Of a DNA stretch of 64,000 nt, positions 1 to 64,000 are shown piece after piece. Position 1 is the first letter of the stretch. The number at the start of each line of letters is the position of its first letter. The translations under genes and the position numbers were made by a program. The notes beneath the pieces are model-generated. The model saw only the letters and a program-made list of their open reading frames with translations, searched no databases and was not told the origin of the DNA. Source of the DNA: Deltaproteobacteria bacterium (GTDB lineage: Bacteria; Myxococcota; Myxococcia; Myxococcales; 40CM-4-68-19); assembly GCA_005879315.1 (NCBI GenBank), contig VBLC01000071.1:1-64000 (forward strand). The letters are read 5' to 3'.

Positions 1-978
1 GTCCTGGCCGACAGGCAGGTGCTCGCCGGCGGCGATGCGCAGCTGCAGCTGCACCAGGTCGAGGCCGGAGGTGGCCTCGGTCACCGGATGCTCGACTTGC
101 AGGCGCGCGTTCAGCTCGATGAAGTAGAACTCCTCGCCCACCAGCAGGAACTCGACGGTCCCGGCGTTGGCATAGCCGACGGCGCGCGCCGCTGCCAGGC
201 CGGCGTCGAGGAATTTCTGCAAGAGGCGCGGCTTGTCGGCGAAAGCGGGCGCCGGCGCTTCCTCCACCACTTTCTGGTGCCGCCGCTGGATGGAGCACTC
301 GCGCGCCCCGGCGGCGAGGGTGAGGTGGCCGTCGCCGAGGATCTGCACCTCGACGTGGCGGGGCCCCTCGAAGTAGCGCTCGAGATAGACCGCATCCTTG
401 CCGAAACTCTCCCGCGCGCGATCGCTGCAGGCGCGCAACGCCTTGAGCAGCTCCGGCTCGTCGCGCGCCACCTGCATGCCGATGCCGCCTCCGCCGGCGG
501 CCGCTTTGACCAGCAGCGGATAGCCCACCGACCCGGCTGCGGCGCGGGCGGCGAATTCGTCGCCGACGTGCCCTTCCGATCCGGGCACGACCGGCACTCC
601 CGCTGCGCGCATGACGGCGCGCGCCTGCGCCTTGTCCTTGAGCGCGCGCATCGCCTGCGGCGGCGGCCCGACGAAGACGATGCCCGCCTCGGCGCACGCC
701 TGGGCGAACTCGGCCTGCTCGGAGAGAAAGCCGTAGCCGGGATGGATCGCCTGAGCGCCCGTCTGCTTCGCCGCCGCGAGAATCCTGCTCGCGTCGAGAT
801 AACTCTCCTTCGCCGGCGAAGGACCGATCCGCACCGCTTCGTCGCAAACCTCGACGTGCAGCGCCTTCGCGTCGGCGTCGGAATGGACGGCGACGGTCTT
901 GATCCCCAGCGCCCGCGCGGCGCGCGCCACGCGGCAGGCGATCTCCCCGCGGTTGGCGATGAGGATCTTCCCGAACAC
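1..978 (-). CDS. Acyl-CoA carboxylase, biotin carboxylase subunit (5' part only)
   Basis: The minus strand encodes the N-terminal 326 residues of a biotin carboxylase; the gene continues past the left edge of the window. It begins with GTG at 978 followed by FGKILIANRGEIACRVARAA, the classic family start. It contains the ATP-grasp glycine-rich loop (AAAGGGGIGMQ) and the ELNARLQVEHPVTE active-site motif. The last visible residues (AAGEHLPVGQD) are typical of the alpha subunit of propionyl-, methylcrotonyl- or acetyl-CoA carboxylases. The enzyme carboxylates biotin using ATP and bicarbonate. Which acyl-CoA is the final substrate cannot be told from this part. The ethylmalonyl-CoA genes at 56-62 kb make propionyl-CoA a reasonable guess. 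No convincing Shine-Dalgarno precedes the GTG. Confidence 0.9.
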   Translation of the reverse strand, partial: MFGKILIANRGEIACRVARAARALGIKTVAVHSDADAKALHVEVCDEAVRIGPSPAKESYLDASRILAAAKQTGAQAIHPGYGFLSEQAEFAQACAEAGIVFVGPPPQAMRALKDKAQARAVMRAAGVPVVPGSEGHVGDEFAARAAAGSVGYPLLVKAAAGGGGIGMQVARDEPELLKALRACSDRARESFGKDAVYLERYFEGPRHVEVQILGDGHLTLAAGARECSIQRRHQKVVEEAPAPAFADKPRLLQKFLDAGLAAARAVGYANAGTVEFLLVGEEFYFIELNARLQVEHPVTEATSGLDLVQLQLRIAAGEHLPVGQD

Positions 979-1057
979 AGGGGCGCGCAGTCTACCGCAA
1001 GAAATCGCCACTGGCTGCGTTGACCAAGCGCGGACGGCGGATCTAGTCTCCGGCTCG

Positions 1058-1459
1058 ATGTCGGTGGCAAGAGCTAGATCGCGCGCGAGAAGGACGCGGT
1101 CGCAGGCGACGGTGGTCGACCTGTCGTCGGTGCGCGCGCAGAAGCGGCGCGAGCTGGCCGAGCGCCGCGTGCGCTCCGCGGTGGACGACAACCGCGCCGC
1201 GCTGGCGCGGCTCTTCAGCTCCGGCCTGATCTTCACGCAGAAGGGAGCGCGCGCGGGGCGCGATCTGTTGCTCGCGCATCAGTCGCTCTTGCGCGTGGTC
1301 GATCTCTTCGCGCGGCTGGTCGAGCCCTCGGCGCGCGACGATGCGGCATTGAAGCACCGGGCGGAGGAGGCCTTCTCCCAGCTCGACGCGCAGCTGGCGC
1401 GCGCGGCGCAGCTGACGGCGCGCACCGGGGAATTCCTCTCGGGCCGCAGCCGGGAGTGA
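1058..1459 (+). CDS. Hypothetical protein, small and helical
   Basis: This encodes 133 residues that I do not recognise. The N-terminus is very basic (MSVARARSRARRTRSQ). The rest is predicted almost wholly alpha-helical, with heptad-like stretches rich in Leu, Ala, Arg and Glu, ending TARTGEFLSGRSRE. There is no signal peptide, membrane segment or cysteine motif. It is divergent from the carboxylase gene, with 79 bp between the two starts. The ATG at 1058 is preferred over upstream in-frame starts because those would overlap the divergent gene. A nucleoid or regulatory role is possible for such a basic helical protein, but nothing in the sequence proves it. Confidence 0.5.
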   Translation: MSVARARSRARRTRSQATVVDLSSVRAQKRRELAERRVRSAVDDNRAALARLFSSGLIFTQKGARAGRDLLLAHQSLLRVVDLFARLVEPSARDDAALKHRAEEAFSQLDAQLARAAQLTARTGEFLSGRSRE

Positions 1460-1497
1460 TCGGGTGACCGCAGCAGCAGGCCGACGGTCCAGTGGCC

Positions 1498-2052
1498 ATG
1501 ATTCTGGCCGCTGCCCTGTTGCTCGCAGCCGCTCCGGCGGAGTGGCCTGAGGATTCAGGCCCGGCGGGGCACATCGGCATCGGCGTAGGCATTGGGAGCG
1601 CATATGGCGGTGCGGGCGCGCATCTCGAGCTCGGCGTCGGCAGCTTTGCTCTCTACGGTGGCATTGGACTGACGCTCGCGCTGTTTGATTACAAACGAGT
1701 CCTTCAGCAAGTGGATGGCAGCTCCCCGCCGCCCCTCTGCGGCGGCATTCGCTGGTACTCGGATCGGTTCTTCCTCTCTCTCAACGCCGCGCGGGCAACC
1801 GTCGATTACCACTACGACGGATCTGTCCCGACTTCGATGCTGATGCATGGAAGCCTGTTGACGTTTGCAGCCACCTTCGGGAAGCGCTGGCGTTGGGGCG
1901 TCTACTCTCTGGAGCTCGCTCTCGGAACCGGCGTCGCCCGGGCGGAAAACCCGGGCAACGGCACCGAGTTCGGACCACCGCCTGGCACGGCACCGTCTGT
2001 GTCCATCTACCCGATCCTGGATTTGTCCATGGCGGTTGGCCTGGGAATCTGA
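1498..2052 (+). CDS. Hypothetical secreted or outer-membrane protein
   Basis: This encodes 184 residues of unknown function. It opens with a short signal-peptide-like stretch (MILAAALLLAAAPAEW). Alternating glycine- and aromatic-rich beta segments follow (HIGIGVGIGSAYGGAGAHLE; SFALYGGIGLTLALF; WRWGVYSLELALGTGV), and it ends LSMAVGLGI, as in small outer-membrane beta-barrels. A GTG two codons upstream (1492) is an alternative start. Third-position GC looks lower than in neighbouring genes (for example ttt gat tac aaa cga), which may mean recent acquisition or weak codon selection. No partner gene hints at a role. Confidence 0.55.
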   Translation: MILAAALLLAAAPAEWPEDSGPAGHIGIGVGIGSAYGGAGAHLELGVGSFALYGGIGLTLALFDYKRVLQQVDGSSPPPLCGGIRWYSDRFFLSLNAARATVDYHYDGSVPTSMLMHGSLLTFAATFGKRWRWGVYSLELALGTGVARAENPGNGTEFGPPPGTAPSVSIYPILDLSMAVGLGI

Positions 2053-2139
2053 TCGTCGCCCGCGCTCAGGATGTCCGCCCTTTCAAGTTGGAGGGCACTC
2101 CCTTCTGCTGGCGCGATCGTCGGCGTGGTCGTGAGCGTA

Positions 2140-2166
2140 GACGGCGACGGCGACGGCGACGGCGAC
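2140..2166. repeat. GACGGC hexanucleotide tandem repeat
   Basis: Four perfect copies of GACGGC plus GAC lie in the intergenic stretch between the beta-barrel-like gene and ftsZ (2053-2319). Read on the plus strand they would encode an Asp-Gly repeat, and on the minus strand Pro-Ser. No supported gene covers them. Such short-period repeats are common in high-GC myxobacterial intergenic DNA and may vary in copy number. Confidence 0.75.
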
Positions 2167-2291
2167 GTGGCCGTGGGCGTCTCAAAGGGCACGTGAATAG
2201 CGGATATTCTTCCATCACTCTGCGCCAACGATCTCCGCCGTTGCGAGCCCGGCGCTACTCGTAGAATCACCGCCGCCGCAGCAGCCGCAGC

Positions 2292-2311
2292 GCGCGCCTT
2301 CTCCGGCGCGC
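2292..2311 (-). terminator. GC-rich hairpin just after ftsZ, possible terminator
   Basis: A perfect 7-bp stem (GCGCGCC / GGCGCGC) with a 6-base loop starts 8 bases beyond the ftsZ stop, at the end of the dcw cluster. No T-tract follows on the minus strand, so it is not a canonical intrinsic terminator. Its position suggests transcript 3'-end formation or protection. Confidence 0.35.
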
Positions 2312-2319
2312 CCCGAACC

Positions 2320-3579
<1,260 letters not shown>

Positions 3580-3611
3580 CCGTCAGGACCTCCGGTCGAA
3601 TTCGTTTGAAC

Positions 3612-4838
3612 TCAAAAGAGCTCGCGGACCCAGCCGAGCAGCCGCTCCTTGATCGAGCCGCCCTCGTAGCTGAGCGGGCGGCGGGAGCCTTCCCTGGCCT
3701 GGCGCGCGCCGTAGAGGAGCAACCCGACCACCGTGGCGTGCTGCGGGCTCTTGACGACGTCGATGAGGCCGCCGATGCCCCGCGGCATTCCCCGCCGGAC
3801 CGGCAGGCCGGTGACTTCCTCGGCGAGCTCCGGCATGCCGTGGAGCAGCGTCGAGCCGCCCGTCAGCACGACGCCGCTGGCGAGCAAGTCCTCCTGCCCC
3901 GCCTTCTGGATCTCGCGGTGCACCAGCTGGAACAACTCCTCGACGCGCGGCTCGATGATCTCGCAGAGGATGCGCCGGTTGAGCACGCGGGGCGCGCGGC
4001 CGCCGACGCTGGGCACCTCGATGGTGTCGTCCCGGTCGAGCGTCGAGCCCTGCGCGCTGCCGAACTTGATCTTGATCTTCTCCGCCTCGTGCATCGGCGT
4101 GCGCAGGCCAACCGCGATGTCGTTGGTCAGGTGATTGCCGCCCAGGGGAATGACGCTGGTGTGCTGGATCGCGCCGCTGGAGAAGATGGCCACGTCGGTG
4201 GTGCCGCCGCCGATGTCGACCAACGCCACGCCCAGCTCCTTCTCCTCGTCGGCCAGCACCGCCTCGGCGCTGGCGAGCGGCTCGAGCACGATGTCGCTCA
4301 CCTGCAAGCTGGTCTTGGCGCAGCACTTGACGATGTTCTGCGCGCTGGAGACGGCGGCGGTGACGATGTGCACCTTCGCTTCCAGGCGCACGCCGCTCAT
4401 GCCGAGCGGCTCGCGGATGCCATCCTGCTCGTCGATGATGTACTCCTGGGGGAGGACGTGGAGGATCTCGCGGTCCTGGGGGATGTTGATGGCCCGCGCC
4501 GCGTCGAGCACGCGCTCGATGTCGCCCGCCTTCACCTCTTTGTCCTTCACCGCCACCACGCCCTGGGAGTTGAAGCCGCGGATGTGTCCGCCGGCGATGC
4601 CGGCGTAGACGGAATTGATCTGCGCGCCGGCCATCAGCTCGGCCTCCTCGACGGCGCGACGGATGGAGGCGACGGTGGCCTCGATGTTGATCACCACCCC
4701 TTTGCGCAGGCCGCGCGAGGGATGCGTGCCGATGCCGATCACGTCGATGCCATCGGGCCTCAGCTCGCCGACGATGCAGCAGATCTTGGTGGTGCCGATG
4801 TCCAGTCCGACGATGATCTCGGTCCTTTTCTGAGCCAT
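3612..4838 (-). CDS. ftsA: Cell division protein FtsA
   Basis: Actin-like ATPase of 408 residues that tethers FtsZ to the inner membrane and recruits later divisome proteins. The phosphate-binding start EIIVGLDIGTTKICCIVGE, the central VALVDIGGGTTDVAIF motif and the adenosine-binding VLTGGSTLLHGM motif are all present. The C-terminus (GSIKERLLGWVRELF) is the expected membrane-targeting amphipathic helix. The start at 4838 (MAQKRTEI) is chosen over longer in-frame options because of the family start and a GAGGTAG Shine-Dalgarno upstream. It begins 5 bases after the ftsQ stop. Confidence 0.97.
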   Translation of the reverse strand: MAQKRTEIIVGLDIGTTKICCIVGELRPDGIDVIGIGTHPSRGLRKGVVINIEATVASIRRAVEEAELMAGAQINSVYAGIAGGHIRGFNSQGVVAVKDKEVKAGDIERVLDAARAINIPQDREILHVLPQEYIIDEQDGIREPLGMSGVRLEAKVHIVTAAVSSAQNIVKCCAKTSLQVSDIVLEPLASAEAVLADEEKELGVALVDIGGGTTDVAIFSSGAIQHTSVIPLGGNHLTNDIAVGLRTPMHEAEKIKIKFGSAQGSTLDRDDTIEVPSVGGRAPRVLNRRILCEIIEPRVEELFQLVHREIQKAGQEDLLASGVVLTGGSTLLHGMPELAEEVTGLPVRRGMPRGIGGLIDVVKSPQHATVVGLLLYGARQAREGSRRPLSYEGGSIKERLLGWVRELF

Positions 4839-4843
4839 GCCGG

Positions 4844-5635
4844 CTACCTCTGCTGGGCAAGGGTTGCGGCGGCCAGATCGGGGCGCGCCGGATTGTCGAG
4901 ATCGATGCGGGCCGCGCGCTCTCCGCGCCGGGCCAGGGCCGCGCGCACCTGCGCGAGGCGGCGCAGCTTGAGCGACAGGTCGCCGCTGCCGAGGCGGACT
5001 TCTTGAAGGCGGTCGCCGTCTCGGGCGAAGAGCGTCGTGCCCTCGTCGAGGCGCACCTCGGCGAGCGCGCCGATGGCGAAACCCGCCGCGCGCCAGGCGT
5101 CGAGCAGGTGCAGCGATTTCAAGAGCCGCAGCGGATCGCGCACCTGGCCGCTGAGGAGCGGCAGGGCGAGGTGGTCGCGCGGCTCGGCGCGCTTGAAGAG
5201 CCGTCCTTCCTCGTCGAGAAGGTAGAGCTGCTCGAGCTGCACCAGCGCAGCCGGACGATGCTCGAGGATGGTGACCTCGACGGCGTCGGGCAGCCGCCTC
5301 TCGAGGAGCGCAGAGACCACCCAGGGGTGCGACTCGATCGCGCGCGCCGCCTGCGCGAGATCGATGACGAACAGGTTCTGACCGGGTGCAAGGCCGCTGC
5401 GCTCGCGCAGCTCGGCCTCGCTGGCATGGTCGAGCCCGCTGAAATGGATCTGCCGCAAGGCGAAGAGAGGCGAGCCGCTCGCCCAGCGCCACGAATGCCA
5501 GGCGCCGAAGCCGAGCGCCGCGCTGAGCAGCGCCGCGGCGAGAGTGCGCAGCGTGGCGTCGAGAGCAGCGTGAATCCCGGAGGGCGTCTGGCTTCTGCGC
5601 AGCGCCGCCACCGCCTGCGGATCGAAGGGCCTCAT
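4844..5635 (-). CDS. ftsQ: Cell division protein FtsQ
   Basis: This encodes 263 residues of the bitopic divisome protein that links early and late division proteins in the periplasm. There is a short cytoplasmic tail, one membrane segment at about 31-50 (LAAALLSAALGFGAWHSW), then a POTRA domain starting at the typical LFALRQIHFSGLDHASEAEL. The FtsQ beta-domain includes SHPWVVSALLERRLPDAVEV and the EHRPAAL motif. Its ATG overlaps the murB stop in an ATGA junction (5632-5635), so the two are probably translationally coupled. Confidence 0.92.
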   Translation of the reverse strand: MRPFDPQAVAALRRSQTPSGIHAALDATLRTLAAALLSAALGFGAWHSWRWASGSPLFALRQIHFSGLDHASEAELRERSGLAPGQNLFVIDLAQAARAIESHPWVVSALLERRLPDAVEVTILEHRPAALVQLEQLYLLDEEGRLFKRAEPRDHLALPLLSGQVRDPLRLLKSLHLLDAWRAAGFAIGALAEVRLDEGTTLFARDGDRLQEVRLGSGDLSLKLRRLAQVRAALARRGERAARIDLDNPARPDLAAATLAQQR

Positions 5636-6668
5636 GGCTGCACCCGGAGGAAGGAGTTTTTGCCGTCGCCCAGATCGACTGCCGGCGGGGGCATCGATGC
5701 CACGCAGACGAGACCGACGTGATGCGTCCGCAGCTCGGGCGGGAGCGGCGGATCGAAGCTGCCCACCAGCTTCACTTCCGGCTTCAGCTCGACGCCCGCC
5801 TTCGCCAGCACGGTCTCGCGGGCGAGAGCGATCAATTCGATCACCTCCGCCGCCCGGGCGTTGCCGAGGTTGACGATGAAGTTGGCGTGCCGCTCGCTGA
5901 TCTGCGCGCCGCCCTGCTTCTTGCCCTTGAGCCCGGCGCTCTCGATCAGGCGGCCGGCGAAATCTCCCGGCGGATTGACGAAGACCGAGCCGGAGTTGGG
6001 CTGCTGGAGCGGCTGCGTCTGCCGCCGCCGCTCGACGTCGGCCTTGGCGGCGCGCTGCTGCTCGACGACCTCCGCATCCGAGCCGCGGCGGATCCTGCAG
6101 CGCGCGCGGGTGAGCACCGCGCCGCGGGGCAGCTCGCAGTGGCGGTAGGAGAGGCGCAGGTGGCGCGCTTCGATCCACTGCAGGCCGTCGGGCAAGGCGA
6201 CTTCGGCGGCGAGCAGATGATCGGCCATGCATCCGGAAGGCGTCCCGGCGTTCATGGCGACGAGGCCGCCGACGGTGCCGGGAATTCCCGCCGCCCAGGC
6301 GACGCCGACGCCTCGCTGCTCTTTCGCCAGCGAGAGAAAGCGGGCGATGGGAGCGCCGGCTCCTAGCGTGACGATGACGTGATCGCCGCCCTCCTCCACT
6401 TCTTCGGCGGCGAAGTCTTGCGCGAGACGAAGCACCGCGCCCTCGACGCCCAGGTCGCCGACGATGGTGTTGGCTCCGCCACCGAGGGAGAACCAGCCCA
6501 CGCCGGCCGCGGAGAGAGCGCGCAGCACCTCGACGAGCGCGGCCGGATCGCACGGCCGCACCCAGAGCCTTGCCGGACCGCCCACGCGGACGCTGGTGCG
6601 CTGCGCGAGCGGCTGCTGCTCGAGCACCTCGCCCCGTGCGGCTCTGCGCAGCTCTTTGAGCAAAGCGC

Positions 6669-6672
<4 letters not shown>
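5632..6672 (-). CDS. murB: UDP-N-acetylenolpyruvoylglucosamine reductase MurB
   Basis: FAD-dependent enzyme of 346 residues that reduces UDP-GlcNAc-enolpyruvate to UDP-MurNAc. Visible motifs are the FAD-binding GGGANTIV and [15 protein letters not shown], the Tyr-Arg of LSYRHCELP, the proton-donor serine loop [19 protein letters not shown] and the C-terminal glutamate in KPEVKLVG. The reading frame enters directly from murC. The likely start is TTG at 6672 overlapping the murC TGA (TTGA), with GGAG 8 bases upstream inside murC. No ATG or GTG fits better. No ddl gene lies between murB and ftsQ. Confidence 0.93.
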
Positions 6673-8042
<1,370 letters not shown>

Positions 8043-8069
8043 CTGGGAAGCCCTCCCTCCACGCTAGCG

Positions 8070-8099
8070 AATGTACTCGATTCGATCTCCGATAATCAA
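8070..8099 (-). promoter_or_regulatory. Candidate internal promoter upstream of murC
   Basis: On the minus strand TTGATT (8099-8094) and TACATT (8075-8070) are separated by 18 bases. They lie within a locally AT-rich gap between murG and murC, just ahead of the murC GTG. Each box matches four of six sigma-70 consensus bases. This is sequence inference only. Confidence 0.35.
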
Positions 8100-8105
8100 T
8101 AGCGT

Positions 8106-9239
8106 CTATTTGCGCGCTTCGGGCAGGTGGCGCCCCTCGCGCACCAGCCGCTTGGAACAGAGCGAAACGCAGACGTCGGCGATCTCCCGGGCTGCTTCGG
8201 GGCGGCCCAACAGGCCGCTGGCGCGAGACATCTTGCGGAGGCGCTCGCGGTCGCCTTCCAGACCGCGCAGCTCCTGCGCCAGCCGATCGCCGGTCAGATC
8301 CTTTTCGGGAAGCAGCAGCGCGGCGCCCGACTGGACCAGCGAGTGCGCGTTCACCGTCTGGTGATCGTCGGTCGCGAAAGGGAACGGAACCAGCAGGGCG
8401 GGCTTCTTGCAGACGGTCAGCTCGGCGATGGTCGTCGCGCCGGCGCGGCAGACGAGGAGGTCCGCTCCGGCGTAGGCGCGCGCCATGTCGTCGATGAAGG
8501 CCACTGCCTGCGCTTGCAGACCGGTCGGGGCGAGGTTCTGGTAGCGCGCCGCGATGGCGTCGTAATCCTTCACGCCCGTCTGGTGGAAAAGCCGCAGGCG
8601 TTTGCCGATCTGCGGCGCGAGGATCTCCATCGCCTCGACCACGCGCAGGTTGAGGATGTGCGCGCCCTGCGAGCCGCCGGTGACGAGGATGGAGAGCCTC
8701 TCCTCCGGGACCTTGGTGTGCAAGTAGTTGTCGAGGAAGGCGCGGCGGATGGGATTGCCGAGCAGGTGCGTGCGCGCGGGCGGAAAGCCGCTGCGCGCTT
8801 CCTCGAAGGCGATGAAGATGGCGTCGGCGAACCGGCCCAGCACTTTGTTGGTGAAGCCGGCGAGCGCGTTCTGCTCCTGGATGGCGATGGGGATCCGCCT
8901 GAGCCAGGCCGCCAGCACGACAGGGCCGCTGGAGAATCCGCCCACGCCCACGACCACGTCGGGATCGAACTTGCGCAGGATCCGCTTGCTCTGCCAGAGC
9001 GCGCGGGGCAGGCGGAACATTCCTTTGACGAAGCCGAACGCGCCCACGCGCTTCAGCGGTCCGACGTCGATCAATTCGAGCGGATATCCAGCCTTGGGCA
9101 CTTCGCGCGCCTCGATGCCGCGGGCCGAGCCGACGAAGAGCACGTCGTTGCGCGGATGGCGGGTCTTCACCTCTTCCCCCAGCGCCAGGCCGGGAAAGAG
9201 ATGGCCGCCGGTGCCTCCGCCGGCGATGAGCAGCCTCAT
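8106..9239 (-). CDS. murG: UDP-GlcNAc: lipid I GlcNAc transferase MurG
   Basis: Peripheral membrane glycosyltransferase of 377 residues that converts lipid I to lipid II. The N-terminal GGGTGGHLFPGLAL loop, VVGVGGFSSGPVVLAA, the IQEQNALAGFTNK segment and the C-terminal donor site (CRAGATTIAEL, PFPFATDDHQTVNA) are all family hallmarks. The ATG at 9239 overlaps the ftsW stop (ATGA). The start is fixed by the MRLLIAGGGTGGH motif, although the frame is open much further upstream. Confidence 0.97.
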   Translation of the reverse strand: MRLLIAGGGTGGHLFPGLALGEEVKTRHPRNDVLFVGSARGIEAREVPKAGYPLELIDVGPLKRVGAFGFVKGMFRLPRALWQSKRILRKFDPDVVVGVGGFSSGPVVLAAWLRRIPIAIQEQNALAGFTNKVLGRFADAIFIAFEEARSGFPPARTHLLGNPIRRAFLDNYLHTKVPEERLSILVTGGSQGAHILNLRVVEAMEILAPQIGKRLRLFHQTGVKDYDAIAARYQNLAPTGLQAQAVAFIDDMARAYAGADLLVCRAGATTIAELTVCKKPALLVPFPFATDDHQTVNAHSLVQSGAALLLPEKDLTGDRLAQELRGLEGDRERLRKMSRASGLLGRPEAAREIADVCVSLCSKRLVREGRHLPEARK

Positions 9240-10417
9240 CGCCGCGCTCCTGCGCCGCGCTGGAGGAAGCCGCCCGGCCCGCCGCTGACCGAGAGCAACA
9301 ACCCGGCCGCGAAGGAGGAAGTGACGACGCTGGTCATTCCATAGGAGAGGAACGGCAGCGCCATCCCCTTGGTCGGGAGCAATGCCAGCGCCATTCCGGC
9401 ATTGACGAGCGCTTCCAGAGAAAAGAGCAGCGTGACGCCGAGCGCGAGCCAGCAGCCGAACGCGTCGGAGGCTGCGTAGGCGGACTTGAGGCCGCGCCAG
9501 AGGACCACGGCGAAGAGCACCAGCACGGCGGCCACGCCGGCGAAGCCCAGCTCCTCGCCGATGATGCTGAGGATGAAGTCCGTATGAGCGGCGGGGAGGA
9601 AAAAGAGCTTCTGGTGGCTGTCGCCCAGGCCGACGCCGAAGGAGCCGCCCGCGCCGAAGCCGAGCAGCGACTCGACGGTCTGGTAGCCGTGACCCTGCGG
9701 GTCCTTCCAGGGATCGAGGAAGGTGAGCACCCGCTGGATGCGATAGGGCGAGCGCCAGACGAGCAAGGCCAGCACCGGGGCGGTTGCCGCGCCGAGACCG
9801 AGCAGCCAGCTCAGGCGCACGCCGGCCGCAAAGAGCAGCGCGACGGTGAGGACGCCGAGGACCACGGTGGTGCCGAAATCCGGCTCGAGCAAGAGGAGGA
9901 TGGTGAAGAGCCCGAGCACTGTTATGTGCGGCAAGAAGCCCACCGAGAAGACGCGGATGCGGTCCTGCTTCCTTGCCAGCGAGCGCGAAAGCCAGAGCAC
10001 CAGGGAAATCTTGGCGATCTCGCTCGGCTGGAAGATGAGCGAGCCGAGCTTCATCCAGCGCCGCGCGCCGCCCGCAGCGTGGCCCAACCCAGGGAACTGC
10101 AAGAGGACGAGCAGCGCCAGGGAGAGGATCACCAGCGGCACGGCCAAGGGCTCGAAGCGGCGATAGCCGACGCGCATGACGAGCAGCACCACCGCGACTC
10201 CGGCCGCTGCCGCGCCGGCCTGGCGCTTGAAGAACCAAAGGCCGTCGCCGAGCCGCGCGCCGGCGTAGACGGCCGAGGCGCTGTAGACCATCACCACGCC
10301 GAGCATGAGCAGGAGAAGGACCGCGCCGAGGAGCACGGGGTCGTAGCGCAAGATCGGCCGCAGCGCGGAGTCGCGCTGGCGCTGCACCCGCATCCCCGCG
10401 GCGGCCGAAAGGCTCAT
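9236..10417 (-). CDS. ftsW: Lipid II polymerase FtsW (SEDS family)
   Basis: Polytopic inner-membrane protein of 393 residues with about ten hydrophobic segments. It is the SEDS-family peptidoglycan glycosyltransferase that works with FtsI at the septum. Recognisable motifs are GGARRWMKLGSLIFQPSEIAK, the LLLLEPDFGTTVVL segment carrying the catalytic acidic residue, HTDFILSIIGEELGF, and the C-terminal LPFLSYGMTSVV. The ATG at 10417 overlaps the murD stop by four bases. A basic cytoplasmic N-terminus (MRVQRQRDSALRP) precedes the first membrane helix. Confidence 0.96.
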   Translation of the reverse strand: MSLSAAAGMRVQRQRDSALRPILRYDPVLLGAVLLLLMLGVVMVYSASAVYAGARLGDGLWFFKRQAGAAAAGVAVVLLVMRVGYRRFEPLAVPLVILSLALLVLLQFPGLGHAAGGARRWMKLGSLIFQPSEIAKISLVLWLSRSLARKQDRIRVFSVGFLPHITVLGLFTILLLLEPDFGTTVVLGVLTVALLFAAGVRLSWLLGLGAATAPVLALLVWRSPYRIQRVLTFLDPWKDPQGHGYQTVESLLGFGAGGSFGVGLGDSHQKLFFLPAAHTDFILSIIGEELGFAGVAAVLVLFAVVLWRGLKSAYAASDAFGCWLALGVTLLFSLEALVNAGMALALLPTKGMALPFLSYGMTSVVTSSFAAGLLLSVSGGPGGFLQRGAGARR

Positions 10418-11754
10418 AGCGCGAGCACCATCTGCTTGAACTGTTCGCCGCGCTCCTCGAAGTTCTTGAATTGATCGTAGGAGGCGCAGGCCGGCGAGAG
10501 CAGGACGACGTCTCCTTCGCGCGCGAGCGAGCGGGCCTTCTCGACGGCGGCGGCCAGCTCTCCGCAGGCGGTGGCCGGCCCCAGCTCGGCGGCGATCTTG
10601 TCCCCCTCCTCGCCGATGGTGAGCAGCGCCTTGACGCGCCCAGCAAAAAGCTTGCGCAGCGGCGCATAGGGCGCGCCCTTGCCACGGCCGCCCATGATGA
10701 GGATGACGTTGCGCTCGAAAGAGGCGAGCGACTTCTCCACGCTGTCGACGTTGGTGGCCTTCGAGTCGTTGATCCACTCCACACCATCGAGCAGCCGCAC
10801 CCGCTCGAGGCGGTGCGGCAGGCCCGGATAGCTGTCGAGACCGCGCTGCATCTGCTCGGGATTGAGGCCCAGGCGATAGGCGAGCAGACAAGCCGCGAGC
10901 GCGTTCTCCGCATTGTGCGCGCCGCGCAGCGTGGGAGCCCGCAGCTGCAGATCATGAGCGATGACGTGCAGCGTGCGCGGCTCCTTGAGATATCCGGCCA
11001 GCACCGTGTGCGGCGGCAGCTGCGTCTCGGGGCGCGGATGGCGCGGATCGAATCCCAGCCGCGCCACGTGCGGCGCCGTGGCCATGGTCGCAACGCGCGC
11101 GTCGGCGAGATTGAGCACCGCCATGTCGCCCGGCTGCTGCCGCTCGAAGATGCGCGCCTTGGCCGCGGCGTAGGCCTCGAGCGAGGGATAGCGATCGAGA
11201 TGGTCGGGCGTGACGTTGAGCACCGTGGCCGCGGCGCAGTGCAGACTCTGCACCGTCTCCAGCTGGTAGCTGGAGAGCTCGCAGACGGTGGCGTCGAGCG
11301 GCTCGCCCTCGACGACGCGGTTGCTCAGCGCATCGCCCAGGTTTCCCCCGACGAAAACGCGCAGTCCGGCGGTCTTGAGCAGATGCCCGCAGAGCGCGGT
11401 GGTGGTGCTCTTTCCGTTGGTGCCGGTGATTCCGAGGACGGGCTCGTCGATGTAGCGGGCCGCCAGCTCGATCTCGCCGAGGATGGGCAGGCCCTGCGCG
11501 CGCGCCTCGATGAAGATGCGCAGCGTGGGCGACACTCCGGGGCTCACCACCACCAGGTCGACGTCTCGGAGCGACTGGGGCGCGACGGGGCGCACTTCGC
11601 TCAGGCCGAGCTGCTGCAGCACCTCGCGCAGCTGGGCGGCCGGCTTGTCATCGGCGGCGACGACGCGCGCGCCTTTGAGCGCGAGCAGCCGCGCCGCGGC
11701 TACCCCGCTCTTGCCCAGCCCTACCACGAGAGCGCTCTTGCCCTCGAGCTTCAT
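10414..11754 (-). CDS. murD: UDP-N-acetylmuramoylalanine--D-glutamate ligase MurD
   Basis: Mur ligase of 446 residues that adds D-glutamate to UDP-MurNAc-L-Ala. It carries the N-terminal Rossmann loop SALVVGLGKSGVAAA, VVVSPGVSPT, the ATP site GITGTNGKSTTTAL, LSSYQLET, NVTPDHLDRY and the late NDSKATNVDSVEKSL and LSPACASYDQFKNFEERG motifs. Its ATG (11754) overlaps the mraY stop in an ATGA junction and its own stop overlaps ftsW, as expected for coordinated synthesis of the precursor enzymes. Confidence 0.97.
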   Translation of the reverse strand: MKLEGKSALVVGLGKSGVAAARLLALKGARVVAADDKPAAQLREVLQQLGLSEVRPVAPQSLRDVDLVVVSPGVSPTLRIFIEARAQGLPILGEIELAARYIDEPVLGITGTNGKSTTTALCGHLLKTAGLRVFVGGNLGDALSNRVVEGEPLDATVCELSSYQLETVQSLHCAAATVLNVTPDHLDRYPSLEAYAAAKARIFERQQPGDMAVLNLADARVATMATAPHVARLGFDPRHPRPETQLPPHTVLAGYLKEPRTLHVIAHDLQLRAPTLRGAHNAENALAACLLAYRLGLNPEQMQRGLDSYPGLPHRLERVRLLDGVEWINDSKATNVDSVEKSLASFERNVILIMGGRGKGAPYAPLRKLFAGRVKALLTIGEEGDKIAAELGPATACGELAAAVEKARSLAREGDVVLLSPACASYDQFKNFEERGEQFKQMVLAL

Positions 11755-12863
11755 CTCAGCTTCAGCGAGGCCAGCGCGATCAACGAGAGCATGATCGACG
11801 CGATCCAGAAGCGGACGATGATCTTCGGCTCGGCCCAGCCCTCCAGCTCGAAGTGGTGGTGGATGGGCGCCATGCGGAAGATGCGGCGGCCGGTGCGCTT
11901 GAACCAGAAGACCTGCGCCATCACCGAAAGGATCTCGGCGAAGAAGACCCCGTGGATGATGACGCTGTCGACCTCGTTCTTGGTGAGGACTGCGAGCGCG
12001 CCCAGGCCGCCGCCCAGCGCCAGGGAGCCGACGTCGCCCATGAAGACGGTGGCGGGATAGGTATTGAACCAAAGGAAGCTGATTCCCGCGCCGGCCATGG
12101 CCGCGCAGAACACGGCCAGCTCGGTAGCGCCGTCGATATGCGGAATCAAAAGATAGTCGGCGATATTCAGCCCTTTGATGACCGCTCCTGCCAGATAGGA
12201 AAGGAGCAGGAAAGTAAGGGCTGAAACGATGGTCGGTCCGATCGCCAGGCCATCGAGGCCGTCGGTGAGATTGACCGCGTTGCTGGTGCCGACGATGACG
12301 ATGAACGCGAAGGGCAGATAGAACCAGCCCAGGTGGGGATGGAATGCCTTGACCTTCACGAAGGGAATGGTCAGGCGCGTGTCGAGGCGCAGGGCGCCGG
12401 TCTTCCAGTCGACGAAGAAAATCCCCATGATCAGGATGAAGATCACCGTCTGCCAGAAGAGCTTCTTGGCTCCTGACAGCCCTTTGGAATCCTTCTTGCT
12501 GAACTTGAGCCAGTCGTCGGCAAAGCCGATTGCGCCGAAGCCGAGAGTGAACATCAGGGCGGCCCAGACCAGCCGGTTGGTGAGATCGGCGAAGAGCAGC
12601 GTGCCGAGCAGGAGCGCCCAGAGGATGAGCCCGCCGCCCATCGAGGGAGTGCCCTTCTTCTTCTGGTGCGCTTCGGGAGTGTCCTCGCGGACGTTGTTCG
12701 TTCCGTGCTGAAGGCGGCGCAGCGCCTCGATGTAGGTCGGGCCGAGGAAGAGCCCGATGAGCAGCGAGACGAGCCCCGCCATCAACATGCGGAAGCTCGG
12801 GTACCGCAGCACGTTGAACAGGCTGATGCGGTCGGAGAAAGGGAAGAGGAGAATGTAAAGCAT
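11751..12863 (-). CDS. mraY: Phospho-MurNAc-pentapeptide transferase MraY
   Basis: Polytopic membrane enzyme of 370 residues that transfers phospho-MurNAc-pentapeptide to undecaprenyl phosphate to form lipid I. The signatures KKKGTPSMGGGLI, FGAIGFADDWLK, SNAVNLTDGLDGLAIGP and the histidine cluster MAPIHHHFELEGW are present, as are about ten membrane helices. The start codon at 12863 overlaps the murF stop by one base (TGATG). The unusually long first segment, with FNVLRYPSFRMLMAGL, is typical of proteobacterial MraY. Confidence 0.97.
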   Translation of the reverse strand: MLYILLFPFSDRISLFNVLRYPSFRMLMAGLVSLLIGLFLGPTYIEALRRLQHGTNNVREDTPEAHQKKKGTPSMGGGLILWALLLGTLLFADLTNRLVWAALMFTLGFGAIGFADDWLKFSKKDSKGLSGAKKLFWQTVIFILIMGIFFVDWKTGALRLDTRLTIPFVKVKAFHPHLGWFYLPFAFIVIVGTSNAVNLTDGLDGLAIGPTIVSALTFLLLSYLAGAVIKGLNIADYLLIPHIDGATELAVFCAAMAGAGISFLWFNTYPATVFMGDVGSLALGGGLGALAVLTKNEVDSVIIHGVFFAEILSVMAQVFWFKRTGRRIFRMAPIHHHFELEGWAEPKIIVRFWIASIMLSLIALASLKLR

Positions 12864-14278
12864 CAGTGATCTCCCGGGCCGACAGGCACGCCCGTCAAGG
12901 GGTCGCTGATCCGCTCCATCTTCATTCCCCGCGAGCCCTTCACCAGCACCACGTCTTCGGGACGCAGCCGAGACTGCAAGAGGCCCACCGCCTCCTGCAC
13001 ATCCTCGGTGAATTCAATGCAGTCGGGCGGCAGTCCCGCCTCCTGCGAGCCCTCGCCGATGGCCCGCGCGCGCTTGCCGAAGCAGACCAGCAGCGCGAGG
13101 CCGGCGCCGGCGGCGAAGCGCCCGACGTCGCGGTGCAGATCGAGCTCGGTGGGACCCAGCTCGAGCATGTCCCCCAGGACCGCGATGGCGCGCCCCTTGC
13201 CGCGGACGAGATGGGTGAGCGTGAGCAGCGCGGCTTTGGTGCTCGAGGGATTCGCGTTGTAGGCGTCGTCGATCAACAAGCCGCCGTTGGGCAGACGCAC
13301 CGGCCGCATGCGCCGGCCGGGAATGGCGGCGTCTCCCAAGCCGCGCAGGATCGCGTCCGGCCCGACGCCGAGGGCGACGCCGACCGCGGCGGCGGCAGCC
13401 GCGTTGTGGCCATTGTGGGTTCCGATCAGCTGCAGCTCCGTCATGCGTCGGGCTCCGGCCAGCTCGAGCTCGACGAGAAGCCCCTTGCCTCCGTGATGCG
13501 CGGAGAGAAGGCGCACGTCCGCTCCGTAGGAGGCGCCGAAGGTGATCAGCTTGCGACGCGAGAGCCGCGCCTGCGCCAGCGTGCGCGGGTCGTCGGCGTT
13601 GGCGACTGCCACGGCAGCCTCGCGCAGCGCGTGGAAGAGCTCGCCCTTGGCATGCGCAACTCCTTCGAGCGACCCGCAGCCCTCGAGGTGGACCGGCGCG
13701 ACGTTGTTGACGAGGCCCACGTCGGGATCGGCCCAGGTGGCGAGCCGCGCGATCTCGCCCAGGTGGTTCATGCCCGCTTCGATCACCGCGAACTTGTCTT
13801 CCGGGGAGAGGCGCAGGAGCGTGAGCGGAACGCCGACTTCATTGTTGAGATTGCCTTCGGTCTTGAGCGTGCGGCCGGCCGTGGCGAGGACCGCGGCGAT
13901 CAGCTCTTTGGTGGAGGTCTTGCCCGTCGAGCCCGTGACGCAGACGACCTTGAGGTCGAGCAGCATGCGCCGCCAGGCCGCGCCGAGCCGGCCGAGCGCG
14001 CGACCCGCGTCGAGAGCCACCAGGAGCGCGGCGCCGCCGATCTTGGCGCGCGCTTTCTCCAGCGCTGGCTTGGAGACGAGCGCGCCCGCCGCGCCGGCCT
14101 TGACGGCCGCGTCGACGAAATCGCTCCCGTCGAAGTTCTCTCCCTTGAGGGCGACGAAGAGGCCGCCTTTCCGCGGCGTCCGCGTATCGGTGAAGACGCC
14201 CTCGAACGGACCGCCGCGCGCGACGATCTGCGCGCCCGCCGCCCAAGCGGCCTGCTCGAGCGTGAAGCGCGCGCTCAT
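12863..14278 (-). CDS. murF: UDP-MurNAc-tripeptide--D-Ala-D-Ala ligase MurF
   Basis: Mur ligase of 471 residues that adds the D-Ala-D-Ala dipeptide in the cytoplasm. Motifs are the N-terminal FEGVFTDTRTPRKGGLFVALKG, the ATP site VTGSTGKTSTKELIAAVL, EGNLNNEVGVPLTLL, EAGMNHLGEI, NNVAPVHLEG and DDAYNANPSS. The start (MSARFTLEQAAWAAGA) overlaps the murE stop by four bases (14275-14278). There is no ddl in this cluster, so D-Ala-D-Ala must come from a gene elsewhere. Confidence 0.97.
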   Translation of the reverse strand: MSARFTLEQAAWAAGAQIVARGGPFEGVFTDTRTPRKGGLFVALKGENFDGSDFVDAAVKAGAAGALVSKPALEKARAKIGGAALLVALDAGRALGRLGAAWRRMLLDLKVVCVTGSTGKTSTKELIAAVLATAGRTLKTEGNLNNEVGVPLTLLRLSPEDKFAVIEAGMNHLGEIARLATWADPDVGLVNNVAPVHLEGCGSLEGVAHAKGELFHALREAAVAVANADDPRTLAQARLSRRKLITFGASYGADVRLLSAHHGGKGLLVELELAGARRMTELQLIGTHNGHNAAAAAAVGVALGVGPDAILRGLGDAAIPGRRMRPVRLPNGGLLIDDAYNANPSSTKAALLTLTHLVRGKGRAIAVLGDMLELGPTELDLHRDVGRFAAGAGLALLVCFGKRARAIGEGSQEAGLPPDCIEFTEDVQEAVGLLQSRLRPEDVVLVKGSRGMKMERISDPLTGVPVGPGDH

Positions 14279-15858
14279 TTGCGCCTCCGCCCGGGTTCCG
14301 GCGGCTGGCGACGCCGGACCGCCGATTCCTCGGCGCGCATCTCCCGCAGCGCGCGCTCCGCCTCGGCCCGATCGTCGAAGGGCCGCTTCTCGGCGCCGAC
14401 GATCTGGTAGGTCTCGTGCCCCTTGCCGGCGATGAGCACCGCATCGCCCACGCCGGCACAGCGCAGGGCCAGCTCGATGGCCTCGCGCCGGTCCGGCACG
14501 ATGCAATAGCCGGGCGAGCCGGAACGCGCGTGCCGGGGATCGAGGCGCTTCTTTCCCCCCTGCAGGAGACCCGGCTCGATCTCGCCGAGGATCGCGAGCG
14601 GGTCTTCGCTGCGCGGATTGTCGCTGGTGGCGATCACCAGATCCGCGTGAGCTGCTGCGGCGCGACCCATCAAGGGACGCTTGCCGCGGTCGCGGTCGCC
14701 GCCGCAGCCGAAGACGCAGATGAGCCGCGGTGCGCGGCCCGCCGCCTTTCGCAGCGCTTCGAGCACGCGGGCAAGGGCATCGTCGGTATGCGCGTAGTCG
14801 ACCAGCACCACGCGGCCGCCTTCCCTGTCGGGAACGCGCTCGAGCCGTCCCGGCGCGCCCTGCGCTTCCGGCGCGAGTCTGGTCAGCTCGGCGAGCGGAA
14901 CACCCGACCCGGCGAGCAGCCCCAAGGCGGCGAGCAGGTTCTCGGCGTTGTGCGCGCCGACGAGCGGGCTCTCCACTTCGATCAGCTGCGGTTCGAGCGG
15001 CGCGCCGGTGCGCAGACGGAAATAGAGACCGTCGAGATCGCTGCGCAGCTCCTCCGCCAGAAGCGCCGCCCCGCGCGCGCCATGAAGGGTGAAGCCGATC
15101 ACGTCTTTCTCCGGCAGCTGAGAGGCGAGCTCCGCCACCCGCGGATCGTCGAAATTGAGCACGGCGGGCGCGCCGGGAGGAAGCAGCTCGCGGAAGAGCT
15201 TGGCCTTGGCCGCGAAGTACTCCTCGAGCGTGCCGTGATAGTCGAGGTGATCGCGCGTCAAATTGGTGAAGGCGGCTCCGGCGAAGGCGCAGCCCGAGAC
15301 GCGCTCCTGCGCGAGCGCATGGCTCGAGACTTCCATCGCCACCACCTGGGCTCCGGCCTCGAGCATGCGCTTGAGCAATTCCTGCAGCTCGTGCGACTCG
15401 GGGGTGGTGTGCGTCGCCGGCAATCTTCCGCCCGGCCAGCGGCATTCGACGGTGCCGATGAGGCCCGTGCCGAGTCCGCGCGCGGCGGAGAGCTGCTCCA
15501 CCAGATACGCCGTGGTCGTCTTGCCGTTCGTGCCGGTGACGCCGAAGAGCGAGAGCCGGCGCGAGGGCTCGCCATGAAAGCGCGAGGCCGCCTGCGAGAA
15601 GGCCTTGCGCGCGTTGGGCGCGACGACGACGGGCGCGCTGGCAAGCTGCAGCGGCCGCTGCGCGAGAACTGCCGCGGCGCCTTTGGCGAGCGCTTGCGGA
15701 GCGAAGTCGGCTCCGTCAGCGTTGAGGCCGGGAAGCGCGGCGAAGAGCGCGCCGGGCGTGACGCGGCGCGAGTCGACGGCGAGCGCGCGCACCTCGACGG
15801 ACTCCGCCTCCGTCGGCACGGTCGCTTCCACGCCAGCGAAAAGATCGCGCAGCTTCAC
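14275..15858 (-). CDS. murE: UDP-MurNAc-tripeptide synthetase MurE
   Basis: Mur ligase of 527 residues that adds the third amino acid. The ATP site VTGTNGKTTTAYLVEQLS, HTTPESHELQ, NLTRDHLDYHGT, VDYAHTDDAL and CVFGCGGDRDRGKRP are clear. The SDNPRSEDP motif is the DNPR signature of meso-diaminopimelate-adding enzymes, so the peptidoglycan is predicted to be DAP-type. The start is GTG at 15858, with GAGGAGGA 5 bases upstream; an ATG overlapping it is out of frame and meets TGA at once. It follows ftsI by 24 bases. Confidence 0.96.
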   Translation of the reverse strand: MKLRDLFAGVEATVPTEAESVEVRALAVDSRRVTPGALFAALPGLNADGADFAPQALAKGAAAVLAQRPLQLASAPVVVAPNARKAFSQAASRFHGEPSRRLSLFGVTGTNGKTTTAYLVEQLSAARGLGTGLIGTVECRWPGGRLPATHTTPESHELQELLKRMLEAGAQVVAMEVSSHALAQERVSGCAFAGAAFTNLTRDHLDYHGTLEEYFAAKAKLFRELLPPGAPAVLNFDDPRVAELASQLPEKDVIGFTLHGARGAALLAEELRSDLDGLYFRLRTGAPLEPQLIEVESPLVGAHNAENLLAALGLLAGSGVPLAELTRLAPEAQGAPGRLERVPDREGGRVVLVDYAHTDDALARVLEALRKAAGRAPRLICVFGCGGDRDRGKRPLMGRAAAAHADLVIATSDNPRSEDPLAILGEIEPGLLQGGKKRLDPRHARSGSPGYCIVPDRREAIELALRCAGVGDAVLIAGKGHETYQIVGAEKRPFDDRAEAERALREMRAEESAVRRRQPPEPGRRRK

Positions 15859-15882
15859 ATTCCTCCTCTATCCAGCCTATCC

Positions 15883-17667
15883 CTACGGCGCCACTGCGAC
15901 CGTCACCCTAGCACCGTGCCCGGCAATCGCAGCCGCCGGCCGCTCTTGCGTGACCGGCATCACCCCGAGCTGCCACAAGGCTTCCCGAGCGATCGCTCCC
16001 CAGGCTGGCGCGGCCACCACGCCTCCGACGATGTCCGCCCCTTTGCCTTCGGGCTCGTCGATGGCGACGAGAATCGCCACGCGCGGCGCCTCCGCCGGGG
16101 CGTAGCCGAGGAAGCTGGCGAGGCGCTTTTCGCCGTAGCCGCCGCGGATGGGATCGACTTTCTGCGCCGTTCCGGTCTTGCCCGCCGCGCGATATTCGCC
16201 CAGCGCCGCGCGCGTGCCGGTCCCTTTGCGCACCACCTCCTCCAGCATCGCGCCGATGGCGTGCGCCGTCTCGGGCCGCAGCACCCGGCGCACTTCTTCA
16301 CGGCCGCGCTGCAGCACGATTCCGCCGTCGGCCGCGACGATCTTCTCCACCAGGTAGGGCTTGAGCAGCACGCCGCCGTTGGCGATGGCCGCCATCGCCG
16401 CCGTTTCCTGCAGCCCCGTCGCCGACATTCCTTGCCCATAGCCGCTGGTGAGGAGCGCGATCTGCGGCATCGACTTCGGATCGCGGAGCGAGCCGCGGGC
16501 CTCGCCGGGCAGACCGACCAGCGTCTTCTCGCCGAAGCCGAAAGCCTTGAGCCCATCGCTCAGGCGTCCCTTTCCCAGCCGCTCGGCGATCTTGGCGGCG
16601 CAGATGTTGGAAGATTCGCGCAGCACGGCGGCCGGCGTGGCCCAGTCGACCGGATGAGTGTCGTGAATCTTCTTGCCCGCGCGAAACCAGACGCCGTGCT
16701 CGCAGTAGAGGAGCTCGTCGCGCCCGAGCACGCCCTCTTCCAGCGCGCGCGCCACCACGAAGCTCTTCAGGGTCGAACCGGGCTCGAGCTGATCCTGCAC
16801 GGCGCGGTTGCGCCACACCATCGGGTCGCGGCCGGGCTTGTTTGCGTCGAACGCGGGATTGCTGGCCAGCGCCAGGACCGCGCCGCTCTGCACATCGAGC
16901 ACGACCGCCCAGCCGGCCACCGCTCTCGCGGCAGCCACCGCCTTGGCCAGCTCCCGCTCGGCGGCGAGCTGGATGGCGCTGTCGAGAGTGAGGGTCACCG
17001 TCGAGCCGGTGAGGTCGGCGGTGTCGGGGGCGCCGTGCTCCAGCACCATGGTCCCGCGCGCGTCGCGCGTCGCCTGCACTTGCAGGGCGCGGCCGCGCAG
17101 GTGTTGCTCCAGCTCGCGCTCGAGGCCCTCCTGTCCGGCCTCCTCGCCGACGAAGCCGAGCACATGTCCGGCGAGCTCGTGCTGCGGATAGAAGCGCTTC
17201 GGCTCCTTCACCAGCTCGATGCCGTCGAGGCCGAGGTCGCGCACGCGCATCGCCGTGCGCTCGTCGACCCGGCGCTTGAGCCAGACGAAGCGTTTGTCGG
17301 GGAGCTGCAGCTTCTCGACGATCTTCTTGCGCGGCAGGAGCAAGACGCGCGAGAGCGCGTCGGCGGCGGCCTCGCGGCTCTTGATCGTCTCGAAGGCGGA
17401 AGGATCGGCGAAGATGGAATCCACCTCGCGCGTCACCGCAAGCGGCTCGCCCCGGCGGTCGGTGATCATTCCTCGCCGCGGGGCCCATTCCAGCTCGCGG
17501 CGGGTCTGGTCGCGCTGCAGCCGGGCCAGCCGCGAGCGATCGAAGAGCTGCACCTTGGCGGCGCGCGCCAGGACCACGCCGAAAAGGACGAGGAGCAGCG
17601 CGCCGAGCAAGAGCAGGCGAAGCCGCATCCAGCGGGCGCAGCTTCCCTCTTTTGCCGGACGCCTCAT
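15883..17667 (-). CDS. ftsI: Septal peptidoglycan transpeptidase FtsI (PBP3)
   Basis: Class B penicillin-binding protein of 594 residues that cross-links septal peptidoglycan alongside FtsW. One N-terminal membrane anchor (LLLLGALLLVLFGVVLA, about 17-35) is followed by the RGMITDRRGEPLAV motif of the dimerisation domain. The transpeptidase domain has the catalytic PGSTLKSF, the SSN motif (ESSNICAAK) and KTGTAQ. No PASTA domains are present. It begins 5 bases after the ftsL stop, where TAGGAG doubles as stop codon and Shine-Dalgarno. Confidence 0.96.
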   Translation of the reverse strand: MRRPAKEGSCARWMRLRLLLLGALLLVLFGVVLARAAKVQLFDRSRLARLQRDQTRRELEWAPRRGMITDRRGEPLAVTREVDSIFADPSAFETIKSREAAADALSRVLLLPRKKIVEKLQLPDKRFVWLKRRVDERTAMRVRDLGLDGIELVKEPKRFYPQHELAGHVLGFVGEEAGQEGLERELEQHLRGRALQVQATRDARGTMVLEHGAPDTADLTGSTVTLTLDSAIQLAAERELAKAVAAARAVAGWAVVLDVQSGAVLALASNPAFDANKPGRDPMVWRNRAVQDQLEPGSTLKSFVVARALEEGVLGRDELLYCEHGVWFRAGKKIHDTHPVDWATPAAVLRESSNICAAKIAERLGKGRLSDGLKAFGFGEKTLVGLPGEARGSLRDPKSMPQIALLTSGYGQGMSATGLQETAAMAAIANGGVLLKPYLVEKIVAADGGIVLQRGREEVRRVLRPETAHAIGAMLEEVVRKGTGTRAALGEYRAAGKTGTAQKVDPIRGGYGEKRLASFLGYAPAEAPRVAILVAIDEPEGKGADIVGGVVAAPAWGAIAREALWQLGVMPVTQERPAAAIAGHGARVTVAVAP

Positions 17668-17672
17668 GGCTC

Positions 17673-18017
17673 CTAGGGAATGGAGGCGAGCAGCTGGGCG
17701 CTGCGGGCTTGCGGCATCACCAGCACGCGGTCGATCGCCGGCGGGCCCATGCCGAGATGCGCGCGGGCCAGCTGCTCGATCCGCTGCGGGCTCTTCAGCT
17801 CTGCCGCCTTGATCTGCAGCGCCTGGTGCTCGCGGGTGAGGTCGCGAGAGTCGCTGGAGAGGCGCGCGAGCTGGTAGCCGCGCTCGGTCACGCGCGTGCG
17901 CACCCAGAGATGCAAGAGCGCCGCGGCGGCGAGGATCGCGCAGGCGAGCGTGGCCGCTGCGAAGTTCGCCAGTCCGCGCCGCTCGATGTTTCTCCGCACG
18001 AACGACTCATTCCTCAT
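17673..18017 (-). CDS. ftsL: Cell division protein FtsL
   Basis: Small bitopic protein of 114 residues in the ftsL position between rsmH and ftsI. A basic cytoplasmic start ([16 protein letters not shown]) is followed by one membrane helix at about 17-39 and a periplasmic coiled-coil-like segment ([20 protein letters not shown], then [12 protein letters not shown]). Identification rests on topology, length and synteny, because FtsL sequences diverge strongly. It would form the FtsQLB/FtsWI regulatory complex. The ATG overlaps the rsmH stop (ATGA, 18014-18017). Confidence 0.88.
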
Positions 18018-18937
18018 GACAGTCTCTCCACCGCGCGCAGCCGCGCGCTGCGGGCGCGCGGGTTCTCGCGCACCTCCTCGTCGCCGGCCTGGACCGATTT
18101 CCTCGTCAAAACCTTCCAGGAAGCGGTGCGGCCGCAGGCGCAGACCGGAAGTTGCGGCGGACAGACGCATCCCGTTGCGAGCCGGGCGAAACCCTGCTTC
18201 ACCAGCCTGTCCTCGAGCGAGTGGAAGCTGATGGCCGCCGCCCGTCCGCCGCGCGCGACGATGCGCGGCAGCTGCGCGAGCCAGTCGGCGAGAGCGCCGA
18301 GCTCGTCGTTGACGGCGATGCGCAGCGCCTGGAACGTCCGGGTGGCGGGATGGATCTCGCGCGGCCAGGCCTTGCGCGGGACGGCGCTCGCCACCAGGTC
18401 CGCCAGCTCGCGCGTGTTCGCCAGCTTGTGCTCCTTGTGCGCCCGGTGGATCGCGCGCGCGATCGGCCGGGCGAAGCGCTCCTCGCCCAGCGAATCGAGG
18501 ATGCGCGCCAGCGCCTTTTCGTCCCATTCGTCGAGTCGCTCTCGCAGCGGCCGGCCGCGGGTCGGATCCATGCGCATGTCGAGCGGCCCCTCTGCGCGGA
18601 AGGAGAATCCCCGGGCGGGATCGTCGAGCTGCGGGCTCGAGACGCCCAGGTCGACCAGCGCTCCGTCGACCTCGCCGACGCCGAGCGCGTCGAGCAGCGC
18701 GCGGGCGTCGCGGAAATTGCCGTGAGCGAAGACGATGTCGCGGCCTTTGAGCCGCTCGCGCGCCGCCTGCACCGCCGCCGGATCCTGATCGATGCCCACC
18801 ACCCGCGCTCCTGTCTCGAGCAGCGCCTCGGCATGACCGCCGCCGCCCAGCGTGCCGTCGAGGATGACCTTGCCCGGGCCCGCCGCGAGCCAGCGGGCCG
18901 CCTCGCGGCGGAGCACGGTGCGGTGAGCGAATTCCAT
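18014..18937 (-). CDS. rsmH: 16S rRNA (cytosine-1402-N4)-methyltransferase RsmH
   Basis: SAM-dependent methyltransferase (MraW) of 307 residues acting on 16S rRNA C1402. The start [14 protein letters not shown], the SAM loop [44 protein letters not shown] and [12 protein letters not shown] are diagnostic. The C-terminal cysteine-rich [13 protein letters not shown] and [15 protein letters not shown] are also typical. It is part of the dcw cluster, 3 bases after the STAS gene and overlapping ftsL. Confidence 0.97.
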
Positions 18938-18940
18938 CGA

Positions 18941-19381
18941 TCACCTGGCCTTGCGCAGCATGCGCACTTTGAGCTGGGCGGCGGCGCCGGCCGCCTCTTC
19001 CACGCTGCGGAAGAGCGCCAGCTCCGTCCCGCCCGCCGCCTTGAGGATGTTCGAGACATAGGGATTGCGCACGGCGATGAGCAGGTCGCCGCCACGCGCC
19101 CGAAGCTCCTTGCGGCGCGCGACGATCCCGGGAACGCCGGAGTAGTCGAGATGGCCCACCTCGCGCAGGTCGAGCACGATGCGCCCCGCGTCGGTGGCGG
19201 CGCGGCCGATGGTGTAGTCGATGGCCCAGAGCGCCTCGCGATCGAGATCGCCGCGCACCGCGACGGTGGCGACGTTCTCCTCCCAGCGCACGCCCGCAGG
19301 CCGCTGGCCCGGGGCGGGTTTGAGCGCCAGCACCGCGCTTCTGGGTTCGCGAAGCTCCTTGCGTGAAGACTTGTCAGCCAT
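18941..19381 (-). CDS. STAS-domain protein (anti-sigma antagonist-like)
   Basis: This encodes 146 residues with one STAS domain spanning about residues 35-135, preceded by a basic, probably disordered tail. IVLDLREVGHLDYSGVPGIV matches the SpoIIAA-type core. The serine directly before glycine (S81 in DYSG) corresponds to the residue phosphorylated in classical antagonists. The start at 19381 (MADKSSRK) is preferred over an ATG six codons upstream because GGGAG lies at Shine-Dalgarno distance. The gene sits between mraZ and rsmH, normally adjacent, so it may be co-expressed with division genes. Its partner, an anti-sigma factor, kinase or lipid transport system, is not in this window. Confidence 0.85.
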   Translation of the reverse strand: MADKSSRKELREPRSAVLALKPAPGQRPAGVRWEENVATVAVRGDLDREALWAIDYTIGRAATDAGRIVLDLREVGHLDYSGVPGIVARRKELRARGGDLLIAVRNPYVSNILKAAGGTELALFRSVEEAAGAAAQLKVRMLRKAR

Positions 19382-19405
19382 CGCAGATCTCCCTCGCATT
19401 CTCGC

Positions 19406-19858
19406 CTAGAGAATCGTCGCCAGCTTCTTCGCCAGATCGGTCTGCACTTCTTTCGCGCGCGCCCTCTTCTGCACTTCGGCCCAGCGTTTGGGCGCCCAGA
19501 TCTCGATGCGCGAGACGGTCCCCGCCCAGGTGATTTCCTCGCCAAGGCCGATCTGTTCGCGCAGACTGGGCGGAATGAGGATGCGGCCCAGCTTGTCGAC
19601 GGCGCACTCTTGCGCCGGGGCGATGAAGGAGCGGACGAGCAGGTTCGCGGTCTCGTCGAACATCGACGCTTCGCCCACCCGAGCGACGATGCGGTCCCAC
19701 TGCGCGGGTGCGAAGGCGACCAGGCACTGGTCGATCATGTGCGTGGTCACGAACAGCTTGTCGGCTCCCTGCGCGACGAGGATCTCGCGAAAGCGTGAGG
19801 GGAGGCTGGTGCGCCCCTTGGCGTCGATCGCGTGCTCGTAGACGCCGGTGAAAGACAC
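19406..19858 (-). CDS. mraZ: Transcriptional regulator MraZ
   Basis: DNA-binding protein of 150 residues with two SpoVT/AbrB-like repeats: TGVYEHAIDAKGRTSLPSRF near the N-terminus and AVDKLGRILIPPSLREQIGL in the second half. MraZ represses or modulates the dcw operon from repeats near its own promoter. The start is GTG at 19858 (SFTGVYEHAI), with GGGAGGG 5 bases upstream, rather than a longer open frame to 19927. Three GTGG repeats lie just upstream (see the operator feature). Confidence 0.95.
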   Translation of the reverse strand: MSFTGVYEHAIDAKGRTSLPSRFREILVAQGADKLFVTTHMIDQCLVAFAPAQWDRIVARVGEASMFDETANLLVRSFIAPAQECAVDKLGRILIPPSLREQIGLGEEITWAGTVSRIEIWAPKRWAEVQKRARAKEVQTDLAKKLATIL

Positions 19859-19877
19859 CGCTTCCCTCCCTGCTGAT

Positions 19878-19904
19878 CCACTTCTTTCCACTTCGATCCA
19901 CCAC
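19878..19904 (-). promoter_or_regulatory. MraZ-box-like operator: three GTGG repeats at 10-bp spacing
   Basis: On the minus strand GTGG occurs at 19901-19898, 19891-19888 and 19881-19878, exactly 10 bases apart, with similar flanks (GTGGATCGAA, GTGGAAAGAA, GTGGATCAGC). A fourth overlapping GTGG lies at 19904-19901. Known MraZ operators are short G-rich direct repeats with about one helical turn between copies, next to the mraZ promoter. Here they lie 20-46 bases upstream of the mraZ GTG. Confidence 0.75.
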
Positions 19905-19917
19905 GGCGGCGAGGGGC

Positions 19918-19923
19918 TGTCAA
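19918..19923 (-). promoter_or_regulatory. Candidate -35 element of the dcw (mraZ) promoter
   Basis: A consensus TTGACA lies on the minus strand 59 bases upstream of the mraZ GTG. The matching -10 position, 16-18 bases downstream, falls on the first GTGG repeat and is a poor match (TGGATC). MraZ binding there would block the polymerase directly. The -10 box is uncertain. Confidence 0.5.
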
Positions 19924-20035
19924 GCAACGGGATCCTGAACGGAAATGCAGGCGGACAGCTTGCGGAGCGCGCCTTCTCCCACCCCCGCGGGTAGCGCAGG
20001 CGACAACCGATTCGGTAGTCAGAAGTGGGCCGCGC

Positions 20036-21949
20036 TCAGTAGTAGAAGAGCAGCTGGAGCGCAGCTTCGGTGGCGCCGATCTGGCGGCGCCAATCGAGGC
20101 CGAGGCAGAGTCCGGGCCGGGCTTCCCAACGCAGAGTCGAAGAGAGCGACCAGCCGGAGCGGACCAGGGCCGCGGGGAAGTAGAGCCATTGCGCCGAGGC
20201 GATCCAGACGGTTCGGTCGCTCAGGCGCAGCCGCGCGCCTCCCGAGGGGCCGACACCCGCTCGCAGCGCCGGCGCGCGCTCGAGACCGCGCAAGGAAGGC
20301 GAGGCCTGGATCGCGACGTCGCCGAGTGCGAAGAGCGCGAACCGCTCCTCGGCCATCGCGAGGGTGAAGCCGCTCCCCATCTCGAACGCGCCCGCGAGGC
20401 AGCCGTCGCAGCCGCCGTCGCGCAGCCGGCGCGCGCCGGCGCGGACTTTCCAGGAGAGCGATTGATCGAAAGCGGAGACGGCGTGCAGCGAGACGACGTC
20501 GACCAGCTCCGCGCTCTCGAGCTCGACGGAGCCGCCGCGGGAATAGGCTCGCAGCGAGAGCGGGAAGAATTCGATCTGCGACAGCTCCGGATAGCCCGCC
20601 GGAGGATCGTCGAGAGCGTGCAGCCCCAGGCGGAAACCGAGCGAGAGCATCGCGCCGCGCGCGCTCGACCAGCCGCCGTCGGTCTCGATCCGCTGCGAGC
20701 CGTGGCCCTGGTCGGGCCGCTTGTCGAGCGGCGGCCGGATGACGAGCTCTGCGCTGGGTTGCAGGATCGAGGCGCGCCGCTCGAGCACGCGCTGCTTGAT
20801 GCGGCCGCCCTCGCCGTCGGGCTCCACCGGCAGGTCCTTGGCGTAGCGGACGTCGACCAGGTCCGCGGCCGCGTCGAAGATGCGGATCTGCTCGGGCGAG
20901 GAAAATGAGACGCGCGCCTCGGGATTCCTGGCGAGCGTCTGCACGGTCTCGACCTCGTCGCGCGGCATCCCGTCGATCCGCGCGCGGAACTGCGTCATCG
21001 CGCTGGGGCGATAGCGCACGGCGCGAACCAGGCCGGGGTTGGCGTAGAGCGCCTTGACGGTGTCGGCCGGCACCACCGGCACCTTGAGCTCCTCGAGCAG
21101 ATGCAGCTCGGGCGCAGCCGCTTCCAGCGCGGCGAGCACCTGATAGGAGCAATTCTCGTCGATGTAATAGTAATCGAACCAGGTCGAGCCCAGCTCGAAG
21201 ACGTGCGCGGCGAGGAGGGCGACCTGGGCCGGAGTGAGGGAGAGCTCGTACTCCCAGATGTCGCGCGATTCATAGTCATTGTACTCGCGGACTTTGTAAT
21301 AGTAAGGGAACAGTCGAAAGTATCCGCGGAACAAGCCGGTCAGCCCCTTGAAGGCGTAAAGGATGGGATTGCTGGTATCGGCGGTCGCGGAATAATCGAT
21401 GCCCGCGTCGAGAAGCTCGCGCTTCTCCGGCGAGACGGCCGGGTCGTTCTTGCGGATGCGCAGGAAGGTATGGCCGAAAGCGGAGGCGGGATTGTTCAAG
21501 TAATAGGAAGAAAAGATGATGCTGACCGATTCCGGCTGCAGCCTCCGCCAGTACTCGTCGAGCCGCGGGCAGGAGACCTCGGGGACGTCGAACCCGAGCT
21601 TGGCGTGCAGCCAGGCGGCGCGCGCGGGAAAGCGGCAAGGCGGAGGCAACAAGCCGCGCGCTTTCTCCTCCTCCTTCAGCTCGATCGATCCGAGGACCCC
21701 GCGCAGGGTCGCCTCCAGCTCGGCCGCCGGATCGCGCGCTCCGTCTGGAGCGAGGAAGAAGTCGGGTCCGTCGGCCTCGCTCTTGAGGCCGCCCAGAAGC
21801 GTCTTGTGCCAGTGGCCGAGCTTGATCCACTGCGGCTCCTCCGCAAGCCGCAGCGCGCGCGCCCGGGCGATCAGCTCCTGCAAAGACGACGCTGCTCGCG
21901 CAGGCATGGCCCACGCGAGCAGCGACCCGAGCACCAGCGCCTTCAACAT
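20036..21949 (-). CDS. DUF4105 (Lnb-type) periplasmic/outer-membrane protein
   Basis: This encodes 637 residues with a signal peptide (MLKALVLGSLLAWAMPARAA). The N-terminal half carries DUF4105 hallmarks: NNPASAFGHTFLRIRK, IDYSATADTSNPILYAFKGL, a tyrosine-rich FRLFPYYYKVREYNDYE stretch and DENCSYQVLAALE. The family is also called the lacto-N-biosidase N-terminal domain and includes conserved His/Cys residues reminiscent of NlpC/P60-like enzymes. The C-terminal part is beta-rich and ends LQLLFYY, as in an outer-membrane barrel. The start is placed at the signal peptide. It follows the DUF3015 gene by 10 bases, so the two probably act together. Confidence 0.8.
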   Translation of the reverse strand: MLKALVLGSLLAWAMPARAASSLQELIARARALRLAEEPQWIKLGHWHKTLLGGLKSEADGPDFFLAPDGARDPAAELEATLRGVLGSIELKEEEKARGLLPPPCRFPARAAWLHAKLGFDVPEVSCPRLDEYWRRLQPESVSIIFSSYYLNNPASAFGHTFLRIRKNDPAVSPEKRELLDAGIDYSATADTSNPILYAFKGLTGLFRGYFRLFPYYYKVREYNDYESRDIWEYELSLTPAQVALLAAHVFELGSTWFDYYYIDENCSYQVLAALEAAAPELHLLEELKVPVVPADTVKALYANPGLVRAVRYRPSAMTQFRARIDGMPRDEVETVQTLARNPEARVSFSSPEQIRIFDAAADLVDVRYAKDLPVEPDGEGGRIKQRVLERRASILQPSAELVIRPPLDKRPDQGHGSQRIETDGGWSSARGAMLSLGFRLGLHALDDPPAGYPELSQIEFFPLSLRAYSRGGSVELESAELVDVVSLHAVSAFDQSLSWKVRAGARRLRDGGCDGCLAGAFEMGSGFTLAMAEERFALFALGDVAIQASPSLRGLERAPALRAGVGPSGGARLRLSDRTVWIASAQWLYFPAALVRSGWSLSSTLRWEARPGLCLGLDWRRQIGATEAALQLLFYY

Positions 21950-21959
21950 CCAGTCATCA

Positions 21960-22427
21960 TCATCCCAACTTGCCGCAGGCCAAAGCCTTGCCGCGCAGCG
22001 TGGAGAGGATGGCGTCCGCCACCTGACCCGAGGGTGCCGCAGCGCTGGGGAAGATGCTCGAATAGTTCTTCTGCAAGGCGCTCCCCACCGCGCTCGCATC
22101 GCTGCAGCCGGCCAGCACCGCCAGGTTTTTCACCGTCTCGCCCTGCCCGCGCGAGATGTCCTTGGCGAGAGCCTCGCGGTTGGTTTCGGTGAAGGACTTG
22201 ATGCTCGCCAGGCCGCCGCTGGTGTCGACGCAGTTCGAAGTGCCGGTGGTGATGCCGAAGGTCTGGCTGCCGAAGGTCCCGTTGGTGGTGGCGGCGAAGA
22301 TCTGCACGATGCCTTTCTGGTTGCCGAAGACCATCGAGCCCAGCCCGCAGCCCGCTGTCCCGTACTTGTCTGCCATCGCTGCCGTGCTCAGACACAGCAG
22401 CCCCGCTACGACGAGCATCTTGCGCAT
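21960..22427 (-). CDS. DUF3015 family secreted protein
   Basis: This encodes 155 residues with a clear signal peptide ([19 protein letters not shown]). The mature part has the DUF3015 pattern: [20 protein letters not shown], then [11 protein letters not shown], then [19 protein letters not shown] and a terminal cysteine region ([10 protein letters not shown]). The function of the family is unknown. Four spaced cysteines suggest two disulfides in the periplasm. GGGGAGGA precedes the ATG. It leads a two-gene unit with the DUF4105 gene. Confidence 0.82.
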
Positions 22428-22477
22428 GTGGTCCTCCCCTCAAGGGTTCACGTCGGTACGACAACATCCGCGTACCT

Positions 22478-24229
22478 CTACGTAAGCCGATCGTCAACCA
22501 ACCCCTCGATGACCGCGCGCGCGATGGGATGGTAGGCGTGGCGCGATTCCCGATAGATGCGCTGCGCGGTCTCGCGCCCGGTCCTGGCCAGCTCGCTGAA
22601 GATCGGGCGCAGATATTTCATCCGGCCCGTCTCGCGCGCGATTCTGCGGGCGCCCTCGATCCCTTCGCTCATGCCGGCGCGCAGCTGCAAAAGCACGAAG
22701 CTGTGGCGCAGCTCGAGGCTCCTTCGCTCCGAGAGACCGAAGAGTCCGTCGAGCGCCCTGACCGTGTCGCGCTCGGGCGCAGGCAGCGACTTCAGATAGA
22801 CGAGCAGCTCGGTGGGATTGAGCCGCTGCTCCGGCAGCTTCTGCCGCGACGCCAGCTCTTGCAGCTCGCGCAGCCGCGCCGACTGCGGCCGCGGCGCATC
22901 TTCGGGAACGCCGGGCTCATCGATGAAGCGGAGCGCTCCGGCGCGCGCCGCGAGGCCGGGCAGCCGTGCCTCCAGCGCCTCGAGAAAATCCTGCGTGACG
23001 ATGCTGCGGAAGCGGAACTTCTCCAGATACCAGCGGAGGAATCCATCCCAGGCCTCGCGGCCGGCCAGCTCCTCGAGGCGGCGCAGGAGCAGAAATCCCT
23101 TCTCGTAGGGGACGGTGGAGTACGCCTGGTCGGGATCGACGCCCGCGAGATCGTTGCGCAGCCGCGTCAGCTGGGGCTGATCCTCGAAGCGCTCCAGCGC
23201 GACGGCGAGATCGTGCGCGCCCACGGCCGCGTGCAGCTCGGCCATCTCGCGGCCCTCGAGCGCCTCGAGAATTCGCCGTTCGGCGTAGACGGTGAATCCC
23301 TCGTTGAGCCAGAAGTCGTTGGCGGAAGCGTTGGTGACCAGATTCCCTGTCCAGGCGTGCGCCAGCTCGTGCGCGAGGACGTTCACCAGCGACTTGTCGC
23401 CGGCGATGATCGAGGGCGTGACGAAGGTGAGGCGCGGATTCTCCATGCCGCCATAGGGGAAGGAGGGAGGCATGACGAGGATGTCGAAGCGATCCCACTC
23501 GTAGGGTCCGAAGAGCCGTTCGGCCGCGCCGATCATCCGCTCGACGCCGGCGAACTCCTCTGCAGCCGCGTCGGCGACCGCGCGCTCGGACCAGACGGCG
23601 CTGCGCGGCGAGAGCTGGCGCGGGACGAGATCGCCCACGGCGAAGGCGAGCAGATAAGGGGGAATGGGCTGCGGCATTTCGAAGACGTCGGTGGCGCGGC
23701 CCTCGCCGGCGGGTTCACGCCCCTTGGCGGCGGCGGCCATCAGGGTGCGCAGTCGCACGGGCACGGTGAAGCGCGCCGACTTCACCGTCACCCGGATGCG
23801 CGGCGTGTCCTGCAACGGCAGGAGCGATCGGGCGTGGATGGGTTGGCACTGCGAATAGAGAAAGGGCTGCGCGCCGTCCGCCGTCTGCGCCGGAGCGAGC
23901 CACTGCAGCGCGCTCGCCTCGGGGCTCGTCGCGTAGCGGATGCGCGCTCCCGAAGTGGCGGGCGGAAGATCGATCCGCAGCCGCGAGCCGAGGATCGGCT
24001 CGGGCGGCGAGAGCGCAAAGGGGAGAGTCGCACCGCTCGCCGATCGCACCGAGTCGATGCGCAGTCCGCGGGTATCGAGATCGATCGGCCCCGTCCCCGG
24101 CTGATGAAAGCGAAGCGCCACCTCGCCTTCGAGGACGCGCGAGACGAAATCCACCTCGAGCGAAAGCTCGATGCTCTTCGTCTGCGGCTGATCGCTGTCT
24201 GCGTAGCTGTGCGGGTCGAGGCGGGGCAT
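22478..24229 (-). CDS. M1 family metallopeptidase (aminopeptidase)
   Basis: Zinc aminopeptidase of 583 residues in the leukotriene A4 hydrolase/aminopeptidase group. The exopeptidase motif GGMEN is at residues 260-264. The zinc site is H287-E-L-A-H291 with the third ligand E310 (HELAH-x18-E), and FLLLRRLEEL follows. The N-terminal beta domain starts near YADSDQPQTKSIELSLEVDF. No signal peptide is visible, so it probably works in the cytoplasm on peptides. It is the downstream neighbour of a trehalose-phosphatase-like gene, with no obvious functional link. Confidence 0.92.
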   Translation of the reverse strand: MPRLDPHSYADSDQPQTKSIELSLEVDFVSRVLEGEVALRFHQPGTGPIDLDTRGLRIDSVRSASGATLPFALSPPEPILGSRLRIDLPPATSGARIRYATSPEASALQWLAPAQTADGAQPFLYSQCQPIHARSLLPLQDTPRIRVTVKSARFTVPVRLRTLMAAAAKGREPAGEGRATDVFEMPQPIPPYLLAFAVGDLVPRQLSPRSAVWSERAVADAAAEEFAGVERMIGAAERLFGPYEWDRFDILVMPPSFPYGGMENPRLTFVTPSIIAGDKSLVNVLAHELAHAWTGNLVTNASANDFWLNEGFTVYAERRILEALEGREMAELHAAVGAHDLAVALERFEDQPQLTRLRNDLAGVDPDQAYSTVPYEKGFLLLRRLEELAGREAWDGFLRWYLEKFRFRSIVTQDFLEALEARLPGLAARAGALRFIDEPGVPEDAPRPQSARLRELQELASRQKLPEQRLNPTELLVYLKSLPAPERDTVRALDGLFGLSERRSLELRHSFVLLQLRAGMSEGIEGARRIARETGRMKYLRPIFSELARTGRETAQRIYRESRHAYHPIARAVIEGLVDDRLT

Positions 24230-24241
24230 CGCCCCGCAATC

Positions 24242-25117
24242 CTATGCGCTCCGGCGCCGCGCGTCCGCCAGCCAATGAACCAGGCGGATCACCTCGCCGC
24301 AGTCCGCGACATGCCAGCGGGCAGCGGTACCGCTGCGCGGCGGCGGACCGACATGGACCGTGATTCCGCCGCGGCGATTGAGCAGCTTGAACGCCTCTTC
24401 GTCGCCATCGCCCGCGCCGGCATAGACGGCCATCGCCTCGGGGAAGCCGACCAACAGGCCGAGAACCGCGCGGCCGATGCTGGCGTCCTGCGGCAGCGCC
24501 TCGAGCGAGTCGGCGCCGCGGCGCAGCTGCAACCCCTCGCCTGCGACCAGCGCGCCGAATTGCTCGGCGGCCGCGACGCGCACGTCGGGAGCGGCGTGGC
24601 GCAAGTGGAGCACCAGACACCAGGTGCGATCTTCGAGCGCGATGCCGGCCGCCTGCAGCGCCCCCATCCTCGAGCAGGCGCGGCGCAGCTTCTCGACCGC
24701 CTTCTCGGCGCCTTCGAGATCCGGCTCGGTCACGAGCCGCAGCCCCACCCCCTGCACGTCGGCGCCATGCACTCCCACGTAGGCGAGCCGGTGCAGCCGC
24801 AACCGCCGCTGCAGGGTCTCGACGCTCCGGGAGGAAATCACCGCGCCCCGCGTGTTCGGTGCTGCACAAAGCCTGATGAGCGCAGCCCGCGCGGCGGGAT
24901 TGGTGCGCAGGTGACCGTGCGCAGCCCGCTGGGCGAGCGCGTGATCGAACGAAAAGAATCCGTAGAGCGCGGCCGCCTCGGCGATTCGCTCGCTCAGACT
25001 GTCCGCTTCCGACCAGAGCGGCCGGACCGCCCCCGTACGACCTACCTCCGAGTTTGGCACAAGCCCCCCGCCCGAGACCCCCACAGGGAAGTTGTGCACG
25101 CACATTGGAGCTTGCAC
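24242..25117 (-). CDS. Trehalose-6-phosphate phosphatase-like HAD protein, probably inactive
   Basis: This encodes 291 residues whose order of motifs follows OtsB-type phosphatases: FFSFDHAL (near 54-61), AVISSRSVETLQRRL, AYVGVHGADVQG, and AVYAGAGDGDEEAF near the end, then GITVHVG and a final EVIRLVHWLAD. In active enzymes the first motif is DxDGT and the last is GDDxTDE. Here the nucleophilic aspartate is Ser56, GDD is AGD, and the usual KG pair is absent (PQDASIG). I infer a pseudo-phosphatase with a regulatory or structural role. The start is uncertain: GTG 25117 or ATG 25105. Family assignment is by motif order only. Confidence 0.6.
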   Translation of the reverse strand: MQAPMCVHNFPVGVSGGGLVPNSEVGRTGAVRPLWSEADSLSERIAEAAALYGFFSFDHALAQRAAHGHLRTNPAARAALIRLCAAPNTRGAVISSRSVETLQRRLRLHRLAYVGVHGADVQGVGLRLVTEPDLEGAEKAVEKLRRACSRMGALQAAGIALEDRTWCLVLHLRHAAPDVRVAAAEQFGALVAGEGLQLRRGADSLEALPQDASIGRAVLGLLVGFPEAMAVYAGAGDGDEEAFKLLNRRGGITVHVGPPPRSGTAARWHVADCGEVIRLVHWLADARRRSA

Positions 25118-25123
25118 GTCGAA

Positions 25124-26881
<1,758 letters not shown>

Positions 26882-27014
26882 GCGCGCCTCCTGACGACGC
26901 AATGCGATCCGCGTCATGACGCCACGCGCAATTCATTTGTGCATCTGTGCTGGATGGTGCAAGGGGTCGCTCAGCCGGCCGCGCAGCGGCTGACGAAATT
27001 CTTCGGGGGTCCCT

Positions 27015-27194
27015 CTAGCGGTCGACGAGGCGGCGGAGCGTCTTGCGCAGGCTCTCGTCGACGGAGGCGAGGGCGATCCGCTCCTCGGTGGAGAGGGCGG
27101 GCTGCGCTTCGAGTTGCGCGGCGCGCCTCGATCGCTCCGCGAGCGAGAGGAGGCAGACCAGAGCGGAGGCGACCGTTGCGACCGTCAGTTTCAT
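27015..27194 (-). CDS. Small hypothetical membrane-anchored protein
   Basis: A 59-residue frame starts MKLTVATVASALVCLLSLAE, which looks like a signal peptide or membrane anchor. A charged helical tail rich in Arg, Glu and Leu follows (STEERIALASVDESLRKTLR) and it ends at TAG. GAGG lies about 9 bases upstream of the ATG. It is divergent from carD, with 112 bp between the starts, and ends 133 bp before the acyl-CoA dehydrogenase gene. No family is recognised. The coding call rests on the start context and hydrophobic/charged layout. Confidence 0.45.
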   Translation of the reverse strand: MKLTVATVASALVCLLSLAERSRRAAQLEAQPALSTEERIALASVDESLRKTLRRLVDR

Positions 27195-27306
27195 TTGCGA
27201 TCCTCGGGCGTTCCGATTCCGTCAACCTCCCACCGGCGCGCGTTCCGTCAACTTTCCTGCCCAGCGCCTTGCGCGCCGCTTCGCGCTGCGGTAGCCAAAA
27301 CGCTTC

Positions 27307-28212
27307 ATGGCGAGCAAACAGCCACAGGAGCCGGTCATCGGCGATGGCAGCCTCCACGTCGGCGACCGCGTCGTCTATCCCAACCAGGGCATCTGCCGGA
27401 TCACCGGGGTCTCGGTAAAGCAGATCGCCGGCCGCGACTGGGAAGTGGTCACCCTCCGGCGCGAGGAGGATGGCGCCACCGTCATGGTTCCGCGCGGCAA
27501 GGTGATGGGCATCGGACTGCGCAAGGTGGCCGACATCGATGCCATCGACAAAGTCTTCGATCTGCTGGCGGCGCCTGGCAACGATCCCCAGCTGGACTGG
27601 AAGATCCGTCACCGCGAGAACGCAGATCTCATGAGCGGCGGCGGCCTCTTCGGCACGGTGGCCGTGCTCAAGAGCCTGCATGCGCTCAGCCGGGTGCGGC
27701 CGCTGCCGCAGAAAGAGCGCGAGCTGTACGACAACGCGCGCCACCTGCTGGTCGGCGAGATCGCTGCGGCGATGAACATTCCCCTGCACGTCGCCGAGGA
27801 CAATCTCGACTACGCGCTCTGGCCGCCGCCGGGGATGAAGCGCAAGGGGCAAGTCCTGCCGCCCGCGACACTCGGGCCGCCCGCGCCGGTGGTGCGCGCC
27901 GCAGAAGAGGAGATCGGTCTCGAGGAGGACGAAGAGGAAGCAGCTCCGCCTCCGCCGGTCGCCGCCGAAGAGGAAGAAGAGGAAGGCGAGGAGAAGGCCG
28001 CGCCCGCGCCTCCCCCGCATGCGCCGAAGGCGGAGACGCCGAGAGCGAAAGCGAAGCCCGCCCGCCATCCGCGTCCAGCTCCGCATCCGGCGAAGAAGGC
28101 CAAGCCTGCGGCGAAGAAGCCAGCGGCAAAGAAAGCGCCGCCCAAGAAGGCGCCGAAGAAGAAGGCCGCGGCGAAGAAGGCCGCCGCGAAGAAGACGAAA
28201 GGCAAGCGATGA
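27307..28212 (+). CDS. carD: CarD-type transcriptional regulator with histone H1-like tail
   Basis: This encodes 301 residues. Residues about 15-75 form the CarD/CdnL/TRCF RNA-polymerase-interacting domain (HVGDRVVYPNQGICRITGVS, then VPRGKVMGIGLRKVADIDAI), followed by a helical region to about 170. Next come an acidic, glutamate-rich stretch (about 200-230) and a Lys/Ala/Pro-rich tail (about 235-301) resembling histone H1. In Myxococcus the tail instead carries AT-hooks. CarD acts with CarG at promoters, several of them ECF-sigma dependent, in light and developmental responses. Its stop overlaps the carG start (ATGA), which strongly supports the assignment. Confidence 0.9.
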   Translation: MASKQPQEPVIGDGSLHVGDRVVYPNQGICRITGVSVKQIAGRDWEVVTLRREEDGATVMVPRGKVMGIGLRKVADIDAIDKVFDLLAAPGNDPQLDWKIRHRENADLMSGGGLFGTVAVLKSLHALSRVRPLPQKERELYDNARHLLVGEIAAAMNIPLHVAEDNLDYALWPPPGMKRKGQVLPPATLGPPAPVVRAAEEEIGLEEDEEEAAPPPPVAAEEEEEEGEEKAAPAPPPHAPKAETPRAKAKPARHPRPAPHPAKKAKPAAKKPAAKKAPPKKAPKKKAAAKKAAAKKTKGKR

Positions 28213-28745
28213 TCCGCCTCGTCACGCTCTCGGAGTTTCCACCCGACGTGATCGACTTCATCGCCCGCCGCGTGCATGCCGCGTACGGCATGGGCTGCGA
28301 ATTCGAGGGCGAGGGCGAGATGCCCAGCGGCGCTCTCGACGAGGAGCAGTCGGCCTACAACGCCGTCAAGGTGGTGGAGGAGATCGACGACGACGTCGCG
28401 CTCTACGCGGACGACAAGATCCTCTACCTGACGCGTGAGCCGCTGACGGCGCCCGAGGGACCGATGGGCCGCGGCCCGGTCGACGGCTACGCACAGTACG
28501 GCGGCGGCAAGGCGGTGATCACCTCGCACGGCCTGGGCGAGAAGGGCCTTCCGCCGCTCGAGGTCGGCCTGGCCAAGCGCGCCGCGCATTACGTCGGACA
28601 TCTCTGGGACCTGCACCATTGCTTCGATCCGCGCTGCGCCATGCACCCGGGCTGGTCGCCGGGTTTTGCCGCCTATCCTGACGTCGCGCTCTGCCTCTTC
28701 GACCGGGAGAAGAGCGAGCGAAAGATCAAGCTGGGCTCCACCTGA
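28209..28745 (+). CDS. carG: CarG, zinc-binding partner of CarD
   Basis: This encodes 178 residues with an archaemetzincin-like fold signature but without the protease glutamate. The motif reads H127-Y-V-G-H131-x5-H137-C138-x4-C143, where real archaemetzincins have HExxH. That is the known feature of CarG, a non-catalytic zinc protein that binds CarD in myxobacteria. MIRLVTLSEFPPDVIDFIAR at the start and DVALCLFDREKSERKIKLGS at the end also fit. It overlaps carD by four bases. The following gene overlaps its stop through CTGA. Confidence 0.85.
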   Translation: MIRLVTLSEFPPDVIDFIARRVHAAYGMGCEFEGEGEMPSGALDEEQSAYNAVKVVEEIDDDVALYADDKILYLTREPLTAPEGPMGRGPVDGYAQYGGGKAVITSHGLGEKGLPPLEVGLAKRAAHYVGHLWDLHHCFDPRCAMHPGWSPGFAAYPDVALCLFDREKSERKIKLGST

Positions 28746-29494
28746 GAAGGATCCTTCCCTTCGCCTCTCTGGTTTGCCTCGGCGCGGGCTCGCTGATCTT
28801 CGATCTCACCTTGCCGTTGCGCTTGCCCTCCGAGCGCGACTGGGCGGAGGCGGCGGGCGCGCTGCGCTCTTCGGCGCGGCCCGGCGATGCGGTGCAGATC
28901 TGGCCGGCCTGGGCGGAGCGGGCGCGGATGTTCGTCGATGCGGCGCCCCTCCTGGCCGAGGAGGATCTCGCGCAGGCCGACTACGTCGGCGTGCAGCGGC
29001 TCTGGCTCCTGTCGCTGCCGCGCGCGCCCTACGCGCGCAATCCGCAGGGCGCGCTACGCGCTCGCGGCGCAACGGCAGCATCGCAAGAGCAACGCTTCGG
29101 CGCGCTCGCGCTGCAGCCCTGGGATCTGCACGCGCCGCAACTGGCAGCCGACCTGACTCGCGCCGACGAAGAGCACGAAGTCGATTACGTCGCCCGCCGC
29201 TGTCTGCGCCTCGCGATCGGATCGCGCATCGCCTCGCGCGGCGCCGCGGGCAGGATCCTGCACTTTCGCGCGGGGATCATCGGCGAGCGCGCCTATGACA
29301 AGGGCCGGCCGCCGATCGTCGTGCAGATCTTCTCCGGCGGCGCGCCGCTCGGCGTGCTCGCCGTCGACGGCCCCGGCTGGCGGAAGCTCGACGTCGAGCT
29401 GCCCTCGGGTCCCGAGGAGCGCGACTTCCTCTTCGCCGTTTCCTCTCCCGACGCCGCGCGCCCCTTCTGCCTGCAGGGTTGGACGACGCGATGA
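28742..29494 (+). CDS. Hypothetical membrane-anchored protein, probable CTG start
   Basis: This encodes about 250 residues of unknown function. With a CTG start at 28742, overlapping the carG stop as CTGA, the protein begins (M)RRILPFASLVCLGAGSLIF, a good membrane anchor. The first conventional start in frame is TTG at 28811, which would delete that helix. The rest looks like an extracytoplasmic globular domain, with AVQIWPAWAERARMFVDAAP, VDYVARRCLRLAIGSR and a beta-rich C-terminus ending RPFCLQGWTTR. The next gene, a GT-C glycosyltransferase, overlaps it by four bases, so it may assist that enzyme. Confidence 0.65.
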   Translation: MRRILPFASLVCLGAGSLIFDLTLPLRLPSERDWAEAAGALRSSARPGDAVQIWPAWAERARMFVDAAPLLAEEDLAQADYVGVQRLWLLSLPRAPYARNPQGALRARGATAASQEQRFGALALQPWDLHAPQLAADLTRADEEHEVDYVARRCLRLAIGSRIASRGAAGRILHFRAGIIGERAYDKGRPPIVVQIFSGGAPLGVLAVDGPGWRKLDVELPSGPEERDFLFAVSSPDAARPFCLQGWTTR

Positions 29495-30990
29495 GCGGCA
29501 AGGCCCTGGCGCGCCTGCTGGGCTTCGGCACTGCCGCCGCCATGGCGCTGACGCAGTCGTCGGTCGGTTTCGTGCGCGACGAGGGCTACTACTTCGCCGC
29601 CGCGCAGAGCTATGAGGCCTGGCTTCGGCTCCTCTGGCAAGCGCCGCTGCAGGCACTGGCACAGACCGAGCGCTACTGGTCCTACAACTTCGAGCATCCA
29701 GGGCTGATCAAGCTGCTCTTCGCCCTCTCCCATCTCTGCTTTTCCAGTTCGGTCGGCGACACGCTCGCCTGGCGGCTGCCCGCCTTCGCCTTCGCCGGGC
29801 TGATCTCGTACTGGCTCTGCCTCCTGGGGCAGTCGCGCTCGCGCGCTGCAGGCGTGCTGGCGCCGCTCCTCTTCTGGTGCGCGGAGCGGACGTTCTTTCA
29901 CGGGCACCTCGCCTGCTTCGACATCCCCATCTGCGCCATGACCGCCGGCGTCGCGGTCGCCTGGCTGCGCGGCGGTGGTCCGTGGCTCGCCTTCCTCTAC
30001 GGCCTTGCGCTCTCGACCAAGCACAACGCCTGGTTCCTGCCGCCGGTCCTGCTCGTCCATGCGCTGCTCCTGGCGCGCGAGCAGCGCATCGCGAAGCTGC
30101 GCCTCTTGCCCTGGCTCCTGCTCTCGCCGCTGGTGCTGCTCGCGACCTGGCCGCTGCTCTGGCACGACCCGCTCCGGCACCTCGGCGACTGGATCGCCTT
30201 CCACACCCATCACGTCCACTACGCCTGGTACTACTTCGGCGAAGTCCTGCGCGGTCCGCCCTTCCCCCTCTTCTATCCGCTGGTGCTCGACGCGCTGGTG
30301 CTGCCGCTGCCGATCGCGGCGCTGCTCTCGGCGGCGGGCGTGAAGCTCCTTGTCGACTTCGCCCGGCGCCGCCTCGATGCGCAGCGGCTGCTCGAGTTGG
30401 GTCTCGCCGGCGCGGCCGTGCTGCCCTTCATGCTGCGCACGACTCCCATCTTCGGCGGAATCAAGCACTGGCTCGCGTTCCTCGCGCTCCTTTCGCCCGA
30501 GGCGGCGGACCTGGTCGTGCGCATCGCGCCCTCGCCTTCTCTCGGAGCGCTCGCCGCCCTCTTGCCCGGCCTCTGGCAGATCGCGCACGTCCACCCCTAC
30601 GGCACGAGCGCCTACGGGGAGCTGGCCGGCGGCATCCCCGGCGCGGCCAGCCTGGGCATGCAGCGCCAATACTGGTCGAACAACGTCACCGCCGTCCTGC
30701 CTTGGCTGAATGCGCACTGCCCGCCCGGCGCGCGCGTCTACTTCCACGAAGTCAACGTCGAGAGCTACCGCGCCTACCAGCTCGCCGGAATGCTCCGCGG
30801 CGACCTTCGCTACGCGCCTTCGCCTACGAATTCCGACTACGCCGCTCTGCAGTGGCACCGGGAGTTCCGCGATCGCGAGCCCGAGACCTGGAACGCCTAC
30901 GGCACCCGCCGTCCCGCTTTCGGTCTCTATCTCGACGAAACGCCGCAAGTCATCGTCTACGCGCGCCCGGGCTTTCCGGGAGCGCCGTAG
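29491..30990 (+). CDS. GT-C family membrane glycosyltransferase (ArnT/PMT-like)
   Basis: Polytopic membrane protein of 499 residues with about ten hydrophobic helices. After the first helix comes the family's acidic motif (FVRDEGYYFAAAQSYEAW, near 25-42), corresponding to the DE pair that binds metal and lipid-linked sugar in PMT/ArnT enzymes. It would transfer a sugar from a polyprenyl phosphate donor on the periplasmic side; the acceptor is unknown. A soluble C-terminal region (YWSNNVTAVLPWLNAHCPPG, then RVYFHEVNVES) follows. The ATG overlaps the previous gene's stop (ATGA), placing it in the carD-carG transcription unit. Confidence 0.8.
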   Translation: MSGKALARLLGFGTAAAMALTQSSVGFVRDEGYYFAAAQSYEAWLRLLWQAPLQALAQTERYWSYNFEHPGLIKLLFALSHLCFSSSVGDTLAWRLPAFAFAGLISYWLCLLGQSRSRAAGVLAPLLFWCAERTFFHGHLACFDIPICAMTAGVAVAWLRGGGPWLAFLYGLALSTKHNAWFLPPVLLVHALLLAREQRIAKLRLLPWLLLSPLVLLATWPLLWHDPLRHLGDWIAFHTHHVHYAWYYFGEVLRGPPFPLFYPLVLDALVLPLPIAALLSAAGVKLLVDFARRRLDAQRLLELGLAGAAVLPFMLRTTPIFGGIKHWLAFLALLSPEAADLVVRIAPSPSLGALAALLPGLWQIAHVHPYGTSAYGELAGGIPGAASLGMQRQYWSNNVTAVLPWLNAHCPPGARVYFHEVNVESYRAYQLAGMLRGDLRYAPSPTNSDYAALQWHREFRDREPETWNAYGTRRPAFGLYLDETPQVIVYARPGFPGAP

Positions 30991-30999
30991 AATGCGCGC

Positions 31000-31458
31000 A
31001 TGCCGTCCCGATGGGAGCGCGTCCTCGAGCAGAAGCCGCAGGAGCTGAAGGACTACGTCCTCGACCAGGTGGCCGACGCGCTCAGCGAAGACCTGCGCAA
31101 TTTTCCTCCGCCCATCGAGGAGTGGCTCGACGAGGCGCTCAAGGCCCGCTACGCGAAAGTGCTGGCGCGGATGGGGAGGCCCGAGCTGGAGACCTATCGC
31201 GTCGCGCTGGAGATGGCGCGTGAGGAGATGCTGCGCGAGTACGAGCTGATCGACCGCTTCTGCCGCAGCTCCGAGTACCGCCGGCTGCTCCCCAACGAGC
31301 TCGAGGAGCAGACCGCGCACTTCATCACCCGCTACCTGGTCGACAGCGGGCTCGCCTTCCAGGAATTCGCCAAGGGCAAGTTCAACCGGCGTGACCTTTT
31401 GACGCTGATGGAGAAAATCGAAGAGCGCCTGTTGCGCGGCTACCGCCTGCGCCTGTAA
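31000..31458 (+). CDS. Conserved hypothetical protein, helical
   Basis: This encodes 152 residues, rich in charged residues and predicted all-helical. The start is MPSRWERVLEQKPQELKDYV and the centre is RYAKVLARMGRPELETYRVA. No membrane segment, cysteine or recognised domain is present. It starts 9 bases after the glycosyltransferase stop and ends 10 bases before the ferredoxin gene, so the three may be co-transcribed. I cannot assign a function. Confidence 0.7.
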   Translation: MPSRWERVLEQKPQELKDYVLDQVADALSEDLRNFPPPIEEWLDEALKARYAKVLARMGRPELETYRVALEMAREEMLREYELIDRFCRSSEYRRLLPNELEEQTAHFITRYLVDSGLAFQEFAKGKFNRRDLLTLMEKIEERLLRGYRLRL

Positions 31459-31468
31459 ACGCGAGCGC

Positions 31469-31774
31469 ATGCCCAAGGTCTCGTTCGAGATGGAATCGGT
31501 GACGGTGGAGATCCCCGAGGGCCAGACCCTCTGGGACGCGGCACAGAAGGCCGGCATCGTGCTGCAGCGCGGATTCGCCGCCGCCCATCCCTGCCAAGGC
31601 AAGGGGTACTGCACCGGCGGCGCCTGTTCGATCTTCCTGCGCGCGCCCGACGGCGCCGTCTCGCCGCCGACCTGGAAGGAGCGATTCCTCCACCGCAGGC
31701 TGTTCAGGAACCACAAGCGCCTCGCATGCCAGTGCGTTCCGAAGCGCGACCTGACGGTGGTGACGATGCCGTAG
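31469..31774 (+). CDS. Small 2Fe-2S ferredoxin-like protein
   Basis: This encodes 101 residues with a beta-grasp ferredoxin layout: VTVEIPEGQTLWDAAQKAGI, then the cluster loop HPCQGKGYCTGGACSIFL, then RLACQC near the end. The cysteines are C42, C48, C53 and C87, with an extra C89. Plant-type ferredoxins usually have C-x4/5-C-x2-C, while here the second gap is four residues. This may still bind a 2Fe-2S cluster. It is a possible electron carrier; no reductase is adjacent. Confidence 0.75.
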   Translation: MPKVSFEMESVTVEIPEGQTLWDAAQKAGIVLQRGFAAAHPCQGKGYCTGGACSIFLRAPDGAVSPPTWKERFLHRRLFRNHKRLACQCVPKRDLTVVTMP

Positions 31775-31776
31775 AG

Positions 31777-32595
31777 CTATTTCGGCCCTTTCCCCGCCTT
31801 GCGGCACTCGGCCGACTTCTCCCGCGCGATCTTGGCGGCGGGAGAGGCGCGATGGCTCTGCGCCACCTCCTCGTAGAAGAGCTCGGCGTTCTTGCAGTCG
31901 CCCTGCGCCTGGAAGCACATGCCGATCTTGACGAGCGCGTCGGGCACCTTGTCCGAGCTCTTGTGCTCCTTGATCACCTTCTGGAACTCGACGATGGCGT
32001 CGTTCCAGCGCTTCTCCGCGTAGTAAGTCTCCGCCAGCCAGTACTGCGCATTCGCGGAAAGCTCGTCCTTGGGATGGCGGGCGAGGAAATCCTGCAGGAG
32101 CTCTCGCGCCCGCTGCATCTGCCCCTGGTCGAGCTTCTGCCGGGCGAGGTTGTAGATCCCCATCCGATCGGTCGGATGCTCCGCCCGGTCGAGCTCCTTC
32201 TGCCGCTGCGCCACGAACTGGTTGACGGCGTCGAGCCCTTTCTGCTGATCGGCCTGCGTCTTCTCGATGGCGTCCAGCCTGTGCTGGATCACCTCCAGCG
32301 TTCCGCGCAGCGAGGCGATCTCGTTCTGCGCTTTCTCCAGATCGACGGCCAGGTCCGCTCCGCTCTTGCGCGCCGCGCGGCCGAGCTGGTCGAGCGCGTC
32401 CTGCAGCGCCTTGGCGCGCGCGGCAGTCTCGTTGGCCATCTTCTGCCGCTCGGCGGCGGCGGTCTCCTGCTCCTTCTTCACCTCCGTCTTCACCGAATCG
32501 ATGTCGGCGCGCATCTGCTCGCCCTGCGTGGCGCTGGTCCAGAGAAAGCAGCCGCTGCAGGAGAAGAGGAGAAGGAGGAGGGCGCGCTTCATCAT
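31777..32595 (-). CDS. ybgF: Tol-Pal system protein YbgF/CpoB-like lipoprotein
   Basis: This encodes 272 residues. A lipoprotein signal (MMKRALLLLLFSCSGC) leads into a long coiled coil (about 30-125), as in the trimerisation part of CpoB. TPR repeats follow: MGIYNLARQKLDQGQMQRAR, SANAQYWLAETYYAEKRWND and PDALVKIGMCFQAQGDCKNA. It coordinates outer-membrane constriction and PBP1 activity in other proteobacteria. Its first ATG overlaps the pal stop (ATGA). A class A PBP is encoded divergently, just past pal. Confidence 0.88.
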   Translation of the reverse strand: MMKRALLLLLFSCSGCFLWTSATQGEQMRADIDSVKTEVKKEQETAAAERQKMANETAARAKALQDALDQLGRAARKSGADLAVDLEKAQNEIASLRGTLEVIQHRLDAIEKTQADQQKGLDAVNQFVAQRQKELDRAEHPTDRMGIYNLARQKLDQGQMQRARELLQDFLARHPKDELSANAQYWLAETYYAEKRWNDAIVEFQKVIKEHKSSDKVPDALVKIGMCFQAQGDCKNAELFYEEVAQSHRASPAAKIAREKSAECRKAGKGPK

Positions 32596-33371
32596 TGCTC
32601 CACCGCGATCTCGACGCGCCGGTTCTTCGCCCAGGCCGCCTCGCCGTGGCCGGGATCGGCCGGCCGCTCCTTCCCGTAGGAGATCGCCTTGATCTTCGCC
32701 GCGTCGGCGCCGAGCCCCACCAGATAGCGCCTGACGACTTGCGCGCGCCGCATCCCCAGCGCGACATTGTATTCGGTCGTGCCGCGCTCGTCGCAGTGGC
32801 CGGCGAGAGTCGCGCGGCGGAAGGTCGCGCGCTGCAGGCACTGCCCGTCCTCGTCGAGCGCCTTGCGCGCATCGGGCGTGAGATTGGAGTCGTCGAAGCC
32901 GAAATAGACGGCGCGCAGCCGGCAGTCGCCGAGGCGATCGGTCTTGCCGGCGAGCGTCTCGCCTCTGCAGACGCGGTCGACGCACGCCCTGCCCTGGCCG
33001 CAGTCGGCGTCGGTGAGGCACGCCTCCTCGGCCGTGCAGCGGCCGCCGATGCATTTCTTGCCGGCGCCGCAGTCTTGCGCCGCGGTCGCTTCGCTGCATT
33101 CGGGGACGCACTTTTCCTGCGCGCACTTCTGTCCCGCGGGGCAGTCCTTGGCCGACGCGCATTGCGGCCGCGCGGTGCAGATCGCGTCGCGGCAGACGGG
33201 CTTGTCGGGATGCGAGGCGCAGTTGGCGTCGTCGCGGCACTCCTTGCAGAAGCCGCTACTGCAGACCTGGCCGTGCGCGGCGCAGTCCTCGTCGACCTTG
33301 CACTCCGGGTAGGTGACCCTGCCAGGACAGCCGCCGAGGACGAGAGCGAAGAGCAGGAGCAGGCGTCGCAT
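32592..33371 (-). CDS. pal: Peptidoglycan-associated lipoprotein (Pal/OmpA family) with cysteine-rich insert
   Basis: This encodes 259 residues with a lipobox (LLLFALVLGGC) and a C-terminal OmpA-like peptidoglycan-binding domain: VYFGFDDSNLTPDARKALDE, LAGHCDERGTTEYNVALGMR and AWAKNRRVEIAVEQ. Between them lies an unusual stretch of about 120 residues with some 20 cysteines in repeats like DCxxGxxCxxxxC. Ordinary Pal proteins have a short linker here. The insert should be oxidised into disulfides in the periplasm, and may bind a partner. The start at 33371 (MRRLLLLF) is set by the signal peptide; a longer frame to 33425 is less likely. Confidence 0.88.
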   Translation of the reverse strand: MRRLLLLFALVLGGCPGRVTYPECKVDEDCAAHGQVCSSGFCKECRDDANCASHPDKPVCRDAICTARPQCASAKDCPAGQKCAQEKCVPECSEATAAQDCGAGKKCIGGRCTAEEACLTDADCGQGRACVDRVCRGETLAGKTDRLGDCRLRAVYFGFDDSNLTPDARKALDEDGQCLQRATFRRATLAGHCDERGTTEYNVALGMRRAQVVRRYLVGLGADAAKIKAISYGKERPADPGHGEAAWAKNRRVEIAVEQ

Positions 33372-33381
33372 GTGCGCGCCC

Positions 33382-33409
33382 ACGTAACCGCGCGGCGCAA
33401 GCGTGTCAA
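33382..33409 (-). promoter_or_regulatory. Candidate promoter for pal-ybgF
   Basis: On the minus strand TTGACA (33409-33404) is followed after 16 bases by TTACGT (33387-33382), only 10 bases before the pal ATG. The -35 is perfect and the -10 poor. If used, the leader would be just a few bases long. This is inference from sequence only. Confidence 0.35.
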
Positions 33410-33465
33410 GGAGCGGCTTCGGCATGGACCTTGGGACTGCTCTGTTGCATCCTCAGGACACCTCG

Positions 33466-36399
33466 ATGCCCAAGGCACCCGACGATACCGGGTCGACGGT
33501 CGTCATGGACGACGCCGCCGAAACGCCTCCGGACTCGACGCCCGACGACGTGCCGGGCTCGACGGCCTTCGTGCGAGTGCAGCTGCCCGGCGACCCGTTG
33601 CCGCCACCCGCGAAGAGGCCCGTCGCGCCGCCGCCGGAGGAGAAGCGAGGCCGGCGCGGCGCCTGGTGGAACGAGGAGCACCCGAAGATTCCCGACGAGC
33701 CTTCCCCGGACGATGCTCCAGGGGCGACCGCCTTCGTTCGCGTGGAGAAGCCGAAGCCCGCGCCGCCGCCGCCGACCGAGGCGGAGCCGGAGGTCGAGCC
33801 GTACCGGCCCGTTCCCGCCGACGACTACGCCGGACACGTTCCCGCGGGCGAGCCGAAGTGGAAGACGAGGCTGCGGCGAACGGGAACCCTCGCCGCCGTC
33901 TTCTTCGTCTTCGCGGTCCTCTGCGCCCTCGGCGGGTACGTCTACATCTCGAGGGAGATCCCGACCTTCGATTCGATCAAGGACTACCACCCCATCGTCT
34001 CCTCGAAAGTGATCGCCTCCGACGGAACCGTGCTGGGCCAGTTCTACCGGGAGCGCCGCACGGTGGTGAAGATGGACCGCATCCCCCGCGTGCTGGTGCA
34101 GGCGGTGGTGAGCGCCGAGGACAAGGATTTCTACAAGCACCCTGGCTTCAACCTGGCTGCGCTCGTGCGCGCGCTCGCCGTCGACGCGCTCTCCGGAAGA
34201 AAGCGGCTCGGCGCATCGACGATCACCCAGCAGGTGGTGAAGAACTTCTTCCTCTCCAGCGAGAAGAAGTGGAAGCGCAAGCTCAAGGAAGTGATGCTCG
34301 CGCTCCGCCTCGAGCGCAATCTTTCCAAAGACGACATCCTTTTTTTGTATTTGAACCAGATCAATTTCGGCAAAGCCCATTACGGAGTCGAGGAAGCTTC
34401 CCTCTACTATTTCAACAAGCACGTGGAGGAGATCGATCTGGGCGAGGCGGCGATCCTGGCCGGGCTGCCGCAGAATCCTGCGCGCATCAATCCCCGGCGC
34501 CATCCCGATCGGGCCAAGGCGCGGCAGCGCTACGTGCTCTCGCGCATGCTCGCCAACAAATACATCACCGACGAGGACTACCGGCGGGAGATGGAGAAGC
34601 CCATCGTGCTGCCGCCGCCTCCGCCCGAGCCGCCCGGCGCGTGGTACCTCGACGAAGTCCGCCGCCAGCTGGTGGCGCAGTTCGGCGAGGCGCCCGTCGA
34701 GACCTCGGGGATGACGGTCGAAGTGGCGATGGACCCGCGGCTGCAGGCCGCCGCCGAGCAGGCGCTGCAGGAAGGCCTGCGGATGATCGACAAGCGGCAG
34801 GGCTGGCGCGGACCGGAGGTCAAGCTCGACCCGGATCGGCTCGACGCCTATCGCAGCGCGCTCGGCCGCAAGCTCGCCTCGGTCGCGCAGACCAGCGACC
34901 AGGTCTGGGTCGCCGACCTCGAGGGCATCCACGCAGCCGCCGTGCGCAAGCTGACCGGCAAGAAGCTGGCGAAGAAACGCGACGACTCCGACGAGAGCGA
35001 TGCCGCCGAGGAAATCCCTGCAGGCAGCGCCGCGCCGGATGCCGTCGCGCGCACCGCCAAGCCCCGGCCGCTCGTGCAAGACGAGATCTATTCGGGCATC
35101 GTCACGCAGGTCTTGCGCAGCGACGCGGTGGTCGAGCTCGCCCCCGGCATCGCCGGCAGCGTGCCCTTCTCGACGATGGCCTGGGCGCGTCCCTTCAAGC
35201 CCGAGCGAGCGACTCCCTCGCCGCGCTCGCCGGCCGATGTCCTCTCGGTGGGCGACGTCGTTCCGGTGCGCGTGCTCAAGCTGCAGAGCGAGCGCGACCG
35301 GGCCGGCAGGATGCGGGCGGCGCGGCTCGAGCTCGCGCTGGAGCAGACGCCCAAAGTAGCGGGCGCCTTCGTCGGCATGGATCTCAAGTCCCGCGGCGTC
35401 CTGGCGCTGGTGGGCGGATACGACATGGCGCTGTCGTCTTTCAACCGCGCGACGCAAGCCAGGCGGCAGCCGGGCTCGTCGTTCAAGCCCTTCCTCTACG
35501 CGGCGGCGCTCGACAGCGGCAAGTACACGCCGACGACGCGCATGGACGACTCGCCCGAGGTCATCACCGATCCGTGGACGGGGAAGGCGTGGAAGCCGCA
35601 GAACTTCGAGAAGGACGAATTCGCCGGATCGATCACGCTGCGCAAGGCGCTGGCCGAATCGAAGAACACGGTGGCGGTCAAGCTCCTCATCGATCTCGGC
35701 CTCGACAAGGTCCGCTCCATGGCGCGCGCAGCGGGGATCGAGAGCGAGATCCCGCAGAGTTATACGGCGGCGCTCGGTACGGGCGAGGTCGGCGTCCTCG
35801 AGGAGATCAACGCCTTCGCCACTCTCGCCTCGGAGGGAAAGCGCGCCGCTCCGGCGCTGATCCGCAAGGTGCTCTCTCGCGATGGCGCCGTGATCTTCGC
35901 GCCGCCGGGCAATTTCGAGCAGACCCTCAAGCCGGAGACGGCGTATCTCACCGCCGACCTGATGCGCTCGGTGATCGAGGACCCGTCGGGCACGGCGCAC
36001 TCGCTCATCGCGCTGGAGCGTCCCATCGCCGGCAAGACCGGGACGGCGAGCGAGCATCGCGATGCCTGGTTCATCGGCTTCACTCCTTCGCTGCTCGCGG
36101 GAGGATGGGTGGGCTTCGACACGCACGAGATGCTCGGCCCGCTCGAGACGGGCGGCCACGCCGCCGGCCCCATCTGGCTGATGTGGATGCGAACGGCGCT
36201 CGCCGGACAGCCGCGCGAGGAGTGGCCCGAGCCGCCGCCGGGCGTGACGATGGTGCGGGTCAACCGCAACACCGGCCTCTTGGCGCGCGAGAACGATCCC
36301 TTTTCCGTGCGCGAAGTCTTCATGGCCGGGACCGAGCCGACGCAGGCCTCGGAAGAGCAGCACCCTGGGCAGGAAGACTGGTATCAGGCTCCTAAATGA
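33466..36399 (+). CDS. Class A penicillin-binding protein (PBP1A-like)
   Basis: Bifunctional peptidoglycan synthase of about 977 residues. The cytoplasmic tail (about 130 residues) is proline-rich and holds two copies of a PDDxPGxTAFVRV motif, followed by one membrane helix (LAAVFFVFAVLCALGGYVYI). The GT51 domain has AEDKDFYKHPGFN with the catalytic glutamate, STITQQVVKN and LYLNQINFGKAHYGVE. An OB-like domain follows, then the transpeptidase with PGSSFKPF, ESKNTVAV and KTGTASEH. ATG 33466 is preferred over ATG 33424 because the extra 14 codons have poor third-position GC. It is divergent from pal. Confidence 0.93.
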   Translation: MPKAPDDTGSTVVMDDAAETPPDSTPDDVPGSTAFVRVQLPGDPLPPPAKRPVAPPPEEKRGRRGAWWNEEHPKIPDEPSPDDAPGATAFVRVEKPKPAPPPPTEAEPEVEPYRPVPADDYAGHVPAGEPKWKTRLRRTGTLAAVFFVFAVLCALGGYVYISREIPTFDSIKDYHPIVSSKVIASDGTVLGQFYRERRTVVKMDRIPRVLVQAVVSAEDKDFYKHPGFNLAALVRALAVDALSGRKRLGASTITQQVVKNFFLSSEKKWKRKLKEVMLALRLERNLSKDDILFLYLNQINFGKAHYGVEEASLYYFNKHVEEIDLGEAAILAGLPQNPARINPRRHPDRAKARQRYVLSRMLANKYITDEDYRREMEKPIVLPPPPPEPPGAWYLDEVRRQLVAQFGEAPVETSGMTVEVAMDPRLQAAAEQALQEGLRMIDKRQGWRGPEVKLDPDRLDAYRSALGRKLASVAQTSDQVWVADLEGIHAAAVRKLTGKKLAKKRDDSDESDAAEEIPAGSAAPDAVARTAKPRPLVQDEIYSGIVTQVLRSDAVVELAPGIAGSVPFSTMAWARPFKPERATPSPRSPADVLSVGDVVPVRVLKLQSERDRAGRMRAARLELALEQTPKVAGAFVGMDLKSRGVLALVGGYDMALSSFNRATQARRQPGSSFKPFLYAAALDSGKYTPTTRMDDSPEVITDPWTGKAWKPQNFEKDEFAGSITLRKALAESKNTVAVKLLIDLGLDKVRSMARAAGIESEIPQSYTAALGTGEVGVLEEINAFATLASEGKRAAPALIRKVLSRDGAVIFAPPGNFEQTLKPETAYLTADLMRSVIEDPSGTAHSLIALERPIAGKTGTASEHRDAWFIGFTPSLLAGGWVGFDTHEMLGPLETGGHAAGPIWLMWMRTALAGQPREEWPEPPPGVTMVRVNRNTGLLARENDPFSVREVFMAGTEPTQASEEQHPGQEDWYQAPK

Positions 36400-36403
36400 G
36401 GCC

Positions 36404-37828
36404 TCAGCGGATCGCGCTCGCCTTGATCGCTGCCTTCCCTTCCTTTTCGTAGACGACGAAGCGCACGCCTTTGGCGCTGTGCTTGGCGATCAAGTCCTCG
36501 CGGTTCTTGCGCAGCTTGGCGGCGAACTTCTCGAAGCTGATCCGGTCGACCGGCTCGCCCAGCCGCGCCTTCATCTCGCGGAACTTCTCGAACGTGTCCC
36601 GCCAGTGCTCCTCGTCGGGATCGGCGGGCGGCCCCTCCGGCGCGGGCGCCGCCTCCTTTGACCGCGTCTCGTTGGCCTGCTCCTCGGCGATTTGAGTTGG
36701 AGTGGGCGTGAAAGGATCGGCGCTCCACATCGGGTGCTGCGAGACAGAGCGCGCGGCGACCGCCGGCGGCACGTCGGGGTCGAGCGACTCGGCGCGTGGC
36801 TCTTGGTCTGGAACTGGCCGCGGTGGCGCTTCTTCCGCGGCGGGCGGAGCGCTCCAAGGCAGCTCCCCAGACGATGGTTCCGCCGGCGGCGGCGGTGCAG
36901 CCGCGCTCTCCGGCTGTTCCTCAGGCAGCTGCACTTCGCGCGGCGGCGGCTGTGCCGAGCCCGAGAACAATCCCCAGATGAATGCGAAGAGGATGAAGAT
37001 CGCCAGGCCCACCAGGTAGAAAGCCTGGTAGCGCGCCAGCCAGGTCAGATACGGCGAGGCCGGCACCGTCAGCGCCGCCTGCACTCCCGAGTCGAGCGCC
37101 ACCAGCGCGCCCCGCACGGCGTAACGGGAAGCAGCGAGCGGCAGCTTCCCCGAAAGCGCGCTGCCCACGCCGGGGAGGATGACCGGCAGCACGCCGTACC
37201 CGGGCGAAGGCGCCGCCGCCCAGCGCGCCACCTGCGCGCGCGCATCGCCTTGCGGCAGCGAGCTCGCCACCACTTTGCCGTTGAGCAGCAGCGTCACGTC
37301 GGCGTCTACCTGGCTCTTGAGCTGCGCGGCCAGCCGATCGTCGACCAGCGTCCCGACCAGCACCGCCGCGGCGTTGCCGGGAACGCGCGCGGCCGAGACA
37401 CGCCAGAGGCCACCCTCCCAGGAGGCGAAGGCAGGCGCGGGACGTCCCTCGAGCGGCGCCCTGCCCAAAGGAAGCTTGCCGGCGTCGTCGACCTGCTGCG
37501 CCGGCCGGGCGCGCCGCGAGACGATCGCGCCCTGCCCGATCTCCACCGCGAGCAGATCCGGCTCGGGCGTCAGCGCCGCGGCCGCCGCACGCAGCGTGCG
37601 CTCGTCGGGCCGGGAGGCTTCGATCAGCTCCGGCAAGGTGGCCACCGCGCGCGGCGAGAGGCGCGCGTCGAGCAGATCGACTTGCGCCCGCAGCGCGCTG
37701 CCGGCGAGAGCCAGCCGCGCGCGCACGGTGTCTTCGCCCGTCTGCGCGATGCGCAGCGAGACGAGCGCGAGATTGACGGCGAAGACCAGCGCCACCAACC
37801 CAGCAAAGATCCAGAACCGAGTCCTCAT
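36404..37828 (-). CDS. MXAN_5187-type membrane protein
   Basis: This encodes 474 residues. There is an N-terminal membrane helix (FWIFAGLVALVFAVNLALVS), then a periplasmic sensor-like domain of about 190 residues (ALRAQVDLLDARLSPRAVAT, LYxVSAARVPGN-like core). A second helix (FYLVGLAIFILFAFIWGLF) precedes a long proline-rich linker and a conserved C-terminal module: FEKFREMKARLGEPVDRISF then KFAAKLRKNREDLIAKHSA. That module matches my memory of the domain named after Myxococcus MXAN_5187; its function is unknown. The layout suggests a signal passing from periplasm to cytoplasm. Confidence 0.75.
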   Translation of the reverse strand: MRTRFWIFAGLVALVFAVNLALVSLRIAQTGEDTVRARLALAGSALRAQVDLLDARLSPRAVATLPELIEASRPDERTLRAAAAALTPEPDLLAVEIGQGAIVSRRARPAQQVDDAGKLPLGRAPLEGRPAPAFASWEGGLWRVSAARVPGNAAAVLVGTLVDDRLAAQLKSQVDADVTLLLNGKVVASSLPQGDARAQVARWAAAPSPGYGVLPVILPGVGSALSGKLPLAASRYAVRGALVALDSGVQAALTVPASPYLTWLARYQAFYLVGLAIFILFAFIWGLFSGSAQPPPREVQLPEEQPESAAAPPPPAEPSSGELPWSAPPAAEEAPPRPVPDQEPRAESLDPDVPPAVAARSVSQHPMWSADPFTPTPTQIAEEQANETRSKEAAPAPEGPPADPDEEHWRDTFEKFREMKARLGEPVDRISFEKFAAKLRKNREDLIAKHSAKGVRFVVYEKEGKAAIKASAIR

Positions 37829-37875
37829 GATTTCAGAGCTACCGCCAGAATGGGGCGGGGTCAAACAAGCAGGCG

Positions 37876-37896
37876 TCAGACCTCAGACCTCAGACC
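37876..37896. repeat. TCAGACC heptamer, three tandem copies
   Basis: Three perfect TCAGACC units lie across the truD stop codon; each copy contains TCA, which reads TGA on the minus strand. The truD stop falls in the third copy (37890-37892), so copy-number change would leave the reading frame length unaffected. Confidence 0.7.
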
Positions 37897-38948
37897 TCAG
37901 GCTCGTCCGCAAGCCCGGATTTCATCACTTCCCTCAGGACCGACAGCGCGTAGCTGCCCTTCGGCAGCGAGAACGCGAGCAAGAGACCACCGTCGGCAGG
38001 CTCGACCGTCAGCCCCTCGACAGGGATGCGATACGGCCGCCGCGCGCCCTTCATCTCCTCGCCGCCGGCGGAGAAGGAGCGCACGTCGATCTGCGCTTCG
38101 GCCAGCACTTCTTCCTCGCGGCGCATCGCTTCGCCGCGCGCGGCGAAGAGGGAATGTCCGGGCATGGGTCCCGCGGGATCGACTTCGCCTGACGCGACGC
38201 GCGGCGCATCGGCGGCGGGGTCCTCGCAGATGAAGAGCCCGCCACTCTCGCGCTTGCGCAGCACGTCTCCCTCGATGGCCTTGGCGAGACATCCGCCGCG
38301 GATGCGCCCGGCCAGGCAGCGGTTGAAGAGCTCCGACTGCAGCGCCGAGAGCGCCAGCCGCCGGAGGAATCGATCGGACAGCTTCGTTTCGCGGAGGAGG
38401 ATGCTGCGGCCGAGCGCCGCGTTGTCGCCGCGCTTGCCGAAGCGCTGCGGGCCGAAGAGGTTCGCCACACCTTGCTCCTCGATCGAGGCGGCGATCTTCC
38501 CTGCCCGCGCCGGCGCATCGGGAACGCAGCCTCGCAAGAGGATGCGGAACCGGTTCCCGCGCAGATGTCCGGGCCGCAGCTTGTTGAGATGGCGCTTCGC
38601 CTCGAGCACGCGAAATCCCGGCCCGGCGATCTGCAGCGCCTCGCTCGGTGGCGCTCGAGTGAGCACGCTGATGCGCTGGACCGCGACGGCTCGCTTGTCC
38701 TTGAGGCCGGCGCTGCCGGCGTCGCGCTCGCGCGCTCCCAGGGCGCGGGCGATCTCGCGCGCAACTTCCTGCGTCGTCCGGCCGCGCTTTTCCACCGTCA
38801 GGTAGAGGTGCTCGCCCTCGCCACACGGCTCGTACAAAGGCAGCTCCTCGACGCGAAAATCATCCTCGCTGACGCGCACCGATCCGCCCGTTCCTGGCAG
38901 ATCCGGCGTGAGCAGCGGAACCTCGCGGGGCGCGAGCGGGTCCGTCAG
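37890..38948 (-). CDS. truD: tRNA pseudouridine synthase TruD
   Basis: This encodes about 352 residues. The enzyme makes pseudouridine at tRNA position 13. The catalytic aspartate is in GSAGLKDKRAVAVQ; HLNKLRPGHLRGNRFRILLR, NLFGPQRFGKRGDNAALGR and the FSLPKGSYALSVLREVMK C-terminus are also diagnostic. The conserved N-terminus (LPGTGGSVRVSEDDFRVEEL) lies upstream of the first GTG in frame, and no ATG, GTG or TTG precedes it before the upstream stop. The best start is CTG at 38948, overlapping the upstream gene's TGA as CTGA. Confidence 0.9.
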   Translation of the reverse strand: MTDPLAPREVPLLTPDLPGTGGSVRVSEDDFRVEELPLYEPCGEGEHLYLTVEKRGRTTQEVAREIARALGARERDAGSAGLKDKRAVAVQRISVLTRAPPSEALQIAGPGFRVLEAKRHLNKLRPGHLRGNRFRILLRGCVPDAPARAGKIAASIEEQGVANLFGPQRFGKRGDNAALGRSILLRETKLSDRFLRRLALSALQSELFNRCLAGRIRGGCLAKAIEGDVLRKRESGGLFICEDPAADAPRVASGEVDPAGPMPGHSLFAARGEAMRREEEVLAEAQIDVRSFSAGGEEMKGARRPYRIPVEGLTVEPADGGLLLAFSLPKGSYALSVLREVMKSGLADEPEV

Positions 38949-39820
38949 ATCTCCAGCTGCCCCGACTCGAGCAGCTTGAAGACGGCCTTGGTCACCTCGA
39001 ACTCGCCGAGGGCGGTGACGGCCGCGAGCTCGGCGAGGGTGCGCTTGCCGTCGGCGAGCGCAACCAGCCGCTGCAGGCCAGCGTCGATCGCGCCCTTCTT
39101 GCCGGTGCGGCGCGGCTTCACGTCCGAGTCGGGCACGCGGGTGCGGTACAGCTCCATCTCGTCGAGGCGGCGAAGGCCGTCGAGCAGCATCGCCTGGGTG
39201 TCGAGCGCGAGCATGGCGGGCAGCTTGGTGCGGTCGAGCCCGCGGAGGAAGACGAAGGTGCCGGCGCGCGCGACCAACAGGCCGAGGAAGATCTCGACCA
39301 CCTGGTAGCGCAGCCCGCGCCAGACTTCGTCGGGCGCGAGCACGCCTTTGTCGACGAGAATCTGCCCGATGCGGCGGCGCTGGCCCTTCTCGCCCTGCTC
39401 GGCCAAGGCAGCCTCGACCCGGCCGCGATCGACCAGACCCATGTGGTGGAGCAATTCCCCCAGCCGTTCGGCGGGGCTGGTCGAGCAGGCCCAGGCGACG
39501 TTGCCGTCGATGAGCGCGAGGCCGCGCTCGATCCCATCGGAGCGGGCGAGGAGCACGCCGGTGCGGCGTCCCTGGTGGAGGAAGTTGAGCAGATCGCTCG
39601 GCTGCATCTCCGCCAGATCGCCGGCGAGCACCGCTCCTTTGGGATGGAGCTCGCTCAGGTCCTCCATCAGGCCATCGGGCCGTTCGCGCAGCGCGAGGAA
39701 AAGCTCGCCGGGCGCGTCCAGAAGCTTCCAGGCGCCCTTGTTGTGGGAAAGATGCTGGCGCGCGCTTTTGCTGGGCGCGGACGGCGAGCCCTTGGCGTCG
39801 ATGATCAGATCGTCGTCCAC
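38945..39820 (-). CDS. DUF4388 (PATAN) domain protein
   Basis: This encodes 291 residues. A DUF4388/PATAN domain covers about residues 60-190: VLAGDLAEMQPSDLLNFLHQ with GRRTGVLL, then RRIGQILVDKGVLAPDEVWR. A C-terminal winged-helix-like part (LAALxALGEFEVTKAVFKLLES type) follows. Such proteins are frequent in deltaproteobacteria and are linked to two-component and gliding or polarity signalling, without a known biochemical activity. The start is GTG at 39820. Its stop overlaps the truD CTG start. Confidence 0.78.
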   Translation of the reverse strand: MDDDLIIDAKGSPSAPSKSARQHLSHNKGAWKLLDAPGELFLALRERPDGLMEDLSELHPKGAVLAGDLAEMQPSDLLNFLHQGRRTGVLLARSDGIERGLALIDGNVAWACSTSPAERLGELLHHMGLVDRGRVEAALAEQGEKGQRRRIGQILVDKGVLAPDEVWRGLRYQVVEIFLGLLVARAGTFVFLRGLDRTKLPAMLALDTQAMLLDGLRRLDEMELYRTRVPDSDVKPRRTGKKGAIDAGLQRLVALADGKRTLAELAAVTALGEFEVTKAVFKLLESGQLEI

Positions 39821-39902
39821 GGAAGTCCAGAATGCGCGAGACTCCGCCGAGACTCAAGTTTGCGTGAGTCTGGCGCCAGCGCCAGAGGGCCTGCGAGCGC
39901 CA

Positions 39903-40787
39903 TCACTCTTTCTCCCACCCTTTGTGCCGCTGCCACTCGTCCTCGTCCTGCGCGGAGAAGACGAGGAAGTCGGTCTTGTACGGCAGCGCGTACTGGCGGC
40001 CGTTGTAGAAGAGCGTAGGGGTGGCGCGGACGCCTGCCTCCAGGCCTTCCTTCTTGTGCCGCTCGATGATCGAGTCGAACTTGCCCGCGTAGACCTCCTT
40101 GAGCATGGCGTTGCCGTCGAGGCCGAGCTTCGCGGCGAAGGACTTGAGCTGGCCGTCGTCCAGCTCTTCCTGATGGGAGAAGAGCAGCTCGCTCATCTCC
40201 CAGAACTTGCCGCCCTGGCGGGCGAACTCGGCGCAGCCGGCTGCCACCGGCGCCCGGGGATGGTTGGGCAGGGGGAAATGTTTCGAGCACAGACGAATCT
40301 TCCCTGGAAGGGCCTCGACCATGTCGTGCAGCGGCTTGAACGCAACGGCGCAGTGCGGGCACTGGAAATCGGAGTACTCGACCACCGAGATGGGCGCCTT
40401 GGGATCGCCGAGAGCGGCGCAGTCGTCGTCGCGCAGCTTCTGCCGCTTCTGCTGGGGAAATGCCGAGTAGTAGCGCTCGATGGTCTCGATGACGACGCTC
40501 GGGGTGTAACCCTCGAGGAGGAGCGCTTTCACCAGCTGCGCCATGCGGGGCGCGTGGCGATCCTTGACGGAATCTGAGAGACAGCGGGCCAGAGTGTCAT
40601 TGCAGCCGGCGTAGTCGAACGTGTCGCCGGCGATCTCGAGGAACTGGGCGCGCTGCTGGCCGTTCAGGCCGGACAGGTCGGCGCGTGGCAGGATCTGTCT
40701 GGCGCGCTCCTCGGACAGATCAGCCGGCGCCTCCGCGCGGGCCACCGATGCGCAAGCGAGCGTCGCGAGGAGAAGAAGCCTTCGCAT
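39903..40787 (-). CDS. DsbA-family thioredoxin-like protein (CPHC)
   Basis: This encodes 294 residues with a signal peptide (MRRLLLLATLACASVARA). Residues 20-120 form a helical N-terminal region with CNDTLARC. A DsbA/thioredoxin fold begins at GDPKAPISVVEYSDFQCPHC, with the redox site C143-P-H-C146. The cis-proline region is RATPTLFYNGRQY. It would introduce or isomerise disulfides in the periplasm. Substrates might include cysteine-rich envelope proteins such as the Pal variant here, but this is speculation. Confidence 0.88.
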   Translation of the reverse strand: MRRLLLLATLACASVARAEAPADLSEERARQILPRADLSGLNGQQRAQFLEIAGDTFDYAGCNDTLARCLSDSVKDRHAPRMAQLVKALLLEGYTPSVVIETIERYYSAFPQQKRQKLRDDDCAALGDPKAPISVVEYSDFQCPHCAVAFKPLHDMVEALPGKIRLCSKHFPLPNHPRAPVAAGCAEFARQGGKFWEMSELLFSHQEELDDGQLKSFAAKLGLDGNAMLKEVYAGKFDSIIERHKKEGLEAGVRATPTLFYNGRQYALPYKTDFLVFSAQDEDEWQRHKGWEKE

Positions 40788-40810
40788 GGCCGCGGGAACC
40801 TAGCACAGGG

Positions 40811-41827
40811 TCACGGCGGAGGAGGCACGTCTTCGGGAGCAGGGCGGCGCAGGCCGAGCAGCGCGCGGACGTCCGGCCGCCTGCGCAGCGCGCGCAGGTC
40901 TTCGTCATGGCGGCCCAGCACCTGGACGCGATCGGTGTCGATGGCGGCCGCGCGCTTGAGGAAGACCACCGCCTCTTCGACGCGGCCGACCACCGCTGCG
41001 GCGGAGGCGGCGTTGTAGAGCGAGTCGACGAAGGAAGGGTCGGCCGCGATGGCCCGATCGAACTCGCGCCGGGCGGCGTCCAGATCGCCCGCGGCGTAAT
41101 CGGCGAGGCCGTGGGCGTTGTGCAGTTGCGCCTCGCCGCGCGCGATCGAGCCGCGGCGCAGGCCGACCGCGCGGTGGAGCGCGTCGCCGCGCTTTCCGCC
41201 GAAGACCGAGCCGGAGAGAAGCCAGACGATGCCATTCTCCATCCAGAGCTCGGGGGTGATTGCGCTGCCGGCGAGGGGCATGCGGCAGAGCTCTATTTCG
41301 TCTTCGCCCAGGGCGGCTGCAGGCCGCTCGGACAAGAGGAGAATTGCCGCTTCGCTCGTTTCGCCGAGGCGGAGCGCGAAGGGGAGCGATCCATTCTGCG
41401 GCGCGCCCTGGACCGACCAGCGACGCCGCCCCGGCTCGGGCACCAGCGGCGGACGGCCGTGGAAATCGAGCTCCGCTGCCTTCCGTGCCGCCTCGGACCA
41501 GTCGGCCGCGACCAAGGCGGCGAGAAGCGGAGCCGGCCTGCTCCCTTCCTGCCGCAGCGATTGCGCGACAGCGCTGGCAACGGTCTGCGGCGCGCGCAGC
41601 ACCGGCCGCGACGGCCCTCCCGCGCGATCGAAGACGAGCAGCGACAACTCCGCCGCCGCACCGTCCGCATCGATGAGCTGCGCCACCGCCGCGTCCCCCT
41701 TCGCGGACAAGCCGAGGAGCGCCTGCTCGTAGACTACCTGCTGACCCTTGGCCTGCTCGGGGAAGGTCGGCTTCATCTGCCATTCGCTGCAGCCCAGGAG
41801 CGAGATGGCCAACGCAAGGCGCAGCAT
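40811..41827 (-). CDS. TPR-containing lipoprotein, hypothetical
   Basis: This encodes 338 residues with a lipobox (LALAISLLGC). The C-terminal part has TPR-like helices: HNAHGLADYAAGDLDAARREF, then DPSFVDSLYNAASAAAVVGR. The middle resembles no family I know and has acidic and alanine-rich stretches (LGEDEIELCRMPLAGSAITP). The tail is proline-rich (EDVPPPP). It ends 23 bp before the DsbA-like gene and is divergent from a radical SAM gene. A role in envelope assembly is possible. Confidence 0.68.
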   Translation of the reverse strand: MLRLALAISLLGCSEWQMKPTFPEQAKGQQVVYEQALLGLSAKGDAAVAQLIDADGAAAELSLLVFDRAGGPSRPVLRAPQTVASAVAQSLRQEGSRPAPLLAALVAADWSEAARKAAELDFHGRPPLVPEPGRRRWSVQGAPQNGSLPFALRLGETSEAAILLLSERPAAALGEDEIELCRMPLAGSAITPELWMENGIVWLLSGSVFGGKRGDALHRAVGLRRGSIARGEAQLHNAHGLADYAAGDLDAARREFDRAIAADPSFVDSLYNAASAAAVVGRVEEAVVFLKRAAAIDTDRVQVLGRHDEDLRALRRRPDVRALLGLRRPAPEDVPPPP

Positions 41828-41874
41828 CGCGACTTTGTAGCAGGTCGGCCGCGCTTGCGTGATAATCGTCCGGA

Positions 41875-43386
41875 ATGCGTTGGGCCCTTCGCGAGCAAAT
41901 CCGGGCCCGCCTCGCCGAGGAGCAAGGAACTCTGTACAAGCAGGCGGCGACGCGGATCGCCCTCTGCTATCCCAGCCCTTACGCGGTGGGGATGAGCTCG
42001 CTCGGGTTCCAGACCATCTACCGCGAGATTCATTCGCATCGCGACGCGGCCGCCGAGCGCGCCTTCTTGCCCGACGACGTCGCGGAGTGGCGGGGCGTGC
42101 CGCTCTGCAGCTACGAGACGCAGACTCCGCTCTCCGACTTCGCTTGTCTCGCTTTTTCCGTCAGCTACGAGCTGGAGATCACCGGGCTGTTCGAGATGCT
42201 CGAGCTCTCGGGCATTCCTCTCCTGCGCAGCGAGCGCTCCGAGCGGCATCCGCTGGTGGTCTGCGGAGGCCCGCTGACTTTCTCCAACGCCGTGCCTCTC
42301 GCGCCCTTCGCCGACGTCGTCGTGATGGGCGAAGCGGAAGACCTGATCCACCAGCTCTGCGACGCCCTCACGCTCCCGCGCCAGGAAACGCTGGCGCGAC
42401 TTTCCCAGTATCCGGGATTCTACTTGCCGGGTCTGTCAGACAAATGGCCGGATGTGATCAAGGCCGGCGACGATCGACTCCCGGCGCGCTCGCAGATCAT
42501 CACGCCTCACACCGAGCTGCGCTCGATGTTCCTCATCGAGCCCGAGCGCGGCTGCTCGCGGGGCTGCACCTACTGCGTCATGCGCCGGACCACCAATGGC
42601 GGCATGCGCACCGTCCCGCCCGAACGCGTGCTGGAGCTCATTCCCGCCGATGCTCGCCGCGTGGGCCTGGTCGGCGCGGCAGTGACCGACCACCCGCGCA
42701 TCGTCGAGCTGGTGCGCGCGCTCGTCGACGACGGCCGGGAAGTGGGCATCTCCTCGCTGCGCGCCGACCGGCTCTGCGCGCGGCCCGAGCTGGTGTCGCT
42801 GCTCGCCGAGTCGGGGGCGAGGACCCTGACCACGGCGGCGGACGGCGCCTCCGAGCGGCTGCGCGCCGCGCTCGACCGCAAGACCACCGCGGCGCAGCTC
42901 TTGCGCACCGCCGAGCTGGCGCGCGCGGCCGGCTTCGCGCGTCTCAAGCTCTACTTGATGGTCGGGCTGCCCGGCGAAGAGGACCGCGATCTGGACGAGC
43001 TGGCCCAGCTCGCGGGCGAGATCTCGCGCATCATCCCCTTGAGCTTCGGGGTGGCGCAGTTCGTCGCCAAGCGCAACACGCCGATGGACGGATCGCCCTT
43101 CACTCCCGTCGAGGAAGCGGAGCGGCGCATCGCTTATCTGCGTATGCTCCTGCGCGGCCGCGCCGAGATCCGCCCGACGAGCCCGCGCTGGGCTTCGGTG
43201 GAATACATGCTCGCGCAGGGCGGCGAGGACGCCGGGCTGGCGGCGCTCGACGCCTGGCGCGCGGGCGGCTCGTTCGCTTCCTGGAAGCGCGCTTTCCGCG
43301 AGCGCGGCGTGAAGTCTTTCGGCGCGCGCCGCGTCCAGGACGGCCGCCTGCGCCTTCCACACCTCGCGCACTGGCCGACCCTCTAA
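41875..43386 (+). CDS. B12-binding-domain radical SAM protein
   Basis: This encodes 503 residues. The 4Fe-4S/SAM cysteines are C227, C231 and C234 (RGCSRGCTYC). The preceding 200 residues resemble the cobalamin-binding-like domain of this family (RIALCYPSPYAVGMSSLGFQ, then LVVCGGPLTFSNAVPLAPFA with VVMGEAED). KLYLMVGLPGEEDRDLDEL is the usual TIM-barrel end. The substrate is unknown; relatives act as methylthio- or methyltransferases. The fold is certain but the reaction cannot be named. An intergenic GAGCTC-rich repeat follows the stop. Confidence 0.85.
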   Translation: MRWALREQIRARLAEEQGTLYKQAATRIALCYPSPYAVGMSSLGFQTIYREIHSHRDAAAERAFLPDDVAEWRGVPLCSYETQTPLSDFACLAFSVSYELEITGLFEMLELSGIPLLRSERSERHPLVVCGGPLTFSNAVPLAPFADVVVMGEAEDLIHQLCDALTLPRQETLARLSQYPGFYLPGLSDKWPDVIKAGDDRLPARSQIITPHTELRSMFLIEPERGCSRGCTYCVMRRTTNGGMRTVPPERVLELIPADARRVGLVGAAVTDHPRIVELVRALVDDGREVGISSLRADRLCARPELVSLLAESGARTLTTAADGASERLRAALDRKTTAAQLLRTAELARAAGFARLKLYLMVGLPGEEDRDLDELAQLAGEISRIIPLSFGVAQFVAKRNTPMDGSPFTPVEEAERRIAYLRMLLRGRAEIRPTSPRWASVEYMLAQGGEDAGLAALDAWRAGGSFASWKRAFRERGVKSFGARRVQDGRLRLPHLAHWPTL

Positions 43387-43412
43387 CGCCCGATGTCCCC
43401 ACGAACGAAAAC

Positions 43413-43468
43413 GAGCTCGGGCACGAGCTCGATGTCGGGCACGATCTCGAGCACGAGCTCGAGCTCGG
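43413..43468. repeat. Imperfect GAGCTCG-rich tandem repeat
   Basis: Units resembling GAGCTCGRGCAC recur four times in about 56 bases after the radical SAM gene. The palindromic CGAGCTCG cores can form small hairpins, so it might act as a transcript end. No supported gene crosses it. The plus-strand frame would read repeats like ELGHEL, probably not translated. Confidence 0.65.
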
Positions 43469-43545
43469 TTGTTGATCGAGCATCCAGACCAAGCCGTCGC
43501 GTCCTCGCGGTCGAAGTTGAAACCCCATGGTAAGGTCCGCCGCCC

Positions 43546-44514
43546 ATGCCCGCGCTGCAGATCTGCTACCACGACCACTGCTTCGACGGCGTCGCCTCGG
43601 GCGCCACCTTCCTCCGCTTCTACCGCGAGAAGGTGAAGCCGGTCCGCGAGGTCGCCTTGAAAGGCATGGCTCATCGCGCCGGCCAACTCTTCGGCGAGGA
43701 CGTCTTCCGCGGCGAGGAGAACGCCGTCGTCGACTTCCGCTTCTCCCCCGATCGGCGGCTCACCTGGTGGTTCGACCATCACCAGAGCGCTTTCGAGACT
43801 CCCGCCGACGAGGCTCTCTTCCGCGCCGACAAGAGCGGCAAGAAATTCTGGGACCCGGCCGCCAAGAGCTGCACGCGCTTTCTCGCCCGCATCGCGCAGG
43901 AGAAGTTCGGCTGGGATCCGTCGCCGCTTTCGGAATTGATCGAGTGGGCCGAGCTGATCGACGGCGCGCTCTTTCCCGATCCGCAGATGGCGGTGGCGCT
44001 GACCGATCCGGCGATGCAGCTGATGCTGCTCATCGAAGCGACCAAGGATCCGGAGCTGTGCCCGCGGCTCATCCGGGAGCTGGCCGATCGGCCCTTGAGC
44101 GCGGTTCTCCGGGAAAAGTGGGTGACCGAGCCGCTCGGGCCGCTGCTCGCGCGCCACCGCGAGATCGTCCGCCTGGTGGAGTCGCGCATCCATCTCGACC
44201 GCGGCGTCGCCACCTACGATCTCGCCGACCTGGGCACCGACAACGTCAACAAGTTCATCGCCTACGCTGCCGACGAGCGGGCGCTCTACACCGTCTCGGT
44301 CACGCGCGGACCGAACCGGAGCAAGATCTCGCTCGGCAGCAATCCCTGGAAACAGCAGCAGCGCCGTCACAACCTGGCGCAGATCGCCGAGCGCTATGGC
44401 GGAGGCGGACACCCGGCGGTGGCCGCCATCAGCTTCCCGCCCGACCAGCTGGAGAAGGCTCGCGAAGTGGCGCGCACCATCGCCGACGAGCTGCGCAGTG
44501 CGCCGCACGACTAA
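43546..44514 (+). CDS. DHH/DHHA1-family phosphoesterase
   Basis: This encodes 322 residues. The N-terminal metal site is CYHDHCFDGVASG and the signature DHH is in TWWFDHHQSAFET. The C-terminal DHHA1 domain carries RYGGGGHPAVAAISFP. The family includes pApase/NrnA and c-di-AMP or c-di-GMP phosphodiesterases, so it probably hydrolyses a small nucleotide. The first motif (HDHCFDG) is a variant of the usual DHDxDG. It stands alone on the plus strand, with the inverted-repeat S23 element just downstream. Confidence 0.82.
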   Translation: MPALQICYHDHCFDGVASGATFLRFYREKVKPVREVALKGMAHRAGQLFGEDVFRGEENAVVDFRFSPDRRLTWWFDHHQSAFETPADEALFRADKSGKKFWDPAAKSCTRFLARIAQEKFGWDPSPLSELIEWAELIDGALFPDPQMAVALTDPAMQLMLLIEATKDPELCPRLIRELADRPLSAVLREKWVTEPLGPLLARHREIVRLVESRIHLDRGVATYDLADLGTDNVNKFIAYAADERALYTVSVTRGPNRSKISLGSNPWKQQQRRHNLAQIAERYGGGGHPAVAAISFPPDQLEKAREVARTIADELRSAPHD

Positions 44515-44550
44515 AGCCACGCTCAAAAGCTCGTCAGAAAGCCTGAAAGC

Positions 44551-44630
44551 GGGAAAGGGAAGGGGCAGCAGGCGCGTGCCAACACCTACGGCGTTGTCAC
44601 TGGCGCCTGCATTTGGGAAGGAAAAAACCT
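44551..44630. repeat. Left inverted arm of the S23 element
   Basis: The arm begins GGGAAAGGGAAGGGG and contains an outer stem at 44568-44575/44603-44610 and an inner stem at 44581-44586/44590-44595. Its inner end gives the T-tract of the S23 gene's terminator. It is inverted relative to 45074-45154. Confidence 0.8.
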
Positions 44631-44659
44631 CATCCGCAGATCCCGAACCGGCGGATGAG
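44622..44659 (-). terminator. Intrinsic terminator overlapping the S23 stop codon
   Basis: On the minus strand the 9-bp stem CTCATCCGC/GCGGATGAG (44659-44651 and 44637-44629), with a 13-base loop, is followed by GGTTTTTT. This is a canonical Rho-independent terminator. The stem contains the last codons and the TGA (44632-44630) of the S23 gene. Confidence 0.75.
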
Positions 44660-44989
44660 CCCTGAGAGCAGGGCGTGCACGGCGCGCGCGTGCAGAAGTG
44701 CCCGCCGGGCAGGCTCTTGTTTGCAGGTCCCGGCGACCAGCGCGATGTCGAGCGCTGCCGCCGCTTCACAATTCTCGCCGCGGGCAATCGCATAGACGCG
44801 AGCCTTGTCGGCCGAACCTGCACGTCCAGCCGCTTCGGAGATGTTCAAACAAACGCTGGTCGCAGCGCGTAAGGCTTGATCGCGCAGGCGACCATCGCTG
44901 ATGCCCGCCTCCCGCATCGTCTCGAGCAGTTTGCGAGCCTCCTGGTAAGCGATCAGTTTCTCAAAGGGAAGACTTCCAAAGTTCGTCAT
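44630..44989 (-). CDS. Four-helix bundle protein (23S rRNA intervening-sequence S23 family)
   Basis: This encodes 119 residues of the S23/four-helix-bundle family: FEKLIAYQEARKLLETMREA, LRDQALRAATSVCLNISEAA, then KARVYAIARGENCEAAAALD and a final helix. Members are small pentameric basic proteins found in rRNA intervening sequences and related to the diversity-generating retroelement accessory protein Avd. Their role is unclear, perhaps nucleic acid binding. GAGGAG sits 6 bases before the ATG but within a 21-bp stem (44981-45037), so translation may be restrained. The gene ends in its own terminator and is enclosed by inverted REP-like arms. Confidence 0.85.
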   Translation of the reverse strand: MTNFGSLPFEKLIAYQEARKLLETMREAGISDGRLRDQALRAATSVCLNISEAAGRAGSADKARVYAIARGENCEAAAALDIALVAGTCKQEPARRALLHARAVHALLSGLIRRFGICG

Positions 44990-45037
44990 CGCCGGCTCCT
45001 CTCAAAAAAGCGCAGCGAGGAGCCGACGATGACGAAC
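44981..45037 (-). promoter_or_regulatory. Long hairpin sequestering the S23 ribosome-binding site and start codon
   Basis: Bases 44981-45001 and 45017-45037 are inverted copies with 20 of 21 matching, separated by a 15-base loop. In the minus-strand transcript the 3' half contains GAGGAG and the AUG of the S23 gene, so both are paired. The other half carries a mirrored GAGGAG and ATG on the plus strand. This may block translation unless opened. Confidence 0.65.
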
Positions 45038-45073
45038 GATTGGAATCCCGAGAAACAGACGCGCCGAAGGCGA

Positions 45074-45154
45074 AGGCTTTTTCTTTCCCAAAATGCAGGC
45101 GCCAGTGACAACGCCGCAGGCGTTGGCGCGCGCCTGCGGCCCCTTCCCTTTCCC
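45074..45154. repeat. Right inverted arm of the S23 element
   Basis: This arm contains outer stem 45095-45102/45130-45137 and inner stem 45110-45115/45119-45124. It has a T-rich inner end (GGCTTTTTC), and one extra TTTCCC unit follows it at 45155-45160. It is inverted relative to 44551-44630. Confidence 0.8.
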
Positions 45155-45212
45155 TTTCCCTACTGCCGTTAACCGATGGCCTTGGAGCTGCCCCGGCCGC
45201 CGACGGCACGCT

Positions 45213-45812
45213 TCACTTCTTGCTCTCGACCTGTGCTTCCTTCTTGGCCGCGGTCGGGCTCGCCGTGTATTCCAGCTCGACGTCGAGGCCGATCTCGTCC
45301 GAGAGCACGACCCCTCCGCCTTCGAGCATCTTGTTCCAGTTGAGGCCCCACTCCGACCGCTTCACTTTCCCGCTGGCGCTCGCGGCATAGACGGTCGCGC
45401 CCCAGGGCGCCTTGACTCCCTTGCCCTCGAACTCCGCGTCGAAGGTGGCCGGCTTGGTCACGCAGCGCATGGTCAGGTCTCCGCTCACCTTGTACTTGCC
45501 GGCGCCCACCGCCTTGGAGATTTTGTTCGACTTGAAGGTGATCTCCGGGCACCTCTGCACGTCGAAGAAGTCGGCGGACTTGAGGTGCGCGTCGCGCTTC
45601 TCGTTGTGCGTGTCGATGCTGGCGGCGTCGATAGTGACGGTGATGGCGCTCTTGGCGGGATCGTCCTTGTCCCAGCTGAGCGTCGAGCTGAGCTTGCTGA
45701 ATTCGCCGCGCACGGTGGTGACCATCAGGTGCTTGGCGGTGAAGGAAGCGGTGCTGTGAGCCGGGTCGGCCTGCAGCTCCACTGCGGCGGCGAGAAAGAG
45801 TGCGAGCATCAT
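45213..45812 (-). CDS. YceI-family periplasmic protein
   Basis: This encodes 199 residues with a short signal peptide (MMLALFLAAAVELQA). The YceI lipocalin-like barrel follows: DPAHSTASFTAKHLMVTTVR, GEFSKLSSTLSWDKDDPAKS, HLKSADFFDVQRCPEITFKS and SEWGLNWNKMLEGGGVVLSD. The family binds polyisoprenoids or other amphiphiles in the periplasm. The tail after the barrel is lysine- and glutamate-rich. AAAGGAG lies 9 bases upstream of the first of two ATG codons. It follows the gshA-like gene by 13 bases and is likely co-transcribed with it. Confidence 0.9.
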   Translation of the reverse strand: MMLALFLAAAVELQADPAHSTASFTAKHLMVTTVRGEFSKLSSTLSWDKDDPAKSAITVTIDAASIDTHNEKRDAHLKSADFFDVQRCPEITFKSNKISKAVGAGKYKVSGDLTMRCVTKPATFDAEFEGKGVKAPWGATVYAASASGKVKRSEWGLNWNKMLEGGGVVLSDEIGLDVELEYTASPTAAKKEAQVESKK

Positions 45813-45825
45813 CGTTGTTCTCCTT

Positions 45826-47172
45826 TCAAGCAATTTGCCAGAAGCGGATGAGCGCCTCCGGCGACTTCTGCAAAGCCTCCAGCGCGCGCTCGGCGAGCGT
45901 TTTGCCGGAAGCGAGGATGTCGTCGAGCGGATCGAGAAAAGCGCGCTCGTCGAGGCCGGAGCGCGCCGCCCAGCCGGCAAGTCCCTTGCGGGCGATTCCG
46001 ATCAGCTCGCGCGCCAGCTCCAGCGCCCGCGGAGCGCGCAGCGCAAAGCGCGCCACCTCGCCCTGGAAGCGGAGCAGTTGGGAGAAGGTCCACTTGCGCA
46101 TCAGATCCCAGGCGGCGGCCCGCGCCTCGACGTCGTAGAGCAGCCCCACCCAGAGCGCGGTGAAGGCCATCATGTACGGCGGCGGGACGACGTCGGCCCC
46201 GCGCATCTCGAGCACGCGCTTGACGCGCACTTCGGGAAAGAGAGTGGTCAGATGATCGACCCAGTTGGACAGCGTCGGCTGCCGCTTCTCGCCGCTCGCG
46301 AGCCGGCCGGTCCGCAGCCACTTCTGGAAGGTCTGTCCGCCGGCGTCGGCATAGTCGCTGCCGTTGCGCACGAAGAGCATTGGCACGTCGATGGCCCACT
46401 CCACGTACTTGCGATAACCCCAGTCGGGCTGCAGCATCTGCTCGAGCAAGCCGCTGCGGGCGGCGTCGGTCTCGCGCCACACCTGGTAGCGGAAATCGAG
46501 ATATTCGGAGGGCGCGCCGTTCACGATCGGGCTGTTGGCGAAGATGGCGCTGACGATGGGTGAGACCGCAGTCGCCGCGCGGGCCTTCTCGGCGAGATCG
46601 TTCTCGTCGCTCCAGTCGAGATTGACCTGCACCGTGGCAGTCATCAGCATCATGTCGAGGGCCAGCCGCCCGCGCGGGCCGAGCGAGGATTTCATCGCCG
46701 CGTAGCGTCCCTTGGGCATCCAGGGGACTTGATCGCGCGTGCCGAAGGGTCGATATCCCGCCGCCAGCCAGCGGATGCCCTTGCTGTCCTTGCGCACCTC
46801 GGCGAGGTGGTCGTCGATCTCCTTGCCGATCTCGCGCAGCGATCTCGCCGGCGCGCCCGACAGCTCGAGCTGCCCGCCCGGCTCGAGCGTGACCGAGGCG
46901 TCCTTCGAGAGCAGCGCGATCGGCTGTCCGTTCTCCTTGTGCTTGTGCTGCGTCCCGTCCGCCGATCGGGCGATAGCGTCGAGCAGCTCGCGGATGCCGC
47001 CCGGCCCATGGTAGGGCACCGCCTCGTATCGCGGCGGACCGCGCACACCGATCTTCTCGTGCTCGACCCCGACGACCCAGCGCTCGGCGGGCCGCTCGGC
47101 GCCCTGCAGATAGGCGGTGAGATCTTCGATTCTGCTCACCGGGGCGGAAAGGCCGCCGAGATCGAGAGACAT
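45826..47172 (-). CDS. gshA: Glutamate--cysteine ligase
   Basis: This encodes 448 residues of the GCS2-type glutamate-cysteine ligase found in plants and alpha/deltaproteobacteria. It makes gamma-glutamylcysteine, the first step to glutathione. Visible motifs are VGVEHEKIGV, DASVTLEPGGQLELSGAP, MMLMTATVQVNLDWSDENDL, NSPIVNGAPSEYLDFRYQVW and LEMRGADVVPPPYMMAFTAL. A glutathione synthetase gene is not in this window. The start MSLDLGGLSAPVSRIEDLTA is typical. Confidence 0.93.
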   Translation of the reverse strand: MSLDLGGLSAPVSRIEDLTAYLQGAERPAERWVVGVEHEKIGVRGPPRYEAVPYHGPGGIRELLDAIARSADGTQHKHKENGQPIALLSKDASVTLEPGGQLELSGAPARSLREIGKEIDDHLAEVRKDSKGIRWLAAGYRPFGTRDQVPWMPKGRYAAMKSSLGPRGRLALDMMLMTATVQVNLDWSDENDLAEKARAATAVSPIVSAIFANSPIVNGAPSEYLDFRYQVWRETDAARSGLLEQMLQPDWGYRKYVEWAIDVPMLFVRNGSDYADAGGQTFQKWLRTGRLASGEKRQPTLSNWVDHLTTLFPEVRVKRVLEMRGADVVPPPYMMAFTALWVGLLYDVEARAAAWDLMRKWTFSQLLRFQGEVARFALRAPRALELARELIGIARKGLAGWAARSGLDERAFLDPLDDILASGKTLAERALEALQKSPEALIRFWQIA

Positions 47173-47209
47173 GGTTGGTTGCTGATGCCGCAGCGGGGGT
47201 TTCGGAGCG

Positions 47210-47740
47210 CTATTTCTTCTCGAACGCGGCCAGCTCCGGCTTGCCTTGCAGCGCGCGTCTCGCCACTTCCACGATGGTCTCCTCGAGTTTCTCGGCCTCT
47301 TGCCCGGGATCGGCGCCGCCCATTTCCTTCTCGAGCTGATCGCAGAGTCCGGCCAGGTGCTTCAATGTCGCGGCGTTGATGGCGTACTTGATCAGGTTCT
47401 GCGCGTACTCGGGCCCCACCGCGACCATCCGCCGGCCGAGAGCGAGCACCGATCGCGAGTCCTCGGGGGTCGGCTCGTCGGCCTTGAAGACGGAGAGGAA
47501 GCCCTTGTTGCCGGGGAATTCTTTGCGCATGGCTGCCTGGATCTCGCCGGCCTCGCGCTGGATCTCCTTGGTCAAGACCTGCGCCGCGGCGCTCGGGCCC
47601 TTGGCTCTTGCGTCGACGCCCTTGAGCGCGGCCTCGTAGCGGTCGATCACGGAAGGCGAGAGGCCCGCCGCCTGCAGCGCGTCCTGATGCTTGCGGGCCG
47701 CCTCGACCAGCTTCTTTCGAGTCTTCTTGTCCTTGGCCAT
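47210..47740 (-). CDS. Hypothetical helical protein
   Basis: This encodes 176 residues, soluble and predicted helical, with a lysine-rich start (MAKDKKTRKKLVEAARKHQD). It has no cysteines except one (HLAGLCDQLEKE) and no recognised motif. It lies between gshA and frr on the same strand, 37 and 49 bases away respectively. Possibly conserved only in myxobacteria; I cannot give a function. Confidence 0.7.
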   Translation of the reverse strand: MAKDKKTRKKLVEAARKHQDALQAAGLSPSVIDRYEAALKGVDARAKGPSAAAQVLTKEIQREAGEIQAAMRKEFPGNKGFLSVFKADEPTPEDSRSVLALGRRMVAVGPEYAQNLIKYAINAATLKHLAGLCDQLEKEMGGADPGQEAEKLEETIVEVARRALQGKPELAAFEKK

Positions 47741-47789
47741 GGTCGTCGTTCTTGCAGCCTGCCCCGATGCCTGAGGCCCGAGGCCTGTT

Positions 47790-48353
47790 TCAGACCTGCA
47801 TCAGATCCTTTTCCTTGTTGCCGATGATCTCGTCGACCTTCTTGATCCCTGCGTCCACCTCGGCCTGCACCTTCTCCAGCGCCTTCTTGCCGGCGTCCTC
47901 GGCGACCTCGCCCTCCTTGATGGCCTGCTCGAGCAACTCCTTCGCGTCGCGCCGCTCGTTGCGGATGGCGATCTTGTGCTCTTCGCCCTTGTGCTTGACC
48001 AGCTTGACGAACTCCTTGCGCCGCTCCTCGGTGAGCGGGGGAATGGGGACCCGCACCAGCTCCGCGTCGGACTGCGCGGTGACGCCGATGCCGCTCTGGT
48101 TGATGGCGTTCTCGATGGGCTTGATCATCGTCTTCTCCCACGGCTTGATGACGATCAGCCGCGGGTCGGCGACGGTGACGTTGGCGACCTGGTTGAGCGG
48201 CGACAGCTGCCCGTAGTAGTCGACGCGCACCGCCTCGAGCAGGGCCGGGTTGGCGCGGCCAGTGCGAACTTTGGCGAGCTCGCGGCGCAGGTCGTCCATC
48301 GTCTTGGCGATGCGAGCCTTGAGATCGTTCAGCACGTCTTCGGCCATGCCCAT
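47790..48353 (-). CDS. frr: Ribosome recycling factor
   Basis: This encodes 187 residues, the usual length. Frr splits the post-termination ribosome with EF-G. LRRELAKVRTGRANPALLEA, VRVDYYGQLSPLNQVANVTV and NQSGIGVTAQSDAELVRVPI-like motifs, plus EERRKEFVKLVKHKGEEHKI, are diagnostic. ATG 48353 (MGMAEDVL) is preferred to 48347 because GGAGGGG lies 7 bases upstream. It begins 4 bases after the pyrH stop, the common pyrH-frr pairing. Confidence 0.97.
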   Translation of the reverse strand: MGMAEDVLNDLKARIAKTMDDLRRELAKVRTGRANPALLEAVRVDYYGQLSPLNQVANVTVADPRLIVIKPWEKTMIKPIENAINQSGIGVTAQSDAELVRVPIPPLTEERRKEFVKLVKHKGEEHKIAIRNERRDAKELLEQAIKEGEVAEDAGKKALEKVQAEVDAGIKKVDEIIGNKEKDLMQV

Positions 48354-48357
48354 GGCC

Positions 48358-49125
<768 letters not shown>

Positions 49126-49182
49126 CTATCTTGCGACCCCCAGGTGGTCAAGGAAGCCGAGTCAGGCCTTCGGATCGCGTGG

Positions 49183-49356
49183 ACTAGTACAGCTGCCCGG
49201 AAGTTCGTTCCGCATTGGAACCCGTCGAGTGTCAGGGGTCAGAGATAAGTCGTTCCGTTTATGGAGCCCCCGGCTAAAGCCGGGGGCTCCAAAAAGCTGA
49301 GAACGCACGCCCAATGGCGGCGAGCGCGGAACGAGCTTGCAGACGGGTGTACTAGT
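49183..49356. mobile_element. MITE-like element with 31-bp inverted ends and a central palindrome
   Basis: Bases 49183-49213 and 49326-49356 are ungapped inverted copies matching at 25 of 31 positions, both beginning ACTAGTACA. Between them lies a perfect 12-bp palindrome (49263-49290). The element is about 174 bp and has no coding potential. Its right end supplies the rmuC TAG stop codon. The size and layout suggest a non-autonomous element; no target duplication was identified beyond the ACTAGT ends. Confidence 0.5.
49263..49290. repeat. REP-like perfect palindrome
   Basis: Stem GGAGCCCCCGGC pairs with GCCGGGGGCTCC around a TAAA loop. This type of sequence is common near REP-associated tyrosine transposases in many bacteria (general knowledge). 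No T-tract follows it in the direction of rmuC transcription, so I do not call it a terminator. Confidence 0.7.
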
Positions 49357-50695
49357 TCGCGTCCTCGAGCGGAAGCTCCGCCGGTCCGGGAAGGCGCGGC
49401 CGCGTCTCCACCTCGACGAGCGGCTCGATCTCGACGTCGGCCGCGGCGGCCTTGAGCTCCTCGAACTTGCGGGCGCCCGGCAGGACGCGGCTCTCGAACG
49501 AGCCGACCATCTCGTTGTAACTGGCGTTGGCGGTCGAAAGCGCGCGGCCGACCTTGGCGATGTGCTCGGCCAGCCGGGCGATGCGCTTGTGCAGCTCGCG
49601 GCCCTGCTGGGCGATGGCGCGGGCATTGAGCGCGATGCTCTCCTGCTTCCAGACGTGCGCGACGGTGAGGAGCACGCTGAGCAGCGTGCTCGGCGTGGCG
49701 AGCACGATACGGCTCTTGAAGGCGTCGCTGTCGAGCGAGGGATCGGCGTCGAGCGCAGCGGCGAGCAGGCCTTCGCTGGGGACGAAGAGCACCACCATCT
49801 CCGGGCTGCCGGCAAAGGCCTCCCAGTACTGCTTGCCCGCCAGCGCCTCGATGTGCGCGCGCAGCTGGGCGGCATGCAATTTCAGCAGCGCAGGGCGATC
49901 GACCTCGGCCGCTTCGACCGCGCGCTGGTACGCCTCGAACGGGACCTTCGAATCGATCAGGACCGTCTTGTTGCCCGGAAGCCGCACCGCCATGTCGGGG
50001 CGCAGGACTCCCTCATCGGAGGAGGCCACCGGCTGCTCGTCGAAGTCGACGTGCGGCCGCAAACCGGCCAGCTCGATGGTGCGGCGCAGCTGCAGCTCTC
50101 CCCAGCGGCCGCGCTGGGCCGGAGCGCGCAGGGCGGTGGCGAGCCGCTCCGTCTGGCCGCGCAGGCGCTCCTCCTCGGCGGTGAGCGCGCGCACCTGCTC
50201 GGCGAGTCGCGAGGTGTTGCCTTCCTGCGATTTTTCCAGCTGCTCGATCTTCTCGTTCACGTGGTGGAGCGCCTCGTTCACCGGGCGCACCATCTCCGCC
50301 ACTGTCTGGGCCCGCTTCTCCAGCTCGGCCTGGGACGACTGCTGCGCGCGCTTGAGGACCTGCTCGTTGAGCTGGACCAGCTGGACGCTGTTGGCGTCGA
50401 GGGCGCTCTTGGCCAGCCCGGCGAAGGTCTCGTGCAAGAGCAGCTGCTGCTCCTGCGCGGCGCGAAGTTGCGCCTCGAGAGCGGCGCGGCGGGACTCGGT
50501 CTCCCGCAAGGCCGCCCCGATGTCGGCTTCTGCCTCGCGCTGCTCCCGCTCGCGGGCGCGAAAGGCGGCAAGATCGGCCGCGTGCTGGTCGCGCGCGCGC
50601 TGGAGCTCCGACTCGAGCGCGCGCACGCGCGAGCGCGCCGAGGCCAGGAAGTAGAGGACGGCGGTGAGCGCGAGCACGGGAAGGAGCACGGTCAT
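49352..50695 (-). CDS. rmuC: DNA recombination protein RmuC
   Basis: This encodes 447 residues. An N-terminal membrane segment (MTVLLPVLALTAVLYFLASA) is followed by a coiled coil to about residue 190 and the RmuC nuclease-like domain: RGRWGELQLRRTIELAGLRP, RPDMAVRLPGNKTVLIDSKV, FEAYQRAVEAAEVD and EMVVLFVPSEGLLAAAL. RmuC limits DNA inversions at short inverted repeats in E. coli. The start overlaps the methyltransferase stop (ATGA). It is the last gene of the operon. Confidence 0.92.
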   Translation of the reverse strand: MTVLLPVLALTAVLYFLASARSRVRALESELQRARDQHAADLAAFRAREREQREAEADIGAALRETESRRAALEAQLRAAQEQQLLLHETFAGLAKSALDANSVQLVQLNEQVLKRAQQSSQAELEKRAQTVAEMVRPVNEALHHVNEKIEQLEKSQEGNTSRLAEQVRALTAEEERLRGQTERLATALRAPAQRGRWGELQLRRTIELAGLRPHVDFDEQPVASSDEGVLRPDMAVRLPGNKTVLIDSKVPFEAYQRAVEAAEVDRPALLKLHAAQLRAHIEALAGKQYWEAFAGSPEMVVLFVPSEGLLAAALDADPSLDSDAFKSRIVLATPSTLLSVLLTVAHVWKQESIALNARAIAQQGRELHKRIARLAEHIAKVGRALSTANASYNEMVGSFESRVLPGARKFEELKAAAADVEIEPLVEVETRPRLPGPAELPLEDAN

Positions 50696-52245
50696 GCGAT
50701 TTCCTCCTCTCGATCGGTCGTGCTTGCGACAGTAGCGGAGGGGTCTGACATAGCCTGCTCAAGCAGCCGCAATTCCTCGGGGAAGCGCTCCGCCCAGAAG
50801 CCGCGCTCGCTAGCCTTGCGAAGCTCGGGAGGCAGCGCGAAGAGCGCGTACACCTGGGCGTCGATCCGGCGGTCGAGGAGATGGCACGCGGCAAGCGAGT
50901 CTGACATCCCCGCGATCGCCGCCCGCTCCCTCGCCAACCCCGAAAGCCGCCAAGGCTCGCGCAAGAGTGCGCCCGGCACCGGCAGCTCGCGCAGCGCCGA
51001 AGGCTTCACGTTCACGTCGGTGGTCCGCAGCCGGTGGTAGCGATTCATCGCCACCGACGAGAGCAGCGCGAGCAGCGCCCAGAGCCGCTCCTCTTCTGCG
51101 CAAGAGATGGTCGAGAGCGAATCGAGGCACACCAACGACGGCGGCACCGGCGCCGCTTCCAGCCAGCGCGCCCAGGGCGCGGATGAATTGGTGCGGATGC
51201 GCTGGATGGCCACGCGCGCGCGTCCGAGCTGCCGCTCGACCAGGGGCTGCAGATGTCGCCCGTCGATCAGCGCCTTCGGCCGCCAGCGCAGCGCGAAAGG
51301 CAGGACGTCCTCGCCGCCCGCGAGGCCGACTTCGCCAGCGAGAGGCGACCGGCGCGCGACGTGCCGCGCGTTGTCGCCTGTGCGCATGCCGTAGCCGACC
51401 TCGCAGATGGAGCCGAGCGGCACGGAAGAGGCCTCCATCGCCCGGCAGAGGGCGCGCTCCTCCCTGCTGCGATAGGCGAACCAACCCGCGCGCGCCGTCC
51501 GCTCCAGCTCCTCGCGCGAGAGCGGCGCGAGCTGCCTCGTCCCGCGCAGAACGCGCGCCGCTCGCCGCCGGCAGGGGCGCCGCACGAGCACGACCGCCTG
51601 CACGCGCGTGTCCTTCGCCGCGGCAAAAGGCTTGCCGAGATCGACCAGCGCCGCCACTTCCGCCTGCTCGAGCACCGCGGAGCGCAGCGCGCCGGCCCGC
51701 GCGAGGAACATCCAGGTATCGGGAATGAGCAGCGCCGCCGCGCCGCCCGGCCGCACCAGCTGCAGCGAGCGCAGGAGAAAAGCCGCGTATCGATCGATCT
51801 CCCCCCCGCGCAGCCCCGGCAGCGCGCGAGCAAGGAAGCGCCGCTCGCCCGCGCCCTCGACGTGCCCGTAAGGAGGATTGCTGATGAGCAGATCGGCCGG
51901 CGGCGGCTGCAGCCGCAGCGCATCGCCGCGCTGCAGACGCGCGCTCTCGACTCCCGACAGCCGCAGAGCGCGCCGCGCCACCCGCAGCGCCGCGCCGTCG
52001 AGATCGATCCCGCGCAAGTCACGCAGGCCCGCCCGCGCGGCGGCGACGAGAAAAGCCCCGGCGCCGGCGCAAGGGTCGAGCACCGCGCCGCCCGGCGAGT
52101 GGCGCAGCGCGATCTCGACCACCTGCGCCGCCAGCTCGGGCGGAGTGTAATAGACGCCGGCGCTGCGCCGCCCCGCTCTCCCCAGCGCGCGCGCTTTCTC
52201 TTCTTCGAATTTGCGGATCAGCGCGTCGGCATCGGCCGCGCTCAA
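50692..52245 (-). CDS. N6-adenine DNA methyltransferase (Eco57I/TaqI-like)
   Basis: This encodes 517 residues. YYTPPELA (32-39), the SAM-binding DPCAGAGAF (57-65) and the catalytic NPPY (123-126) define a gamma-type adenine methyltransferase. The C-terminal 250 residues resemble the target-recognition part of TaqI/Eco57I enzymes. No restriction nuclease is adjacent, so this may be an orphan. The likely start is TTG at 52245, overlapping the aldolase TGA as TTGA, with GGGGA about 9 bases upstream. It lies between an aldolase and rmuC in a tightly overlapping operon. Confidence 0.86.
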   Translation of the reverse strand: MSAADADALIRKFEEEKARALGRAGRRSAGVYYTPPELAAQVVEIALRHSPGGAVLDPCAGAGAFLVAAARAGLRDLRGIDLDGAALRVARRALRLSGVESARLQRGDALRLQPPPADLLISNPPYGHVEGAGERRFLARALPGLRGGEIDRYAAFLLRSLQLVRPGGAAALLIPDTWMFLARAGALRSAVLEQAEVAALVDLGKPFAAAKDTRVQAVVLVRRPCRRRAARVLRGTRQLAPLSREELERTARAGWFAYRSREERALCRAMEASSVPLGSICEVGYGMRTGDNARHVARRSPLAGEVGLAGGEDVLPFALRWRPKALIDGRHLQPLVERQLGRARVAIQRIRTNSSAPWARWLEAAPVPPSLVCLDSLSTISCAEEERLWALLALLSSVAMNRYHRLRTTDVNVKPSALRELPVPGALLREPWRLSGLARERAAIAGMSDSLAACHLLDRRIDAQVYALFALPPELRKASERGFWAERFPEELRLLEQAMSDPSATVASTTDREEEIA

Positions 52246-52895
52246 GCGCGCTTTCCCCTGGGGAAGAGCTTCCTGTTCTGCTCGAGCAGCTGCGCCATCT
52301 CCGCGGCTGGGAGCGGCTGCGCGCCGCCGAGCACGCGGGCGTGATGGAGGATCTCCGCCAGATGCTCGACGAGCTCCATGCGCAGGTAAGCGAGCTGCAC
52401 GCCGGTCCCGAGCGTGAGCGCGCCGTTTCCGGGCAGGAGCATGGCGTCCGCCTCCGCCGCGCAGCGTGACACGGATTCCACCGCCTGGGGAGTTTTCGGC
52501 ATGGCAAAGGGCGCGAGCGGAATCAGCCCGAGCGAGACGACGGCTTCGGGCAGGCAGACGGGCTCGAGCGGCATCCTCGCCGCGCCGAAAGCGGTGGCGT
52601 ACGGCGGATGGGCATGCACCACCGCCTCCACGTCGGGCCGCGCGCGGTAGGCGGCGAGATGCAGCTCGGTCTCTCCCGGAGGCTTGCGGGTACCTTCGAT
52701 CACGTTCCCCGCGCCGTCGATCACGACCAGGGTCGCCTCGGTCACTTCCAGCTTCGAAGTCGCCGTCGGCGTGATGAGAAAGCGGTCGCCTCTCAACCGC
52801 ACCGAGACGTTGCCGTCGTGGTTGGCCACCCACCCCGCCTTGTGCAGGCGCCGCGCCGTCTCGGCCACCTGCGCGCGGAGGAGCGGCTGCATCAT
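52242..52895 (-). CDS. Class II aldolase/adducin family protein
   Basis: This encodes 217 residues related to L-fuculose-phosphate aldolase. [40 protein letters not shown] and the zinc-binding [10 protein letters not shown] are typical, with the third histidine region in the C-terminal half less certain. Its substrate is probably a phosphorylated ketose. The first of two ATGs overlaps the upstream eutN-like stop. Such aldolases are encoded in some bacterial microcompartment loci, which fits its two neighbours. Confidence 0.82.
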
Positions 52896-53167
52896 TCGAC
52901 CGCGTCCACCACGCCGACCACGCAGGAGCGGATGGGCCACTTCGCCGTCAGCGGCAGCCCGAAGAGCTGGCGCACGCCGTTGCCTTCGCGCAGGACCAGG
53001 ACGGTGTCGCCCTCGCCCGACTGCACGGCGCGATCCACGGCGAGGAAGCTCTTGCCGCTCGCCGCGCCCTTCTGATCGATCGGCTGCACGACGAGAAGCT
53101 TCAGGCGGGCGAACGCGGGATGCTTCTCGGTCGCAATCACCGGACCCAGGACCTTGCAGAGGATCAT
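52892..53167 (-). CDS. EutN/CcmL-type microcompartment vertex protein (1)
   Basis: This encodes 91 residues, the size of a BMC-P (pentamer) shell protein. It begins [20 protein letters not shown] and has [32 protein letters not shown] and [10 protein letters not shown], matching EutN/CcmL. Pentamers cap the vertices of bacterial microcompartments. It overlaps the second copy upstream (ATGA, 53164-53167) and the aldolase downstream. No hexameric BMC-H/T gene is visible in this window. Confidence 0.85.
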
Positions 53168-53427
53168 GCGCGCACCTGATCGACGATGCCGACCACCGCC
53201 GCATCGACGGGGACGAAGCTCGGCTCCAGCGCCAGCGCCGCCTCGCGCGAGCCGACCAGGAAGACGAAGTCGCCTCTTCCGGCGCGCACGGTATCGACGG
53301 CGACTTCCAGCCGGCCGTTCGGCTGGCGCCGGTGATCGACCGGCTGCACCAGGAGCAATTTCTGTCCGCCCAGCCCCTCGCACTTGCGCTCGGCCACCAC
53401 CGTGCCGACCACCATGCCGAGATACAT
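53164..53427 (-). CDS. EutN/CcmL-type microcompartment vertex protein (2)
   Basis: This encodes 87 residues, a diverged tandem copy of the neighbour: [52 protein letters not shown] and [11 protein letters not shown]. Length and motifs fit the BMC-P fold. The gene begins 2 bases after the GltJ-like gene, whose last codons supply a GGAGAGTAGGA Shine-Dalgarno. The two copies differ at most positions, so they are not a recent duplication and may form mixed or distinct pentamers. Confidence 0.83.
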
Positions 53428-53429
53428 TC

Positions 53430-54764
53430 CTACTCTCCCGCCGTGACGGCGATGGGGATGTCGACGTCCGAGGGCGCGCCCGAGAAGGGCGGAAAGGCGA
53501 TGCGCATCGTCGCCCGCTTGAGGCAGGCGCCGAGCGGGCTGTCGTCGACGGAGCGCTTGTCGATCTTCGCCGAGGTCACCTCGCCCGAGGGCGCGATGGT
53601 GGTGGCGATGTGGATCCTTCCCACGCGCAGATTCCGATCGCGCTTGAGCGCATCGTCGACGCATCCCTGCAGCGCGGGCTTGTTCTCGTCGAGCTTCATG
53701 CGCACTTGATCGGCGCTCAGGCCGGTCTGCTCCGCCGGTTTCTCTTTTTCCGCGGGCGGAACGGGCTTCGCTTCTGGCGGGGGAATCTCCGCAGCTGGCT
53801 TTTCGGGCGCAGGCTTCTGGGGAACATCCGCGGCGGGCTTGGGCGGCGGCGACTCGAGCCGCTCGGAGAGGAACCAGACGGCGAGCACCGCGGCCGCGAG
53901 CAGCGCGAAGACGATCAGCGCCACCGGCGGGCCGCTCCTCTTCTCGAGCGTCCGGGCGAACATCAGCTCCCCGCCCGCCGGATTCTGGGCAAGAGCCGGA
54001 TTCTGGGGCACAGCCGGCTTCGTCTCCTTCTTCTTCGCCAGCTCCTCGCTCGCCCAGCGCGCCAGGTCCGCCCCGCTCCCGCCGGAGGAAAGCTCGCCGC
54101 CGACCTTCTTCTCGTGCGCGCGCTCGCCGAGCGGAAACGGATCGATGGGCTTGGCCTCGACGGGCTTGCTGTCGCGCGGCGCCGGCTTGGCGCTCGGCGC
54201 AGCCCGCGGTTGGGCGGGCTTGAGGCTCGCCTCCAGCGCGGGATGCGCATTGACGACCGGCGCAGGCGGAGGCAGCTCGGGAAAGAGCGCGGCCATCTCG
54301 GGGACGTCCTTGGCGCGCTGCCAGGAAGGCATGCCCTCTTTCCACAGATAGGTGCGCGGGCCGACCGCTCCCTGCCCCGTCTTCTCCTCCAGCTGGGCGC
54401 GCGTGAGCGGGCCGGTCTGCTTTCCCGCGAGCATGGCGAACCACAGCGACTCCCGGGCGGCCGGCGCCGGGGGAGCTCCGTTCTCCACCGCGAGGGGCTC
54501 GTCGCGCTTGGAAGCCTGCAGGGCTTTTTCCAGCACCTCGCTGTCCATCGCGCGGGTGCTCTCTTTGTCGGTCTCGCGCGGGCGATGGTCGATCTCGCCC
54601 GGCGTCGCCCTCCTCGCGAGAGAAGGCGGCCGGTTCGCCAGCGCGGGATCGGCGATGGTGATCCGCGCGCCGCATCTCTTGCAGCGCACGACGAGGCGCT
54701 TGCCGCGCAATTTTTCGTCGGCGATCTGGAGAAGGGTTTTGCAGCTCTCGCAGCTGAATTGCAT
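53430..54764 (-). CDS. GltJ/AgmX-like zinc-ribbon, GYF and TonB-type protein
   Basis: This encodes 444 residues. There is a zinc ribbon at the N-terminus (C5, C8, C28, C31; MJ0042 type), then a GYF-like domain at about 107-158 ([40 protein letters not shown]). A disordered linker and one membrane helix ([20 protein letters not shown]) precede a periplasmic proline-rich stretch and a C-terminal AgmX/PglI-type domain ([20 protein letters not shown]). In Myxococcus the gliding-machinery protein GltJ has the same order. This copy is shorter, so it may be a paralogue. It heads the eutN-aldolase-methyltransferase-rmuC operon. Confidence 0.78.
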
Positions 54765-54816
54765 CCGCAGGCAACTCTACCTGATTTCGGCGGCGCCCTG
54801 GAACGACGGCGCTCAC

Positions 54817-55179
54817 TCAGGTGGTGGCTTCCGCTCCCTGCGCGGCGCGCCGGCTCTTGCGGCCGCGGCTTCCCGTCTTCTGCGCGCGGTAACGAGCGCG
54901 ATAGTAATGCGAGCGGCACAATCCTTTCGCCAGCACCGCATTGCCGCAGCCCGGCTCCTTGCAGATCGCTTTTTCTCCGCTCAGCGCGCGGCGGCCCCGC
55001 CGACCGGTGGCGCCGGCGCCCAGCTTGCGGGCCAGCGCGCGAACGTTGATCGCGCCTTCCAGGGTGCGCTGGACGCTCTCGGCGATGATGTGGCCGAGCT
55101 GAGCGCCGATCTGTTCGCCCAGGCTTTCCACCCACCGGCCCATGCCGGAGTCCGAAGCCCTTCCGCGTCCGCGTGGCAT
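54817..55179 (-). CDS. Hypothetical basic protein with C-terminal zinc motif
   Basis: This encodes 120 residues. The start MPRGRGRASDSGMGRWVESL is arginine-rich. A helical middle part (LGEQIGAQLGHIIAESVQRT) precedes a conserved zinc-finger-like end: CKEPGCGNAVLAKGLCRSHY then RARYRAQK. Similar C-x4-C-x7-C-x2-H motifs occur in small DNA-binding proteins of deltaproteobacteria, but the function is unknown. GGAG lies 10 bases upstream of the ATG, and a good sigma-70-like promoter is at 55236-55263. Confidence 0.65.
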   Translation of the reverse strand: MPRGRGRASDSGMGRWVESLGEQIGAQLGHIIAESVQRTLEGAINVRALARKLGAGATGRRGRRALSGEKAICKEPGCGNAVLAKGLCRSHYYRARYRAQKTGSRGRKSRRAAQGAEATT

Positions 55180-55235
55180 TGGTCGCTCCGATGGAAGGAA
55201 AGGAAAGGCGCGCACGCTTTCGATAACAGCGGCAA

Positions 55236-55263
55236 ACGATAGCGGCCGAAGTTGGCTTGTCAA
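55236..55263 (-). promoter_or_regulatory. Sigma-70-like promoter for the zinc-motif protein gene
   Basis: On the minus strand TTGACA (55263-55258) and TATCGT (55241-55236) are 16 bases apart; the -10 matches four of six consensus bases. A transcript would start near 55229, giving a leader of about 50 bases. This is the clearest promoter in the window. Confidence 0.6.
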
Positions 55264-55294
55264 GCAACGACAGAATTGATTTGCAACATTTGGG

Positions 55295-55804
55295 TCACGG
55301 GCGAACGCCGCGCTGCTCGAGTTTTTTCAAGAGCGCCTCCAGCCGCCGCTCCTCGCGCGCGATCTCGAGTCCCGCCGCGCGCGCTCCGTCGAGAAGCGCA
55401 ATGCAGACGAGAATGGCGCTCAGCGCCTCCCGCTCGCGACCCTCTTCTTCGAGGAACGCCTCCACTCCTTGCGCGAGATGGCGGAAGTCGCGGAAGCAAA
55501 GCACTGCCGGCAGATCCGGCAAAGGTCCTGTATTATCGATCGAGGGCGCGAAGGCGAATCCGACATCGGCGAGCGCCACCTGCCGTCCGTCCTGGAAGGC
55601 GAGCAACAGATAAGGCGCCGGCCGCAGCGGGCTCGATTTTTCCTCCGCCTGCGAGAGCTCCTCCCAAAGGAGGTGCAGCTCCTTGCCGCTGCCCGGTTCG
55701 ACCAGGCGGGCGCCGCGACCGTCCTCGTCTTCGACGGCCGCCACTGCGGCGAGAGGGCGGCGCGCGAACTCCAGCACCTTGGCTCTCGCCTCGGCCGGCG
55801 TCAT
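55295..55804 (-). CDS. Hypothetical protein
   Basis: This encodes 169 residues with no recognised domain. It is acidic and helical in its C-terminal part ([20 protein letters not shown]), with a beta-like middle ([20 protein letters not shown]). The start [20 protein letters not shown] overlaps the cyclophilin stop (ATGA), so it is co-translated with that gene. It may be a cytoplasmic protein peculiar to the lineage. Confidence 0.62.
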
Positions 55805-56343
55805 TTCGAAAGGCGGATGCTCTTGACGACGACGGTTTCGACGGGCACGTCCGCGAGCGGCACGCCGTCGGCGGAGGGCTTGGTTGCGGTGGGAACATTC
55901 TCGATCTTGCGAACCACGTCCATTCCCGCGACGACCTTGCCGAAGACCGCGTAGCCGAACCCGCGCGGGCTGTCGTCCTTGTGATCGAGAAAGGCGTTGT
56001 CGGCGACGTTGATGAAGAATTGATCGGTTGCACTGTCGACGACGCCGGTGCGCGCCATGGCGAGGGTGCCGGCAACATTCTTCAGGCCATTCCCCGCTTC
56101 GTTCTTGATGGGCGGATTGGTGGCGCCCCTCTGCTTCAGCTGCGCGTCGAAGCCGCCGCCCTGGATCATGAAGCGCTTGATGACGCGGTGGAAGACGGTG
56201 TCGTCGTAGTGCTTCGACTTCACGTACTCGAGGAAGTTCTTGACGCTGAGAGGCGCGCGCTTGGCGTCGAGCTCGACTTTGACGTCGCCCATCGAAGTGG
56301 AGATGACGACGACCTGCGCGGCGGCCAGGAGAAGGGAGGGCAT
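55801..56343 (-). CDS. Cyclophilin-type peptidyl-prolyl isomerase
   Basis: This encodes 180 residues. [60 protein letters not shown] and [20 protein letters not shown] are the cyclophilin active-site landmarks. The short hydrophobic start ([16 protein letters not shown]) may be a weak signal peptide. It catalyses proline isomerisation in folding, probably in the periplasm if exported. It follows ccr by 12 bases. Confidence 0.93.
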
Positions 56344-56355
56344 GCAGCGTCTTTA

Positions 56356-57573
56356 TCACGCCGCCTGCGCATCGGTGGACTGCGCCGCCGCGGCCTGCAC
56401 GGCGATCCCCATCTTCCCCTTGTGCTTGTTCGCCGCCATCAGCGCGTGCGCGTAGGCGGTCTTCTCGAAGGGAAAGACCTGGTCGAGGACGGGATGGATC
56501 TTGCCCTCGTGCACCAGCTGGTTGGCCCGCTCGGCTTGATAGGCGTTGGCGAAATGCGAGCCGAGGATCTGCTTCTGCCGCATCCAGAGATGGCGCACGT
56601 CGAACTCGAGATTGAATCCGGTGGTGGCGCCGCAGATGACGATCTTCCCGAACTTCTTGGCGAGAAAGACGCTGGTCGGGAAGGTCTGCTGCCCGACGTG
56701 CTCGAAGACGACGTCGACGTCCTTGCCGGAGGTGAACTCGCGGACGCTCTTGCCGAAGCGCTTGCAGGCTTCCATCCGCGCCTTCTGCCGCTCGGGCGTC
56801 TCCGGCGGCTTGTACATGAGGTCCGGATAGTCGTTGCGATCGATGCAAGCCGAGGCTCCCAGCGACTTCACCAGATCGACCTTGTCCTTCCCTCCGACGA
56901 CCGCGATGGGATTGGCGCCGAGCATCCGGCAGATCTGCACGGCAAAGACGCCCAGGCCGCCCGCCGCTCCCCAGACCAGCACGTTGTCGCCGGCGGTGAC
57001 TTCGGCCTGATGGACCAGCATTCGATAGGCAGTGAAATAGGTCAATCCATAGGAAGCGGCCTGCAACCAGTCGAGCTGCTTCGGCTTCTTCAACAATTGC
57101 TGCGCCTGCACTTTGGTGAACTGCGCGAAGCTTCCCCAGGAGGTTTCATATCCCCAGATCTTCTGTTCCGAGCAGGCCATCGGATCGAGGCCATTGCATT
57201 CCGGGCATTGCCCGCACGATTGATTGCAATGGATGACCACCTCGTCGCCGACTTTCCAGCGGCGCACCTGATCGCCCACCTTCCAGACGATGCCCGAGGC
57301 GTCGGAGCCGGCGATGTGCATCGGCTCGTTGTGCATCTTGAAGACGCTCACCGGCTTGCCCCGCGCCGCCCAGACGCCGTTGAAGTTCACGCCCGCGCCC
57401 ATCACCAGCACGATGGCGTCGTTGGGGCCGGGCTGGGGCACCGGCACCTCCTCCAGCTTCATCGATTTTTCCGGGTCGCCCTCGCGGTCGGGGCGGATCA
57501 CCCAGGCGAGCATCCTCTTGGGGATCTCGCCCAGGCTCTTGGGAACTTCGCCGAGCGGGAAGACGTCGCTCAT
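56356..57573 (-). CDS. ccr: Crotonyl-CoA carboxylase/reductase
   Basis: This encodes 405 residues. Ccr reduces and carboxylates crotonyl-CoA with NADPH and CO2 to (2S)-ethylmalonyl-CoA. The MDR fold is clear: GAGVNFNGVWAARGKPVSVF with the conserved Asn, GDEVVIHCNQSCGQCPECNG, IWGYETSWGSFAQFTKVQAQ, the NADPH site VWGAAGGLGVFAVQICRMLG and HLWMRQKQILGSHFANAYQA. These carry the residues known to position CO2 (Asn, Glu, His). It sits in a cluster with a mutase, an epimerase, a methylsuccinyl-CoA dehydrogenase-like enzyme and two MaoC proteins, so it likely feeds the ethylmalonyl-CoA pathway. Confidence 0.93.
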   Translation of the reverse strand: MSDVFPLGEVPKSLGEIPKRMLAWVIRPDREGDPEKSMKLEEVPVPQPGPNDAIVLVMGAGVNFNGVWAARGKPVSVFKMHNEPMHIAGSDASGIVWKVGDQVRRWKVGDEVVIHCNQSCGQCPECNGLDPMACSEQKIWGYETSWGSFAQFTKVQAQQLLKKPKQLDWLQAASYGLTYFTAYRMLVHQAEVTAGDNVLVWGAAGGLGVFAVQICRMLGANPIAVVGGKDKVDLVKSLGASACIDRNDYPDLMYKPPETPERQKARMEACKRFGKSVREFTSGKDVDVVFEHVGQQTFPTSVFLAKKFGKIVICGATTGFNLEFDVRHLWMRQKQILGSHFANAYQAERANQLVHEGKIHPVLDQVFPFEKTAYAHALMAANKHKGKMGIAVQAAAAQSTDAQAA

Positions 57574-58415
57574 GGGGAGGGCTCCTCGTGCGCCTCGACG
57601 AGCTCGAGCAGGGTCCCGCCGAAGGCCTTGGGATGAAGGAAGGCGACCCGGTGGCCGCGCGCGCCAGGCCGGCCGGTCTTGTCGAGCAGCGCCACGCCGC
57701 GCGCCGCCAGCCTTTGCAGGACGGAGTCGATGTCTTTCACCCGCAGGGCCAGGTGGTGGAGGGCGTCGCCGCGCTTCGTTAGAAACTTCTCCAGTCCGGC
57801 ATTGCCGCGCGGGCAGACGAGCTCCAGCGACGCTCCATTGGGAAAATCAAAGAAGGCTGCGTCGACTTTCTGCGCGTCGACGTATTCGCGGTGCGCGACT
57901 TTCTCGCCCAGCACCTCTTCGATCAAGGCGATCGAGGCATCGAGGTCTTTGACGCAGATGGCGGCATGGTCGAGCCGCGTGGCAGGGATGCCGGCGGTCG
58001 CGCGCGGCGGCTCGGGGAGCGGCTCGCCGGAGGCGAGGGCGCGCACCGTCTCGACGACGGCGCTGAGCGGCGACTCCGGCCCGAACACCGCGCCGACGCC
58101 CAGCTCGCGCAGCGCCTGGTGATCGGCGGCGGGAATGATTCCGCCCACGACGATGGGAACCTGGATGCCGCGGCCTTTCAGCTCCCCGATCAGCCTGCGG
58201 CAGATGCTCTCGTGTGCGCCGGAGAGGATGGAGAGCCCGATGACATCGACGTCCTCCTGCACCGCCGCCGCGGCGATGGCGGGGATGGTGGCGCGCAGGC
58301 CGGTGTAGATCACTTCCATTCCGGCGTCCCGCAGCGCCGCGGCGATGACTCGCGCGCCGCGGTCGTGGCCGTCGAGGCCCGGCTTTCCCACCAGGACGCG
58401 GATGCGCGATTCCAT
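57570..58415 (-). CDS. Fusion of B12-binding mutase subunit and methylmalonyl/ethylmalonyl-CoA epimerase
   Basis: This encodes 281 residues in two domains. Residues 1-135 are the cobalamin-binding small subunit of an acyl-CoA mutase: KPGLDGHDRGARVIAAALRD with the DxHxxG B12 ligand, GLSILSGAHESICRRLIGEL and VVGGIIPAADHQAL. Residues about 147-281 are a vicinal-oxygen-chelate epimerase (RLDHAAICVKDLDASIALIE, DALHHLALRVKDIDSVLQRL, FGGTLLELVEAHE with metal His and Glu). In most bacteria these are separate genes. The start overlaps the mutase stop (TGATG) and its own stop overlaps ccr, so the three are coupled. Confidence 0.88.
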   Translation of the reverse strand: MESRIRVLVGKPGLDGHDRGARVIAAALRDAGMEVIYTGLRATIPAIAAAAVQEDVDVIGLSILSGAHESICRRLIGELKGRGIQVPIVVGGIIPAADHQALRELGVGAVFGPESPLSAVVETVRALASGEPLPEPPRATAGIPATRLDHAAICVKDLDASIALIEEVLGEKVAHREYVDAQKVDAAFFDFPNGASLELVCPRGNAGLEKFLTKRGDALHHLALRVKDIDSVLQRLAARGVALLDKTGRPGARGHRVAFLHPKAFGGTLLELVEAHEEPSP

Positions 58416-59983
58416 CAAAATCTCGTCGGGGGCTGATAGGAACCGAACTCTTCTTTCAATGCAGAGGCGATCTCGCCCACGGTGCAATAAGCCCGCACCG
58501 CCTCGCGGATGTGCGGCTGCAGATTCTCCTCGCCGGCTGCCGCATCGCGCAGCGCGCGCAGGGCGGCGGTGGCCTTGCCCGCATCTCGCTCGCGCTTGAG
58601 GCGAGCCACGCGGGCGGCGGCGTCGCGAGCGGCCTCGGGAGAAGCGGCGGTGATCTCCATCTCCGGGTCGGCGTGCGCTTCTCCCACCGTCCGGAACTTG
58701 TTCACCCCGACGACCGGCACTTCGCCCTTCTCCACCGCACGCTGGTGCTCGTACGCGCGCTGGGCGATGCGCTGCTGGATGTATCCGGCGCGCAGGCACT
58801 CGACCATGCCGCCGCGCGTGTCGATCTCGTCCATCACCGCGCGGATGGCCTTCTCCATTTCGTCGGTGAGCGCCTCGACGAAATAACTCCCGCCCAGCGG
58901 GTCGGCAGTCTGCGCCACCTCGGTCTCGTAGGCGACGATCTGTTGCACCCGCAGCGCCGTGCGCGCCGAAAGCTCGGTGGGAATCGCGAAGGCTTCGTCA
59001 TACGCGGCGGTGAAGACGCTCTGCACCCCGGCGCAAGCAACCGCGAGCGTCTCCAGGGTCGTACGCGTGATGTTGTTGAGCGGCTCGGCGCGGGTCAGCG
59101 AATGGCCGCCGCAGACGCAGGCGGCCCGCAGGCGCCAGCTCTCCGGCTCCTTCGCTCCATACTTGTCCCGCAAGAGAGCGGCCCAGATTCGGCGGCCGGC
59201 GCGATACTTGGCCACCTCCTCGAAGAAATTCGTATAGGTATAGAAGAAGAAGCTCAGCCGCGGCGCGAAGGAATCGACCGGCAGCCCGCGAGCGAGAAGG
59301 TTCTCCAGATAAGCTCTGCCGGCGCTGAGGGTGTACGCCATCTCCTCGGCGGGATTCGCTCCGGCGTCGCGATAATGGGAAGCAATGCTGATCGGATTGA
59401 AGCGCGGCAATCTCTTCACGGTGTCTTCGATCAGATCGCAGGCGAGCCGCATCGAGGGCTCGATGGGGAAGAGCCAGGCCCCGCGCGCGCCGAACTCCTT
59501 CAGCAGATCATTCTGCACCGTCCCGGAGATGCGCTCGTCGGGGACGCCCTGCTTGCGCGCCGTCTCCTCGTACATCGCCGAGAGGATCGGCGCGGTCGCG
59601 TTGATGGTCATGGAGGTCGAGACCTTGCCGAGCGGAATGCCGGCGAAGAGCTCTTCCATGTCGGCGAGCGAGCCGATCGAGACGCCGACCTTCCCGACCT
59701 CGCCTTCCGCTTCGGGATCGTCGGCGTCGATCCCCAGCTGGGTGGGCAGATCCAGAGCGAGCGACAATCCCGTCTGCCCTTGCTCGAGCAGATACTTGAA
59801 GCGCTGGTTGGTCTCGCGCGGCGTGCCGAAGCCTGCGTACTGCCGCATGGTCCACAGCTTCCCCAGATACATCGTGCGGTGGATGCCGCGCGTATAGGGA
59901 AATTCGCCGGGCTGAGGCGGGACCGTCCCGACGTCGTCGGGGCCGTAGACTGGCTTGATCTCGATCCCGCTCCTCGTTTTCAC
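58415..59983 (-). CDS. Acyl-CoA mutase large subunit (methylmalonyl/ethylmalonyl-CoA mutase family)
   Basis: This encodes 522 residues, the catalytic barrel only; the B12 domain is in the next gene. Start FPYTRGIHRTMYLGKLWTMR and AGFGTPRETNQRFKYLLEQG, then LALDLPTQLGIDADDPEAEG, GTVQNDLLKEFGARGAWLFP and NPISIASHYRDAGANPAEEM are typical. An arginine at the GARGAW position fits a dicarboxylic acyl-CoA. With Ccr and Mcd next door I infer ethylmalonyl-CoA mutase activity, but methylmalonyl-CoA is possible. The start is GTG at 59983, overlapping the upstream stop (GTGA). Confidence 0.88.
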   Translation of the reverse strand: MKTRSGIEIKPVYGPDDVGTVPPQPGEFPYTRGIHRTMYLGKLWTMRQYAGFGTPRETNQRFKYLLEQGQTGLSLALDLPTQLGIDADDPEAEGEVGKVGVSIGSLADMEELFAGIPLGKVSTSMTINATAPILSAMYEETARKQGVPDERISGTVQNDLLKEFGARGAWLFPIEPSMRLACDLIEDTVKRLPRFNPISIASHYRDAGANPAEEMAYTLSAGRAYLENLLARGLPVDSFAPRLSFFFYTYTNFFEEVAKYRAGRRIWAALLRDKYGAKEPESWRLRAACVCGGHSLTRAEPLNNITRTTLETLAVACAGVQSVFTAAYDEAFAIPTELSARTALRVQQIVAYETEVAQTADPLGGSYFVEALTDEMEKAIRAVMDEIDTRGGMVECLRAGYIQQRIAQRAYEHQRAVEKGEVPVVGVNKFRTVGEAHADPEMEITAASPEAARDAAARVARLKRERDAGKATAALRALRDAAAGEENLQPHIREAVRAYCTVGEIASALKEEFGSYQPPTRF

Positions 59984-60477
59984 GGCCGGAACTCGCGTTT
60001 CAAGACGGCCAGCTCGCGGGTGATCTCCAGCACCACCTCGCCCTTTTGGTTCTTGCCGCGCAAGAGGAGCTTCACCACGCCCGCCTGCCCGGCCTTCGAC
60101 ACTGCCGACAGGCGCGGGTCGTCGTCGGTCTTGGAGAGCACGGTGCTCTCGGCGAACAGGGTATCGCCGGCGAAGACCGGGTTCAGATGGCGGCCTTCGT
60201 CGTAGCTCAAGTGCGCCAGCGCATTCTCTTCGGTCTCCTCCGAGGCCAGCCCGGCGACAAAGGCGAAGACGATCCCACCATAGACGACGCGCCGCCCGTT
60301 GAACGTCGTCTCCGGCGAGTCGTCGCACATCTTCTGGTTGAAATGGAGCTGCGCGGTATTGAGCACGAAGTTGGTCCACATCATGTGCTCGTCCGAGATG
60401 GTCCGGCCGCGCGGATGCACGATGGTCTCGCCGACCACGAAGTCTTCATACAGATTGTCGTCGCGCGTGAAGTGCAT
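59980..60477 (-). CDS. MaoC-like hydratase (1)
   Basis: This encodes 165 residues with a hot-dog MaoC fold: LYEDFVVGETIVHPRGRTIS, HFNQKMCDDSPETTFNGRRV, VYGGIVFAFVAGLASEETEE and NPVFAGDTLFAESTVLSKTD. The position between the mutase and the acyl-CoA dehydrogenase suggests one half of a mesaconyl-CoA hydratase, which is a two-domain MaoC protein (about 340 residues) in Rhodobacter. Its ATG is directly after the dehydrogenase stop. The catalytic Asp/His pair is not clear by eye. Confidence 0.78.
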   Translation of the reverse strand: MHFTRDDNLYEDFVVGETIVHPRGRTISDEHMMWTNFVLNTAQLHFNQKMCDDSPETTFNGRRVVYGGIVFAFVAGLASEETEENALAHLSYDEGRHLNPVFAGDTLFAESTVLSKTDDDPRLSAVSKAGQAGVVKLLLRGKNQKGEVVLEITRELAVLKREFRP

Positions 60478-61662
60478 CTACGACTCCAGCAGCCGCTTGG
60501 CGATGACCTCGTATTGAATCTCGGAAGTTCCTTCGAAGATGCGGAAGACGCGCGCGTCGCGCCAGAAGCGCTGGGCGGGGAATTCGCGGGAATAGCCGTA
60601 GCCGCCGAAGACCTGCATCGCCTCCGAGCTCACGTGCTCGGCCATCTCGGCGCAGAAGGCCTTGGCCATTCCCGCCTCCAGGTCGCAGCGCTTGCCGGTG
60701 TCCTTCATCCGGGCCGCGTGATAGGTGAGCTGCCGCCCGGCCTCGACCTGCGTCGCCATCTGCGCCAGCTTGTGGGCGATCACCTGGAATTCGCTGATCG
60801 GCTTTCCGAACTGCGTCCGCTCCTGCGAATAGCGCAGCGCCGCCTCGAGCGCCGCCTGCGCCACGCCCACCGCGCGCGCGGCCGTCTGGATGCGGGCGAT
60901 CTCGTAGGTCGACATCAATTGCCGGAATCCCTTTCCGCTCGTGCCGCCCAACAGATTCTCCGCCGGCGCTTCATATCCGTCGAATTGCAGCGAATAGGAA
61001 TTCATCCCTTTGTACCCGATCGAAGGGATGGGGCTCCCCGCCAGCTGGGGCGGATGGAACTTGTCGCCCGGCGTCTTGGGGATGAGGAGGATGCTGATGC
61101 GGTCGTGCTTCTTCGCCGCCTCGGGATTGGTGACGACGGTGGTGCAGAGGATGTGCGCCCGGTTGGCCCAGGTGCACCAGGTCTTCTCTCCGGTCACCAG
61201 ATACTTGTCGCCTTTCAAGACCGCCCGGCACTTGATGCCGGCGGAGTCCGACCCGGCGTCGGGCTCGGTAAAGGCAGCCGCAGCGAGAATCTCGCCGGTG
61301 CACAACCCCGGCAGGAATTTCTTCTTCTGCTCTTCGCTGCCGTTCGACTGCACCAGGGAAGCGGTGATGATCATCCGCGTCATCACCGAGCCGACGCTCA
61401 GCCACGCCCGGGACAATTCCTCGGCGACGATGGCCATCGAGAGCGTATCGAGCCCGCTGCCGCCGTGGTCGGGGGAAAAGATGAGCCCGAAATATCCCAG
61501 CTCGGCCATCTTCTTCACCACCGGCATGGGGATCTCCGCCGCCTTGTTGTCGAGCTCGTTGGCGATGGGGAGGATCTCCCGCTCGGCGAAGTCGCGCACG
61601 CTCTCGCGGATCTGCGCGTGCTCGGAAGTGAGCGCGCCGCCGTTCGGATTGGGGATGGGCAT
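60478..61662 (-). CDS. mcd: Acyl-CoA dehydrogenase, methylsuccinyl-CoA dehydrogenase-like
   Basis: This encodes 394 residues. AAAFTEPDAGSDSAGIKCRA, VTGEKTWCTWANRAHILCTT, ERTQFGKPISEFQVIAHKLA, FGGYGYSREFPAQRFWRDAR and the base loop RIFEGTSEIQYEV define the fold. The stretches ARIQTAARAVGVAQAALEAA and GKRCDLEAGMAKAF resemble methylsuccinyl-CoA dehydrogenase as I remember it, which oxidises methylsuccinyl-CoA to mesaconyl-CoA. The known Rhodobacter enzyme is about 150 residues longer at the N-terminus. The substrate is inferred from motifs and the neighbouring ccr and mutase genes. Confidence 0.75.
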   Translation of the reverse strand: MPIPNPNGGALTSEHAQIRESVRDFAEREILPIANELDNKAAEIPMPVVKKMAELGYFGLIFSPDHGGSGLDTLSMAIVAEELSRAWLSVGSVMTRMIITASLVQSNGSEEQKKKFLPGLCTGEILAAAAFTEPDAGSDSAGIKCRAVLKGDKYLVTGEKTWCTWANRAHILCTTVVTNPEAAKKHDRISILLIPKTPGDKFHPPQLAGSPIPSIGYKGMNSYSLQFDGYEAPAENLLGGTSGKGFRQLMSTYEIARIQTAARAVGVAQAALEAALRYSQERTQFGKPISEFQVIAHKLAQMATQVEAGRQLTYHAARMKDTGKRCDLEAGMAKAFCAEMAEHVSSEAMQVFGGYGYSREFPAQRFWRDARVFRIFEGTSEIQYEVIAKRLLES

Positions 61663-62147
61663 CAGCGGCCTCCGTAAGCGGAGCGCTTCTTGACGAGGAT
61701 TTTGCGCTCGTAGAGGCAGACTTCCTCGCCGCGCTGGTTCGTCCCGGTCGTGCGCACGTGGACGATGCCGCGGTCGGGCTTCGAGCCGCTCTCGCGCTTG
61801 TCGAGGACTTCCGAGGACGAGAGGAGCGTGTCGCCGGGATAGACGAAGCGCGGAAATGTCATCTTCCAGTACCCGAGGTGCGCCAGCGCCTGCTCGGAGA
61901 GGTCCTCGACTGTCATGCCGAAGACAACGTTCATCACCAGGAGCGGATGGACCGGGGGCGCGGGATGGCCCAGCGCCTGTGCATGCAGCTTGTTGAAGTA
62001 GAGCGGCACGGCATTCATGGTGGCGGTGGCAAAGAATTGTGCCTCGCCCGCTTCGAGTGTCCGGCCCCAGTGGTGGCGATAGATGTCGCCAACCTTGAAA
62101 TCCTCGTAAAAGCGGCCGCGGACCACCAGCCGGCGGGTTTCGCCCAT
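61662..62147 (-). CDS. MaoC-like hydratase (2)
   Basis: This encodes 161 residues with the same fold as the gene at 59980: RGRFYEDFKVGDIYRHHWGR, AGEAQFFATATMNAVPLYFN, PLLVMNVVFGMTVEDLSEQA and FPRFVYPGDTLLSSSEVLDK. ATG 62147 (MGETRRLV) is preferred; the frame extends upstream to 62240 without support. It is the first gene of the ethylmalonyl-CoA cluster and overlaps the dehydrogenase start (TGATG). With the other MaoC it could form a heteromeric mesaconyl-CoA hydratase. Confidence 0.78.
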   Translation of the reverse strand: MGETRRLVVRGRFYEDFKVGDIYRHHWGRTLEAGEAQFFATATMNAVPLYFNKLHAQALGHPAPPVHPLLVMNVVFGMTVEDLSEQALAHLGYWKMTFPRFVYPGDTLLSSSEVLDKRESGSKPDRGIVHVRTTGTNQRGEEVCLYERKILVKKRSAYGGR

Positions 62148-62269
62148 GAGCGAGGGGTAGGTCGGCCGTGGGATTCCGTCAAGGTGCCGCGCCGCGTTCA
62201 AGTTGCGACGTGACAGGGATCGCAGCCTGCTTTCGGGCACTTTTCGTAAAGTTGACGCACCGGCCGGGT

Positions 62270-62599
62270 ATGGAACATTCCACGAAGAGCATGGTCGAGA
62301 CCGGCAAGGAGCTACGAAAGCACGTGCGCCGATCCGTCAAGTTGCCGGCCCGGCTCCAGCTCGGGTCGACGGAAGTCCCCGCCATCACCGAAAACATCTC
62401 GCTCGGCGGCGCTTTTTTGCGCGTCGAATTGCCTCTCGACGCCAAGGATGTCGTCGCCTCCATCCAGCTGCCGCACGGAAGGGACCTGCGCGTCCGCGCG
62501 CGGGTGAGATGGCGGAGGAACACGCCGCCCGGCGTGGGCGTGTCGTTCGAGCGGTTCATCCACGGGCCCGAGCCGGATTTGAAGAACCTGCTCCGGTAG
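62270..62599 (+). CDS. PilZ domain protein (c-di-GMP effector)
   Basis: This encodes 109 residues with a single PilZ domain. The arginine motif is RKHVRRSVKLPARLQL and the second binding motif is TENISLGGAFLRVE (N-x-S-x2-G). These residues bind cyclic di-GMP. RARVRWRRNTPPGVGVSFER is the usual beta-strand. An ATG at 62291 (MVETGKEL) is an alternative start. It is divergent from the MaoC gene at 62147, with 122 bp between. Targets are unknown; motility or polysaccharide control is common. Confidence 0.88.
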   Translation: MEHSTKSMVETGKELRKHVRRSVKLPARLQLGSTEVPAITENISLGGAFLRVELPLDAKDVVASIQLPHGRDLRVRARVRWRRNTPPGVGVSFERFIHGPEPDLKNLLR

Positions 62600-62601
62600 G
62601 C

Positions 62602-63708
62602 CTATCGGTCGCCCAGGGCCAGAACGCCGGTGAAGAGATGCACGGCGGTGGCGCGGCCGGCGGGACCGAGCTCGAAGCTGGTGCGTAGCGAGAGCAGCGG
62701 AAAGGCGCCCAGGGATTTCTCGATCAGCCCCAGGTCGAGGCCGCCGACTCCATAGAGATTGCTCCCGCGGCTCGCGCAGTCGAAGTAGACGCCCCAGCCG
62801 GGCGGCGGGCCGGAGAGCCGGTCGAGCGCGCCCTGCAGCGTGCGGCGCGCGCCCATTCCGTCGCGCAAGGTGAAGCAGACGCTGTGGCCCTCGGGAAGGG
62901 CGACCGCCGTCTCGATGGAACCGCGCTCCTCGTCGACGCCGAGCAGCGGGACCGAGACGAAATCTTCCGCGCGGAAGACTTCGCCCGCGGTGGGCGAGAG
63001 GCCGAGGCCGATGAACTGCAGCGCCTCGCCCGACACCCCTGGCTGATCGGCGAGAGCGGTGAGCGCCTCGATGGCGGGATGCGAATCGAGCTCGAGCAAG
63101 GAGCGGCCTTCGGCTCGCGTCACGAGCAACGGCGAGCCGATCGGCTGATGCGCCTGGGCCACCGCCACCCGCGCCGGCGCAGCGAAGAAGACGCCCACCG
63201 CCTGCGCCTCGGCGATGTCGTCGTCGAGGAGAAGGCCGCCTTCCACGGCCGCGCCGCCTCCGGCGATGCGCGCCTGGCCTCCCTCGCGAGAGAGAGCCGA
63301 ACAGACCCGCTGCAGAGGCGCGGAGGGATCGACGAAGACGAGCCCCAGCGCTCCCGGCCCGGCGCGCTGAGCGGCCGCGCGCAATTCCGAGACGTCGTCC
63401 TTGCGCAGCGAAAAGACATGCCCCGGCTGCTCGAGAGCGAGCAAGCCGAGCGCCGGGCCCTGCTCGGTCTCGGCGTCGCCGGGCATCGTCGCCGCCGTCG
63501 TCGCGACGCCGACGATGTGCGTCCTCGCGCCGGCCACCGCGCGCAGCTCGGCGCAGAGATCGAGCGCCTGGTCGAAATGCTCGGGCGTCGCCGCCACCAG
63601 CACGCAGCCCGCCTTCGACAAGCCGGCGCGCTGGAGAGCGCGGCTGGCAGCGTCGCGAGCCGCCTCGCGCACGTCGTGCTCCCGGCTGATCGCCGCACCG
63701 GCTCGCAT
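62602..63708 (-). CDS. FIST domain sensor protein
   Basis: This encodes 368 residues from ATG 63708 (MRAGAAISREHDVREAARDA); an ATG at 63729 would add seven residues. The FIST N-domain (VLVAATPEHFDQALDLCAEL; RIAGGGAAVEGGLLLDDDIA) and C-domain (PGWGVYFDCASRGSNLYGVG; FPLLSLRTSFELGP) are recognisable. FIST proteins are thought to sense small ligands, perhaps amino acids, and are often coupled to signalling enzymes. None is adjacent. Convergent with the PilZ gene, 2 bases apart. Confidence 0.83.
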   Translation of the reverse strand: MRAGAAISREHDVREAARDAASRALQRAGLSKAGCVLVAATPEHFDQALDLCAELRAVAGARTHIVGVATTAATMPGDAETEQGPALGLLALEQPGHVFSLRKDDVSELRAAAQRAGPGALGLVFVDPSAPLQRVCSALSREGGQARIAGGGAAVEGGLLLDDDIAEAQAVGVFFAAPARVAVAQAHQPIGSPLLVTRAEGRSLLELDSHPAIEALTALADQPGVSGEALQFIGLGLSPTAGEVFRAEDFVSVPLLGVDEERGSIETAVALPEGHSVCFTLRDGMGARRTLQGALDRLSGPPPGWGVYFDCASRGSNLYGVGGLDLGLIEKSLGAFPLLSLRTSFELGPAGRATAVHLFTGVLALGDR

Positions 63709-63791
63709 CGGCGAGGAGCATAACGCCATCCGCAACTGAAGCTGAAGCTTCCGCAATTGATCGGCGGCGCCGATCGTGTTGGAAAGGGGAG

Positions 63792-64000
63792 ATGCGCATT
63801 TCGAAGAAGCTTTGCCTTTTGCTCGCGCTCGCCTGCGCCGGCGCGCAAAAGACCGCCGGACCGCCCGGCCGGGATGGCCGCAAGCTGATGGTGGTCGGCG
63901 TCAACGACACCCACGGCGGCCTGCTTGCCGTTCCTCCGCCGAAGTCGCTGGCTGCCCTCACCAAGAGCGAGATCGGCGGCGCCGACTGGTTCGCCGGCTG
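63792..64000 (+). CDS. 5'-nucleotidase/metallophosphoesterase-like lipoprotein (5' part only)
   Basis: The first 69 residues are visible; the gene runs off the right edge. A lipobox (CLLLALACAG) is followed by KLMVVGVNDTHGGLLAVPPP. The NDTHG motif is the first metal-binding element of UshA-type 5'-nucleotidases, which cleave nucleotides in the periplasm. GGAAAGGGGAG directly precedes the ATG. The rest of the enzyme cannot be checked here. Confidence 0.75.
   Translation, partial: MRISKKLCLLLALACAGAQKTAGPPGRDGRKLMVVGVNDTHGGLLAVPPPKSLAALTKSEIGGADWFAG

What the first reader, a model, noticed from the sequence alone, without database searches (positions are those of the whole stretch)
44551..45154. 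S23 four-helix-bundle gene enclosed by inverted REP-like arms: possible undescribed mobile element
Seen: two arms of about 80 bp (44551-44630 and 45074-45154) are inverted copies with about 91% identity. Each arm can fold as a double hairpin with an outer 8-bp stem and an inner 6-bp stem. Between them is one gene of the S23 family, known from 23S rRNA intervening sequences, with its own terminator and start-site hairpin. Established: rRNA intervening sequences have pairing ends and can encode S23; REP/RAYT systems have a gene flanked by inverted palindromes. Inference: this is a free-standing element of about 600 bp combining both plans, perhaps moved in trans. A full transcript would pair its ends.
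Basis: partly seen in the sequence, partly recalled or inferred. Interest (0 to 1): 0.85.

Follow-up and report, generated by a model that had tools for sequence, protein, structure and literature searches.

The report
Jumping DNA element carrying S23 gene
A roughly 670-base insertion between two genes of a myxobacterium-like genome is one of at least ten related copies of a small mobile DNA element whose only gene is S23, a protein family of unknown function previously known mainly from inserts in ribosomal RNA genes, so the old guess that S23 belongs to mobile DNA can now be tested.

Summary
In detail: two ~80-nt inverted arms (91% identical) enclose one S23-family gene (PF05635). It is a mobile element. 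The arms recur at about 15 places in the same genome, mostly paired around S23 genes. The insert is missing from the same DHH/YceI site in three congeners, where the two stop codons are only about 5-24 bp apart or closer; a second copy (C83) and an Anaeromyxobacter copy also have empty sites in relatives. Resident copies and short S23-less derivatives share CAATGCC.. termini and 10-bp target duplications centred on convergent stop codons. That is DNA-transposon behaviour and argues against REP/RAYT mobility; no RAYT, GTAG tag or reverse transcriptase goes with the element. Two features are new and conserved across Myxococcota despite unrelated sequences: a double hairpin with a constant GYGCC/GKCAC internal motif, and a ~23-bp start-site hairpin that hides the S23 Shine-Dalgarno and start codon (45/54 genes, against 17/283 controls). 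S23 is under purifying selection (dN/dS ~0.08-0.10 in the genus). No transposase was found inside the element. My best reading is an insertion-sequence-like family whose only protein is S23, catalysis being supplied in trans or by S23 itself; these two cannot be separated here.

The parts
44515..45184 (.). Whole inserted element; left end abuts the DHH-family gene's stop codon (TAA, 44512-44514), right end lies about 30 nt before the YceI gene's stop codon
   Evidence: Absent in the same gene pair of G004, G005, G006; end limits from alignment with other copies
44515..44550 (+). Left terminal sequence, shortened relative to full copies (outermost CAATGCC.. part is missing)
   Evidence: Alignment with C40, C83, C19 ends
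44551..44630 (+). Left arm: GGGAAA-type 6-mer tract plus double hairpin
44568..44610 (+). Double hairpin with GTGCC/GTCAC internal motif
44622..44659 (-). Terminator-like hairpin and T-run overlapping the last S23 codons
   Evidence: Sequence
44630..44989 (-). S23-family (four-helix-bundle, 23S_rRNA_IVP) gene, 119 aa
   Evidence: PF05635 E 4e-15; TIGR02436; PDB relative 2gsc; purifying selection among copies
44981..45037 (-). Start-site hairpin, 23-bp arms, hides Shine-Dalgarno and ATG of the S23 gene
45074..45154 (-). Right arm: inverted copy of the left arm
45095..45137 (-). Double hairpin with GCGCC/GTCAC internal motif
   Evidence: one of only two such motifs in the 64-kb window
45155..45184 (-). 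Right terminal sequence CAAGGCCATCGGTTAACGGCAGTAGGGAAA (consensus CAATGCCNATCARTTAACGCCAGTAGGGAAA)

Best explanation
The window holds one copy of a small transposable-element family of Myxococcota whose only gene is S23. SHOWN: it is present in many copies, the S23 gene is selected, its arms hold a conserved double hairpin, its start codon is locked in a hairpin, and it has inserted between convergent genes. In the home genome it makes a 10-bp target duplication centred on the (often overlapping) stop codons (NNN-YTRR-NNN) and leaves S23-less short derivatives. INFERRED: it moves as DNA, by staggered cutting of a short near-palindromic target and joining of its inverted ends. S23 (whose solved relative is a homopentamer) binds the arm hairpins or the element's ends as the element's own, tightly repressed mobility factor. 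The start-site hairpin keeps S23 silent when neighbouring genes read into the element, as 5'-UTR structures do for some IS transposases. The strand-transfer enzyme is either a resident transposase acting in trans or, less likely, S23 itself.
For: About 15 strong arm matches in G000, most of them pairs around S23 genes. Empty sites: C77 locus in G004, G005, G006; C83 locus in G001 and G002, 1-2 bp between stops; Anaeromyxobacter-like G033 locus empty in G035. Shared termini found 25 times in the genome against 0 for the control pattern. 10-bp target duplications: 75 of 100 positions match in ten elements; 1 of 200,000 reshuffled pairings reaches this, and 0 of 200,000 for the six outer positions; one is perfect (CAGTTAATCC, C103:74868). 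S23-less elements share arms with S23-bearing ones in two further arm families; two of them keep a stretch matching one S23 ORF's C-terminal end and arm-encoded tail. Hairpin motif: 42 hits near S23 in 73 kb against 2 in 442 kb elsewhere; the same in named Myxococcota genomes with unrelated stems. Start-site hairpin in 45/54 S23 genes, 17/283 controls. Median dN/dS 0.08-0.10 in the genus. Precedent for RBS-hiding 5'-UTR structure: ISPpu9 transposase (PMC8450116).
Against: No transposase gene inside, and S23 has no known catalytic motif. Target duplications were seen only in G000; they were not evident by eye in G001/G002, and many copies there have an arm on one side only. The 6-mer arrays of G033 are direct, not inverted. 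Terminus positions for the duplication test were set by eye, and two ends (C28b, C85b) were partly lost. Four further copies (C77 itself, C85, C16, C28) lack a readable pair of ends. Two of the ten scored elements show no duplication.
Confidence: 0.6

Rival explanations
1. The element is a non-autonomous (MITE-like) transposon moved by an unlinked DDE-type transposase; S23 is cargo that serves the host or stabilises the element and has no role in movement.
For: Terminal repeats and 10-bp target duplication are typical of DDE transposases. S23-less copies with the same ends exist, so S23 is not needed in cis at each insertion.
Against: No resident IS with these ends was found by the terminus pattern. 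S23 is the shared protein of elements in several families of the order whose arms and stems are unrelated in sequence. The start-site hairpin resembles transposase control. S23-less derivatives are equally expected if S23 acts in trans.
Confidence: 0.25
2. REPIN/REP-like element moved by the genome's RAYT (Y1) transposases: single-strand excision of hairpins and insertion without target duplication.
For: Double-hairpin arms in inverted pairs between genes; 13 Y1_Tnp matches in G000 and 13-21 in the three S23-bearing congeners.
Against: Arms and hairpins absent from 13 RAYT loci of G000 and 10 RAYT loci of relatives. No GTAG tag at any of 36 hairpins. 10-bp target duplications. G009 and G015 carry S23 with no Y1 match, and G033 (several closely similar copies) has one weak match.
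Confidence: 0.08
3. RNA-level mobility (retrotransposition or rRNA-IVS-like), with S23 acting like its relative Avd together with a reverse transcriptase.
For: S23 belongs to the family that resembles Avd (PMC10053308); a full transcript pairs its ends.
Against: No RVT_1 match in G000, G001, G002, G043, G045, G049, G055 or G016, only one below cut-off in G033. Inverted terminal repeats and fixed-length target duplication point to DNA transposition.
Confidence: 0.05
4. Not mobile: an old regulatory or terminator cassette between convergent genes, spread by recombination and lost in relatives.
For: Most copies with clear neighbours sit between convergent genes; arms are terminator-like.
Against: Empty sites with few or no bases between stop codons at several loci, target duplications, multiple copies in unrelated places.
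Confidence: 0.02

Closest known systems
23S rRNA intervening sequences (IVS) with S23/IVP ORF (Coxiella, Leptospira; PMC4990558)
   Same: Encode S23 as the only ORF; ends pair in RNA; proposed in the past to be remnants of transposition or mobile elements whose ORF is needed for mobility
   Different: Here between protein genes, multi-copy, with DNA termini, target duplication, a start-site hairpin and clear purifying selection; the Coxiella ORF is reported as decaying and probably not expressed
REP/REPIN-RAYT systems (REPtrons; PMC3733652)
   Same: Inverted hairpin units in intergenic sites
   Different: No GTAG or CGTC tag as a rule, no RAYT linkage, target duplication, low copy number, enclosed gene is S23
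TIRtrons (RAYT-like genes in long TIRs; PMC3733652)
   Same: Single gene in long inverted repeats, with repeat families of the ends elsewhere
   Different: Gene is S23, not a tyrosine transposase
Insertion sequences with RBS-hiding 5'-UTR (e.g. ISPpu9; PMC8450116)
   Same: One-gene element with translation start locked in mRNA structure
   Different: No transposase in the element; lock here is a near-perfect ~23-bp hairpin that changes sequence but keeps pairing between families
Diversity-generating retroelement accessory protein Avd (PMC10053308)
   Same: Resembles the PF05635 family
   Different: No reverse transcriptase in most of these genomes; template and variable repeats not examined

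Membership tests
23S rRNA intervening sequence | S23/IVP ORF | tested here: met
   PF05635, TIGR02436
23S rRNA intervening sequence | Located inside an rRNA gene | tested here: not met
   Window copy lies between DHH and YceI genes; the other G000 copies examined lie between protein genes; 23S not assembled in G000
23S rRNA intervening sequence | Ends pair and are excised by RNase III | tested here: inconclusive
   Ends can pair; excision not testable
REP/RAYT (REPtron, REPIN) | GTAG (or CGTC) tag at hairpin | tested here: not met
   0 of 36 GTAG, 2 of 36 CGTC
REP/RAYT (REPtron, REPIN) | Linked or matching RAYT gene | tested here: not met
   No arms or hairpins at RAYT loci
REP/RAYT (REPtron, REPIN) | No target-site duplication (Y1 chemistry) | tested here: not met
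   10-bp duplications
TIRtron | RAYT-like gene inside terminal inverted repeats | tested here: not met
   Only ORF with family support is S23
DDE-type insertion sequence / transposon | Terminal inverted repeats | tested here: met
   CAATGCCNATCARTTA at both ends of full-length G000 copies
DDE-type insertion sequence / transposon | Fixed-length target duplication | tested here: met
   10 bp in G000; not evident by eye in G001/G002
DDE-type insertion sequence / transposon | Encoded transposase | tested here: not met
   None inside
MITE | Short derivatives sharing ends with a larger parent | tested here: met
   C103, C16:12559, C88, C81, C29 share arms with S23-bearing C84 or C62
MITE | Autonomous partner IS with the same ends | tested here: inconclusive
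   None found by terminus pattern with up to 3 mismatches; assembly 97.6% complete
Diversity-generating retroelement | Reverse transcriptase | tested here: not met
   RVT_1 absent from most S23-bearing genomes tested

The most novel reading that the evidence does not exclude
S23 is itself the mobility protein of a new class of transposable element: a 12-14 kDa four-helix-bundle oligomer that recognises the double hairpin or the inverted ends and brings about integration into near-palindromic YTRR sites with 10-bp duplication, by itself or by recruiting a host nuclease. rRNA intervening sequences would then be members of this class that settled in rRNA genes.
Probability: 0.3. Interest if true: 0.93.

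Novelty: new variant of a known kind. Interest (0 to 1): 0.78.

Why it matters
S23/IVP proteins have had no known function, and the idea that rRNA intervening sequences are relics of mobile elements whose ORF serves mobility (cited in PMC4990558) lacked a mobile example. This family offers recent copies, defined ends, target duplications, empty sites and short derivatives, some in named Anaeromyxobacter strains (A. oryzisoli, A. terrae), so the role of S23 can be tested. It also adds two conserved structures and explains insertion between convergent stop codons by target sequence.

Tried and rejected
RAYT link: no arms or hairpins at RAYT loci, no GTAG tag. Reverse-transcriptase partner: absent in most genomes. 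23S comparison: no 23S in the assembly. Rfam: only chance-level hits. PHROGs: none. Empty-site test for C74 and C40: synteny not kept, so not informative. Single-arm folding energy: unremarkable, so structure was argued by comparison. A large self-comparison of Anaeromyxobacter arrays was uninformative beyond copy identity because the 6-mer arrays match each other in all registers. Literature searches found no description of S23 elements outside rRNA genes; the library holds open-licence papers only.

Full report
WHAT IS THERE. The window lies in contig C77 of a 4.4-Mb, 97.6%-complete genome (G000) whose relatives in the same order include Anaeromyxobacter: locus lengths and places match A. 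oryzisoli SG63 (= G045) and A. terrae SG22 (= G043). Between a DHH-family gene (43546-44514, +) and a YceI gene (45213-45812, -), two convergent genes, lies an insert that holds one S23-family gene (44630-44989, -) and two inverted arms, 91% identical. The S23 call rests on PF05635 and TIGR02436; the solved relative is 2gsc.

IT IS MULTI-COPY. The arm query finds about 15 strong places in the same genome and a few shorter pieces. Mapped together with S23, these give copies C77 (window), C40, C28, C74 (two convergent S23 genes), C85, C16, C39 (S23 internally deleted), C19 and C83 (at a contig end or partial), and short derivatives C28b, C94, C85b, C30 and C40b. The arms are nearly specific to this genome; only a few weak matches occur in G001 and G002. 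S23 genes are multi-copy in many relatives.

IT INSERTED. In G004, G005 and G006 the same DHH and YceI genes lie next to each other, with roughly 5-24 bp or less between the stop codons and no insert. For copy C83, congeners G001 and G002 have the same gene pair with 2 and 1 bp between the stops. For one copy in the complete genome G033, G035 has 13 bp between the aligned flanks where G033 has about 2 kb. At C77 and C83 several relatives agree on the empty state, which favours insertion over deletion.

HOW IT INSERTS. Full copies extend past the arms to similar termini at both ends, CAATGCCNATCARTTA (25 places with up to 3 mismatches, 0 for the reversed control pattern). C77 has lost the outermost left part. 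The bases next to the termini form 10-bp direct repeats: perfect at C103:74868 (CAGTTAATCC), 9 of 10 at C83, C28b and C16:12559, 8 at C85b and C50, 7 at C40 and C103:32296, and none convincing at C88 and C103:6978. Altogether 75 of 100 positions match against 46 expected; 1 of 200,000 reshuffled pairings reaches this, and 0 of 200,000 for the outer six positions. Positions were set by eye and two ends were partly lost, so the exact value should not be over-read. The centre of the duplication is YTRR, usually the overlapping stop codons of two convergent genes. This explains why elements sit exactly 3 nt behind a stop codon: in GC-rich DNA such a target is found mainly there (inference).

SHORT DERIVATIVES. 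G000 also holds S23-less elements with the same termini but other 6-mer arms. Their arms match S23-bearing elements: C84 with C103a, C103b and C16:12559; C62 with C81, C88 and C29. C103a and C103b also match the end of the C84 S23 reading frame, which there runs on into the arm repeats. This is the relation of MITEs to a parent.

CONSERVED ANATOMY. In relatives, arms and stems differ in sequence but the plan repeats: degenerate 6-mer arrays, a double hairpin, a start-site hairpin and S23, in several families as a convergent pair. The double hairpin has the form stem1-GYGCC-stem2-loop-stem2'-GKCAC-stem1'. Under one fixed criterion there are 42 hits within 450 nt of S23 genes (73 kb), 2 in 442 kb elsewhere, 0 in 78 kb around RAYT genes, and 2 in the 64-kb window, namely the two arms. 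In 61 named loci there are 20 near S23 and 2 away, and those 2 have the sequence of the S23-pair hairpins of the same A. terrae genome. Stem 1 varies freely while staying paired: GCAGGC/GCCTGC, TGCATTGG/CCAATGCA, GCATCG/CGATGC, CAAGCCC/GGGCTTG, GCACGC/GCGTGC. The criterion demands pairing, so the near/away contrast, not the pairing itself, is the evidence.

START-SITE HAIRPIN. 45 of 54 S23 genes with an ATG have arms of at least 12 bp covering the Shine-Dalgarno region and start (median 22.5 bp), against 17 of 283 control genes (median 8). In the window the fold has z = -8. Sequences differ between families but pairing is kept. The closest precedent found is the RBS-occluding 5'-UTR of the ISPpu9 transposase (PMC8450116).

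SELECTION. Median dN/dS among copies is 0.08 (G000 a-type), 0.10 (G001) and 0.09 (G002), and 0.17-0.34 in other sets. S23 is therefore not a relic. Pairwise values within a genome share branches and are descriptive.

PARTNERS TESTED. RAYT: thirteen Y1 matches in G000, but their loci carry no arms or hairpins; the tag is missing and G009 and G015 have S23 without any Y1 match. Reverse transcriptase: none in G000, G001, G002, G043, G045, G049, G055 or G016. An IS with the same ends was not found, but an assembly gap cannot be excluded.

MECHANISM. Movement as DNA is well supported in G000. That S23 serves movement is inferred from its being the shared protein of the elements, from selection, and from transposase-like translational locking. 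Which enzyme cuts is not known. Alternatives are listed with their odds; S23 as passenger of a MITE-like element is the strongest rival.

COMPARED WITH WHAT IS KNOWN. rRNA intervening sequences carry S23 and were once proposed to be mobile elements whose ORF serves mobility (cited in PMC4990558); this family is a free-standing mobile counterpart. It fails the tested defining features of REP/RAYT, TIRtron and DGR systems, and has the ends and duplication of a transposon but no transposase. I therefore file it as a new variant of a known kind (small transposon or MITE), with a 0.3 chance of being a new class.

Noticed in passing
window 43412-43467: Another degenerate 6-mer (CGAGCT-type) array lies just upstream of the DHH gene, similar to arms of S23-less elements in this genome, without recognisable termini.
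   Followed up: partly
L203 (C103:74868-75185), L202 (C103:32296-32532), L200 (C88), L198 (C81), L192 (C29), L188 (C16:12559): S23-less inverted elements of about 170-320 bp with the same termini and other 6-mer arms, some with perfect or near-perfect 10-bp duplications.
   Followed up: yes
L083 (C84:669-1025): The S23 reading frame runs on into the 6-mer arm, giving a repetitive HELDIGHEKEHQ tail.
   Followed up: no
L095-L098, L100, L107-L109: Many G001/G002 copies have arm and hairpin only on the 5' side of S23; the S23 stop lies close to the neighbouring gene. A one-sided form is unexplained.
   Followed up: no
L114, L115, L117 (G033): The long GGTCGN arrays on the two sides of Anaeromyxobacter-type S23 pairs are direct, not inverted.
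   Followed up: partly
L100, L101, L107: Short tandem repeats of the type GGGGACACTCGAT or GGGGACACCTTCC sit directly beside S23 elements; possibly another mobile repeat using the same sites.
   Followed up: no
G000-G003: These genomes hold 13 to 21 Y1 (RAYT-like) transposase matches each, apparently unrelated to the S23 elements.
   Followed up: partly
L077 (C74), L080 (C16), L081 (C19): The second-type (b) S23 genes lack an ATG start, and median dN/dS of the b set is higher (0.25); C77 and C40 seem to be one-gene forms derived from a two-gene ancestor.
   Followed up: partly
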